From contig JAAYKY010000011.1 of NCBI GenBank assembly GCA_012522185.1, forward strand, positions 1 to 44,734: DNA of 44,734 nucleotides, read 5' to 3'. The notes beneath the pieces were generated by a model, which was not told the origin of the DNA, did not search any database, and was given only the letters and a program-made list of their open reading frames with translations. This document shows positions 1 through 44,734 of this stretch, piece by piece. The stretch's first letter is position 1; the number at the start of each line of letters is the position of its first letter. A program made the translations under genes and the position numbers. This DNA comes from Flavobacteriaceae bacterium (GTDB lineage Bacteria > Bacteroidota > Bacteroidia > Flavobacteriales > Weeksellaceae).

Positions 1-48
1 GCTTAATTCTTCTAAAATTAATTTGTAACTTGCTTCTAGGTTGCTCAT
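1..48 (-). CDS. 5' end of an unidentified gene, cut by the window edge
   Basis: An ATG at 48 on the minus strand opens a frame that runs uninterrupted for 16 codons (MSNLEASYKLILEELS) to the window edge. It is divergent from the acetyltransferase gene starting at 129, with 80 bp between them that could hold both promoters. Sixteen residues are too few to name a family. It could be a chance frame, but its amphipathic helical look and its position argue for a real gene start. Confidence 0.5.
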   Translation of the reverse strand, partial: MSNLEASYKLILEELS

Positions 49-128
49 AATTGTATTTGATTGTCAGTCAATACAATATACTAATTTTTAGTGATTTGGG
101 CAACCTTTCTTATAATGCACTACGGGTA

Positions 129-641
129 ATGAATAATGATTTTTTAGAATTGAAAAAGGCGGAGTCGGAGGATATTCCGGTCATCTGGAAAATTCTCCAA
201 CAATCCATAGAACGTCGACGAAAAGACGGAAGTGATCAATGGCAGGACGGTTATCCCAATCTTTCCACCGTCGAAATGGATGTGGAAAAACAACAAAACT
301 ATGTGCTTACCCAAAACGGGAAGCTCATTGCGACGGCCGCTGTCATTTTCAATTACGAACCCACTTATGATGAAATTGATGGAGAATGGCTGACAAACGG
401 TGATTTTTATGTGGTGCATCGGGTAGGCGTTTCAGATGAAGTAGCCGGAAAAGGAATAGCAACCCAATTTTTTCTGATGATTGAGGAATTTGTCAAAGAA
501 AAGGGTGTTTTCAGCATTAAAATCGATACGAATTTTGATAATCTGGCGATGCTTCGGATTTTGGAAAAATTAGATTATACCTATTGCGGCGAAATCTTGG
601 TGAGAAATAGTCCGAGAAAGGCTTTTGAAAAGGTACTTTAA
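129..641 (+). CDS. GNAT-family N-acetyltransferase
   Basis: This 170-residue cytoplasmic protein most likely moves an acetyl group from acetyl-CoA to an unknown amine. The acetyl-CoA pyrophosphate loop is seen as VAGKGIA, following the strand FYVVHRVGVS, and is followed by an amphipathic helix (FFLMIEEFVKEKG) and the typical late strand IKIDTNFDN with LRILEKLDY. The frame is open upstream to 51, but the ATG at 129 fits the family length and is preferred over the extra 26 residues, which do not look like part of the fold. A perfect hairpin at 659-691 follows the stop. The substrate cannot be predicted. Confidence 0.85.
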   Translation: MNNDFLELKKAESEDIPVIWKILQQSIERRRKDGSDQWQDGYPNLSTVEMDVEKQQNYVLTQNGKLIATAAVIFNYEPTYDEIDGEWLTNGDFYVVHRVGVSDEVAGKGIATQFFLMIEEFVKEKGVFSIKIDTNFDNLAMLRILEKLDYTYCGEILVRNSPRKAFEKVL

Positions 642-658
642 TAATCACAGGCAGAAAA

Positions 659-691
659 AACTTTGACAAAGTTTGGAACTTTGTCAAAGTT
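659..691 (+). terminator. Perfect 15-bp inverted repeat, probable terminator
   Basis: AACTTTGACAAAGTT (659-673) and its exact reverse complement (677-691) are separated by TGG. The hairpin sits 18 bases after the acetyltransferase stop and 48 bases before the permease start. The plus-strand tail is only GAGTAAAAA, so it is not a classic rho-independent terminator. It may instead be a mobile palindromic intergenic repeat. Confidence 0.6.
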
Positions 692-738
692 GAGTAAAAA
701 ATCCCTACTTTCATTTTACGAAACCTTAATTACACATA

Positions 739-2427
739 ATGTTTAAAAATTTATTCCGGAAAAAGTCCATTGAGAAACTCGTTCGGGAAAGTGAGGAAGA
801 TGTCAATCCGCTCAAAAAAGTCCTTTCGGTAAAGGATTTGACCTTTATGGGAATTGCGGCAGTCGTCGGTGCCGGGATTTTCTCCACCATCGGTTCGGCG
901 GCTTACAACGGTGGACCGGGCGTTTCGCTCTTGTTTATCATCACAGCTGTAACCTGCGGATTTACAGCGCTTTGCTATGCCGAATTTGCCAGTAGAATTC
1001 CGGTTTCGGGAAGTGCTTATACTTATTCTTATGTGGCTTTCGGCGAAATCGCCGCTTGGATTATCGGTTGGGCTTTGATACTCGAATACTCCATCGGGAA
1101 CATTGTCGTAGCCATTTCCTGGAGCAGTTATTTCAATAATTTATTGGTTCATCTTTTCAATATTCATCTCCCTGACTGGATGATCATCGACCCGATGACC
1201 GCCAAAAATGCCTTTGTAGAATCTACTGCCGCACTGGCCTCGGGAGCGGAATTGACCGCCAAACAAATTCAGAGTTATGAGTTTGCCATCAATGCTTACA
1301 ACAGCGCACCGATGATTGGCGACACCAAAATATTTTTCAATCTCCCGGCTTTCATCATCGTGGCCTTGGTTACTTGGCTGGCATATATCGGCATTAAAGA
1401 AAGTAAGAAATCGGCCAATTTTATGGTGTATTTCAAAGTTGCCGTGATTTTATTTGTGATTGTTGCCGGAGCATTTTTTATCGATACCAACAATTGGCGA
1501 CCTTTTCTTCCCAATGGATTTGAAGGCGTTCTGAAAGGTGTTTCGGCCGTTTTTTATGCCTATATAGGTTTTGATGCGATCTCCACGATGGCCGAAGAAA
1601 CCAAAAATCCGCAACGTGATATGCCGCGCGGAATGATTTATTCGCTACTGATTTGTACCGGATTGTATATTTTAATCGCACTGACATTGACCGGAATTGA
1701 ACATTATTCGCATTTTCAAAATGTAACCGATCCGCTGGCATTTGTGTTTGAAGAACGTGCGCCTTGGATTGAAAAAATTGTTTCCATCAGTGCAGTTGTC
1801 GCGACGACTTCGGTTTTATTGGTTTTCCAGATTGGACAACCGAGAATTTGGATGAGTATGAGCCGTGATGGTTTATTGCCTAAAAAATTCGGGCAAATTC
1901 ATCCGAAATACCAGACTCCGGGATTTGCAACGATTGTAACGGGTGTCATCGTCGGAATCGGAGCTTTATTCATCGAAAGTGATTTGGTAACCGACTTGAC
2001 GAGCATCGGGACTTTGTTTGCATTTATGTTGGTTTCGGGTGGGGTTTTGTTTTTACCGCCCAAACTCAAGGAATCTGGTAAGTTTCATTTGCCTTATATA
2101 AACGGAAAATGGATTGTTCCTGTTTTATACATTTTCTTTGTTTACGCTTTCCAAAACCGTACGATTGCGGCTTTTACCGAATTCAATTTAGAAAATAGCG
2201 AAGAAGTTTTATTTATCGTTTTCCTGATTTTTGCTTTAATCGTAGCGATTATGACCTTCATCCGAAACTATTCGCTCATTCCGATTATGGGCGTTTTGAT
2301 GTGTTCTTATATGATGGTTGAAATTCCGCTTGTGAGCTGGAAATGGTTTCTGGTTTGGATGGCGCTTGGGCTGACGGTTTATTTCCTTTATGGTTATAGA
2401 AATAGTAAATTGAGGAAGGAAGTTTAA
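739..2427 (+). CDS. APC-superfamily amino acid permease
   Basis: This 562-residue inner-membrane protein is an amino acid:cation symporter or exchanger of the APC family, closest in look to the cationic amino acid transporter/YfnA branch. The conserved first helix reads MGIAAVVGAGIFSTIG, with the unwound substrate-binding GAGIF, and the following segments include the family-type GFDAISTMAEETKNPQRDMPRG loop. About 12-14 hydrophobic helices can be counted. A stretch of about 60 residues near 140-200 is a soluble insertion. The gene converges on the LuxR-type regulator, with only 6 bp between stop codons. Substrate specificity is not visible from sequence. Confidence 0.92.
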   Translation: MFKNLFRKKSIEKLVRESEEDVNPLKKVLSVKDLTFMGIAAVVGAGIFSTIGSAAYNGGPGVSLLFIITAVTCGFTALCYAEFASRIPVSGSAYTYSYVAFGEIAAWIIGWALILEYSIGNIVVAISWSSYFNNLLVHLFNIHLPDWMIIDPMTAKNAFVESTAALASGAELTAKQIQSYEFAINAYNSAPMIGDTKIFFNLPAFIIVALVTWLAYIGIKESKKSANFMVYFKVAVILFVIVAGAFFIDTNNWRPFLPNGFEGVLKGVSAVFYAYIGFDAISTMAEETKNPQRDMPRGMIYSLLICTGLYILIALTLTGIEHYSHFQNVTDPLAFVFEERAPWIEKIVSISAVVATTSVLLVFQIGQPRIWMSMSRDGLLPKKFGQIHPKYQTPGFATIVTGVIVGIGALFIESDLVTDLTSIGTLFAFMLVSGGVLFLPPKLKESGKFHLPYINGKWIVPVLYIFFVYAFQNRTIAAFTEFNLENSEEVLFIVFLIFALIVAIMTFIRNYSLIPIMGVLMCSYMMVEIPLVSWKWFLVWMALGLTVYFLYGYRNSKLRKEV

Positions 2428-2433
2428 GTCAGA

Positions 2434-3666
2434 TTATTTCAAATCGAAACGATTTTCAATTCCGAGTACGTTATAAATAATTTTCAAATGGTATTTGACT
2501 GTATTTTCTGAAATAAATAATTCGTTTCCAATTTCTTTATTGGTTTTTCCTTGTTTGACAAGTTCAATGATTTGGAGTTGCCTGTCCGACAAACTCTCCC
2601 GAGCTTCCTCCAATTGTTTGTCTCCTTGGGTTGCATTTCTGGAGATTTCTTCCAACTCCTCACGCATTCTTTCGTTTTCGAGTTCAATGAAATATCTTTT
2701 TTCTTTATTGATTTTAAATAATTGATACAAAACAACGAGAAATGCCAATAGAATAACAGAGGTTACGGTGAGGAAAATCTGGACATATCGCTCATATCTT
2801 CGTTCGAGCTCTCTACGTTTTTTCCAAAGTTCTTTTTCAACCATATTTAAATTTCCACTTTGAACGGGCGCATTGTACACTCCGGATAATTCAGAGCCCA
2901 TTCTTTCATGAAAATATGCGTTTTTATAGTCGTCCATTTTGAGGTAAAAATGGCTCATGTCATAATGCATTCTAATTTTATAAATATCAATTCCGTATTT
3001 CTTGGAATAATAAATACCTTTTTCAAAAGCCCATTCTGCCAATTCAGGATTCCTTGTATGCTCTGCAAGATTGACCAATTTGCAATAAACGGCAGGCAAA
3101 TGCTCTGGATTTTCGTTTTCTATAACAGCAATGCCTTGGCGCAATATCGCTTCTGCTTCTTCGTATTTTCCTTCTCTTATCTTAAATGTTCCTGCGACGT
3201 TCCAATAAAAAGCTTTGATGGGCGGATCTACTAATTCGAGATCCCGCTCTGTAATTTTATCAAAATGATATCGGGCTTGTTGAAAATCCAATAAGTCAAA
3301 GTGAATAAACATTTTTTCGAATTTGACTCGGGCTTCGGCATGGGCCTCAATGGCCGTACCTCTTCCCTCTTCCACAGCATAATTCAGATTGTTCAGAACA
3401 ACGGCATAATTGTAAAGCCTTTTGTAAGTCAAAGCTTTTTCGATGTAAGCATAATATCTATCAATCGAAGTGCTGGACGGATGATTGATAATTTCTTCCA
3501 ATTTTATGATTGCAGAATCATATTTATAGGCATTATTCAGCTCCGAAATCTTTTCAGTTAACTCTTTCGGATCTATATTCTGTGCAAATACCAACAGAGG
3601 CAATGCGAAAAAACCACAAAAAAATAAAACTTTCTTTTGCAAAAAGAATACTTTAATTACACTCAA
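2434..3666 (-). CDS. TPR membrane regulator with C-terminal LuxR HTH
   Basis: This 410-residue protein has a signal-peptide-like N-terminus ending near LLVFAQ, then TPR-like helical repeats (about residues 35-280). One membrane helix follows (about 294-317, YVQIFLTVTSVILLAFLV), then a coiled coil (about 325-355). A LuxR/GerE helix-turn-helix ends the protein (359-410, with GKTNKEIGNELFISENTVKYH). The layout places TPRs in the periplasm and the DNA-binding domain in the cytoplasm, a form common in Bacteroidota. No receiver domain is present, so control is probably by protein contact or membrane signalling. The targets are unknown. A TACTTTTG -7 element lies at 3740-3747. Confidence 0.88.
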   Translation of the reverse strand: MSVIKVFFLQKKVLFFCGFFALPLLVFAQNIDPKELTEKISELNNAYKYDSAIIKLEEIINHPSSTSIDRYYAYIEKALTYKRLYNYAVVLNNLNYAVEEGRGTAIEAHAEARVKFEKMFIHFDLLDFQQARYHFDKITERDLELVDPPIKAFYWNVAGTFKIREGKYEEAEAILRQGIAVIENENPEHLPAVYCKLVNLAEHTRNPELAEWAFEKGIYYSKKYGIDIYKIRMHYDMSHFYLKMDDYKNAYFHERMGSELSGVYNAPVQSGNLNMVEKELWKKRRELERRYERYVQIFLTVTSVILLAFLVVLYQLFKINKEKRYFIELENERMREELEEISRNATQGDKQLEEARESLSDRQLQIIELVKQGKTNKEIGNELFISENTVKYHLKIIYNVLGIENRFDLK

Positions 3667-3739
3667 GACGATTGATTATTAACCTATTACGAACCTACCC
3701 ACTGGGTAGTTTGTCATAACTACTCCCTAACTACACCCA

Positions 3740-3747
3740 CAAAAGTA
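3740..3747 (-). promoter_or_regulatory. -7 promoter element of the TPR/LuxR regulator
   Basis: The minus strand reads TACTTTTG, a full match to the Bacteroidota TAnnTTTG element, about 75 bases upstream of the regulator start. No clear -33 TTG is seen at the expected distance. Confidence 0.5.
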
Positions 3748-3904
3748 GAGAAAATAAATTTTATTTGTGACTTTCGTACCGCTTTTATTTGAAAGCAAAA
3801 AGTAAAAATATTTTTGACGGAACCCTCCCTCCTAAAAAAAAACAAAAATTACTTTAACTACCTATTCTCTACTCTAACTGATTTTATTTTAGTTAGTGAA
3901 TCAA

Positions 3905-3950
3905 AAGCAGTCCTTGGAACTAATCGTTTGAAGGACTGCTTGTTTTTTTT
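3905..3950 (+). terminator. Strong plus-strand rho-independent terminator without an assigned gene
   Basis: AAGCAGTCCTT (3905-3915) pairs perfectly with AAGGACTGCTT (3931-3941), followed by G and eight T. The T tail is on the plus strand, while both neighbouring genes run on the minus strand. On the minus strand the stem is followed by only TTTT, so it may also weakly end the universal stress gene. It is also the main evidence for a possible small RNA in the 302-bp gap 3667-3968. The rest of that gap shows only the regulator promoter and a short CTACCC/GGGTAG repeat near 3697. Confidence 0.75.
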
Positions 3951-3968
3951 AAATACTTGGAAATCCAA

Positions 3969-4409
3969 TCAATTAATCGGAGCAGGAATCAGTAAAACTG
4001 GAATTTTTGTACCTTTAATTACGCCATCGGAAACGCTTCCTACAAATGTCTTGTATAGTGCGCTATGCTTTATATAACCCAAAACAATCAAATCTGCATG
4101 AAGTTTTTCTGCCAGTTTCAGAATTTGTTTGTCTGCAAAGCCATGGAGAAGATGAACCTCGGTCAATAGCCCTGCCTCCTGAAATTTTGCTTTAAAGGAA
4201 TTTAAAGTGTCCATTTCCTTTTCATATTCGGTAAGGTTTACTGGAGAAATGTATTCGACACCCGGCTCAGTTACGACAATGTCCTTACTGAGCGAAGTCA
4301 CATGCACCAAATGGACTTTGGATTCAAATGCCTTGGCGATTTCAATTGCTTTTTGCGCTACCAAATCACCTTCTTTGTTGGAGTCAATGGGAACTAATAT
4401 TGTTTTCAT
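3969..4409 (-). CDS. Universal stress protein (UspA family)
   Basis: This 146-residue single-domain cytoplasmic protein has the Usp alpha/beta fold. It starts with the typical strand MKTILVPIDSNKEGD and ends with GSVSDGVIKGTKIPVLLIPA. The nucleotide-binding glycine motif is only partly kept: GYIKHSALYKTFVGSVSD has lysine where the second glycine is expected, so ATP binding is uncertain. Usp proteins help survival under starvation or stress by unclear means. The gene stands alone on the minus strand, between cysS and the LuxR-type regulator. Confidence 0.9.
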   Translation of the reverse strand: MKTILVPIDSNKEGDLVAQKAIEIAKAFESKVHLVHVTSLSKDIVVTEPGVEYISPVNLTEYEKEMDTLNSFKAKFQEAGLLTEVHLLHGFADKQILKLAEKLHADLIVLGYIKHSALYKTFVGSVSDGVIKGTKIPVLLIPAPIN

Positions 4410-4485
4410 TTTCAGTGGAATTTTTAATTTGAATTAAAGTTAGCAAATAGATTGCAATCAAACTATGATATTTCCACGTATGAAG

Positions 4486-5964
4486 TTAATTCAAACTATA
4501 CTCCGTTCCGTCCTTTCCGTCTTTCAGCTGGATTCCGATGGCAGCCAATTCGTCACGAATTTGGTCGGACAAAGCCCAGTTTTTATCGACACGCGCCTGA
4601 TTTCGCATTTTGATGAGTAATTGAACCGTTCCGTCCAGTTTGTCGTTTTTTCCGTTGGAAGCTTCATCGGATTTCAATCCCATTACGTCAAATACAAATT
4701 CATTCAACGACTTTTTCAAAACTTCTATGTCATCCGAACTCAGTTTTTCCGTTCCGGCTTTAGCGCCATTAATTACCCGCACCGCATCGAATAAATGAGA
4801 AATTAAAATGGGCGTATTGAAATCGTCGTCCATTGCTGCATAACAATCTTTCAGCCAATTTTGAACGTCAAAGGTGGATTCTTTTGAGTTTTGAATGAAA
4901 TCAAGATTTTTAATTCCGTCCATCAATCGATTAAATCCTTTTTCGCTTGCCAGCATGGCATCATTCGAAATGTCGAGAACGCTTCTGTAATGCGCTTGCA
5001 AAAAGCAAAACCGAACAATTCCGGGATGGAATGGTTTTTCAAAGAAATCATTTTCACCGCTTACCAATTGCATCGGTAAGATATAATTTCCGGTTGATTT
5101 ACTCATGCGCTGTCCGTTCATTGTCAGCATATTGGCATGTAGCCAGTATTTTACAGGTTCCTGTCCGTTGGCGCCTTTGGCTTGTGCGATTTCACATTCG
5201 TGGTGCGGGAACTTCAAATCCATTCCGCCACCGTGGATGTCAAAAAATTCACCCAAGTATTTGGTACTCATTACGGTACACTCCAGATGCCAGCCCGGAA
5301 AACCTTCACCCCAAGGTGAGCCCCAACGCATAATGTGCGCCGGAGAAGCGTTTTTCCAAAGGGCAAAATCCACCGGATTTCGTTTTTCATCCTGACCGTC
5401 CAGATCGCGGGTATTATTGATTAAATCATCAATATTTCTTCGGCTCAATTCGCCGTAATTCAATCCTTTTTGGTTGTAAGCGACCACATCAAAATAAACC
5501 GAACCGTTGATTTCATAAGCCAATCCAAGTTCGATTAATTTTTGAGCCAATTCGATTTGCTCCAGAATATGCCCTGTGGCAGTGGGCTCAATTGTGGGCG
5601 GAAGTAAATTAAAGGTTTCCAAGACTTTATGAAAATCGACGGTGTATTTCTGAACGATTTCCATCGGTTCGAGTTTTTCCAGTCTTGATTGTTTCACAAA
5701 ACGGTCGTTGTCCACATTTCCATCATCGGTCAGGTGACCGGCATCGGTGATATTTCGTACATAACGAACTTTATAACCCAAATGCACCAAGTACCGATAA
5801 ATCATATCAAACGACAAAAACGTACGTACATTTCCCAAATGTACATTGCTGTAAACCGTTGGTCCACAGACATACATCCCGATGCTGTCTTTGTGAATGG
5901 GAACAAATGTTTCTTTCTCGCCGCTCAGCGAATTATGTACTTTTAAGTTGTGGTTTTTGATCAT
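4486..5964 (-). CDS. cysS: Cysteinyl-tRNA synthetase
   Basis: This 492-residue class Ia enzyme charges tRNA-Cys with cysteine using ATP. The HIGH-type motif is HLGN (42-45) after CGPTVY, and the KMSKS loop is RMSKST (286-291). The zinc that selects cysteine would be held by Cys33, Cys229, His254 and Glu258, which match the positions known in the family. WHLEC and [12 protein letters not shown] are also intact. The C-terminal DALR-like helical domain is complete. The start ATG at 5964 gives the expected N-terminus and length. It is an essential, cytoplasmic, apparently single-gene unit. Confidence 0.98.
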
Positions 5965-6003
5965 TTTGGGTTGTGCGTTTATGGGTTTTGGGTTATGCGT
6001 TAA

Positions 6004-6489
6004 TTATTTTTGAATATTTCTATTAACTAAGCTTTGAAAAGCTATCATTTCTGCTTCATTATTAAAATATCTTTTGGGAATGACATAAGCAACTATACTA
6101 TCGATATAAAGATAAAAAGCATTTTTACCTTCTTCAAATTTTTTTACTGTAGCCCAATTAACTGCTCCTTGTGAGTTTTCACTATTGTATAAAATTTTAT
6201 CGTCAGAGAATTCATATTCTGTTTTACTTAAAAAACTCCCATCTTTTAAAGCTATTTTTTTTGTACTTTTTAATCTAAAATAAATTAAAAGGAAACAAGT
6301 AAGCCAAAAAATTACTGTTGAAAAAATTATAGCGAATAAATTTATTCCGTAATTAATAAGGAAATATAATTGTATAATAATAAATGCAATACAATACAAA
6401 ATAATTGATTTTCTAAAACCATTTTTCATGAAATGATGTTTAGCAAAATCTGAATAATCTTCCCTCGTTATATCTACAACTATTTTCAT
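6004..6489 (-). CDS. YcxB-like membrane protein
   Basis: This 161-residue protein of unknown function has two closely spaced hydrophobic helices (about residues 28-47 and 51-70). They are followed by a soluble domain with the YcxB-like pattern: EYEFSDDKILYNSENSQGAVNWATVKKFEE, then FYLYIDSIVAYVIPKRYF. The family is usually a small membrane-anchored domain with no proven role. The gene is markedly more AT-rich than cysS and folE on either side, which may mark it as a later arrival. It lies 39 bp upstream of cysS in the same direction. Confidence 0.75.
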   Translation of the reverse strand: MKIVVDITREDYSDFAKHHFMKNGFRKSIILYCIAFIIIQLYFLINYGINLFAIIFSTVIFWLTCFLLIYFRLKSTKKIALKDGSFLSKTEYEFSDDKILYNSENSQGAVNWATVKKFEEGKNAFYLYIDSIVAYVIPKRYFNNEAEMIAFQSLVNRNIQK

Positions 6490-6509
6490 TTCAAATCTAA
6501 ATCTTCAAA

Positions 6510-6560
6510 CTCCCCTCCTTCCTGTCCGTCAGATAGGCGGATGGATGAGACTAGGGAGGC
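6510..6560. repeat. GC-richer hairpin element, possible dispersed intergenic repeat
   Basis: Between the YcxB-like gene and folE lies a GC-richer island in AT-rich DNA. CTCCCCTCC near 6510 faces GGGAGG near 6554, and inside it CCTGTC (6521-6526) can pair with GATAGG (6532-6537). It is placed just after the folE stop, where it could end folE transcription, but there is no T tail. Confidence 0.4.
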
Positions 6561-7238
6561 TTACACATTAAATTTCGTATGCACGCCGATGTAATGCAGG
6601 AATTCTCTTCTTGTCGTCGGATCGGTTTTGAAAATCCCGCCCAATTCTGCCGTCACGGTGCTGCTGTCGATATCACGAATACCCCGTGAATTTACACAAA
6701 GGTGTTTCGCATCGATTACACAGGCAACATCTTCCGTTCCCAATGCGTCCTGCATCGCTTTTACAATCTGCATCGTCAGTCTTTCCTGAACTTGCGGACG
6801 TTTCGCGTAATAATCCACGATGCGGTTCATTTTAGAAAGCCCGATTACTTTTCCGTTTGAAATATATCCGATATGCGCTTTCCCTACGATGGGCAGAAAA
6901 TGGTGCTCACAGGTCGAATAAACCGTGATGTCTTTCTCCACCAACATTTGGTTGTATTTATATTTATTATCAAACGTGGACATTTTGGGCTTTCGATCGG
7001 GATGCAATCCACCGAAAATTTCATTGACAAACATTTTGGCTACGCGTTTGGGCGTTCCTTTCAAACTATCATCGGTCAAATCCAATCCCAAAGTATCCAT
7101 AATGTTTTTGAAATCGGCTTCGATTTTTGCAATTTTTTCATCATTACTCAACTCAAAAGCATCTTTGCGCATAGGCGTATCGTGGTGCGACGCAAAGTGA
7201 TCATCGCCTATTTCGTCGTACAAATTCTGGTCAGACAT
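6561..7238 (-). CDS. folE: GTP cyclohydrolase I
   Basis: This 225-residue enzyme converts GTP to 7,8-dihydroneopterin triphosphate, the first step of tetrahydrofolate and pterin synthesis. The zinc site is visible in STCEHHFLPIVGKAHIGYI and in the later Cys of HLCVNSRG. The family motifs GTPKRVAKMF and RPQVQERLT are intact. The frame is open to an ATG at 7262, but a TAAATTTG promoter element sits at 7260-7267, so the second ATG at 7238 (MSDQNLYDEIGDD) is the likely start. The gene is divergent from hutH. The ~40-residue N-terminal extension before the core is usual in Bacteroidota. Confidence 0.96.
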   Translation of the reverse strand: MSDQNLYDEIGDDHFASHHDTPMRKDAFELSNDEKIAKIEADFKNIMDTLGLDLTDDSLKGTPKRVAKMFVNEIFGGLHPDRKPKMSTFDNKYKYNQMLVEKDITVYSTCEHHFLPIVGKAHIGYISNGKVIGLSKMNRIVDYYAKRPQVQERLTMQIVKAMQDALGTEDVACVIDAKHLCVNSRGIRDIDSSTVTAELGGIFKTDPTTRREFLHYIGVHTKFNV

Positions 7239-7259
7239 TTTCTTAAATTTAATAAAGTG

Positions 7260-7267
7260 CAAATTTA
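7260..7267 (-). promoter_or_regulatory. -7 promoter element of folE
   Basis: The minus strand reads TAAATTTG, a full TAnnTTTG match 22 bases before the ATG at 7238. It overlaps the upstream in-frame ATG at 7262, which argues against that start. Confidence 0.55.
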
Positions 7268-7345
7268 CCGAAACAGAATCATATTTAGACCATTATCCGG
7301 CGAAATTCTAAAACCTAATGATTATCGGTCTCCACCGCAAATTTG

Positions 7346-7353
7346 TATATTTG
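7346..7353 (+). promoter_or_regulatory. -7 promoter element of hutH
   Basis: TATATTTG fits TAnnTTTG exactly and lies 19 bases before the hutH ATG, which would leave a very short leader. It is followed by AGTCC, similar to the bases after the same element at both tRNA genes in this window. No clear -33 TTG is seen. Confidence 0.55.
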
Positions 7354-7372
7354 AGTCCAGAAAAATTCAAGA

Positions 7373-8878
7373 ATGAACCAAAAAATTTATGGCGTTGACC
7401 ATTTTACAATAGAAGACTCGATAGAGATTTTAAACAATAAAATCCAAGCGGTAATTTCCGAAAAAAGCCGCGAACAAATCCAACGCTCCAAAGACAATGT
7501 GGAAGCAATCGTAAATTCCGGAATGACGGTTTACGGCATTAACACAGGCTTCGGGCCGCTTTGCGATACTAAAATTTCAAAAGAAGAGACCCGAAAACTT
7601 CAGGAAAATTTACTGATCAGTCACGCCGTTGGTGTGGGAAATCCGATTTCGAAGGAACTTTCCAAACTGATGCTGGTGGCAAAGCTCCACGCCTTGGCAA
7701 AAGGTTTTTCGGGAATTTCGCCTGAAACTTTTGAAAGAATTTTGTTGTTCGTCGAAAAAGATTTAATTCCCGTCGTTCCTGAACAAGGTTCCGTGGGAGC
7801 TTCGGGCGATTTGGCGCCGCTTTCTCATTTATTTTTGCCTTTGATTGGCGAAGGGAAAATCTGGAAAAACGGCGTTCCAACTCCGGCAATGGAAGTTTTG
7901 AAAGAACATAATCTTGAGCCGATTGAACTTCAGGCAAAAGAAGGTTTGGGGCTGATCAATGGAACCCAATTCATTCTGGCGCACGCCCTTTTCGGATTGG
8001 ACAAAATGAAGTATTTGCTGGATCTGGCCGATGTGGTTGGAACAATGAGTTTGGAGGCTTATTCGGGTTTGAGTTCTCCGTTCCGAAAGGAATTGCATGA
8101 AGTCCGTCCGTATCGCGGAACGAAATTAGTAGCCGAGCGAATTCGCAAACTTTTGGAAAGTTCAGAAATCATTGATAACAACGATTTTCCACGGGTTCAG
8201 GATCCTTATTCGCTTCGCTGTATGCCGCAAGTGCATGGCGCTTCGCGAAATGCTTGGTTTCATCTGAAGGAAATGGCAGAAATCGAATTGAATTCCGTAA
8301 CCGATAATCCGATTGTCCTGGACGAAGAAACCGCAATCAGTGGGGGGAATTTCCATGGTCAGCCAATGGCAATGGTGTTGGATTATGCGACCTTGGCTGC
8401 TGCAGAACTGGGAAATATTTCCGATCGCCGACAATATTTATTGCTCGAAGGGAAATTCGGATTGCCCAGATTATTGACGGAAAAATCGGGTCTGAACTCC
8501 GGATTTATGATCCCGCAATATACATCGGCTGCTTTGGTTACCGAAAATAAAACTTTGTGTTTCCCGGCTTCGGCGGACTCGGTTCCGACTTCATTGGGAC
8601 AGGAAGATCACGTTTCGATGGGAAGTATTTCGGGTAGAAAATTCAATCAGGTTTTGAATAATCTGGAGAAAATTCTTGCGATTGAACTGATGTATGCCTG
8701 TCAGGGACTGGAATTTAGAAGACCTTTGAAATCAAGTCCGGTGATTGAAGAAGTTTTTGATTTGGTTCGAACCAAAGTGGGTAAATTAGAAGATGACCGA
8801 TTGATCGGTGAAGATATTTTGGCGATTATTGAATTAATTCAAGGTGAGAAATTGAAAGAAATTATTTCGAAAGTATAA
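7373..8878 (+). CDS. hutH: Histidine ammonia-lyase
   Basis: This 501-residue enzyme removes ammonia from L-histidine to give urocanate, the first step of histidine breakdown. The electrophilic MIO group forms from Ala143-Ser144-Gly145 in SVGASGDLAPLSH, which matches the family exactly. The substrate-side motifs YGINTGFG, GLINGTQ, and SVTDNPIV are intact. Length is normal for the family (about 500-510). The gene starts at ATG 7373, just after a TATATTTG promoter element, and is followed 35 bp later by hutU, so the two are likely cotranscribed. The third step enzyme, hutI, lies about 23 kb away. Confidence 0.97.
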   Translation: MNQKIYGVDHFTIEDSIEILNNKIQAVISEKSREQIQRSKDNVEAIVNSGMTVYGINTGFGPLCDTKISKEETRKLQENLLISHAVGVGNPISKELSKLMLVAKLHALAKGFSGISPETFERILLFVEKDLIPVVPEQGSVGASGDLAPLSHLFLPLIGEGKIWKNGVPTPAMEVLKEHNLEPIELQAKEGLGLINGTQFILAHALFGLDKMKYLLDLADVVGTMSLEAYSGLSSPFRKELHEVRPYRGTKLVAERIRKLLESSEIIDNNDFPRVQDPYSLRCMPQVHGASRNAWFHLKEMAEIELNSVTDNPIVLDEETAISGGNFHGQPMAMVLDYATLAAAELGNISDRRQYLLLEGKFGLPRLLTEKSGLNSGFMIPQYTSAALVTENKTLCFPASADSVPTSLGQEDHVSMGSISGRKFNQVLNNLEKILAIELMYACQGLEFRRPLKSSPVIEEVFDLVRTKVGKLEDDRLIGEDILAIIELIQGEKLKEIISKV

Positions 8879-8913
8879 AGTTCAACCTAATCAAGGTTTA
8901 AAAAATAGAGAAA

Positions 8914-10902
8914 ATGACAACCGAACAATTTCAACAACAAATACAACAAGGAATTCCGGCAGAATTGCCACTGAAAAAAAACTATAACCCCAATGTAAGT
9001 CACGCTCCGAAGCGAAAAGAAATTCTTTCGGAGGAAGAGAAAAAACTGGCGTTGAAAAATGCTTTGCGTTATTTCGAACCGAAATTTCATTCGGAATTAA
9101 TTCCCGAATTCAAAGAGGAATTGGAGAAATTCGGACGCATTTATATGTACCGATTCAAACCCGATTATGAAATCTACGCCCGACCGATTGAGGAATATCC
9201 CGGAAAATCTTTGCAAGCCAAAGCCATCCAGCTGATGATTCAAAACAATTTGGATCCAGCGGTCGCGCAACATCCAGACGAATTAATCACCTACGGAGGA
9301 AACGGAGCGGTTTTCCAGAATTGGGCACAATATCTTTTGACGATGAAATATTTGTCGGAAATGACCGATGAACAAACTTTGGTGATGTATTCCGGGCATC
9401 CGATGGGCTTGTTTCCATCTCACAAAAATGCACCGAGAGTCGTTGTCACAAATGGAATGGTCATTCCAAATTATTCAAAACCCGACGATTGGGAAAAGAT
9501 GAACGCTTTGGGCGTGTCCCAATATGGACAAATGACCGCCGGAAGTTATATGTATATCGGTCCGCAAGGAATTGTACACGGAACCACGATTACGGTTTTA
9601 AACGGATCAAGAAAGATTGATGATAAAGGAACTGCCGGAAAACTCTTTGTCACGGCAGGTTTAGGCGGAATGTCGGGTGCTCAACCCAAAGCCGGGAACA
9701 TTGCCGGTGTCATTTCGGTTACAGCTGAAGTGAATCCAGCTGCAACTTGGAAACGACACGAACAAGGTTGGGTGGATGAAGTAATTTCGGATTTGGACGA
9801 ATTGGTGAAAAGAGTTCGCGAAGCAAAAGAAAAACAAGAAGTCGTTTCGATTGCCTACGATGGAAATATCGTGGATGTTTGGGAAAAGTTCGACCAAGAA
9901 GATGTGTACGTCGATTTGGGTTCTGACCAGACTTCTTTGCACAATCCTTGGGCGGGAGGATATTATCCGGTGGGATTAAGTTTCGAAGAATCCAACCAAA
10001 TGATGGCGGAAAATCCCGAATTATTCAAAGAAAAAGTACAAGAATCATTGCGTCGTCATGCGGCTGCAGTCAATAAACACACCGCCAAAGGAACTTACTT
10101 CTTCGATTATGGAAATGCCTTTTTGCTCGAAGCAAGTCGTGCCGGAGCCGATGTGATGGCAGAAAACGGGATCGATTTCAAATATCCGTCTTATGTGCAG
10201 GACATTATGGGGCCGATGTGTTTTGATTTTGGCTTTGGGCCGTTCCGTTGGGTTTGTACATCGGGGAAACCGGAAGATTTACAGAAAACAGATGAAATCG
10301 CTTGTCAAGTTTTAGAAGAAATCATGAAAAATTCTCCGAAGGAAATTCAGCAACAAATGCAGGACAACATCACTTGGATCAAAGGTGCGCAGGAAAATAA
10401 ATTGGTGGTAGGCTCACAAGCCCGAATTTTGTATGCCGATGCCGAAGGTCGAATTAAAATTGCGAAAGCCTTTAACGATGCGATTTCCAAAGGTAAAATC
10501 GGACCGGTAGTTTTGGGACGTGATCACCACGATGTTTCCGGAACGGATTCGCCATTCAGAGAAACTTCCAATATTTACGATGGCTCGAAATTTACGGCCG
10601 ATATGGCGATTCACAACGTGATTGGCGATAGTTTCCGTGGTGCAACCTGGGTTTCGATTCACAACGGTGGCGGCGTCGGTTGGGGCGAAGTCATCAACGG
10701 CGGATTTGGAATGTTGTTGGACGGAACTTCCGAAGCTGAACAAAGATTGAAATCGATGTTGCATTGGGATGTAAATAACGGAATTGCGCGTCGTTCGTGG
10801 GCGAGAAACGAAGAAGCGATTTTTGCCATCAAACGTGCGATGGAAGACGAACCTTTGCTGAAAGTTACTTTGCCGAATTTGGTGGATGAAGATTTATTGT
10901 AA
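8914..10902 (+). CDS. hutU: Urocanate hydratase (urocanase)
   Basis: This 662-residue NAD-dependent enzyme converts urocanate to imidazolonepropionate, the second step of histidine breakdown. Recognisable segments are TYGGNGAVFQNWAQY, MYSGHPMGLFPS, GGMSGAQPKAGNIAG and, near the C-terminus, HNGGGVGWGEVINGGFG. It is about 100 residues longer than the classic proteobacterial enzyme, as is typical for the Bacteroidota form. It follows hutH by 35 bp on the same strand and is probably in the same transcript. No defects are seen. Confidence 0.97.
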   Translation: MTTEQFQQQIQQGIPAELPLKKNYNPNVSHAPKRKEILSEEEKKLALKNALRYFEPKFHSELIPEFKEELEKFGRIYMYRFKPDYEIYARPIEEYPGKSLQAKAIQLMIQNNLDPAVAQHPDELITYGGNGAVFQNWAQYLLTMKYLSEMTDEQTLVMYSGHPMGLFPSHKNAPRVVVTNGMVIPNYSKPDDWEKMNALGVSQYGQMTAGSYMYIGPQGIVHGTTITVLNGSRKIDDKGTAGKLFVTAGLGGMSGAQPKAGNIAGVISVTAEVNPAATWKRHEQGWVDEVISDLDELVKRVREAKEKQEVVSIAYDGNIVDVWEKFDQEDVYVDLGSDQTSLHNPWAGGYYPVGLSFEESNQMMAENPELFKEKVQESLRRHAAAVNKHTAKGTYFFDYGNAFLLEASRAGADVMAENGIDFKYPSYVQDIMGPMCFDFGFGPFRWVCTSGKPEDLQKTDEIACQVLEEIMKNSPKEIQQQMQDNITWIKGAQENKLVVGSQARILYADAEGRIKIAKAFNDAISKGKIGPVVLGRDHHDVSGTDSPFRETSNIYDGSKFTADMAIHNVIGDSFRGATWVSIHNGGGVGWGEVINGGFGMLLDGTSEAEQRLKSMLHWDVNNGIARRSWARNEEAIFAIKRAMEDEPLLKVTLPNLVDEDLL

Positions 10903-10922
10903 ATCACGCTATCTTAAAACAA

Positions 10923-11416
10923 ATGAAAATATTATTATTGGTATTAATTTTTATACCCGCATTAGTTTATACACAAATTGATGAATCAACCACATCAAAA
11001 GTTGAGCGAGGAGCAAACTCTAAAAGTTTCTTCATCAAGGATGCTCAGGAATTTAGGTTTAAAGAATATGAAAATGTTTTTTCAAACGAACAAGCAATTG
11101 GTTATATGCGAAAAGCTAAAACGAACAAATCTATTGCTTCAATTCTCACTTATTCGGGCGGTGCAATTTTAGGTTTGGGGGTAGGTGTTTATGTTATCAC
11201 TAAATCAACCGAAGGTAATTTTTGGGTTATATTTTAAGTGGTTCGACAATAGCATTGGGCACTGGAATTATGCTTTCAAGCATTCCATTGTGGATGGGTT
11301 ATTCCAAAAACATCAAAAAGGCAATTGATGTTGAAAATGGAGAAAGTGAGATTCAGACTTCACAGTTAAGATTAAATGTAAACGGAGACGGATTTGGTCT
11401 TGCTTATCAGTTTTAA
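10923..11416 (+). pseudogene. Frameshifted gene for a small signal-peptide membrane protein
   Basis: The first frame (10923-11237) encodes a signal peptide (MKILLLVLIFIPALVYTQ), a charged region and a glycine-rich hydrophobic segment (ILTYSGGAILGLGVGVYVI), then stops soon after a run of five T at 11219-11223. The -1 frame continues at once with GYILSGSTIALGTGIMLSSI and a plausible C-terminus to 11416. One extra T would join them as one protein of about 164 residues with two membrane segments. The function is unknown. It follows hutU by 20 bp. The shift may be a real mutation, a sequencing error in the homopolymer, or slippage. Confidence 0.65.
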
Positions 11417-11421
11417 ACAAA

Positions 11422-12117
11422 TTAAACCGCAAAAAAGCTTTCCAATTCTTTCAACGTTTCGGGGGAAGTCTGAATGTCTTTTACTAATTCGCCTTTGTTC
11501 AAAGCAATAATTCTGTCCGAAACTTCTACCGTATGGTTCAAATCGTGGCTGGAAACCAAAATCGTTTTTTCTTTGTGGGAAGTTAAATCCCTGATTAGTT
11601 TTTTCAAACGAATTTGTGTGGAAGGATCGAGGTTGGCAAAAGGTTCATCCAAAATAATGATTTCCGGGTCGCCAATCAAAGCCGCAACAATGCCGACTTT
11701 CTTTTGATTTCCTTTGGACAAATCGCGTAAATATTTCTTTTTTCCTAAAATTTCATCGTTAAAAAAATCGGTGTAATTTTTCAGAAAAGCATCTATACTC
11801 GCTTTGTTTTCGCCGCGAAGTTCCCCGATGAAATAGAAATATTCTTCGGGTGTCAAATAACCGATGAGAAAACTTTCATCGATGAAGGCGGTGGTGAATT
11901 TCTTCCAGTCTTCGCTCTCGTGGACTTTAATTCCGTTGAGCATGATTTCCCCTGTCGTGGGTTGAATTAAGTCCAGCATCAGGCTAAAAAGCGTGGTTTT
12001 ACCGGCTCCGTTGTTTCCCACCAGTCCGATACTTTCGCCTTTGTTGATTTTAATTTCGCCGAGGTTCAAAACTTTGACTCCACCGTATTCTTTTGATATA
12101 GTATTGATTTCAATCAT
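11422..12117 (-). CDS. ABC transporter ATP-binding protein
   Basis: This 231-residue ATPase has Walker A GNNGAGKTT, the signature LSKGNQKKVGI, Walker B IIILDEPFANLD and the H-loop SSHDLN. The subgroup is the one that pairs with ABC-2 type membrane proteins, so it probably powers export. It lies 15 bp after a DUF5687-type permease gene on the same strand, and the two form a two-gene operon. The substrate is unknown. Note that the signature's usual second glycine (LSGGQ) is Lys here, as in many members of this subgroup. Confidence 0.93.
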   Translation of the reverse strand: MIEINTISKEYGGVKVLNLGEIKINKGESIGLVGNNGAGKTTLFSLMLDLIQPTTGEIMLNGIKVHESEDWKKFTTAFIDESFLIGYLTPEEYFYFIGELRGENKASIDAFLKNYTDFFNDEILGKKKYLRDLSKGNQKKVGIVAALIGDPEIIILDEPFANLDPSTQIRLKKLIRDLTSHKEKTILVSSHDLNHTVEVSDRIIALNKGELVKDIQTSPETLKELESFFAV

Positions 12118-12132
12118 TTTCCTGAAGTTAGA

Positions 12133-13614
12133 TTAAGCATTTTGTTCTTTAAATCCATTAATTGCGGCATATTTCCGGGTTTTGTAACCTTTGAGAATTC
12201 CATTCATAAAATAATTTCTCAGTAAAAACCCAATCAGCCCAAGGAAGGCCAAAACCGCCGAAGCAATGTAAAAATTCCCGAAATATTTCAGCAGCATCCA
12301 AATGATCACCGGCACACCGATCAAAGGCAAAATGATGAGCCATTGCGTAATTCCGGTTCCCTGATAATTGGAAAACTGACCTTTGTCCAGATCAATTCTT
12401 TTCTTGTTAAATGAGCCTGCGAACAGTAAAAGCGGAACATTTATTCCGAAGTTATAAATCGCACAAGCCATGTTTAAAATTAAAATTTTAGAATCAAAAA
12501 AGCCATAAGGCAAAGTGGCAATGGTCATAATCAGAATGGAAAAATTCATCAAAGTCGCTTTGGAATGCAGGTAGAGTTTCATCGGAATGTTTTGCGTCAT
12601 CATCATCGGATAATAAGTCGAGTCCCAAGCGGGAATAAACTGTCCGAAATTCATCATAAAAACTCCGGTCATAAAAAGCCCGACGAAAGCCCACATCGCC
12701 GATTCGTTGTAAGTATCCTGGGTATAGAAAAGCAATCCGTAAAGCGCAAAAAACAAGGACATATAAAGCACGGTTTTGGGGCGTTTGTTTCGCCAGATGA
12801 GTTTCATGTCCAACTGCATAAAAGGCGCTACTTTCCCAAACCGCTGCGTCCACGCCATTTCGGTGTCGTCAAAACTATTGGATTCGGTTTTCAGATAAGC
12901 ATCTAGATAAAAATTCTGAATTAAATTTCTTTGGTTGAGCTTGAACAAGAAAATTACAATCGCAACGGGAATTAGGCAAATCCAAGGCTGAAGCAGGATT
13001 TGGTTGAAAATATTTCCTACGAATTGAGTGGTCAGAAAGATTTCAAAATATTCCAATCCGTAAAGAATGGCGATTGTGCCAAAGAACAAGGCAAATAATA
13101 ATTTATTGTCAAGGATTTTCTTTTCGATGTAAATGTTGAGGAAATTCGCAATCAACACCATCGATAAAATTGAAATCGTCCAGCCTGAAATCTGAAGGAA
13201 ACTGAAATCCGTTTGCCAAAAGCTAATGGCGGCAAAAGGAATGACCATGATGGGCGTAAAGATGTTGAAATAGGAAAAGATACTTTTGGTCAGAATGAAA
13301 TTGACCAAAGTGCTTCGTTTGATGTTTTGAATGAGAAAAGGTTTGATGTTGATAATCGGAATTTTTTGCATCATATAGCGCATCACCAATTCAATTATAA
13401 ACCAAACCACCACCAACTGATTGGCCAGATAAAGAGGTTCTGTGTCGGGAAATAATTCAATCAGTAAAAATCGCAATCCGATTCCCAAAACCAGCATACT
13501 TGCAATTCCATACAGCGCAAAAAAACCAATCAGAAGTTTGATTGCGATTTCTTTGCCCATCGTGGCAGACCGAAAAAATGATTTCCATTCGAGTAAAATG
13601 AGTTTCCTAAACAT
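12133..13614 (-). CDS. ABC-2 type permease, DUF5687 family
   Basis: This 493-residue polytopic membrane protein shows at least ten hydrophobic helices. The N-terminus MFRKLILLEWKSFFRS is the usual start of the DUF5687 family in Bacteroidota, so ATG 13614 is preferred to an upstream codon at 13647. The middle has the family-type stretch QFIPAWDSTYYPMMMTQNIP. It sits directly upstream of an ABC ATPase gene and is almost certainly its membrane partner. Substrate and direction are not known; the fold suggests export. Confidence 0.85.
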   Translation of the reverse strand: MFRKLILLEWKSFFRSATMGKEIAIKLLIGFFALYGIASMLVLGIGLRFLLIELFPDTEPLYLANQLVVVWFIIELVMRYMMQKIPIINIKPFLIQNIKRSTLVNFILTKSIFSYFNIFTPIMVIPFAAISFWQTDFSFLQISGWTISILSMVLIANFLNIYIEKKILDNKLLFALFFGTIAILYGLEYFEIFLTTQFVGNIFNQILLQPWICLIPVAIVIFLFKLNQRNLIQNFYLDAYLKTESNSFDDTEMAWTQRFGKVAPFMQLDMKLIWRNKRPKTVLYMSLFFALYGLLFYTQDTYNESAMWAFVGLFMTGVFMMNFGQFIPAWDSTYYPMMMTQNIPMKLYLHSKATLMNFSILIMTIATLPYGFFDSKILILNMACAIYNFGINVPLLLFAGSFNKKRIDLDKGQFSNYQGTGITQWLIILPLIGVPVIIWMLLKYFGNFYIASAVLAFLGLIGFLLRNYFMNGILKGYKTRKYAAINGFKEQNA

Positions 13615-13720
13615 GCGCTCAATTTTATACTTATGTAAGTAGGGCAAATGGCAAAAATGTTACAAAAATAAGTATTAAGACCTAAGTATTATGTATTAAG
13701 ATTTTCGGTGTTGAAAAAAA

Positions 13721-13797
13721 ACCTCATTTCTGAAGTGCTCTTTGCTCGAACCCGTCTCGGCTCATCCGAAAAGATGGGCAGGTATACTATGAAGTTG
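13721..13797 (-). pseudogene. Decayed tRNA-like copy downstream of tRNA-Asp
   Basis: The stretch 13721-13745 matches 13821-13845 (tRNA-Asp 3' flank and terminator arm) in 24 of 25 bases at an exact 100-bp offset. Past this, TCGAACCCG matches the T arm, but about 14 bases that would form the 3' acceptor strand are missing. Farther on, GCAGGTAT and a weakly similar run line up with the anticodon and D regions. It cannot fold as a tRNA. It looks like a tandem duplicate of tRNA-Asp that has decayed. Confidence 0.5.
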
Positions 13798-13817
13798 AAT
13801 CTTTACAAAACAAAAAA

Positions 13818-13839
13818 AGCACCTCATTTCTGAAGTGCT
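13818..13839 (-). terminator. Rho-independent terminator of tRNA-Asp
   Basis: On the minus strand AGCACTTCA pairs with TGAGGTGCT (one mismatch) around a GAAA loop and is followed by seven T. It begins 5 bases past the mature tRNA 3' end. Confidence 0.8.
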
Positions 13840-13844
13840 TTTTG

Positions 13845-13918
13845 CGATCCGGACGGGACTCGAACCCGCGACCACCTGCGTGACAGGCAGGTATTCTAAC
13901 CAACTGAACTACCGGATC
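13845..13918 (-). tRNA. tRNA-Asp (anticodon GTC)
   Basis: The minus strand gives a full 74-nt cloverleaf. The acceptor stem is GATCCGG/CCGGATC with discriminator G. The D arm contains AGTTGGTTAGA, the anticodon arm has CCTGTCACG with GTC, and the T arm has GGTTCGAGTCC. CCA is not encoded. It is preceded by a consensus promoter (TTTG-N19-TATATTTG at 13935-13965) and followed by a strong terminator. It stands alone. Confidence 0.95.
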
Positions 13919-13934
13919 AGTCAATTTTGGACTG

Positions 13935-13965
13935 CAAATATACATGAATTTTCATTACCTGCAAA
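13935..13965 (-). promoter_or_regulatory. Promoter of tRNA-Asp
   Basis: The minus strand reads TTTG (13965-13962), 19 bases, then TATATTTG (13942-13935). This is the best complete Bacteroidota-type promoter in the window. The bases after it, CAGTCC, are shared with the tRNA-Phe promoter. Confidence 0.75.
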
Positions 13966-14008
13966 TAGAATTCCTATTTCTCTCAACTTTTTTTATTTCT
14001 TCATAAAA

Positions 14009-14032
14009 AAAGCCGGAACTAAGTCCAGCTTT
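14009..14032 (-). terminator. Terminator of the PpiD-like foldase gene
   Basis: On the minus strand AAAGCTGGA pairs with TTCCGGCTTT (one G-U), followed by a T run at 14011-14005. It lies 20 bases after the stop codon at 14052. Confidence 0.75.
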
Positions 14033-14051
14033 CTTATTCATTTATAAAGAT

Positions 14052-16235
14052 TTACATCATTTGTCTATCTAGTTTTTCCATTCGGGTATCGTCAATGTCC
14101 GATGACATAATCAAGGATGGAAGTAATTGTTGCATCATTCTTTGCTGTGCCTGCTGATTGATTTGTTCGATCAGGAATGTTGCATCTTGAACGGTCGGAG
14201 CTTCTGTTCTGGATTTCAAATTGACTACATAAACTCCCGCATTTCCAGCAATTGCTTTGGAGGTTGTATTTGGATTCATTCCGAAAGCTGCTCCTGCAAC
14301 TTTTGGTTCTGCTCCTTTTCCTGCTATTTGTGCCGATCCAAAGCTGATGGAGGTACTTCCTCTTTCCGCTCCAAAATTAGATACAAAAGCATCCAAGCTT
14401 GGGTTTTCACCTAATTTCTTATTGATTTCCTCAATCAATTTCTGATGCGCCAAAATCGGTTCCACTTCATCACGAACAGCTTTGGCAGGAGCTAATCCTT
14501 CAGGTGTTCTTGACGAAAGGAAAACGATGATATGATCTTCGTTTATGGTTGAAAACATGTTTGTAGAACCTGGTTTTGTGTTTTTATTGAAAGCCCATTT
14601 CAAAATATCGTTGTCTTTGTCATTGCTAAATCCTGTTGATGGATCTACCAATGGAAGTACGTAATATCGGGCAACGTTTTCAGCGGTATTGTAATTATAA
14701 CCTTTTTGCTGCGCCAAGTTGGCAAATTCATTCAAGGATTTTCCTTGCACTTCTTGTGCGAAATTTCTTGCATCCGCAAAGTTTTTATCCGAAGTCTCCT
14801 GAGAAGGTTTGATTTCTTTCAGAATGTTTGCAAACTGATAGCCTGTTACGTTTTTCACTCCATCGATTCGAATGATATGGAACCCAAAACGAGATTCTGT
14901 CAATCCGATTTCTCCGGTTGTATGTGTATTTAAAAATTGAAGGTATTCGGGAGCGATGTTTTGTGAGTTTCTATACGTCCAACCAATGCTACCGTTTTTG
15001 GGTGCTGATCCTGGATCTTCGGAATGCTGAGCTACCATGGCATTGAAACTGGATGGATTTGCTTTTATTTGTGTCAACAAACTATCGGCCAATACTCTTG
15101 CTTCTTCGCGGGAACGATTGCCAGCCGCATTTCCTGTTCCTGTATAAGAAATTAAAATATGGCTTGAATTGATGGAGTCGGCAACTTCTTTTGTTTTGGA
15201 AACCTTTACCAATTGATAGGCATTTCCCGTTTTGAAAGGGCCTCCTACCTGTCCTACCGTCCCATTCATTAAGAAATCCACGTAGTCCTCAGGCAATTGA
15301 GAAGCAAATTGTTGTACCTCTTTTCTTGTAATAAACTGATTTACGAAAGGACGCTCTGAATATTTAGATACATAAACAGAATCATTGTCTGCACTCGCAA
15401 ATGCAGCAATTGTATCCGTTACATTGTTTACCTCATCATGAACGATCTGTGGGGTTAAGAATTTTTTGATTTCATCTAAGGCTACTGCTTCATCAGCTGC
15501 AGAAGCCTGAGCTGGGAAATAAACGTAATTCAAATCAACTAAAGCTTCGCTTTTGTAGTATTTTGGATATTTTTTCACATAGGCATTGATTTCATCATCG
15601 GTTACTTCGATGTTGTATCGCTTTTTCAAATCCTCATAAGAAGCAAAAGCATAATCAATGGTTGCGTTTTGTATGTTTCCTATTTGCTGAAGTTCGGCTT
15701 CTTTGGAAGTAGTGGCTACGCCCATTGTCACCAACTGCATATATTTTTGTCGAATTAAATTAGGTCTTGCTTCGTCAAACATCATCAAAAAATTCTGATA
15801 GGTCTGTCCGGCACCGGGAACTCCTTGTTCGGCCTGAGATTTTAATTGCCCAATCTGAACTTTCAACTCATCTGCGCTCGGCATACCATATTGTTGAGCA
15901 AGGAAGTTCCAAACTTCATTTTCGCTCACCTCAAGTCCGGCTTTTTCTGCTTGTGTTTTGATAAGTTTTTGAGAAACCAAAGTGTTCCAAACTTGTTGAG
16001 AAACCTGATTTTGAGATAGGTTTTGATTTGACATAGCCGATTGTGCATTGACAAATTCTGCCAATGAGATGGACTCACCATTTACGTTCCCGACCTCATT
16101 GGGGTCACCTGTAAACAGTCGTTTTACGACGGAATTATCACTGAATAAATCCCCGGCCAGAAAAGCTATCATAGCTATACCGATCACTACAATCAAAAGC
16201 CATGTTTGTTTGCGAATTGCTCCTAAAATTGCCAT
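14052..16235 (-). CDS. PpiD/SurA-like peptidylprolyl isomerase
   Basis: This 727-residue protein is a membrane-anchored periplasmic foldase. It has a short cytoplasmic N-terminus, one membrane helix (about 12-30, WLLIVVIGIAMIAFLAGDLF), a SurA-like helical chaperone domain (about 45-230), and a parvulin rotamase domain (about 355-458, from SSHILISYTG to GFHIIRIDG). A further chaperone-like region extends to the C-terminus. It helps outer-membrane and secreted proteins fold. The length suits the Bacteroidota PpiD type. It lies downstream of an outer-membrane protein gene and lptC on the same strand, which supports an envelope role. Confidence 0.92.
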   Translation of the reverse strand: MAILGAIRKQTWLLIVVIGIAMIAFLAGDLFSDNSVVKRLFTGDPNEVGNVNGESISLAEFVNAQSAMSNQNLSQNQVSQQVWNTLVSQKLIKTQAEKAGLEVSENEVWNFLAQQYGMPSADELKVQIGQLKSQAEQGVPGAGQTYQNFLMMFDEARPNLIRQKYMQLVTMGVATTSKEAELQQIGNIQNATIDYAFASYEDLKKRYNIEVTDDEINAYVKKYPKYYKSEALVDLNYVYFPAQASAADEAVALDEIKKFLTPQIVHDEVNNVTDTIAAFASADNDSVYVSKYSERPFVNQFITRKEVQQFASQLPEDYVDFLMNGTVGQVGGPFKTGNAYQLVKVSKTKEVADSINSSHILISYTGTGNAAGNRSREEARVLADSLLTQIKANPSSFNAMVAQHSEDPGSAPKNGSIGWTYRNSQNIAPEYLQFLNTHTTGEIGLTESRFGFHIIRIDGVKNVTGYQFANILKEIKPSQETSDKNFADARNFAQEVQGKSLNEFANLAQQKGYNYNTAENVARYYVLPLVDPSTGFSNDKDNDILKWAFNKNTKPGSTNMFSTINEDHIIVFLSSRTPEGLAPAKAVRDEVEPILAHQKLIEEINKKLGENPSLDAFVSNFGAERGSTSISFGSAQIAGKGAEPKVAGAAFGMNPNTTSKAIAGNAGVYVVNLKSRTEAPTVQDATFLIEQINQQAQQRMMQQLLPSLIMSSDIDDTRMEKLDRQMM

Positions 16236-16411
16236 TATCTCGTGTCTTAAATATTAATTTTTGGTTGGCGAAATTACAATAATTAAATCAAATTGAAAAT
16301 TTGAAACCCATAAATTTTGAAAATGAAGCCTTTAAAACCATTTTTCAACTTAGTTTGGATGAAATTAATTCCTAATGAGTTGAATTTCAAAAAATGAATC
16401 CCCTTCAAGCA

Positions 16412-16993
16412 TCAGAATTTTTCTTCCTCATAAAGCTTCATCCCCCGATTATTAAACAAACTGTATTCGCTCAAGTCGTCTTTGGCCTCCAATCCATTAT
16501 TGGCCTGCAAAGAATCGCCTGATTTCGATATAATATACACAGTGTCCTGCGTGAAAACTCTTCGTTCGTTTTTATTCCAAAATAATTTTTGGGTTTTCAA
16601 AGTATCGCCTTTTTCATTGATGACCAAAACATCACCTCTTCCCTCATACCAGCCTTTCATATCATTCATCACTGCCCAATTGGCACGAAGATATCCGGGA
16701 GAATCAATACTTTTATTGTAAAAATCCATTTCCAGACCTTTTGGGAATTTTGTATAAGGCGAGTCGGTCATTGCAAATTCTTCGATCAAAGGCGAACGAA
16801 GATCAATTTTCAGAAAGCCTGAATCTTTAAAAATTACGTGCGCATTGATAAGCGATCGGCTTGGGATCTCTTCGTTCCGAGTGGATAAATCTAAATCCTC
16901 TGCTTGATTACAGGCAAAAACAAAGAGAAAAAAATAAACCGGCAGAAGTCTCTTTCGCAAAAAATTTCTTGAAAATGTATAGAAAGAAAACAT
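16412..16993 (-). CDS. lptC: LPS export protein LptC-like lipoprotein
   Basis: This 193-residue protein has a short charged N-terminus, a hydrophobic segment (LLPVYFFLFVFAC) and a lipobox-like cysteine. It then shows the beta-jellyroll pattern of LptC: LRSPLIEEFAMTDSPYTKFPKGLEMDFYN, the MNDMKGWYEGRGDVLVINEKGDTLKTQKLFWN repeat-like strands and the final RGMKLYEEEKF. LptC links the inner-membrane LPS transporter to the periplasmic bridge. The gene is 11 bp downstream of the outer-membrane protein gene and 176 bp upstream of the foldase, an arrangement seen in many Bacteroidota. Confidence 0.87.
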   Translation of the reverse strand: MFSFYTFSRNFLRKRLLPVYFFLFVFACNQAEDLDLSTRNEEIPSRSLINAHVIFKDSGFLKIDLRSPLIEEFAMTDSPYTKFPKGLEMDFYNKSIDSPGYLRANWAVMNDMKGWYEGRGDVLVINEKGDTLKTQKLFWNKNERRVFTQDTVYIISKSGDSLQANNGLEAKDDLSEYSLFNNRGMKLYEEEKF

Positions 16994-17004
16994 CTTTATT
17001 TCGA

Positions 17005-18273
17005 TTAATCAATCACACGCTTTCTAAACCAGATATCGTTCAGGGTAAATCCAATCTTGATGTTGGCATAATTTTCCTTGATGACCATTGAATTTGCTTT
17101 ACCTAATTGCCCCAATTCAAACGCTAAATTCAGCATCGAAGCATCGCGGTCTTTGCCTACTGGAAATCCAAAACCGAAAGTCACTCCGTATTTTTTGATG
17201 CCTAAATCGCCAAACTGCAAAGGGGTCGCTTCATAAAAACCACCCAAACGGTAGGTTACACGATTGAAATAGCTTTTGTAACTATTGAAATCCGGGATCC
17301 AATACCCACCTGCTGAAACTCGAAAACGCGTGTCAATGTTGGAATTATCATCCTCGTCCAGAGAGTATCCACCCCAATCACCCCAATCCAATTGTGCGCC
17401 GACCATCCAATTTAAATCTTTTCGATAGGAAGCTCCAATTGAAAGAGATTGAGGAAGTTTCATATCTCCGTAAATCTTCTGATAACGAATGGTATCCAAA
17501 TTACTTGGCACCAAATCCATCAGCACGTAAGTTGTGGTCAAATCCTCGATTTTCGCATTGACATTTGCGCCCAATGTGTAAGTCGCACCCACATCAAAAC
17601 GTTTATTGGTTCCGATTTTTTTGGAATAGTATGCACCGGTTGTAAATTGGAATCCGCTTAGTTCGGCTTGGTATGAATAATTGGTTTGCAAAGCCAATCC
17701 TTCTGTTGTGATGGTTTGATTTCGATCCAATTCACCAAATAAATAATTCACACGAAGTCCCAAAGAAAGTTCGGGAGACAGATTATAAGAACCCATGAAA
17801 TGAAGCGAATTAATTCCTCCACTTCCTTTGTAATCATTTCGGAAGCGAAGCTCATCGTTTTCCGAAATCGTAGCCAAATCATATCCCACCGATGTAAAAG
17901 GCTGAAAGCCAAAACCAGCTCTTGCTTTTGTTCCGATTGGAAAGGCAAGTGAAACGTTTGAAATATAAGTTGTACTTTTTTTCGAAACATTGGATCCATC
18001 GTCAAACTGGCTCAAATGGGTGTTTACGCCAAATTCAAAACTCGTAAAACTGAGAAGTGGATTCGCCGCTGGGTTATAAAAGTTGGCACTTGCTGAATAA
18101 GGATTTGTGGGTAAAACCGACAAGCCTCCCATTCCGGCTTGTTCTATATTATTGTCAAACAACAAATCTCCGGCTCCAAAAGAGGAATAAGGAGAAGTAG
18201 AAGTACTTTGTGCATTAGACAAAACGCCGATACTCAAAACACCCAAAACAGCTAAAACGCGATTTATTTTCAT
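17005..18273 (-). CDS. Outer-membrane beta-barrel protein
   Basis: This 422-residue protein starts with a signal peptide (MKINRVLAVLGVLSIGVLSNAQ) and then shows regular alternating aromatic/polar strands up to a C-terminal strand ANIKIGFTLNDIWFRKRVID. The N-terminal part, SPYSSFGAGDLLFDN then AGMGGLSV and FYNPAANPLL, resembles the FadL/OmpP1-like plug region of Bacteroidota barrels. The ATG at 18273 is chosen because it starts the signal peptide; the frame is open to 18300. The role is unknown. Linkage with lptC and a foldase suggests an envelope unit. A CATATTTG element with an upstream TTTTTG lies just before the start. Confidence 0.82.
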   Translation of the reverse strand: MKINRVLAVLGVLSIGVLSNAQSTSTSPYSSFGAGDLLFDNNIEQAGMGGLSVLPTNPYSASANFYNPAANPLLSFTSFEFGVNTHLSQFDDGSNVSKKSTTYISNVSLAFPIGTKARAGFGFQPFTSVGYDLATISENDELRFRNDYKGSGGINSLHFMGSYNLSPELSLGLRVNYLFGELDRNQTITTEGLALQTNYSYQAELSGFQFTTGAYYSKKIGTNKRFDVGATYTLGANVNAKIEDLTTTYVLMDLVPSNLDTIRYQKIYGDMKLPQSLSIGASYRKDLNWMVGAQLDWGDWGGYSLDEDDNSNIDTRFRVSAGGYWIPDFNSYKSYFNRVTYRLGGFYEATPLQFGDLGIKKYGVTFGFGFPVGKDRDASMLNLAFELGQLGKANSMVIKENYANIKIGFTLNDIWFRKRVID

Positions 18274-18408
18274 GCGTAAATCTATAATTTGAAGTTGCAA
18301 ATATGATGATTAGATTGGAAACTGCAAAAACAGACTTAGGAATTGCTTGTTAATGAACTATTAAAGTTTGTTAAGACTTGAATTGATTTAATTCGAAAAA
18401 ATATTTTT

Positions 18409-18436
18409 TTTGCATTTAATAAAATTTATATATTTG
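18409..18436 (+). promoter_or_regulatory. Promoter of tRNA-Phe
   Basis: TTTG (18409-18412) precedes TATATTTG (18429-18436) by 16 bases, slightly short of the common spacing. The -7 element and the following CAGTCC are identical to those at tRNA-Asp. The tRNA begins at 18453. Confidence 0.7.
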
Positions 18437-18452
18437 CAGTCCCAAATGAGTC

Positions 18453-18525
18453 GGTGCCTTAGCTCAGTTGGTAGAGCAAAGGACTGAAAATCCTTGTGTC
18501 CCTGGTTCGATTCCTGGAGGCACCA
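18453..18525 (+). tRNA. tRNA-Phe (anticodon GAA)
   Basis: A full 73-nt cloverleaf: acceptor stem GGTGCCT/AGGCACC with discriminator A, D arm AGCTCAGTTGGTAGAGC, anticodon arm AAGGA-CTGAAAA-TCCTT, and T arm CCTGGTTCGATTCCTGG. CCA is not encoded. It stands alone, with its own promoter and terminator. Confidence 0.96.
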
Positions 18526-18531
18526 CTTTTT

Positions 18532-18561
18532 AAAAGCCATTTCAAAAGAAGTGGCTTTTTT
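18532..18561 (+). terminator. Terminator of tRNA-Phe
   Basis: AAAAGCCATTT and AAGTGGCTTTT can pair around CAAAAG with one mismatch, followed by T residues. It begins 7 bases after the tRNA. Confidence 0.75.
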
Positions 18562-18699
18562 CATTATGCAGTTTTTATATATTTTACATAGCAAAAAACT
18601 GGATCGATTTAGTCTTTACTCAACTGGTTTTCTGTATAGAAATCCTTATTTCGATTTCATATTTTAAATTCATGTAAACATCTGTTCAATTAATTACTG

Positions 18700-18707
18700 T
18701 AATTTTG
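18700..18707 (+). promoter_or_regulatory. -7 promoter element of the UDP-sugar dehydrogenase gene
   Basis: TAATTTTG fits TAnnTTTG exactly, 25 bases upstream of the ATG at 18733. No clear -33 element is seen. Confidence 0.45.
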
Positions 18708-18732
18708 CGACTTAATTTCAGAATTTAAAAAA

Positions 18733-20028
18733 ATGAGCGATGCTAAAATAGCCATCATCGGATTGGGATACGTGGGTCTTCCTTTGGCGCGACTTTTCGC
18801 CACGAGATACTATACCGTAGGATTTGACATCAACGAAGCCCGAATTAATGAACTCAAACTTGGTGTGGACAGCACTCTGGAAGTCGAAGAAGAACTTCTA
18901 CAGTCCGTTCTAACTCAAGATTCAAAAGCTGAAAAAGGTCTTTTCATAACCAATCAATTAGAAGATTTAAAAGATTGCAATTATTATATTGTAACAGTTC
19001 CTACACCCGTAGATAAAAACAATCGTCCCGATTTAACTCCATTGTACAAAGCGAGTGAAACCGTGGGGAAAGTTTTGTCAAAAGGCGATATCGTCATCTA
19101 TGAATCCACGGTTTATCCAGGTGCAACGGAAGAAGATTGCATCCCGATCTTGGAGAAAGTTTCAGGATTGAAATTCAATGAAGATTTTTATGCCGGATAT
19201 TCTCCCGAACGAATCAATCCGGGCGATAAGGAACATACCGTAGAAAAAATTTTAAAAGTTACTTCCGGTTCCACACCCGAAACGGGTCGGAAAGTAAACG
19301 AACTTTATAAAGCCGTTATTTCGGCAGGAACGCATCTTGCTCCCTCCATCAAGGTGGCTGAAGCCGCCAAAGTAATTGAAAATTCCCAACGCGATATCAA
19401 CATTGCTTTCGTCAATGAATTGGCCAAAATTTTCAATCTCATGGACATTGATACCCATGCCGTTCTGGAAGCCGCCGGCACCAAATGGAACTTTCTTCCC
19501 TTTAAACCCGGTTTAGTAGGCGGGCACTGCATCGGCGTAGATCCTTATTATCTGGCACAAAAAGCACAAGAATTTGGCTATCACCCCGAAATCATTTTGG
19601 CTGGGAGAAGGCTAAACGACTCAATGGGCGAATACGTAGCTTCGCAAGTTGTGAAATGCATGATCCGTCAAGGAATAAAAGTAAACGGAGCGGAAATTCT
19701 AATGCTTGGAATTACTTTCAAAGAAAATTGTCCCGATGTCCGAAACACAAAAATTGTCGATGTGATTCAAGCGCTTCAGGAATATAAAACCGAAGTCACC
19801 ACCTTCGATCCTTGGGCACACCCGGAGGAAGTTCAGCAGGAATACGGCATTTCTTCCATTCAAGACTTGGCAGTGAACGGACAACACAAACGTTATGACG
19901 CAATTGTTTTGGGCGTAGCGCATGATGAATTCAAAAATATAGATTTGAATTTGCTGAAAAAAGAAAATGCGGTAGTCTATGATGTAAAAGGAATACTAAA
20001 CGACGACACCGTTGACGGAAGACTTTAA
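18733..20028 (+). CDS. Nucleotide-sugar dehydrogenase (UDP-GalNAc/GlcNAc type)
   Basis: This 431-residue NAD-dependent enzyme oxidises a UDP-hexose(amine) at C6 to the uronate. The N-terminal Rossmann fold has GLGYVGLP (10-17), the middle helix region has EAAKVIENSQRDINIAF, and the catalytic Cys266 lies in GGHCIGVDPYYL. The C-terminal domain contains GITFKENCPDVRNTK. The form matches the WbpO/TviB branch rather than UDP-glucose dehydrogenase, so the product is probably a UDP-N-acetylhexosaminuronate for capsule or O-antigen. No other polysaccharide gene is next to it here, which is unusual. It ends at a good terminator. Confidence 0.9.
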   Translation: MSDAKIAIIGLGYVGLPLARLFATRYYTVGFDINEARINELKLGVDSTLEVEEELLQSVLTQDSKAEKGLFITNQLEDLKDCNYYIVTVPTPVDKNNRPDLTPLYKASETVGKVLSKGDIVIYESTVYPGATEEDCIPILEKVSGLKFNEDFYAGYSPERINPGDKEHTVEKILKVTSGSTPETGRKVNELYKAVISAGTHLAPSIKVAEAAKVIENSQRDINIAFVNELAKIFNLMDIDTHAVLEAAGTKWNFLPFKPGLVGGHCIGVDPYYLAQKAQEFGYHPEIILAGRRLNDSMGEYVASQVVKCMIRQGIKVNGAEILMLGITFKENCPDVRNTKIVDVIQALQEYKTEVTTFDPWAHPEEVQQEYGISSIQDLAVNGQHKRYDAIVLGVAHDEFKNIDLNLLKKENAVVYDVKGILNDDTVDGRL

Positions 20029-20058
20029 TTCAAATGAAATTAATCAAATAAACAGCAG

Positions 20059-20090
20059 ACAGGTTCATACAAATTGAGCCTGTTTTCTTT
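20059..20090 (+). terminator. Terminator of the UDP-sugar dehydrogenase gene
   Basis: ACAGGTTCA (20059-20067) pairs with TGAGCCTGT (20075-20083, one G-U), followed by TTTCTTTT. It lies 31 bases after the stop. Confidence 0.75.
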
Positions 20091-20224
20091 TAGAATTGAA
20101 AAATTATTTAAATCCAAAGTCTTTTTTGTAATTTGTCCCTTAACAAACTTTAACATAATTCTATCAATAAATTAGCGAAAAGGAGCACTTAAAATGTGCA
20201 AATTAGCGTGTTTAAACTATCAAT

Positions 20225-21229
20225 ATGCAGAACGACCTCAGTTCATTTGACATTCAACAAGTCAGTGAAGAAATTGAAAGAGAAAGTCAAATCATTTCTC
20301 GACTTTCCAATGAAATCAATAAAAAAGTGATCGGTCAGGAAAAAATGGTGGAAAGCCTTCTGATAGGTCTTCTTTCAAACGGACATATTTTGCTAGAAGG
20401 TGTTCCCGGGTTGGCCAAAACCTTAGCCATAAAAACCTTGTCAGAAGCTGTCAGCGGTTCTTTTTCCAGAATTCAGTTTACACCAGATTTACTTCCGGCC
20501 GATGTCGTAGGAACTTTGATTTACAATATAAAGGAAAACGACTTCAAAATAAAGAAAGGACCCATTTTCGCAAACTTTGTTTTGGCGGACGAAATCAACC
20601 GTTCACCCGCAAAAGTTCAATCAGCACTTTTGGAGGCCATGCAAGAAAAACAAGTGACCATCGGTGATGAAACCTATAAATTGGAAAATCCATTTCTGGT
20701 TCTCGCTACCCAAAATCCGGTGGAACAAGAAGGAACTTATCCACTTCCAGAAGCTCAAGTGGACCGATTTATGCTGAAAACCGTAATTTCCTATCCCAAA
20801 AGAGAAGCCGAAAAACTGGTTTTGAGACATAGCATTCACGAAGGCTTCCCCGAAATAGAAAAAGTAATTAACCTGGAGGAAATTCTCAAAGCCCGAACGA
20901 TTGTGAAAAAAGTGTATATGGACGAAAAAATCGAACGATATATACTCGATATCATCACCGCCACAAGAAATCCACAAGAGTTTAATTTGTCCAAACTTTC
21001 ACCGCTGATTTCCTTTGGAGCTTCTCCGCGTGGAAGCATCAATCTGGCATTGGCAGCACGTTCTTATGCGTTTTTGAGAAGAAGAGCTTATGTGATTCCC
21101 GAAGATGTACGGGCGATGAGCAAAGAAGTTTTGCGCCATCGAATTGGACTGAGTTACGAAGCAGAAGCAGAAAATATTTCAACGGATCAAATTATCGACG
21201 AAATTTTAAATGCCATTCCGATTCCTTAG
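20225..21229 (+). CDS. MoxR-family AAA+ ATPase of the Bat operon
   Basis: This 334-residue cytoplasmic ATPase has Walker A GVPGLAKT (59-66), Walker B LADEIN followed by RSPAKVQSALLEAMQE, and sensor motif LATQNPVEQEGTYPLPEAQVDRF. The lid domain ends in DEILNAIPIP. MoxR proteins act as chaperones that load or activate partners with VWA domains, and this one heads the Bat-type cluster running to 29416. It is separated from the DUF58 gene by three lipoprotein genes, which is not the common arrangement. Its start ATG at 20225 gives the usual N-terminus. Confidence 0.93.
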   Translation: MQNDLSSFDIQQVSEEIERESQIISRLSNEINKKVIGQEKMVESLLIGLLSNGHILLEGVPGLAKTLAIKTLSEAVSGSFSRIQFTPDLLPADVVGTLIYNIKENDFKIKKGPIFANFVLADEINRSPAKVQSALLEAMQEKQVTIGDETYKLENPFLVLATQNPVEQEGTYPLPEAQVDRFMLKTVISYPKREAEKLVLRHSIHEGFPEIEKVINLEEILKARTIVKKVYMDEKIERYILDIITATRNPQEFNLSKLSPLISFGASPRGSINLALAARSYAFLRRRAYVIPEDVRAMSKEVLRHRIGLSYEAEAENISTDQIIDEILNAIPIP

Positions 21230-21310
21230 ATTCAATTTAAGAAATCAAACTAAGATGTAAGAAACAACCTTTTAGTGTTTTTATACATCTACTAATGGAA
21301 AGATGAAAAA

Positions 21311-22138
21311 ATGAAAAGATTACTGACATTAACCGTTTTACTTTTATTGCTTTCTTGTGATTCTAATGCTCAACAAGATAATAGAACAATTGGAATACCA
21401 GATGACTTTGGAAAAGTAAAGCCAAAAAAAGCCGAGAAGAAATTTGAAATTAAGGATTCTATTATAAACAATGTAATCCTGATAGAAAAAGAAAAAGTTT
21501 TCACAAATGGTTCTAATTTTCTGATTGATATGCCGATTAAAGTACAGAAAGAACCTATTATTATTTTCAATAACGACAATCGAATTCCCGTAGAATTATT
21601 CTTTGAAAGGAAATCATTTTTGTACGGACAAAATGAAATTTTATTGATTACGCGTGACTGGGAATATTATGAGAGTCTCAGGGAGGACGAAAGAAACACC
21701 CCCGGGTTACATTTGATTCCCTATGTGCAAAACAAATTTTACCATATCAAAAGAAATAATAAGAGTTACAATGTTGACAGTTTGAGTATCAGAATGGACG
21801 ACCCAAGAAAACCTATTACATTAAACTTCATAAAACCGGAATTTAATGATGGTGAAACAATATACTATTATGCAGATGGATATGGTTCAATTTGTTGTCC
21901 TAGAGATAAACGATGGGATTATTACGAAGCCATTCAAAACTACATTAAACTTTTTGCCGAAAAAAATAATATAAAATTAGAAAATACACGTTCGGTTTCT
22001 AATGGAGAGGAAGGCGAACATAGTAGTTTTTATTCTCTAACCGAATTGACAAACGAACAAAAACTGTTGTTTATTCAAGAAATTAAAAACATAACCGGAG
22101 AAAAATTTCCCCAAATACATCTTCCCATAACTTTTTAG
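21311..22138 (+). CDS. Lipoprotein of unknown function
   Basis: I do not recognise this 275-residue protein. It begins with a lipoprotein signal (MKRLLTLTVLLLLLSCDSNAQ), so it is probably anchored in the outer membrane or inner membrane facing the periplasm. The body has beta-rich and charged stretches and a C-terminal half with DGYGSICCPRDKRWDYY, where the paired cysteines stand out. Its stop is directly followed by the ATG of the next gene. The sequence is clearly more AT-rich than moxR before it and the DUF58 gene after it, which hints at separate origin. Confidence 0.75.
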   Translation: MKRLLTLTVLLLLLSCDSNAQQDNRTIGIPDDFGKVKPKKAEKKFEIKDSIINNVILIEKEKVFTNGSNFLIDMPIKVQKEPIIIFNNDNRIPVELFFERKSFLYGQNEILLITRDWEYYESLREDERNTPGLHLIPYVQNKFYHIKRNNKSYNVDSLSIRMDDPRKPITLNFIKPEFNDGETIYYYADGYGSICCPRDKRWDYYEAIQNYIKLFAEKNNIKLENTRSVSNGEEGEHSSFYSLTELTNEQKLLFIQEIKNITGEKFPQIHLPITF

Positions 22139-22525
22139 ATGACCTCAAAACTTTATATATCATTTCTAATTTTCTGCTTTCTGACGGTAAATTGTTCTAC
22201 CTCAAAAATCGAAAACACAAAAACACAAAAAACAGTAAAAGGAATTGTTCTTGATACTGACGGATTTGGATTTAGTGGTGTTGAAGTGAAAATAAAAGGA
22301 ACTAAGCGAAAAACAACAACGGATATTGACGGGAATTTTGAATTAGATGCTGCTGAAGGCGATGTTTTGATTTTTAACTGTAAGAATTGTACTCATCAAG
22401 AAATTAATGTTACCGATCAAAACGAATATAATATTACGATAAAAGCTTATTATGTTGATAACAAACAACAACGCTATATTAAACGAGAATTAAGAAAAAA
22501 AGGGGTATATGTATATCCTGATTAA
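22139..22525 (+). CDS. Small lipoprotein with a carboxypeptidase-regulatory-like domain (copy 1)
   Basis: This 128-residue protein has a lipoprotein signal ending at the Cys of VNCSTS. It is followed by one CarboxypepD_reg-like beta-sandwich: KGIVLDTDGFGFSGVEVKIKG, then TTTDIDGNFELDAAEGDVLIF. Such domains are usually found at the N-terminus of TonB-dependent receptors and in surface proteins; here it is free-standing. The C-terminus is basic (RYIKRELRKKGVYV). It starts immediately after the stop of the preceding gene. Its first 56 bases are nearly identical to those of the next gene (54 of 56). Confidence 0.75.
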   Translation: MTSKLYISFLIFCFLTVNCSTSKIENTKTQKTVKGIVLDTDGFGFSGVEVKIKGTKRKTTTDIDGNFELDAAEGDVLIFNCKNCTHQEINVTDQNEYNITIKAYYVDNKQQRYIKRELRKKGVYVYPD

Positions 22526-22546
22526 ATCCCATTTTCAATTTAAACG

Positions 22547-22882
22547 ATGACCTCAAAACTTTATATATCATTTCTAATTTTCTGCTTTCTGGCGGTAAGT
22601 TGCACCACAACAAAAAACACAATTGAAAACGAAAAACCGCAAAAAATAGTAAAAGGTGTAGTCCTTGATAGCAACGAAATTCCAGAAGCAGACGCTGAGG
22701 TAGCGGTAAAAGGAACTGACAGAAAAACCACTACTGACAAAGAAGGAAATTTTGAAATAGAAGCAACCAAAGGAGATATTTTAGAAGTTACAACTGTATA
22801 CGGAGAATTTTATGAGCGTCGTATTACTAACAATAGTGGATATATCAGGCTTGTTTCAAGTGTTGTTTTATTAAAAAATTAA
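22547..22882 (+). CDS. Small lipoprotein with a carboxypeptidase-regulatory-like domain (copy 2)
   Basis: This 111-residue paralogue of the preceding gene has the same signal peptide (MTSKLYISFLIFCFLA, Cys in VSCTTT) and one beta-sandwich domain (KGVVLDSNEIPEADAEVAVKG, TTTDKEGNFEIEATKGD). The mature part is only moderately similar to copy 1 and lacks its basic C-terminus. It is separated by 21 bp from copy 1 and by 57 bp from the DUF58 gene. The function is unknown. Confidence 0.75.
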   Translation: MTSKLYISFLIFCFLAVSCTTTKNTIENEKPQKIVKGVVLDSNEIPEADAEVAVKGTDRKTTTDKEGNFEIEATKGDILEVTTVYGEFYERRITNNSGYIRLVSSVVLLKN

Positions 22883-22939
22883 CCTAAATCTACGTCTTGA
22901 AAAACTTTAAACTCTGAACCTTAAACTTTAAATTAAATT

Positions 22940-23815
22940 TTGGACACCAAAGAAATCATTAAAAAAGTCAAAAAGATTGAGCTAAAGAGCCGACGCAAGG
23001 CAAACAATCTTTTCATGGGCGAATACCAAAGTTCATTCAAAGGTCGTGGAATGATTTTTTCTGAGATTCGACCTTATCAATACGGTGATGACGTAAGAAA
23101 TATTGACTGGAATAAAACCGCGCATTTCAACGAGCCTTATGTGAAAGTTTTTGAAGAAGAAAGAGAACTCACAATGGTTTTGATGGTGGATGTAAGTGGT
23201 TCTCAAAATTTCGGAACCCGAAAGCAATTCAAATCCGACACCATCGCCGAAATCTGCGCTACACTTGCTTTTTCAGCTATCACTTACAATGATAAAGTAG
23301 GTTTAATTCTTTTTTCTGAAGAAATCGAATTGTTCATTCCACCCAAAAAAGGAAAAAAACACGTACTGAGAATCATCCGAGAATTGGTTCATCATGAACC
23401 CAAAAACTCAAGCAATAATTTATCCCATGCTCTTCGTTTTCTAATGGATACCTTTAAACGAAAGGCAAATGTTTTCATTTTGTCGGATTTTATGGATGAA
23501 AGCAATTACCTGAAAAACCTAAAAATTGCCGCTCGAAAACATGATGTAACAGGAATCCGAGTATATGATGAAAAAGAAAAAGAATTTCCGGACATTGGTT
23601 TAGTCACTCTGATGGACAATGAAACTGGCAAAAAGAAAATTGTACACACTTCTTCTGAATTTGTACGGAAACAATACAAAAGCTATTTCGATCGATTGAC
23701 GTATGAGTTCAATCAACGGTTCAATCTAGCAGGTGCCGGAAATTTATCGATTCGTGCCGATGAGGATTACGTCAAACCCTTGTTGAATTATTTTAAAAAA
23801 CATTCGGTGAAATGA
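22940..23815 (+). CDS. DUF58-domain protein of the Bat operon
   Basis: This 291-residue protein starts at a TTG codon at 22940 (MDTKEIIKKVKKIELKSRR); the usual family N-terminus begins exactly here, and no ATG gives it. The conserved core has FKGRGMIFSEIRPYQYGDDVRNIDWN and the VWA-like metal site DVSGS (84-88). DUF58 proteins pair with MoxR ATPases in Bat clusters. Its stop overlaps the start of the next gene by four bases (ATGA). Use of TTG as start is unusual in this window. Confidence 0.92.
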   Translation: MDTKEIIKKVKKIELKSRRKANNLFMGEYQSSFKGRGMIFSEIRPYQYGDDVRNIDWNKTAHFNEPYVKVFEEERELTMVLMVDVSGSQNFGTRKQFKSDTIAEICATLAFSAITYNDKVGLILFSEEIELFIPPKKGKKHVLRIIRELVHHEPKNSSNNLSHALRFLMDTFKRKANVFILSDFMDESNYLKNLKIAARKHDVTGIRVYDEKEKEFPDIGLVTLMDNETGKKKIVHTSSEFVRKQYKSYFDRLTYEFNQRFNLAGAGNLSIRADEDYVKPLLNYFKKHSVK

Positions 23816-24810
23816 TGGGACGCATAGAGGTTAGAGATTGGAAGTTGGTTTTTGGAAAATGGCTATGGATGTCTGTTTTCTATTTTCTATTTTCTACTTT
23901 CTCGTCTGCACAAATCGACACAGAAATCGACACAGCACATATCAAAATCGGTGAGCCGATTCAGTATTCTCTTAAAGTTCCTCTACAAGTTGACACTCCT
24001 GTGATTTTGCCAGAAATTCAAGATACACTCAGTTTTCATATCGAGGTCTTGGAAGAAAGAACCGACACAGTGTTGGAGGGCGAAAGAAAAAACCTTATCA
24101 AACGAATGGTTCTGACGAGTTTCGATCCGGGTGAGTTTCTGATTCGTTCACTTCCTGTGGTGGTGGGTGGCGATACTTTGCTCTCTGCTTCTTTTCAAAT
24201 CAAAGTAGATGATGTGGAAATTGACTCCGCAAATCTGACCGGATTTCCTATCAAACCTATAATGGATGAGGAATATACATGGAAAGATTATTGGGATAAA
24301 TACTGGATTTATTTTGCAGTCGGCATCTTATTATTTTTGATTTTATTAATTGTAGCAATCCTATTTCTACGCGACAAAAAAAGAAAGGACATTTTGGCCA
24401 AAACACCCAAAACACCCTATGAAGAAGCCAAATACGCATTGAAATCCCTTGACAAACAAAATTATCTTCAGAAAAATCAATTCAATCCTTATTATTCCGA
24501 ACTTTCTTATGTGTTGAGGAGGTATTTAGGAAGGGTTTTCCATTTTTCTTCTCTGGAATTATTGTCAGATGATTTGATTGATTATTTCAGAAAAACCACC
24601 CATTTAGAAAAAGAAGAAATTGAACAACTAAGAGAGTTTTTATACGATTCCGATTTGGCGAAATTTGCCAAAGTGGTTCCCGAAAAGGAGAAACATGATT
24701 TTTATCGAAAATGGGTAGAGGATTTGATTGAAAAAACCAAACCTTTGGAATTGGAAGATGAAACGGTTCAGGAGTTGAGACCCAATGAAAAATATAGAAA
24801 ATTAAGATGA
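23812..24810 (+). CDS. Bat-operon membrane protein of unknown function
   Basis: This 332-residue protein starts with a signal/anchor (KLVFGKWLWMSVFYFLFSTFSSAQ). It continues with a beta-rich periplasmic domain (about 35-150) that looks like a short BatD-type region, a membrane helix (about 163-185, WIYFAVGILLFLILLIVAILFL), and a helical cytoplasmic C-terminus (PYEEAKYALKSL to YRKWVEDLIEK) like DUF4381-type proteins. It shares ATGA overlaps with both neighbours, so translation is coupled. Flavobacterial Bat operons often carry such a gene between DUF58 and batA. The precise role is unknown. Confidence 0.7.
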   Translation: MMGRIEVRDWKLVFGKWLWMSVFYFLFSTFSSAQIDTEIDTAHIKIGEPIQYSLKVPLQVDTPVILPEIQDTLSFHIEVLEERTDTVLEGERKNLIKRMVLTSFDPGEFLIRSLPVVVGGDTLLSASFQIKVDDVEIDSANLTGFPIKPIMDEEYTWKDYWDKYWIYFAVGILLFLILLIVAILFLRDKKRKDILAKTPKTPYEEAKYALKSLDKQNYLQKNQFNPYYSELSYVLRRYLGRVFHFSSLELLSDDLIDYFRKTTHLEKEEIEQLREFLYDSDLAKFAKVVPEKEKHDFYRKWVEDLIEKTKPLELEDETVQELRPNEKYRKLR

Positions 24811-25826
24811 TGGGAAATTTTGAATTTCAAAATCCTTGGATGCTGTTGTTGCTTCTTTTGATTCCCTTGCTGATTTATCTGCGAATCAAAAGAAAAAGAC
24901 CGCATTCTGTTCTGAAAATATCTTCCCTGAAGCCCTTTGAAACTACCGATAGTTTTTTGGGGAAATTAAAACCTCTGCTCTATGTTTTACGTCTGGCGAC
25001 GATAGCTTTGATTGTCATCGCGCTTGCCCGCCCACAAATCGTAGAAATGACATCCACGGTTAAATCGGATAAAGGTGTCGATATTTTGATGGTGGTCGAC
25101 ACCTCTTTGAGTATGCTTGCAAGAGACCTGAAACCGGATCGTTTGGAAGCTTTAAAAGAAGTTGCAGAAAATTTTTCCCGCGCTCGGCCTACCGACCGAA
25201 TCGGTTTGGTGGCTTATTCGGGAGAAGCCATTGCCAAAGTTCCTTTGACTACAGATCATCGGGTTTTAATCCAAGAAATTCGGAATTTGGAAACCAAAGA
25301 GCTTGAAGATGGAACGGCCATCGGAGTCGGCTTAGCTACCGCCATCAATCACCTGACCGATAGCAAAGCAACAAGTAAAATCATCATCCTGATTACCGAC
25401 GGTGTGGAATCCATTGATTATCGGAACGATTTGCTGTATGTTTCGCCACAAGATGCTACTCAAATCGCTATGAACAAAGGAATTAAAGTTTATACCATCG
25501 GTGTGGGAACAAACGGTAGAGCACCATTTCCTACTCAATACAATCCTTTCACTCAAGAACTAATTTTCACCATGGAATTGGTAGAAATCGATGAAGATTT
25601 GTTGAGACACATTGCGGATAGTACCGGTGGGGAATATTTCAGAGCGACGGACAATGAATCTTTGGAGGAAATTTACAGCCAAATTGATCAATTGGAAAAA
25701 ACAGAAATCAACGAAATAAAATATTACAATTACACCGAATTGTTTGGAAAATACCTTACTTGGGCATTGGCATTGCTATGCTTCGAACTCATTTTACGTA
25801 GAACTCTGTTTAAAGAATTAACCTGA
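24807..25826 (+). CDS. batA: BatA-like VWA-domain membrane protein
   Basis: This 339-residue protein has an N-terminal membrane helix (about 10-25), a second near 60-75, and a von Willebrand factor A domain with the metal-ion site DTSLS (98-102), a later TAIGVG stretch and ITDGVES. A C-terminal membrane helix (about 315-332) ends it. The VWA domain faces the periplasm. Bat proteins are linked to aerotolerance in Bacteroides fragilis, though the mechanism is unclear. The stop and the next start overlap (TGATG). Confidence 0.92.
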   Translation: MMGNFEFQNPWMLLLLLLIPLLIYLRIKRKRPHSVLKISSLKPFETTDSFLGKLKPLLYVLRLATIALIVIALARPQIVEMTSTVKSDKGVDILMVVDTSLSMLARDLKPDRLEALKEVAENFSRARPTDRIGLVAYSGEAIAKVPLTTDHRVLIQEIRNLETKELEDGTAIGVGLATAINHLTDSKATSKIIILITDGVESIDYRNDLLYVSPQDATQIAMNKGIKVYTIGVGTNGRAPFPTQYNPFTQELIFTMELVEIDEDLLRHIADSTGGEYFRATDNESLEEIYSQIDQLEKTEINEIKYYNYTELFGKYLTWALALLCFELILRRTLFKELT

Positions 25827-26836
25827 TGGATTGGGCACAACCCGAAAATAGCGTTTGGCTTCTAGCGGTTCCGATTATAATCGGCCTAGCGATTTATGTC
25901 CATAATTGGCGTAAGAAAACACGCGAGAAATTCGCTGACGCAAATCTTCTTTCCCGATTATTTCCATTGAGTTCAGATTCATCTTATTGGTGGAAAAATA
26001 TTCTAATCATTTCCGGTTTGTTATTTTCGATTTTAGCCTTGATGGATCCTCTTTTTGGGGAAGAAGAAGTCAAAATCAAACGAGAAGGAATTGACATTAT
26101 TTACGCATTGGATTTGTCCAATAGCATGAATGCCGAAGACGTGGTTCCAAGCCGTTTGGAGCGAGCCAAAAAAATCATCTCCGAATCGGTCGGAAGGTTA
26201 GGTGGCGATCGTGTGGGTTTGATTGTCTTTGCTGCTGATGCTTATTCCATTTCACCTTTGACAAACGATTACAGTGCCATTCAGTCGTATATTCAAACTG
26301 CAAGTCCTGAATTAATTTCTCAACAGGGAACCAGTTTTTCGGCCGTCATTACCAAAGCCGCAGAAATGTTTGAAAATGCACCGACTACAGGAAAATTACT
26401 AGTGATTCTTTCCGATGGGGAGGACAATGAAAATAGCGTAAATCGCGCCATAGAATTAGCCAAAAAAACAAATATTCACATTGTTACGATGGGAATAGGA
26501 ACCGAAAAAGGAGGTCCCATACCGGTTAAAGAAGGCTCGTTTGAATCATTTAAACTCGATCGATACGGAGAAACCGTGATTTCCAAACTGGAAGAAAATT
26601 CTATGCAATCCCTTGCCAAATCCACTTCAGGTGTTTACCTAAGAGTCAATCAAACGCAACAATCCCTTGACCGTTTACACGGCTATTTAAATACTTTGGA
26701 CAAAGAAGTTCAAGACATATCCACCAGTAAAGACAAAAAACATATTTTTCAAGTCTTTTTAGCAATTGCCTTGTTTTTGATTTTTATAGATACTTTAACA
26801 ACTGACCATAAACTTTTTAACAACAAAAAGCAATAG
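25826..26836 (+). CDS. batB: BatB-like VWA-domain membrane protein
   Basis: This 336-residue protein has the same plan as the gene before it: membrane helices near 10-27 and 57-74, a VWA domain with the metal site DLSNS (96-100), a later LSDGEDNEN and a C-terminal helix (about 310-325). It is a paralogue of batA and overlaps it by one base. The VWA pair is thought to form a periplasmic-side complex with the TPR protein encoded next. Confidence 0.92.
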   Translation: MDWAQPENSVWLLAVPIIIGLAIYVHNWRKKTREKFADANLLSRLFPLSSDSSYWWKNILIISGLLFSILALMDPLFGEEEVKIKREGIDIIYALDLSNSMNAEDVVPSRLERAKKIISESVGRLGGDRVGLIVFAADAYSISPLTNDYSAIQSYIQTASPELISQQGTSFSAVITKAAEMFENAPTTGKLLVILSDGEDNENSVNRAIELAKKTNIHIVTMGIGTEKGGPIPVKEGSFESFKLDRYGETVISKLEENSMQSLAKSTSGVYLRVNQTQQSLDRLHGYLNTLDKEVQDISTSKDKKHIFQVFLAIALFLIFIDTLTTDHKLFNNKKQ

Positions 26837-26849
26837 TTTTGTGCCAACG

Positions 26850-27662
26850 ATGCCTATGCTTAAACATATACTAACTATTTTTATACTACTGAATTTTTTG
26901 CAAAACCTTTCTGCTCAGAAATCGGAAGCAAAGGACTATATCATCAGTGGAAATCAAAGTTATTATCAAGGCGATTTTTCAAAAGCCGAAACCAAATATA
27001 AAATTGCGCTTTCCGAAGATCCCAATTCTTTGAAAGCCAGCTATAATTTAGGGAATGCTTTGTACAATCAAAGTCGATTGGAAGAAGCAAGGGTTCATTA
27101 TGACCGAGTAATTAAAAACCGGGAATCGACTAAGGCTGACAAACACAAAGCGTATCATAACATCGGAAAAACCTATCTGGATGAGAACGATCCTGAGAAA
27201 GCGGTTACCCATCTGAAAGAAGCTTTAAAGCTCAATCCTTATGACGATGAAACCCGTTATAATTATGCTTTGGCTCGAAAGCTTTTAGAGAAACAACAAG
27301 AAGATAACGAAAAGAAAGACCAGGAAAATTCTGAGGAAAATCAAGACGATTCCCAAGAGAATTCTGAGAATTCAAATGAAGGAGAGGAAGGTGAAAACGA
27401 TGGAGAATCCAAACCTCAGGATCAAGGAGGAAATCAAGAAGGCGGGCAAAATGGACAAGAACAAGGCGAAGGCGATACGCCTCAAGGACAGCAAATAACC
27501 AAGGGTTCACAAGGCGAAGGAAATGAATCCCAAAGACCGATGAACACACAGCGACAAGAAGGTTTATTGGAGGCTTTGCGTCAACAAGAACAAGAAACAC
27601 TCAAAAAAATAATCAGTCAAAAAGCAAAAAAGGTAAGAACAAATACGGAAAAGGATTGGTAA
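26850..27662 (+). CDS. batC: BatC-like TPR protein
   Basis: This 270-residue protein has a signal peptide (MLKHILTIFILLNFLQNLSAQ), about three TPRs (30-145, with SYYQGDFSKAETKYKIAL and ASYNLGNALYNQSRLEEARVHYDR), and a long acidic, Gln/Glu/Asn/Gly-rich tail (about 150-235). A basic helix ends it. An upstream GTG at 26841 is possible, but the ATG at 26850 (or the in-frame ATG at 26856) better starts the signal peptide. The stop overlaps the batD ATG by one base (TAATG). Confidence 0.88.
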   Translation: MPMLKHILTIFILLNFLQNLSAQKSEAKDYIISGNQSYYQGDFSKAETKYKIALSEDPNSLKASYNLGNALYNQSRLEEARVHYDRVIKNRESTKADKHKAYHNIGKTYLDENDPEKAVTHLKEALKLNPYDDETRYNYALARKLLEKQQEDNEKKDQENSEENQDDSQENSENSNEGEEGENDGESKPQDQGGNQEGGQNGQEQGEGDTPQGQQITKGSQGEGNESQRPMNTQRQEGLLEALRQQEQETLKKIISQKAKKVRTNTEKDW

Positions 27663-29416
27663 TGTTGAAACGAAATCTTTTATTGGCATTTCTTTTTTTC
27701 TTCGCAAATTTTCTGTGGAGCCAGGAACTGAATTTTAAAGCAGTGGCCAGCAAAACGGAAGTTTCTGTAAACGAGCGCTTCGTGGTTCAGTTTGTTTTAA
27801 CCTATGGACAAGAAAATCTCTCCGTAGATCGGCCGTTGAGCTTACCTGATTTTGGGAAACTCCATCAATTGGGCGAATCCAAAATCAATAGTTTTCAGTT
27901 CATTAACGGAAACGTAATCAATCAGTCCGGAGTAGAGGTGATGTTGGTCGCAGATCAAGAAGGGGAATTCACAATTGGAGCTGCCACAGTCACAATCGAC
28001 GGGAAACGTTACCGAACCGAACCCATTAAGATTTCGGTAAAAAAAGGACTCAAACCTGTTCCACCAGCGGGTCAACGTTTACAAGGAGCTTTTCTGACTG
28101 CTGAACTATCAGAGGAAAACCCATTTCTCAATCAAGAAGTGGTTTTGACAGTGAAAATTTACGCACGTGATTATTCGATTTTGCGTCGTTTAAGAAATTA
28201 TCAAGAACCGGATTTCAATAATATGATCGCCAAATACGTCAGCGAAAAATTGGATGATGACGAAAAGCAAGTTTTGGTAAACGGCGTCACATTCATTCAA
28301 AAAGTTTTGGCGCGTTATGTATTATTTCCTCAAAAAGAAGGGAAAATTGAAATCGATCCTTTCTCTATAAACGTCCTTGTCTCAGGCTATTATGGAGCTG
28401 AAAATGTACAACTTACTTCGGAGCCAGCGATTATGCGCGTACGAGAGCTTCCTTCGGGAAAACCCTCCAATTTCAGTGGTGCTATTGGGGATTACAAATT
28501 AAATGCTTCGTTATCGAAAAAGCAAATCAATGCAAATGAGGCGGTCAATCTGGAAGTAGAAATAGTAGGTGCCGGCAACCTCAACACATTGAAATCTCCT
28601 GAAATTCCTTTGCCGGAACACATCGAAGCTTTTCCACCCAAAAAGAATGACGTCATTGAAGTTCGTCCTTCTGGAATGCGTGGAGCTGTGGTTCAAAATC
28701 ATGTTTTGGTTCCACAATACGGAGGCGATTATAAAATTGGGCCGGTGCTTTTCAATTATTTCGATCCGAACAAAGAAAAGTACATCACCCTTCAGACCAA
28801 ACCTTTCAATTTATCAGTAAACGGCCCCGAACCACCAAGGGAAGACAGTTTGGAAACCAATGATTTCTCGGATCATCTTCGAAACGATTCTTCAAGTCTT
28901 GACAAAGTCGTCGTTCCTCAGAAAATTACAGAAGTAAAAGACAAAGTAGTGGAAACGGTTTCCACCAACAATAATTGGATTTGGGTTCTTATCGCCATGG
29001 GTGCAGTTTTAATCGCCGTTCTATTCTGGATTCGATCAAAGCAATCGGGCGCCAAAGAAAAGGCAGCACTGAGCGAAAAACAATTCAAATCTCAGTTCAA
29101 ATCCGAGATAAATCAAAAATTAACTGCTTTGAAGTCTTTGGCTCAAAAGCAAGATAAGAATGCATTTTTATCGCTTCAAGAAGAAATTCTGACGCAAATC
29201 GGGATGCATTATAGTGGCACCAACCTATCGGAATTTACGGAAACTCATGTCGATGAAAAACTAGAGTCGACCTACGGCGAGCTTGCTATGAAGTGGAAGT
29301 CCTTGATTTCAGAATGCAAACAATCCAAATATGCATTTGGCGAAACGGGCAAAAGTCTGATGAGCAAATTCAAAGAAACCGAAGAAATTTGGAAAGCTTT
29401 TCAGAAAAAGGCTTAA
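27662..29416 (+). CDS. batD: BatD-like membrane protein
   Basis: This 584-residue protein has a signal peptide (to about 20, FANFLWSQ), then several beta-sandwich repeats of BatD type (FKAVASKTEVSVNERFVVQF, AELSEENPFLNQEVVLTV and LNASLSKKQINANEAVNLEV). A membrane helix (about 440-460, WIWVLIAMGAVLIAVLFWI) and a helical cytoplasmic tail follow. It is the last gene of the Bat cluster. The ATG at 27662 is preferred over a TTG at 27656. Function in the complex is unknown. Confidence 0.9.
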   Translation: MLKRNLLLAFLFFFANFLWSQELNFKAVASKTEVSVNERFVVQFVLTYGQENLSVDRPLSLPDFGKLHQLGESKINSFQFINGNVINQSGVEVMLVADQEGEFTIGAATVTIDGKRYRTEPIKISVKKGLKPVPPAGQRLQGAFLTAELSEENPFLNQEVVLTVKIYARDYSILRRLRNYQEPDFNNMIAKYVSEKLDDDEKQVLVNGVTFIQKVLARYVLFPQKEGKIEIDPFSINVLVSGYYGAENVQLTSEPAIMRVRELPSGKPSNFSGAIGDYKLNASLSKKQINANEAVNLEVEIVGAGNLNTLKSPEIPLPEHIEAFPPKKNDVIEVRPSGMRGAVVQNHVLVPQYGGDYKIGPVLFNYFDPNKEKYITLQTKPFNLSVNGPEPPREDSLETNDFSDHLRNDSSSLDKVVVPQKITEVKDKVVETVSTNNNWIWVLIAMGAVLIAVLFWIRSKQSGAKEKAALSEKQFKSQFKSEINQKLTALKSLAQKQDKNAFLSLQEEILTQIGMHYSGTNLSEFTETHVDEKLESTYGELAMKWKSLISECKQSKYAFGETGKSLMSKFKETEEIWKAFQKKA

Positions 29417-29434
29417 TCCCTCTGCGACTTTAAC

Positions 29435-30001
29435 CTAATTAATAAAGTTTTTAACCAATTCTAAAATTTCTTTCTGACTGATTTCTAAATCTTTATTTAC
29501 AATAATTGTATCAAACTCAGGTGCCAATACCAATTCTTTTTCGGCTTTATCAATCCGCATTTGGACTTTTTCCTCGCTTTCCGTATTTCGGTTGCGCAAT
29601 CGATTTTCCAATTCCTGAACGGAAGGAGGCATAATGAAAATGGAGAGTGAATTTTCGGGGTAAATTTTCTTCAGATTGATTCCGCCGATGACATCGATGT
29701 CAAAAATCACGGATTTCCCTTTGTCCCAAATTCGTTGGATTTCGGATTTCAAAGTTCCATAAAAGCTTCCGGCATACACCTCCTCAAACTCAGCAAACTC
29801 CTGATTATCAGCTCTTTCTCTAAATTCTTTTTCAGAAATGAAATAATAATCCTTTCCGTCGATTTCATTGGGTCGCGGACTTCTTGTTGCACATGAGACA
29901 GAAAACTCGATGGAATCGAGATTTTCCAATAAATATTTGACCAAAGTGGTCTTTCCTGCGCCTGAAGGAGCCGAGACGATGATTAGTTTTGCTGAATTCA
30001 T
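29435..30001 (-). CDS. gmk: Guanylate kinase
   Basis: This 188-residue cytoplasmic enzyme phosphorylates GMP or dGMP to GDP or dGDP. It has the P-loop SAPSGAGKTT, the GMP-binding SCATRSPRPNEIDGKDYYFI and FAEFEEVYAGSFYGT, and the core DIDVIGG. It ends 18 bp from the convergent batD. It follows yicC on the same strand, a common pairing in bacteria, with a 128-bp gap holding a hairpin repeat. Length is normal. Confidence 0.97.
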   Translation of the reverse strand: MNSAKLIIVSAPSGAGKTTLVKYLLENLDSIEFSVSCATRSPRPNEIDGKDYYFISEKEFRERADNQEFAEFEEVYAGSFYGTLKSEIQRIWDKGKSVIFDIDVIGGINLKKIYPENSLSIFIMPPSVQELENRLRNRNTESEEKVQMRIDKAEKELVLAPEFDTIIVNKDLEISQKEILELVKNFIN

Positions 30002-30050
30002 GGGGCAAAAATCGTGAATTATTATGGCGAATCCAATTCAAAATAATCTA

Positions 30051-30118
30051 TGTCATATCGAATGCAGTGCAACGAAATGAGAAATCTATTTTTTTATTAG
30101 ATTTCTCGTTACTCGAAA
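30051..30118. repeat. Dispersed palindromic intergenic repeat (flavobacterial type)
   Basis: GAGAAATCTA (30079-30088) pairs perfectly with TAGATTTCTC (30098-30107) around a T-rich loop, flanked by the imperfect arms GTCATATCGA on the left and CTCGAAATAGC on the right. The form resembles a repeat common between genes in Flavobacteriia (a recollection, not checked here). Only one copy is seen in this window. Confidence 0.55.
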
Positions 30119-30129
30119 TAGCAATACGA

Positions 30130-30990
30130 TTACAAAATATTCAAAACCTGTTCTTTGACTTTTTCGAGTTCGTCTTTCATTTGAACTACGATTTTCTGCA
30201 TTTCGGAATGATTGGATTTCGAACCCAAAGTATTAATTTCCCGTCCGATTTCCTGGCAGATAAATCCCAATTTTTTTCCTTCGGATTCATTGGAATTCAA
30301 ACTTTCAAGGAAATATTCGCAATGGTTTTTCAAACGTACTTTTTCTTCTGTAATGTCCAGTTTCTCAAGATAATAGATGAGTTCTTGTTCGAAACGATTG
30401 GGGTCATATTCTGTACTTAATTCTTCCAGATTTTTGGTAAAACGATCTTTTAAGGTTTGAATTCTTTCTTTCTCAAAGGGTTCAACTTGAACCAATAATT
30501 CTTTTATTTTGTTGATTCGCTGGATAAAATCTTGTTCCAATACTTTTCCTTCGGCAATTCGGAATTCATTTAAATTATCAATGGCCTCGTATAAAACTTT
30601 CAGAAAAATATTCCATTCTTCTTCATCGAGTTCTTTGCAAGTAAAAGCCATGACGTCGGGCAAACGCATCACGATGGCAAGAAGTTCGGGATCAGTAGCT
30701 TCAGGAACGATTGCTTTGAATTCGTTGATATAAGCTTTGATGATTTCGGGATTAATTTGCTGGGCTTTGTTATCGGCCGTGGCTTCTGTATTTACCGTAA
30801 AATCTACTTTTCCTCGCTGAAGTTTTTCTGATAAAACTTTACGAATATCGAGCTCCTTTTCCTTGTACAAAAAAGGAAGTCGTGTATTCAGATCGATGGA
30901 TTTACTGTTTAGGGAACGGATTTCAATCGTGATTTTCTTGTCAGAACATTCAGCGACTGCTTTTCCGTATCCGGTCATGGATTGAATCAT
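30130..30990 (-). CDS. YicC-family endoribonuclease
   Basis: This 286-residue cytoplasmic protein has the YicC N-terminal domain starting MIQSMTGYGKAVAEC, with IRSLNSKSIDLNTRLPFL, and the C-terminal DUF1732 domain, with RFEQELIYYLEKLDITEEKVRLKNHCEYF and GKKLGFICQEIGREINTLGSKS. The family includes an endoribonuclease in other bacteria; the exact role here is unproven. It lies upstream of gmk on the same strand, as in many bacteria. Length is standard. Confidence 0.93.
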   Translation of the reverse strand: MIQSMTGYGKAVAECSDKKITIEIRSLNSKSIDLNTRLPFLYKEKELDIRKVLSEKLQRGKVDFTVNTEATADNKAQQINPEIIKAYINEFKAIVPEATDPELLAIVMRLPDVMAFTCKELDEEEWNIFLKVLYEAIDNLNEFRIAEGKVLEQDFIQRINKIKELLVQVEPFEKERIQTLKDRFTKNLEELSTEYDPNRFEQELIYYLEKLDITEEKVRLKNHCEYFLESLNSNESEGKKLGFICQEIGREINTLGSKSNHSEMQKIVVQMKDELEKVKEQVLNIL

Positions 30991-31165
30991 ATATGCATTT
31001 TGATTGGGTCAAAAGTAATGAATTTATTGTTCTTTGGAATTTTTGGAAAAAATTTAATTTGGCCTAAGTCTTATTTTAATTTATGAGCAATAACTTAAAC
31101 AAGGGCATTGGTTATTTAAAATTTTACAGAAAAACTTAAATAAGAACTATGTTTATTTACTATTT

Positions 31166-31336
31166 ATGCAAAATTTTAAATCGGGTAAATATATAAATCA
31201 AGTTTTTTATAAAAGCTTTCAGCCCGAATTCATTCATCGCAATTGGGAAATTCAAGATATGTCTGTTTTGCAACTTTTAAGTCAGGCAGGTCGTCAATTG
31301 GGTAGATTGGATATGTATTCAGAGTATGTAAATTGA
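31166..31336 (+). pseudogene. Fic-family gene start, truncated
   Basis: This 56-codon frame encodes the characteristic N-terminal segment of Fic/DUF4172-type proteins: FKSGKYINQVFYKSF, then RNWEIQDMSVLQLLSQAGRQ and LGRLDMYSEYVN, after which it stops. Family proteins continue with the Fic_N helix and the catalytic HPFxxGNGR motif; none of this remains. The frame ends 15 bases before the stop codon of the XRE gene on the other strand, so the lost part was probably deleted when that DNA arrived. The 350-bp gap between yicC and the XRE gene holds nothing else recognisable. Confidence 0.7.
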
Positions 31337-31351
31337 TTCCGACCCTAATAA

Positions 31352-31729
31352 TCAAATATACCCAAACTTATCCACGTATTTGTTTAGCTCTTGTTCGGTT
31401 CTAGCCAAAAGTTTTTCAAGCAGAATGATTTTATCTTCGTAGAGTTTTTTGATGTCTTCATCAAAATTGATGTTTACAACCCCGTTATTATTACCTTTTA
31501 AATTATTAAAGGAATTAAAATATTTCTGTGTATCAAACGACTGAATATCTTCTACTTTTACACCCATAATTTTTGCGATATCTTGTAGTTTATCGTAAGA
31601 AACTTTCGTGTTTCCATTTTCAATTTTGCTGTAAGCAGCTTGCGAAATCCCGAGCTTGTCTGCCATGTATTCTTGTGTCAGATTTTTCAATTCGCGGATG
31701 TTGCGGATTTTGTTTTCAATTTTTTCCAT
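31352..31729 (-). CDS. XRE-family transcriptional regulator
   Basis: This 125-residue protein has an N-terminal helix-turn-helix of XRE type (about 8-62, NLTQEYMADKLGISQAAYSKIENG and YDKLQDIAKIMGV). A linker with NNLKGNNNGVVNINF follows and a C-terminal coiled coil (about 88-120) probably dimerises it. Its promoter region carries a short inverted repeat (31738-31760), as expected for self-control. It is divergent from the 31823 gene and borders a truncated Fic fragment. It could be the antitoxin-like survivor of a lost module, but that is inference. Confidence 0.9.
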   Translation of the reverse strand: MEKIENKIRNIRELKNLTQEYMADKLGISQAAYSKIENGNTKVSYDKLQDIAKIMGVKVEDIQSFDTQKYFNSFNNLKGNNNGVVNINFDEDIKKLYEDKIILLEKLLARTEQELNKYVDKFGYI

Positions 31730-31737
31730 AGGACTAA

Positions 31738-31775
31738 ACTATAACTTAAAATTATATAGTATAACCACAAATGTA
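31738..31775 (-). promoter_or_regulatory. XRE promoter with possible operator
   Basis: ACTATA (31738-31743) and TATAGT (31755-31760) form a perfect 6-bp inverted repeat with 11 bases between. The minus strand reads TACATTTG at 31775-31768, a full -7 match just upstream of it. The layout suits self-repression by the XRE protein. The region also serves the divergent gene at 31823. Confidence 0.45.
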
Positions 31776-31822
31776 ATATTTATAACCCAATTAAGTGTTA
31801 AAATTGTGGAAAATTTAAACTT

Positions 31823-32410
31823 ATGAAAAAGAAATTTATATTAATTGTTTTCCTACTTTCAGTTATATGTAACTCACAAGACGTTATCATAATGAAAAAC
31901 GGGGATGAAATCCAATCTAAGGTCAGTGAAATTAACATTGAGCAAATAAAGTACAAAAAATTTGATAGTCCAGATGGACCTGTTTATATCATTCCTAAAT
32001 CGGACGTTTTACTGATTCAGTATGAAAATGGCGAGAAAGACATTTTTACAAATAAGGAACCAGAGGTTTCAAATATAGAAAGTCCATCCAATGAAGATTT
32101 GTTTAGTTTGGGAGAGAGGGATGCTTCAAAGTATTATAAAGGGTATAGAGGCGCTGGAACTGGGACTCTTATTACTAGTTTAGTATCACCTTTAATTGGT
32201 TTAATTCCAGCTATTTCAACATCTTCAACACAACCTAAGATAGAAAACTTGAATTATCCGAATGAAGAATTATTTAAAAACTCTCAATACTATGAGGGCT
32301 ACACTAAAAAAGCCAAAAAAATAAAACAAGGTCGAGTCTGGATGAATTGGGGTATTGCTTTTGGAGTAAATTTAGTGGCTGTCTTGTTTCTTCTTTCTTC
32401 TGCCTATTAA
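31823..32410 (+). CDS. Signal-peptide membrane protein of unknown function
   Basis: This 195-residue protein starts with a signal peptide (MKKKFILIVFLLSVICNSQ). Next comes a small domain common in Bacteroidota proteins of unknown role (DVIIMKNGDEIQSKVSEINIEQIKYKKF to IPKSDVLLIQYENGEKD). A Gly-rich hydrophobic region (about 109-134) and a final membrane helix (about 174-193) follow. It may be an envelope-stress or turnover factor, but nothing specific is seen. It shares its upstream region with the XRE gene and is followed 60 bp later by the methyltransferase-like gene. Confidence 0.75.
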   Translation: MKKKFILIVFLLSVICNSQDVIIMKNGDEIQSKVSEINIEQIKYKKFDSPDGPVYIIPKSDVLLIQYENGEKDIFTNKEPEVSNIESPSNEDLFSLGERDASKYYKGYRGAGTGTLITSLVSPLIGLIPAISTSSTQPKIENLNYPNEELFKNSQYYEGYTKKAKKIKQGRVWMNWGIAFGVNLVAVLFLLSSAY

Positions 32411-32469
32411 GAAATATCTTTTGACTATTTATACTTTTCGGAATTTAACACGCTAATTATAAATCTCGT

Positions 32470-32991
32470 ATGAAAAAAATTTCTGGTTTTTTCCTTCGTC
32501 AAATCGATGCGGTAATATATGGATTGGTAGGGCCTTTTACCGTTCTTTTTATAGTTCCGAAGTATTTGTTAGCGGTTGAGAAAGAAATAGGAATTTTGCT
32601 GCCAATTTATCAGCCTTTAAAGTATTTAGGAATTGTTCTGATGAATTTAGGAGGCCTTCTGGCAATTTGGTGTGCCCTTATTATGTTTCTCACTACAAAT
32701 GCGCCAAGCATATTTTCTAAGCCTCAAAAAGTAATAGAAATTGATCCCTACAAAGTTGTCAGACATCCTATGATGTGGGCATTATTTCTTGTGTTGGCAG
32801 GAGAAGTAATGGTAGAAAGCTCATTATTCATTCTAATATGGTTTTTGATTTTTATACGTTTTTCGATTATATACATTAAACGAAATGAAGAGCCTTTGCT
32901 TATATCTATTCTTGGAGATGACTATATCCATTATTCCCAAAAAGTACCTCGATGGTTTCCAAAGAGCCTCCAAAGAGTAGTTAGCAAATAG
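32470..32991 (+). CDS. Isoprenylcysteine/phospholipid methyltransferase-like membrane protein
   Basis: This 173-residue polytopic protein has four or five membrane helices and the C-terminal motif set of the PEMT/ICMT family: PYKVVRHPMMWAL, then RNEEPLLISILGDDYIHYSQKVPRWFPKS. The RHPMM and EE...Y...VPRW residues would hold S-adenosylmethionine and the substrate at the membrane face. The substrate is unknown; similar genes in bacteria are often annotated only as methyltransferase family. It sits between the 31823 gene and the toxin-antitoxin unit. Confidence 0.85.
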   Translation: MKKISGFFLRQIDAVIYGLVGPFTVLFIVPKYLLAVEKEIGILLPIYQPLKYLGIVLMNLGGLLAIWCALIMFLTTNAPSIFSKPQKVIEIDPYKVVRHPMMWALFLVLAGEVMVESSLFILIWFLIFIRFSIIYIKRNEEPLLISILGDDYIHYSQKVPRWFPKSLQRVVSK

Positions 32992-33031
32992 TCATAATAA
33001 AATGAAAGTCAACTATCATATTATTATAATT

Positions 33032-33106
33032 TTATGATATTCTAATTCCATTTTTCCAAACACCATTCGGCTTCAATTGTCCTTGATAATAAATAATATC
33101 CCGGAA
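33032..33106 (-). pseudogene. Displaced 3' tail of hutI
   Basis: On the minus strand this short frame reads FRDIIYYQGQLKPNGVWKNG followed by IRIS and a stop. It is the same as the HutI C-terminus except for one Leu-to-Ile change and a different last few residues (IRIS instead of EKL). At DNA level, 55 of 59 bases match the hutI copy at 34003-34061, and three of the four differences are synonymous. This points to a tail that was once part of a working hutI gene, cut off by the toxin-antitoxin insertion between the two copies. Confidence 0.8.
33048..33106. repeat. Direct repeat flanking the toxin-antitoxin unit, left copy
   Basis: 59 bp, 55 identical to 34003-34061, same orientation, offset 955 bp. 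The two copies flank the toxin pair almost exactly: the interval 33107-34002 holds only those two genes. Confidence 0.9.
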
Positions 33107-33111
33107 TTTTG
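33083..33111 (+). promoter_or_regulatory. Possible promoter of the toxin-antitoxin unit, spanning the repeat edge
   Basis: TTG (33083-33085) and GAATTTTG (33104-33111) are 18 bases apart; the -7 element differs from TAnnTTTG only at its first base. The -33 lies inside the displaced hutI tail, and the -7 crosses its edge. At the intact hutI end the -7 element is absent. Confidence 0.35.
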
Positions 33112-33120
33112 TATTTTTAC

Positions 33121-33429
33121 GTGGTGAAGAAGGAGATTACCATACAGGATTTTTCGCCCGTTTTGTTTTGGGATGTGGATATTGAGAAAGTGGATTTGCA
33201 GAAGCATAAAAAGCATATCATCCACAAAGTATTGGAATATGGTTCGATGAAAGATTGGGAACTCATCAAAGAATTATACGGAATGGAAGCAATCAAAGAA
33301 ACAGCGCTTACTGTCAGGACATTGGATGCGGTAACGCTTGCTTTTGTCTCCAACCTTTTTCAGATTGATAAAACCGAATTCAGATGCTACAAACACGCAC
33401 AGTTGCACCCGAACTTATGGAACTCCTGA
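33121..33429 (+). CDS. DUF6922-like probable antitoxin
   Basis: This 102-residue protein is likely the partner of the AbiEii-type toxin next to it. It has the segment FSPVLFWDVDIEKVDLQKHKK, then helices of a compact domain (IIHKVLEYGSMKDWELIKELYG). LFWDVD is typical of DUF6922-like proteins. The frame opens at a TTG at 33109, but GTG 33121 (VVKKEITIQDFSP) or GTG 33124 is a better start and falls after the possible promoter. No classic winged-helix AbiEi antitoxin is seen. It overlaps the toxin gene by 46 bases, so the pair is cotranscribed. Confidence 0.75.
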   Translation: MVKKEITIQDFSPVLFWDVDIEKVDLQKHKKHIIHKVLEYGSMKDWELIKELYGMEAIKETALTVRTLDAVTLAFVSNLFQIDKTEFRCYKHAQLHPNLWNS

Positions 33430-33995
33430 TAAAATTGATGAACGAAAATGCATTTTCGGGATTTAATTTAGCAGGTGGCACTGCTTTGGCACTTCAGATA
33501 GGGCATCGAAACTCGGTTGATATTGATATGTTTGGATCTTCTGAAATTAAGCCTGCACTTTTTTATGATATTTTAAGTGGTTTTGGAGAAATTGCAGAAA
33601 GACAAAGCTCAACAAATATTTACATTTCCGAAATCAATAAAATAAAAGTTGATTTTGTAAATTACAGCAATTTTCCCCAAATTGATGAAATTATAGAGAT
33701 TCAGGGGATTAGAATGTTTACTCCAAAAGAAATTGCAGCAATGAAATTAAACGCGATTTCGGGCCGTGGAAGCAAAAAAGATTTTATCGATTTATATTTT
33801 TTGCTTAAAACATTTACATTGGAAGAAATGATTGGTTTTTACCGTGAAAAATATACAGATGCATCTGAATTTATGATGTTGAAAAGTTTGTCTTATTTTG
33901 GAGATGCGGATTTACAGCCTGAGCCTAAAGTATTTAAAGAATTCAACTGGGAAGAGTGTAAAAACACGATTTTACAAGAAGTGAATAAATTATAA
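33384..33995 (+). CDS. AbiEii/AbiGii-family nucleotidyltransferase toxin
   Basis: This 203-residue protein has the nucleotidyltransferase core of the AbiEii family. The first motif is GGTALALQIGHRNSVDID (31-48), with the two metal-binding aspartates of VDID, and the third is the aspartate of KVDFV (about 90). KEIAAMKLNAISGRGSKKDFIDLYFLL (about 115-141) holds the conserved Lys and Arg. Such enzymes act as type IV toxins and in phage abortive infection, probably by nucleotide addition to RNA. The start ATG at 33384 gives the standard N-terminus (LQTRTVAPELMELL). It converges with hutI and overlaps its end by 6 bases. Confidence 0.9.
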   Translation: MLQTRTVAPELMELLIKLMNENAFSGFNLAGGTALALQIGHRNSVDIDMFGSSEIKPALFYDILSGFGEIAERQSSTNIYISEINKIKVDFVNYSNFPQIDEIIEIQGIRMFTPKEIAAMKLNAISGRGSKKDFIDLYFLLKTFTLEEMIGFYREKYTDASEFMMLKSLSYFGDADLQPEPKVFKEFNWEECKNTILQEVNKL

Positions 33996-35213
33996 TTTTT
34001 CTCCATTTTTCCAAACGCCATTGGGTTTCAATTGTCCTTGATAATAAAGAATATCCCGGAAATCATCGGTCGGAAAAGAAATAAAATCCGCTAATTTACC
34101 AGTTTCCAAACTTCCTCTGTCCGTAAACCCTAAAGCTTTTGCCGCACGAAATGTAATTCCTGAAAGGACTTCCGCCATTGATAATTTTTCAAAAGTTGCC
34201 AAAATGGAAGCTTGGGTCAATAAATCACCCATCGGTGCGGAACCGGGATTCCAATCCGAAGCAATCGACAAAGAAACACCTGCATCCAAAAGCTTTCGGG
34301 CAGGCGTATATTGCATTCCCAAACCTATGGATGCGCCGGGCAAAGCCACGGCCACCACATCACTTTCTGCAAGTGCTTTGATTTCGTTTTCTCCGGAAAA
34401 TTCCAAATGATCTGCGCTCAAAGCACCAAATTCCACTGCCAAATGACTCCCGCCCGGCGTAAACTGATCGGCGTGAATGGTAATTTCAAATCCGTTTTCT
34501 TTGGCTTTTTGCAGATAAATTCGGCTTTCTTCTACCGAAAAGGCAGATTGTTCGGTAAATATATCAATTCGATTGGAAAGATTTTCTTCTTTCAGAATTG
34601 GAAAGATTTCGTTTACCAATATTTCTAAATACTCCGAATTGGAGCCTTCAAAATCACGAGGTTTCATGTGTGCACCCAAAAAAGTCGGAACGATTTCTGC
34701 CTTGGAATTATTTTTAACCTGATTAATGGCACGTAGCATTTTCAATTCATCTTCAATGGAAAGCCCGTATCCGCTTTTGATTTCGATGGTCGTAATTCCA
34801 TTTTTAACTAATTTCTGAGTGTTTTCAAAAGTGGATGTATAGAGATTTTCTTGTGATTCTTTTCGGGTATTGGTCACGGTGCTCCAGATTCCGCCACCGC
34901 TTTCGGCAATTTCCAGATAGGTTTTTCCGTTTAGTCGCATCGCAAAATCGCGCGAGCGTTTTCCGCCGAAACAGATGTGCGTATGACTGTCCACAAATCC
35001 GGGAAGCAATACATTTTTCCCGTCGGTTTCTTCCAATTCTGCATTGGAAAATTCCTTTTTCAACTCCTCATAATTCCCTGTTCGGAGTATTTTTCCGTTT
35101 TGGGTAAGAATTCCGGCGTTTGGGATGATTTCAATTTGTTCATCTTTGACAGCGCCTTTGAGAGGAATTCCTGCCAATGTGACGATTTGTGAAAAAGGTC
35201 CTGTAAGTTTCAT
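33990..35213 (-). CDS. hutI: Imidazolonepropionase
   Basis: This 407-residue amidohydrolase opens the ring of 4-imidazolone-5-propionate to formiminoglutamate, the third step of histidine breakdown. Metal-binding motifs are present: HTHICFGG (DSHTH), the IHADQF histidine, and the ASDWNPGS aspartate. The GYGLSIEDELKMLRAI and GAHMKP stretches are typical. Its last 20 codons lie in the right copy of a 59-bp repeat. hutH and hutU are about 23 kb away; hutG was not seen. Confidence 0.95.
   Translation of the reverse strand: MKLTGPFSQIVTLAGIPLKGAVKDEQIEIIPNAGILTQNGKILRTGNYEELKKEFSNAELEETDGKNVLLPGFVDSHTHICFGGKRSRDFAMRLNGKTYLEIAESGGGIWSTVTNTRKESQENLYTSTFENTQKLVKNGITTIEIKSGYGLSIEDELKMLRAINQVKNNSKAEIVPTFLGAHMKPRDFEGSNSEYLEILVNEIFPILKEENLSNRIDIFTEQSAFSVEESRIYLQKAKENGFEITIHADQFTPGGSHLAVEFGALSADHLEFSGENEIKALAESDVVAVALPGASIGLGMQYTPARKLLDAGVSLSIASDWNPGSAPMGDLLTQASILATFEKLSMAEVLSGITFRAAKALGFTDRGSLETGKLADFISFPTDDFRDILYYQGQLKPNGVWKNGEKL
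34003..34061. repeat. Direct repeat flanking the toxin-antitoxin unit, right copy (hutI 3' end)
   Basis: 59 bp, 55 identical to 33048-33106. It codes for the C-terminus of the intact hutI and begins 8 bases past the toxin stop. Confidence 0.9.
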
Positions 35214-35261
35214 GCTTTAAAAATTAATTGGGTTTAAAGTTAAGCCTTTTAGGAAAAAGAA

Positions 35262-35285
35262 AAAGCCCTGAAAATTCAGGGCTTT
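35262..35285 (-). terminator. Terminator of the YceI-family lipoprotein gene
   Basis: AAAGCCCTGAA and TTCAGGGCTTT form a perfect stem; on the minus strand it is followed by TTTCTTTTTCC. It starts 21 bases after the stop codon. Confidence 0.8.
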
Positions 35286-35305
35286 GAACAAAATTATAAT
35301 TTTAT

Positions 35306-35971
35306 TTATTGATTTTTATCGGCTGTAATATCCACTTGCAACATTACCTCGTCTTTGATAATCGAGTCACCACCACCTTGATAAACGATTCCAAAGTCCT
35401 GACGGTTGATATGGAATTCTTCAGATTTGATTGTAACTTGATCTCCTTCTACGTTAACATTTGCGCGGAATGTAATGTTTTTTGGAGTTCCTCTGAAATC
35501 AAGATTTCCTGAAATTTCAGTATTGTAATCTCCTTCTGTTAAAGTATTTACACCGGTGATTTCAAAACTTGCTTCTGGGAATTTTTCCACGTGCAAAAAG
35601 TCTTCAGACTTCAAGTGTCCGTCCAATTTTGCTTTGGTGTCTGGATCTTCATTTAGGTCTGCGCTTTCGATTGATCCTTGGTCAGAAACAAATCTTCCTG
35701 CTTCCAAAACTCCGTTGTTGATTACAACTTCTCCTGATTTCAATTTCACAGAACCGTAGTGCCCGGATTCAGGTTTTGAAGTGTCTTCAAAGATTTTTCC
35801 ACCTTTCCAAGAAACTGAACTTACGTCTGTGTTCAGTACATAAGCTACCGACTCTTCTGAAGCCGTTGCAGCATCCTGAGCATCTGTAGCTTCAACAGGG
35901 TTTGTGTTTCCTCCGCATGATACGAAAAATACCATTCCTACCAGAGATAGTCCTAAAAATACTTTTTTCAT
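35306..35971 (-). CDS. YceI-family lipoprotein
   Basis: This 221-residue protein has a lipoprotein signal (MKKVFLGLSLVGMVFFVSC) with a short Asp/Ala-rich linker, then a YceI beta-barrel (about 43-221, from AYVLNTDVSSVSWKGGKIF to KDEVMLQVDITADK). YceI proteins are lipocalin-like and bind isoprenoid-type lipids in some species; the ligand is unknown here. Conserved segments GHYGSVKLKSGEV and HINRQDFGIVYQGG are visible. It has a TATTTTTG promoter element upstream and a terminator, so it is a single-gene unit. Confidence 0.92.
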   Translation of the reverse strand: MKKVFLGLSLVGMVFFVSCGGNTNPVEATDAQDAATASEESVAYVLNTDVSSVSWKGGKIFEDTSKPESGHYGSVKLKSGEVVINNGVLEAGRFVSDQGSIESADLNEDPDTKAKLDGHLKSEDFLHVEKFPEASFEITGVNTLTEGDYNTEISGNLDFRGTPKNITFRANVNVEGDQVTIKSEEFHINRQDFGIVYQGGGDSIIKDEVMLQVDITADKNQ

Positions 35972-35989
35972 TTTCTTTTAATTTTTAGG

Positions 35990-35997
35990 CAAAAATA
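35990..35997 (-). promoter_or_regulatory. -7 promoter element of the YceI-family gene
   Basis: The minus strand reads TATTTTTG, a full TAnnTTTG match 18 bases upstream of the start at 35971. Confidence 0.45.
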
Positions 35998-36097
35998 AGC
36001 AAAATATATACCCTAATGAATTGATGTATGATAAGGAATTTTAATGAACTGATAAATTTTCGAAAAAACTTGGGTAATATTGTATAGATTTTACTTC

Positions 36098-37066
36098 ATG
36101 CTCAGTATTAAAAATTTAAATTTTAGTTTTTCACCCCAAATTCGGGTACTAAAAAATTTGGACTTCCAAATCGAGAAGGGAGAGTTCACAGCTATTTTAG
36201 GCGAAAGTGGGAGTGGAAAATCGAGTCTTTTAAAATTGATTTATGGTTTAGAAGATGCGGATTTGGGCGAAATTTATTTTCAAAATGAAATCATTAGAGG
36301 TCCAAAGTTTAATTTAATACCCGGACATCCCAAAATGAAATTTGTGCCGCAAGAATTTGATTTACTCGATTATGTAACGGTAGCCGAAAATGTGGGAAAA
36401 TACCTAAGCAATTTTAATTTGCCATTGAAAAAAGAAAACATTGAAAATGCTTTGGACGTAGTACGTTTATTGGATTTCAAAAACGATTTTCCCAATCAAC
36501 TCAGCGGAGGACAGCGACAAAGAGTTTCCATTGCGAGAGCCTTGGCGGCCAATCCGGAGTTACTTTTGCTCGACGAACCTTATTCGCACTTAGATCAGCC
36601 CCTAAAAATTGAGATACGGAAAAGCATCCGCAATTGGGCCAAAGAAACCAATTCTACGCTTATCATCACGACGCACGATATGCAGGATGCATTGGAGTAT
36701 TCCGATAAAATTATCATCTTGAAAGATGGTGAAATCATTCAAACGGATACCCCAGAGAATTTGAGGAAAACTCCCGCTAATGAATACGTAGCTGCTTTGT
36801 TGGGCGAATATTCGATAATCACTGCAAAGGAAATGAGCAATTTATTTCAAATTGAAATACCCATCGACAAGAAAGCAATTGTTTTTCCAGATGAAATAGA
36901 AGTTTCAGAAGAAGGTACCGAATTCGAAATCAAAGATTTGCGGTTTCAGGGAAGAGATTATCTGGTAGAAGCTGTAAATGAAAGTCTTTCGCTGAAGTTT
37001 TACCTTGTCCATTTTCCTTCCAACGAGCTCATTAAACTTAAAATTCGAAATTATCGACTTGTCTAA
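36098..37066 (+). CDS. ABC transporter ATP-binding protein, MalK/PotA-like, without a partner
   Basis: This 322-residue ATPase has Walker A GESGSGKSS, the signature LSGGQRQRVSIARA, Walker B LLLLDEPYSHLD and the H-loop TTHD. The C-terminal 90 residues (from EYSIITAKEMSNLF) form a small beta domain like the TOBE region of import ATPases. ATG 36098 is preferred to the upstream TTG at 36080. No permease or binding protein gene is nearby, so its partner must be elsewhere. Substrate unknown. Confidence 0.88.
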   Translation: MLSIKNLNFSFSPQIRVLKNLDFQIEKGEFTAILGESGSGKSSLLKLIYGLEDADLGEIYFQNEIIRGPKFNLIPGHPKMKFVPQEFDLLDYVTVAENVGKYLSNFNLPLKKENIENALDVVRLLDFKNDFPNQLSGGQRQRVSIARALAANPELLLLDEPYSHLDQPLKIEIRKSIRNWAKETNSTLIITTHDMQDALEYSDKIIILKDGEIIQTDTPENLRKTPANEYVAALLGEYSIITAKEMSNLFQIEIPIDKKAIVFPDEIEVSEEGTEFEIKDLRFQGRDYLVEAVNESLSLKFYLVHFPSNELIKLKIRNYRLV

Positions 37067-37067
37067 A

Positions 37068-37772
37068 TCAAAATTTCAAATAAAAATCCCGTGTCAACGC
37101 AATGTATTCTTCGGTATAAATATTTCGGGATAATTCAAGGGTCAATTCACTTATTTCAGGTTGGGTTTGAATCCGTGATAAAAGAAGAAGACTTCGTTTG
37201 AAAGGTGCATTTTCATTGCCTTTCACATGCGTGATTTTATTGGGATACAATCCATACATTTCGGCCAAATCCAAAAATTCAGCCTCAGAATTATACGGAA
37301 TAATCACCGCTAGTTTTCCATCTGATTTCAATTGGATTTCGGAATGAAATATCAAATCCGAAAACTTCAATTCTGATTGTTGACGAGCGGTATTTCTTGA
37401 AGAATTTTGCTTGTGCGTCAACTCGAAAAAAGGTGGATTACTAACAATTAAATCAAATTTCTCTGGAGAGTCATACTTCTGAAGAGAACGGTGCATAGCA
37501 GAAATTCGCTCATGAAACGGACTTTCTTCGAAGTTATATTTTGCTTCTTCAAAGGAGTCGCTATCGATTTCAATGGCAGTAATTTGAGCTTTTGGATAAC
37601 GCTGCGCTAGCATCAGGCTGATCAATCCCGTTCCGGTTCCAATGTCCAGGATTCTCGTTGGATTTTCGGTTTTTACCCAAGCTCCGAGCAAAACTCCATC
37701 GGTTCCGATTTTCATGGCAGACTTTTCCTGTACAACGGAAAAGGATTTAAATCTAAAAACTGCTTTTGACAT
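37068..37772 (-). CDS. tRNA1(Val) adenine-37 N6-methyltransferase-like
   Basis: This 234-residue protein has the Rossmann methyltransferase motif LDIGTGTGLISLMLA and the catalytic SNPPFF (N-P-P-F) used for N6-methyladenine. The N-terminal RFKSFSVVQEKSAMKIGTDGVLLGAWV is the hallmark of the TrmN6 (YfiC) family. It most likely methylates A37 of a tRNA. The start at 37772 overlaps the kinase gene end by 20 bases, so it is translated from the same operon. It converges with the ABC ATPase gene with 1 bp between stops. Confidence 0.9.
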   Translation of the reverse strand: MSKAVFRFKSFSVVQEKSAMKIGTDGVLLGAWVKTENPTRILDIGTGTGLISLMLAQRYPKAQITAIEIDSDSFEEAKYNFEESPFHERISAMHRSLQKYDSPEKFDLIVSNPPFFELTHKQNSSRNTARQQSELKFSDLIFHSEIQLKSDGKLAVIIPYNSEAEFLDLAEMYGLYPNKITHVKGNENAPFKRSLLLLSRIQTQPEISELTLELSRNIYTEEYIALTRDFYLKF

Positions 37773-39201
37773 AAGGAATTTTGATGATGAATTCCGTTCC
37801 GCGATTTTCTTCGCTTTGGTAACGGATCACGCCGTTGTAATCTTCAACAATTTTTTTGACCATTGCCAATCCAAGTCCCATACCACCAGTCGTGGTGGTG
37901 AATTTGGGTTCAAATATTTTATCTCCCAAATTTGGTGGAATTCCTACTCCATTGTCGGAAATACGAATGACAATTTGGTCTTTCATTTTCTGAAGAATAA
38001 CATGAACTTCGGGTTTACGTTCATTAGGAACCGCTTGAATGGCATTTTTAACCAAGTTGGTAATGACACGAATCAGATAAATCCTATCGAAATGAATTTT
38101 AAATTCCTTCACGGTAGAATCAAAATGAACCATATTTTCTTGGAAAATCTCCAGTGCGGTTTCAATCGTTGCTACCGCATCAATTTCCTCGTCTTTCCGA
38201 ATTGGCATTCGAGCAAAATCTGAAAAAGCTTCCGCAATCGCCGACATCGTATCGATTTGGGTCACCAAAGTATCTGACAAATCTTTCAATTTTTCCTTTG
38301 CATTGGGGTTGTTTGGGTCGTATTTTCTCACATAATTCTGAATCATCATTCGCATCGGCGTCAGCGGATTTTTGATCTCGTGTGCAACTTGTTTGGCCAT
38401 TTCACGCCATGCTTCTTCACGTTCGGTCAAGGCTAATAAATTGGATTGATGATTGAGTTTTTCCAACATTTCATTATAGGAATCTACCAAAGGTCGAAGT
38501 TCATCTTTTCGTTGATAATCAATGGGTTTATTGTGAATTACCACATCGGTTTGTTTGATTTTAGCCGCAATTAAATCGATTTTTTTGGTGATTTGCTTTG
38601 CCATAAACCAAGATAAAATTCCACCGACGATTAAGACAAATAACATCACGCCCGCAAATCGGTTGAGAAGCGAATACATATTGTCGCGAAAGAAAGAATT
38701 ATCGGATTTATAAGGCAAATTGATAATTGCAACCGGCTCGCCTTTGAAGTTGGTAATGTATCGGTAAGTCGCCAAAACCGTTTTGTCTTTTCCGACGGTT
38801 ACGGGTACTTCGAGGTATTCTAAATTTCGGGATAAGCTGTCCAAAACCTGCTGAGGAAGAACTCTTTTGGGGTATCCATTGGGTTCGGTTGAACGGAAAA
38901 GATTTCCACGAATGTCAAAAACATTGATATCGGTTTTGTGAACGTCTGCAATTCCGAGAATGGAATTTTCTAAAATCAAAAAAATATTATCATCGTTTGC
39001 GATTTCTGGATAGCGATCCAGTTCATAATCAATGGCAGCTATGACTTCTCTTTCTTTATTTTTCAAAAGATTTTCTGCAAATCCCTGATATTGTTCGCGG
39101 AAGCTATAATTGGTGACCAATAAAATGGAGACCGATGTAAATAGAATTACTAAAAACATCGCTGCAAAAATTCTTTGTGATAATTTGAGCCTTTCGAACA
39201 T
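37753..39201 (-). CDS. NtrY-like sensor histidine kinase
   Basis: This 482-residue protein has an N-terminal membrane helix (about 10-31), a periplasmic domain (about 32-178), a second helix (about 179-200), HAMP (about 200-252), and a HisKA-type domain with His274 in AHEIKNPLTPM. The HATPase region has NLVKNAIQAVP, DNGVGIPP and GGMGLGLAMVKK. It is close to NtrY-type kinases, with no PAS domain seen. No response regulator gene is near, so it is an orphan. It is the third gene of a compact minus-strand unit, 2 bp from the riboflavin synthase gene. Confidence 0.9.
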   Translation of the reverse strand: MFERLKLSQRIFAAMFLVILFTSVSILLVTNYSFREQYQGFAENLLKNKEREVIAAIDYELDRYPEIANDDNIFLILENSILGIADVHKTDINVFDIRGNLFRSTEPNGYPKRVLPQQVLDSLSRNLEYLEVPVTVGKDKTVLATYRYITNFKGEPVAIINLPYKSDNSFFRDNMYSLLNRFAGVMLFVLIVGGILSWFMAKQITKKIDLIAAKIKQTDVVIHNKPIDYQRKDELRPLVDSYNEMLEKLNHQSNLLALTEREEAWREMAKQVAHEIKNPLTPMRMMIQNYVRKYDPNNPNAKEKLKDLSDTLVTQIDTMSAIAEAFSDFARMPIRKDEEIDAVATIETALEIFQENMVHFDSTVKEFKIHFDRIYLIRVITNLVKNAIQAVPNERKPEVHVILQKMKDQIVIRISDNGVGIPPNLGDKIFEPKFTTTTGGMGLGLAMVKKIVEDYNGVIRYQSEENRGTEFIIKIPYVKSSF

Positions 39202-39203
39202 AT

Positions 39204-39791
39204 TTATCGGTTCATCAATCGCTGAACATATTTCCCGATGATATCAAATTCTAAATTTACGATGTCTCCCGGACTTAATTGATGCAAATTTGTGTTTTCC
39301 CAAGTATAGGGAATGATAGCTACCGAAAATTTACCTTTTTGAGAGTCCACCACGGTTAGGCTGATTCCATTTACACAGATAGATCCTTTGGGAACGGTGA
39401 GATTTCCGGTCAAATCTTCATCGTATTCAAAATCTAATAAATAGCTTCCATTTTCATTTCGGATGGATTTCAAACTGGCCGTTTGATCTACATGACCTTG
39501 TACCACATGACCGTCCAAGCGATCGCTCACACGCAGACATCTCTCCAAATTTATCTTGTCGCCTTCCGAAACCTTTCCCAAATTGGTTTTTTTCAAAGTT
39601 TCATCAATCGCCGTTACTTTATAAAGTTTATCCTTTATCTCCACAACTGTCAGGCAAATCCCGTTGTGGGCAATGCTTTGGTCAATTTTTAATTCATTTG
39701 TAAAATCAGATTCCAGCCAGAGATGAAGATTGCCAGCTTCTTTTTCAAGCTTTACGATGATTCCCATACTTTCGACTATACCGGTAAACAC
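39204..39791 (-). CDS. ribE: Riboflavin synthase (alpha chain)
   Basis: This 195-residue enzyme makes riboflavin from two molecules of 6,7-dimethyl-8-ribityllumazine. It starts MFTGIVESMG, the almost invariant N-terminus, and has two lumazine-binding domains (1-97 and 98-195) with NGICLTVVEI and NGISLTVVDS as the repeated cores. VQGHVDQTA marks the second domain. The start ATG at 39791 is certain. It lies 8 bp after the M28 peptidase gene and 2 bp before the kinase gene. Confidence 0.97.
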   Translation of the reverse strand: MFTGIVESMGIIVKLEKEAGNLHLWLESDFTNELKIDQSIAHNGICLTVVEIKDKLYKVTAIDETLKKTNLGKVSEGDKINLERCLRVSDRLDGHVVQGHVDQTASLKSIRNENGSYLLDFEYDEDLTGNLTVPKGSICVNGISLTVVDSQKGKFSVAIIPYTWENTNLHQLSPGDIVNLEFDIIGKYVQRLMNR

Positions 39792-39799
39792 AGTTCGTT

Positions 39800-40957
39800 T
39801 TATTTATGTTGAACAATAATTTTTTGATTGGATACAGAATTTCCATTGGAAATTTTCAATATATAAATTCCATCTGCCAGTCCCGATGTATTGATTTGGA
39901 AATCATTTTGTTGAAATTTTTCTTCCAAAAGAATTCTTCCTGAAAGATCCATCAACTGTACATTTTGAATTTCATTTCCTTGTGTATTCACTTGAATGAA
40001 TCGATCAGCGGGATTGGGGAAAATTTTGATTTTGGATGAATCTATTTCATGAATTCCCATGGTTTCAGTGGCTTGTGCAAAATGGCAAACTGCTCCCAAA
40101 GTTCCTTTTGCTACTTTGTGAATGAATTCAAAATCCAGATTTTCCAAAGTGTCCTGCGGAGTATGTGGATAAGGCGAAACATTGTATTCATAAATTCCTG
40201 TAATCACGAAGCCTTCTTCTTGAAAGGGAACATAGTCCGAGCCATAGGCATAACTCAAATCCGTAAACAAACCGCCATAGGTTTCCATATAATTCATCAG
40301 GTCGTTTGTATAAGCTGCTGATTCTGAATTGTTATGATGGGGTGAAGATTCATCTTGCTCACAGGTAATCGTATCATTGATTTGCCCAGCAACTCCTCCC
40401 ACTTGGTCGATATTAAACACCAAACGAATGTCCAGATTTTGGGGAATTACAATGTCTTCCACGTATTGATAACTTCCGAATAGTCCCCATTCTTCAGCTG
40501 TAAAATGAATGAATTTAATGGAGTATTCGGTAGAAATATCTTTTAAAATACGAGCCGTTTCCAAAATCACGGCCGTTCCGCTTCCGTTATCATTCGCGCC
40601 CGGTCCATTAACCGTATCATAATGTCCATCCACGATGATGTAAGTGTCCGGATAAAGCGTTCCAGTTTTGGTAACGATCAGATTATAACCCGATTGTCCA
40701 TAGGCATTGACTTCGTGAAGTTCGATGTCTGTGTATCCCCAAGACTGGTATAGATCTTTCATCCAGTTCAATGCATTTTCTTCAGCTGCAGAACCTAAGG
40801 TTTTCTCTCCAAATCCGGCAAGTTCCGTCAGGTTTTCTTCGACTTCTGTATAGCTTACCTGATCCACAAGGCTTTGATAAAAAACATTGGGCAATTGTGC
40901 TTGAACTGAAATGGAAAATAAGAATCCAACTAAAATAAATGGTATTAATTTCATCAA
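39800..40957 (-). CDS. Secreted M28 zinc peptidase with T9SS sorting domain
   Basis: This 385-residue protein has a signal peptide (to about 20, ILVGFLFSISVQAQ) and an M28 aminopeptidase domain. The zinc site is visible in VDGHYDTVNGPGANDNGSG and HFTAEEWGLFGS. A type A sorting domain ends it (about 310-385, KIFPNPADRFIQVNTQ to LADGIYILKISN). It is secreted by the type IX system, probably to cut peptides outside the cell. It is the first gene of a tight minus-strand unit with ribE. Confidence 0.92.
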   Translation of the reverse strand: MMKLIPFILVGFLFSISVQAQLPNVFYQSLVDQVSYTEVEENLTELAGFGEKTLGSAAEENALNWMKDLYQSWGYTDIELHEVNAYGQSGYNLIVTKTGTLYPDTYIIVDGHYDTVNGPGANDNGSGTAVILETARILKDISTEYSIKFIHFTAEEWGLFGSYQYVEDIVIPQNLDIRLVFNIDQVGGVAGQINDTITCEQDESSPHHNNSESAAYTNDLMNYMETYGGLFTDLSYAYGSDYVPFQEEGFVITGIYEYNVSPYPHTPQDTLENLDFEFIHKVAKGTLGAVCHFAQATETMGIHEIDSSKIKIFPNPADRFIQVNTQGNEIQNVQLMDLSGRILLEEKFQQNDFQINTSGLADGIYILKISNGNSVSNQKIIVQHK

Positions 40958-40995
40958 TAATAAATAAGGGATAAAAGTACAATAAAATAAAAAAA

Positions 40996-41027
40996 ATAAC
41001 CCTTTAACCTTAAAATTAAAGGGTTAT
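40996..41027 (-). terminator. Terminator of the bacilliredoxin gene
   Basis: ATAACCCTTTAA (40996-41007) and TTAAAGGGTTAT (41016-41027) form a perfect 12-bp stem; on the minus strand it is followed by a long T-rich tail. Confidence 0.85.
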
Positions 41028-41048
41028 CACTATTTTTAAAATTTGCAA

Positions 41049-41459
41049 TTAAGCGTATTCTTGATAAGCTTCCTTTAGGTTTTCTGCGATGGCTTCGGCC
41101 GAATGACCTTCGATATGATGGCGTTCCAACATATGAACCAAATCACCATCTTTGAACAAAGCTACAGCCGGTGAGCTTGGAGGAAATGGCATCAAATATT
41201 CACGAACACGTTTTACCGCATCTAGGTCAAAACCTGCAAAAACAGTTGTCAAATTATCGGGCAATTTATCTCCTGTCAACGACATCAAAACACCGGGACG
41301 AGCCGCTCCTGCAGCACAACCACATACACTGTTGATCATCACCAATGTAGTGCCTTGTTTTTTCATCGCTTCATCAACCTTTTCGACCGTGGTCAAATCT
41401 TCAAATCCATTGAGCGTCAATTGCTCTTTCATGGGAATTACAATATCTTCTGGATACAT
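41049..41459 (-). CDS. BrxA/BrxB-family bacilliredoxin
   Basis: This 136-residue thioredoxin-fold protein has the family motif CGC (Cys46-Gly-Cys48, NSVCGCAAGAARPGV) in place of CxxC. It likely removes bacillithiol or a similar thiol from proteins, or has a disulfide isomerase-like role. Further conserved parts are FAGFDLDAVKRVREYLMPFPPSSPA and HMLERHHIEGHSAE. It has its own TAATTTTG promoter element at 41483-41490 and a terminator. It is divergent from rnpA. Confidence 0.94.
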   Translation of the reverse strand: MYPEDIVIPMKEQLTLNGFEDLTTVEKVDEAMKKQGTTLVMINSVCGCAAGAARPGVLMSLTGDKLPDNLTTVFAGFDLDAVKRVREYLMPFPPSSPAVALFKDGDLVHMLERHHIEGHSAEAIAENLKEAYQEYA

Positions 41460-41482
41460 TTTTTAAATTTTAAATTTATATA

Positions 41483-41490
41483 CAAAATTA
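41483..41490 (-). promoter_or_regulatory. -7 promoter element of the bacilliredoxin gene
   Basis: The minus strand reads TAATTTTG, a full TAnnTTTG match 23 bases upstream of the ATG. Confidence 0.5.
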
Positions 41491-41520
41491 GGCAATCTTT
41501 CTATATTTAGCCGAATGAAT

Positions 41521-41528
41521 TACCTTTG
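41521..41528 (+). promoter_or_regulatory. -7 promoter element of rnpA
   Basis: TACCTTTG matches TAnnTTTG exactly and lies 29 bases before the rnpA ATG. Divergent from the bacilliredoxin promoter 30 bases away. Confidence 0.5.
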
Positions 41529-41557
41529 AATTAATTATAGACAGATAATCGGAATTG

Positions 41558-41938
41558 ATGAAACTTACTCTGGGAAAAGACAAACGCCTGAAAAGTCGAA
41601 AAAAAATTGACCAATTATTTATTTCTGGACAGAAAACCCAGAAATTTCCTATCAGAGCTATGTTTATTCTCAATTCTCAAGAAGAAAATGCAGTAAAAAT
41701 TTCGGTAAGCGTTCCAAAAAGATTGTTTAAAAAAGCCGTGGATCGAAATCTTTTGAAACGACGAATGAGAGAAGCTTTTCGGATTCATCAACTTCAATTG
41801 AAAACCCAAGGAAATCTGGAAATAATGTTTATTTATACTTCCCCTCAAATCCTGGAATTTTCCAAAATAGAAAAATCTATGCTTTCGTTGATCGATTATC
41901 TAAATTCGATTTCAAACGATAATAATTCAGAAAAATAA
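41558..41938 (+). CDS. rnpA: Ribonuclease P protein component
   Basis: This 126-residue basic protein is the protein part of RNase P, which trims tRNA 5' ends. The central RNR-type motif is RNLLKRRMREAFR, with KISVSVPKRLFKKAVDRN before it. ATG 41558 is preferred to a TTG at 41555. It is not next to rpmH or dnaA, which is common outside Bacillota and Proteobacteria. Its last 62 bases overlap a convergent small membrane protein gene. Confidence 0.95.
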   Translation: MKLTLGKDKRLKSRKKIDQLFISGQKTQKFPIRAMFILNSQEENAVKISVSVPKRLFKKAVDRNLLKRRMREAFRIHQLQLKTQGNLEIMFIYTSPQILEFSKIEKSMLSLIDYLNSISNDNNSEK

Positions 41939-42092
41939 AGCAAAGAATCAATCCACAAATTCCAGCTCCCAATCCGATGATAAACGGACGATTTGAAGCA
42001 TCTAAAATACCCAATCCATAATCAATGGAAACAAGGTTGTAAATAAAGGAACCCAGAAGAAGAACCAATGCGATATAAATAATTTTTTTCAT
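41877..42092 (-). CDS. Small membrane protein of unknown function
   Basis: This 71-residue protein has two membrane helices (about 4-20 and 38-60) and a charged C-terminus. It follows the MarC-family gene by 2 bp, so the pair is likely translated together. Its 3' end overlaps rnpA by 62 bases. Its function is not known; the sequence is regular enough (MKKIIYIALVLLLGSFIYNLV) to be a real gene. Confidence 0.7.
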   Translation of the reverse strand: MKKIIYIALVLLLGSFIYNLVSIDYGLGILDASNRPFIIGLGAGICGLILCFIFLNYYRLKSNLDNRSTKA

Positions 42093-42094
42093 TT

Positions 42095-42694
42095 TTAAAA
42101 ACTTTGAACGAATAATGCGCCGATGTTGGAAACAAATAATTTAACGGCAATGGACAATAAAATAACTCCAAATACCTTTTTGAGAACGGACATAATGCCT
42201 GGTCCCAATAATCGTTCGAGACGTCCGGCATTTATAAGTACCAAATACACGATAATCATGTTGAGGATGATGGCGATGATGATGTTGATATCGGCAAATT
42301 CTGCACGCAAAGTCAGCACAGTGGTCAGTGATCCTGCACCGGCAATGAGCGGAAATGCAATCGGAACAATCGATGCCGATTCGGGAGTCGTATCTCGATG
42401 GATCTGAATGCCCAAAATTAGCTCGAGAGCTATGATGAAAATCACAAAAGCTCCCGCTACTGCAAAGGACTCAACATCTATCCCAACGAAAGACAAAATT
42501 TTAGTTCCAAAAAACAAAAAAGAAATCATAATAAGTCCAGCTACGATGGTCGCTTTTTCGGATTCAATGAACCCCACGCGACTGCGAATGGAAACCAAAA
42601 TGGGAAGACTTCCCAAAATATCAATCACCGCAAATAAAACGGCAAAACAAGTTCCGATTTCTTTTAAGGAAATTTGACTTATCAGTTCTGACAT
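42095..42694 (-). CDS. MarC-family membrane protein
   Basis: This 199-residue protein has six membrane helices and the MarC family hallmarks: FAVIDILGSLPILVSI near the start, SFVGIDVESFAVAGAFVIFIIALELILG, and PIAFPLIAGAGSLTTVLTL. The frame is open to 42727, but ATG 42694 (MSELISQISLKEIG) is the natural start. The role of the family is unclear; it was once thought to be linked to multiple antibiotic resistance. It is followed by a small membrane protein gene. Confidence 0.92.
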   Translation of the reverse strand: MSELISQISLKEIGTCFAVLFAVIDILGSLPILVSIRSRVGFIESEKATIVAGLIMISFLFFGTKILSFVGIDVESFAVAGAFVIFIIALELILGIQIHRDTTPESASIVPIAFPLIAGAGSLTTVLTLRAEFADINIIIAIILNMIIVYLVLINAGRLERLLGPGIMSVLKKVFGVILLSIAVKLFVSNIGALFVQSF

Positions 42695-42817
42695 GATATC
42701 GAAATTTTTGCAAAGGTATAACCTCAAATTTAAATGACATCAATTCGCTGAAAAGATTAAGTTAAAATAAATTTCAAATGATTTCTTTATATATTCGAGA
42801 ATATTAATCATTTCTAA

Positions 42818-43078
42818 ATGAATAAAATAAGTTTTGGATTGTTTTTCACACTGGTTTTCATGACAATCCATTGTAAAAGTCAAGAAAATTATTGGGTCGA
42901 ATACATCAAACGTATCGATGAGATTCCCGTTAGCAAAAGTTTATTTGTGTTTGAAGTCGATTCGCAGAAAAATATACTTGACACCCTCACAATCCGAAAG
43001 TTAAAATATGATAAAGATGTTTTGATTTATGAAGATTTCATCGGCATTATTTCGAAGATGAAAAGGGCAATTATTTAA
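42818..43078 (+). CDS. Small secreted protein, possibly frameshifted at its end
   Basis: This 86-residue protein starts with a signal peptide (MNKISFGLFFTLVFMTIHC), perhaps a lipoprotein. The mature part, YWVEYIKRIDEIPVSKSLFVFEV, is not recognised. The current end, SKMKRAII, is abrupt. In another frame the DNA goes on from 43051 with FEDEKGNYLRFTEFIL and a stop at 43101, which looks like a more natural end. A base gain or loss near 43040-43054 would explain this. Evidence is weak, so it may be intact. Confidence 0.5.
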   Translation: MNKISFGLFFTLVFMTIHCKSQENYWVEYIKRIDEIPVSKSLFVFEVDSQKNILDTLTIRKLKYDKDVLIYEDFIGIISKMKRAII

Positions 43079-43140
43079 GGTTTACGGAATTTATTTTATA
43101 AAATAGATTGAAAAATTTTCAAAGTTGATTGAAATCAAAA

Positions 43141-43160
43141 ATGCCCCGAAATTGGGGCAT
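43141..43160 (-). terminator. Terminator of pgk
   Basis: ATGCCCC and GGGGCAT form a perfect stem around GAAATT; T-rich tails lie on both sides, so it may serve both strands. It lies 15 bases after the pgk stop. Confidence 0.85.
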
Positions 43161-43175
43161 TTATTTTATTTTGAA

Positions 43176-44366
43176 TTAATTCAATACTGCCGCCACGCCG
43201 GGAAGTTCTTTTCCTTCCAAACTTTCCAACATCGCACCTCCTCCAGTGGAAACATAGCTTACTTTTTCATCGAATTTATATTGCTTGACGAAGGCAACCG
43301 AATCTCCACCTCCTACCAAGGAAAAAGCACCGTTTTTAGTGGCTTCAGCAATGGCATCACCCAATGCGATGGTTCCTTTTGCGAAATTATCCATTTCAAA
43401 TACACCCAAAGGTCCATTCCATAAAATAGTTTTGGAATTACGAATGACTTCGGCAAACTTCTCATTCGTTTCCGCTCCGGTATCCATTCCCATCCAACCT
43501 TCGGGAATTTGATCCACCGCAACGGTTTTTTGATTGGCTTCATTTTTAAAATCATCTGCAACCACATTATCCACCGGCAAATGAACTTCTACATTGTGTT
43601 TTTTACATTCTTCCAAAATACGCAATGCCAAATCCAATTTATCATCTTCTACCAAAGATTTCCCGATTTTACCACCTTGGGCTTTGATAAATGTATAAGT
43701 CATTCCACCTCCGATGATTAGGTTGTCAATATTGGGCAAAATATTGTCAATAATTGTAATTTTAGAAGAAACTTTTGCACCACCCAAAATGGCTGTTATA
43801 GGTTTCTCACCGGATTTCAAAACTTTTTCGATCGCTTCTAATTCTTGTTTCATCAAGTAACCAAAACATTTGGCCGAAGGAAAAAATTCAGCCACGATGG
43901 CCGTGGAAGCATGTGCTCTATGAGCCGTTCCAAAGGCATCATTTACATAAATATCACCGAGTTTCGATAATTTTTCTGCAAAGTTTTTGTCGCCTTTTTC
44001 TTCTTCGGCATGAAATCGTACGTTTTCCAATAATAAAACTTCGCCTGGTTTCAAATTTTCGGCTTTTTTCTGGGCATCTTCTCCCACTACATCCTCTGCT
44101 GAAATCAGATTTACATCTAAAATTTCTGCAACTTTGGAAGCGATATTTTTCAATGAAAACTTATCTTCAAATCCGTTTTTTGGTCGAGCTAAATGCGTCA
44201 TCAAAATGGCATATCCACCATCTTTTAGAATTTTATCAATCGTAGGTTTAGCTGCTCGGATCCGAGTATCATCCGTAACTTTGAGATTTTCGTCTTGTGG
44301 AACATTAAAATCCACTCGAATCAAAGCCTTTTTGCCAGAGAAATTAAAATCATCAATCGTTTTCAT
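43176..44366 (-). CDS. pgk: Phosphoglycerate kinase
   Basis: This 396-residue glycolytic enzyme moves a phosphate from 1,3-bisphosphoglycerate to ADP. N-terminal motifs are [28 protein letters not shown] and LLLENVRFH. The hinge and nucleotide domain have [29 protein letters not shown] and the C-terminal VGGGDSVA and [14 protein letters not shown]. All catalytic residues expected are visible. ATG 44366 gives the usual start. It has its own promoter element (44390-44397) and terminator. Confidence 0.98.
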
Positions 44367-44389
44367 TTTGGAATTAAATTTGTTGAAAG

Positions 44390-44397
44390 CAAAATTA
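44390..44397 (-). promoter_or_regulatory. -7 promoter element of pgk
   Basis: The minus strand reads TAATTTTG, a full TAnnTTTG match, 23 bases upstream of the pgk ATG. Confidence 0.5.
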
Positions 44398-44734
44398 AGA
44401 AATTCTTTGACCCTAAAATTTTAAGTTGTTCACATTTATATATACATCATCATATTATTATTTAAATTTTAATTAAAAAGAAAACCTATGTATATGTATG
44501 CACTGTTGATATGTGAATAACTAAATTTGGAATAATTTTATGGAGAAGTGATTAACAATTTATTATTTGTAATTTTGTTTTAAAATGAATGATTTAGGAA
44601 GTTATAAACAAAAATTGTTGATTGTTGAAATTTAAAAATTCAATAAAATGAAGGTTCAAAACTATCAATAAGTATGTGCAAAAGAATCTTTCTCAAATCA
44701 TAAGTTTTCCTTGACTTGAATAGAAAAATTTATA
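44398..44734. other. AT-rich stretch upstream of pgk with no gene seen
   Basis: No frame longer than about 20 codons with coding character was found, and no RNA gene is recognised. One copy of the DnaA-box-like TGTGAATAA lies at 44512-44520, but it is alone. The stretch is strongly AT-rich and likely holds the promoter of a gene beyond the window. Confidence 0.5.

Follow-up and report, generated by a model that had tools for sequence, protein, structure and literature searches.

A three-gene block of exported proteins between moxR and the DUF58 gene of a flavobacterial Bat operon, a probable passenger insertion

In this flavobacterium, three genes lie between moxR and the DUF58 gene of the Bat operon, raising the question of whether they are new parts of the Bat machinery or passengers carried by its operon. 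The window, that is, the whole stretch of DNA analysed, covers 44.7 kb of a draft genome of 2.55 Mb (G000). An earlier note had described three close-packed, same-strand lipoprotein genes at this place, two of them small and carboxypeptidase-regulatory-like, and had proposed that they are either passengers using the operon's promoter or new surface partners of the Bat complex. The three ORFs are real: they encode proteins of 275, 128 and 111 amino acids, all on the + strand, and the two small products, hereafter c1 and c2, both match the Pfam CarbopepD_reg_2 model (c2 barely). On either side of the insert, the genes make up an ordinary Bat operon that begins with moxR (Table 1). Compared with the common components of this operon (MoxR, DUF58, VWA, TPR and BatD), the three insert genes are not shared across the family loci read. 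Downstream, the two VWA-type (BatA/BatB-like), the TPR-type (BatC-like) and the BatD-like proteins were named by eye from sequence, without a model search, and the 332-aa membrane protein gave weak, sub-cut-off Pfam matches to DUF4381 and BatD. The spacings moxR/275, 275/c1, c1/c2 and c2/DUF58 measure 81, 0, 21 and 57 nt, the stop codon of the 275-aa gene abutting the ATG of c1.

Table 1. The insert (21311-22882) and its surroundings; positions are those of the window.
Feature	Position	Strand	Basis or remark
moxR	20225..21229	+	AAA_3 + AAA_lid_2, Pfam PF07726 E 1.8e-65; first gene of the Bat operon
Imperfect hairpin, 38 nt, moxR/insert junction	21253..21290	.	-10.8 kcal/mol (fold of 21226-21300), no T run
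275-aa exported protein	21311..22138	+	two modules, ~45-185 and 179-262
c1, 128-aa CarbopepD_reg_2 putative lipoprotein	22139..22525	+	PF13715 E 8.5e-10
Identical 46-nt leader, copy 1 (c1)	22138..22183	+	sequence comparison
c2, 111-aa CarbopepD_reg_2 putative lipoprotein	22547..22882	+	PF13715 E 1.1e-7
Identical 46-nt leader, copy 2 (c2)	22546..22591	+	sequence comparison
Putative remnant of the ancestral moxR-DUF58 spacer	22900..22939	+	by-eye comparison with L035; closely resembles the last part of G001's 71-nt spacer
DUF58 / VWA gene	22940..23815	+	PF01882 E 1.3e-76; TTG start
Remaining Bat operon	23812..29416	+	332-aa membrane protein, two VWA-type, TPR-type, BatD-like

DUF58 was matched in 155 of the 158 family genomes searched. 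In the four congeners readable at the locus, G001, G002, G004 and G005, the moxR-DUF58 gap is gene-free and measures 71, 58, 78 and 33 nt, respectively, against 1710 nt here, so that the empty site expected of a passenger insertion is seen in 4/4; the fifth congener, G003, a 76% complete assembly, gave no DUF58 match. Directly upstream of DUF58, the window has ~40 nt that closely match the final part of the G001 spacer, and the TTG start of DUF58 is common to the five genus members read, indicating that the block lies between moxR and the old spacer. Given spacers of 33-78 nt in the four congeners and the old spacer sequence kept in the window, insertion is the most likely origin of the block, loss in all four congeners being less likely. 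Since these congeners are other species (DUF58 identity 71-87%), the insertion can be called recent only in a relative sense.

We then considered the family as a whole through 100 DUF58 loci fetched out of the 155 genomes with a match. None of these other loci encodes a relative of the 275-aa protein, c1 or c2 (tblastn, E 0.01). The distribution of a Bat component, with the three proteins present in the operon across the family, was thus not found in the 100 loci, nor in the four congeners, and it is this family-wide presence that the earlier note had named as evidence against its proposal. Ninety-seven of the loci are readable with moxR upstream (left out were L080, at a contig end, and L078 and L079, whose DUF58 genes have no moxR match within ~5 kb upstream). 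The gap is at most 150 nt long in 60/97, holds one or more other same-strand ORFs of at least 60 aa in 26/97, and is longer without such an ORF in 11/97, counting L054, whose gap measured separately is -21. The statement that moxR and DUF58 genes are usually adjacent therefore holds for 60 loci and fails in its strict form, as 26 carry another ORF. These 26 filled gaps contain GNAT-like genes (14), four-helix 23S_rRNA_IVP-type genes alone (4) or others (8), assignments made by eye except for two GNAT and three four-helix genes (L043, L171, L081), which were tested with Pfam and all positive. The eight others include DapB (L060), a lipocalin-like protein (L074) and NrdD with a radical-SAM-type protein (L088); proteins without assignment occupy the gap in L170, L188, L190 and L193, and L081 combines an unassigned gene with a four-helix gene. 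In L088, which comes from G007, the NRDD gene next to the radical-SAM-type one codes for an anaerobic ribonucleotide reductase. These data demonstrate that the moxR-DUF58 spacer is permissive: different lineages of one family fill the same gap with unrelated genes.

Base composition points in the same direction as expected of passengers. The insert is more AT-rich than its flanks, as had been claimed, with a GC content of 31.2%; when the 44.7 kb are divided into 432 windows of the insert's length, 1.4% of them are as low or lower. GC3 is 0.275 for the 275-aa gene, 0.194 for c1 and 0.232 for c2, compared with a mean of 0.369 (sd 0.061) for the 582 ORFs that reach 100 aa or more in a 662-kb sample of G000, a deviation of ~1.5 to 3 sd that is supportive, not decisive. 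Because GC3 is at or below 0.275 in 7.9% and at or below 0.232 in 2.9% of those ORFs, the composition is low without being extreme. Elsewhere in the window (6004-6489, - strand), an AT-rich, 161-aa YcxB-like gene lies between cysS-like and folE-like genes of the same strand; a homologue was found in 2/5 congeners searched, and this gene is possibly another passenger.

How would the block be expressed? A sigma-70 promoter scan with a weak consensus found 12 matches against 12.0 expected, which is chance level. An equally weak scan for the Bacteroidota-type consensus, which we take to be TTTG-N17-23-TANNTTTG, found one match, inside c2, against 1.8 expected. By these weak, chance-level scans, the moxR/275 and c2/DUF58 junctions hold no promoter-like match, and a single 9-of-12 match lies across the 275/c1 junction; a separate promoter, which the earlier note had listed as a counter-argument, was hence not found at the outer junctions. 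On the + strand, no terminator-like site was found from 20086 to 24000. With neither a promoter-like match in the outer junctions nor a + strand terminator-like site in the block, transcription from the moxR promoter most likely runs on through the insert, whose genes would then be cotranscribed with the operon. Consistent mRNA levels have been seen for moxR and the bat genes of Riemerella anatipestifer, which are regarded as one operon, and the bat genes respond to stress (PMC11834572).

Signs of mobility are scarce. The ends of the insert carry no direct repeat or target-site duplication above chance, and no mobile-element gene was found inside it; a weak inverted pair (20 nt, 80% complementary) joins the interior of moxR to the interior of the 275-aa gene and does not sit at the ends. 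Among viral contigs, neither the 275-aa family nor c1 had a match, and among plasmids the 275-aa protein had none. We also considered cargo of a transposable element or prophage and rejected it, as there is no mobility gene, no end repeat, and a search of 13 genomes that allowed up to 3 mismatches found the hairpin at the moxR/insert junction once, in G000 only.

For the 275-aa protein, Pfam gave nothing up to E 1 and NCBIfam only a chance-level hit (E 0.91), and a PDB profile search with its family found no match. Neither this protein nor c1 or c2 matched a PADLOC family up to E 0.1, and none of them thereby qualifies as known anti-phage defence. An AlphaFold model built on a two-sequence alignment reached a mean pLDDT of 41.8. 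Strong matches (E 3.1e-25 or better) were found in 13/320 family genomes, its own included; at E 0.01, 93/320 have some match, and the matches that fall short of E 3.1e-25 lie mainly on the C-terminal module (residues 179-262) and were not counted as members. All 12 other strong homologues lie at places other than moxR|DUF58. A further carrier, with a named record, is Flavobacterium macacae. The congener G004 possesses a 49% homologue at another place, so the gene may have been inherited at genus level and moved, rather than being new DNA.

Homologues of the 275-aa gene were found inside two further gene pairs, whose names (uppP, truB, exbB and exbD, as well as hbd below) we assign from sequence as presumed identities. 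The uppP|truB interval holds a family gene in five genomes of genus g20, and the exbB|exbD interval in G008 (L268 / L137). For uppP-truB, 40 genomes were searched, centred on the insert-bearing G185, and of the best 30 loci read, 3 have the family gene, 20 have gaps of at most 78 nt, 3 have gaps of 173-235 nt, and 4 contain another ORF. In these last four (L250, L260, L261 and L264), the ORF encodes a different protein of ~150 aa with a signal peptide. For exbB-exbD, the family gene is present in 1/30 loci read; among the other 29, 26 have gaps of at most 82 nt, one has another ORF (L277, 226 aa), and exbD was not found in two (L296, L297). The values 3/30 and 1/30 are not unbiased frequencies, as G185 and G008 were chosen as insert carriers and the best 30 loci were taken for each. 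In G008, a perfect direct repeat of 22 nt, which corresponds to the exbD leader, brackets the insert, the maximum in 20 shuffles being 11; one copy stands before the inserted gene and the other before exbD. No flanking direct repeat above the shuffle range was detected at the 12 other homologues tested, nor at the window block. Not every copy is flanked on the same strand, since on one side L136 (the congener copy) and L147 each adjoin a gene of the opposite strand. At L146 (G145, ~6300-7098), near a contig end, a family gene devoid of the C-terminal module adjoins an ORF that looks transposase-like by eye.

The C-terminal module (~179-262), which carries an ICC...EGE motif, is homologous to a stand-alone, exported family of ~136 aa in g20 (hhalign E 8.6e-9). 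These stand-alone proteins differ from the 275-aa protein in consisting of one module and in occupying a constant genomic place: in all ten loci inspected (L120, L121, L122, L123, L124, L126, L128, L131, L133, L135), the gene lies between a class A beta-lactamase-like gene and an hbd-like gene. The beta-lactamase-like neighbour belongs to the CGA/CIA family in the single one tested, and a PDB profile search with the ~136-aa family returned one chance-level match only (E 0.6). Among the open-access matches listed, none gave an account of the 275-aa family or of its sitting in tight gene pairs.

We next examined the c1/c2 pair. Against the PF13715 cut-off of 32.2 bits, c1 scores 39.0 and c2 32.3, just enough for membership. 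Both also match the start of TIGR04056 (SusC/RagA), c1 over columns 1-72 (E 1e-13, a part match that stays well below the cut-off set for the whole protein) and c2 over columns 3-52. Apart from c2, the best matches of c1 in its own genome and in 60 family genomes fall within open reading frames of ~1000 aa. The pair thus resembles the N-terminal CarbopepD_reg_2 domain of SusC/RagA TonB-dependent receptors, but, unlike such receptors, c1 and c2 are small, stand on their own, carry a signal peptide and lack a barrel. The two proteins are 55% identical over residues 1-97. Their 46-nt leader is identical, from one base before the ATG to a point inside the signal peptide, most of which it covers, while the aligned codons of the mature parts are ~58% identical in nucleotides. 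Degenerate codons for the same residue are identical in 14/14 cases within the first 15 codons versus 22/41 beyond (Fisher p 8.7e-4), and third positions in 15/15 versus 44/89 (p 8e-5). A search of the G000 assembly with a 39-nt part of the leader, allowing up to 3 mismatches, found two occurrences only.

In a within-genome test (662 kb of 2.55 Mb), c1/c2 was the 1 hit of score at least 24 in 24,976 leader-bearing gene pairs. Random pairs of secreted genes from different loci reached at least 18 in 26/5856 cases and at least 30 in 8, with a maximum of 60, the high-scoring pairs being presumably orthologues in related genomes; because this control is unfavourable, the claim of a special leader is based on the within-genome test. 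Adjacent same-strand exported-type pairs with common leader DNA number 6/97, namely c1/c2 and five in F. macacae (the 97 pairs were drawn from 74 sequences: the window, 60 Bat loci and 13 homologue loci). At F. macacae L148:599-9860, a tandem array of exported-protein genes surrounds the 275-family gene, several of them with similar leader DNA. In the pairs 599/2004, 7285/7853 and 4935/5998 the mature parts are no more alike than shuffled sequence, and 3271/3810 and 8867/9360 are plain paralogues. For c1 and c2, tandem duplication with a later leader exchange probably explains the pattern best; constraint on the mRNA start region is a weaker alternative cause of the leader identity. Recombination at conserved blocks of tandem paralogues has been published for T7SS immunity genes (PMC9484751), and among the open-access matches listed no paper treats leader-sharing tandem lipoproteins.

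All three proteins had been called lipoproteins, a designation that is likely correct for c1 and c2 and doubtful for the 275-aa protein. The latter has a possible lipobox, LLSC, at residues 13-16, and a plausible lipobox is present in 4/14 aligned family members, the window protein and three g23 rows; in the other ten, L147 has an improbable internal Cys and nine have no leader Cys. Gln 21 is invariant across the 14 rows, coming directly after the leader in most rows, a position that fits the Bacteroidetes Q-rule for signal peptidase I (PMC5837995), and after Cys-Lys in the three g23 rows. In c1, an unusual Asn precedes the Cys. The surface signals that PMC5080379 gives for Bacteroidota lipoproteins after the Cys (K-(D/E)2, Q-A-(D/E)2, SDDDD, SDDFE) have no acidic counterpart in CDSNAQ, CSTSKI or CTTTKN of the three insert proteins; cleavage sites were judged by eye, and export motifs known from other Bacteroidota may not be those of this genus. 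On these lipobox counts and in view of the missing acidic signal, lipidation is uncertain for the 275-aa protein and appears likely for c1 and c2; there is no indication of surface exposure, and a periplasmic orientation of the exported proteins is more likely than a surface one.

Taken together, these results favour the first half of the earlier proposal, genes riding on the operon's promoter: the site is near-empty in 4/4 congeners, unrelated genes fill 26/97 gaps, 275-aa homologues sit in other gene pairs, and the weak scans gave no promoter-like match at the two outer junctions. The second half, new surface partners of the Bat complex, fared poorly, with no relatives in the 100 DUF58 loci and no acidic export signal after the cysteines. 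We conclude that a passenger block, oriented like the operon, probably entered the moxR-DUF58 spacer after the split from the sampled congeners, that the moxR promoter most likely drives it by read-through, and that the exported proteins it encodes are unlikely to be Bat parts. The absence of the block in relatives and the presence of 275-aa relatives inside other housekeeping pairs argue for a passenger rather than a new Bat part, and since none of the other Bat loci read carries the three genes, they are unlikely to act directly in Bat function. It is quite improbable that the three proteins are lineage-specific functional additions, for example partners in the periplasm or outer membrane that work with the VWA proteins when stress induces the operon. 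Their close-packed, same-strand position inside the operon would suit such a role, as would the stress-responsive bat mRNA of R. anatipestifer (PMC11834572), a control that passengers would share; the lack of relatives in the 100 loci, the homologues in unrelated pairs and the 26 gaps with unrelated genes all speak against it. Still more improbable is that the three genes are ancestral at moxR|DUF58 and were lost in the sampled congeners: G004 does retain a 275-family gene, elsewhere, but repeated loss would be needed, given that 4/4 congeners and 100/100 fetched family loci are without the three genes, and the low GC3 of the insert genes also weighs against this history.

The three genes could alternatively form an orphan-immunity-like set, of fast-turnover periplasmic proteins directed against neighbours' toxins, with tandem paralogues recombining at a conserved leader like tipC. 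This reading, which we regard as unlikely, draws on the sporadic distribution of the 275-aa family, on tandem paralogues with identical signal-peptide DNA, on the F. macacae homologue in an exported-protein array where several genes have common leader DNA, and on the published analogue of T7SS immunity genes (PMC9484751). In esaG/tipC, as in c1/c2, paralogues stand in tandem, and tipC has a conserved 5' block adjoining the lipoprotein signal peptide and a variable middle; here there are only two copies and no recognised toxin, and the likeness drawn is one of arrangement. Against an immunity function, there is no PADLOC match and no match to a Pfam immunity family, no toxin gene was recognised by eye alongside, and the F. 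macacae array includes a peptidase-S9-type hydrolase and a DUF4932 protein, and is not plainly an immunity array. To our knowledge, CarbopepD_reg_2 is not an immunity fold. A protective, immunity-like envelope role of the insert proteins is possible, with no family match in its favour.

Under the preferred reading, a passenger insertion, the three-gene block would have entered the short moxR-DUF58 spacer in direction, in one lineage of the genus. As neither a promoter nor a terminator is visible at either end, it would be expressed by read-through from the moxR promoter, and thus without cutting off the downstream bat genes. Its products would be a sporadic, two-module 275-aa protein and two putative lipoproteins resembling the SusC N-terminal domain, the small genes having arisen by duplication first, with one leader probably renewed by later exchange. 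Such passengers would tolerate the operon and be tolerated by it. Insertion of horizontally acquired genes into existing operons is a known general phenomenon (PMC2259305). The present case agrees with it in that foreign-looking genes lie in direction inside a conserved operon without a visible promoter, and differs in that one family occurs in three unrelated tight pairs, one of them with a 22-nt flanking repeat; no paper on this same phenomenon of insertions in conserved operons was among the open-access matches listed. A broader interpretation, to which we give distinctly little credence, would make the 275-aa family a specialised operon hitch-hiker, placed repeatedly, in direction and almost scarless in tight housekeeping pairs (moxR|DUF58, uppP|truB, exbB|exbD), sometimes by duplicating the leader of the downstream gene; arrays would share leader DNA while bodies swap, signal-peptide sequences serving as recombination joints for exported-protein cassettes.

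In conclusion, because the moxR-DUF58 spacer is tolerant of other genes, adjacency to moxR is poor evidence of Bat function. The 275-aa protein represents an exported family without a Pfam or NCBIfam model that is found inside tight gene pairs, and it offers a handle on how genes enter operons without breaking them.
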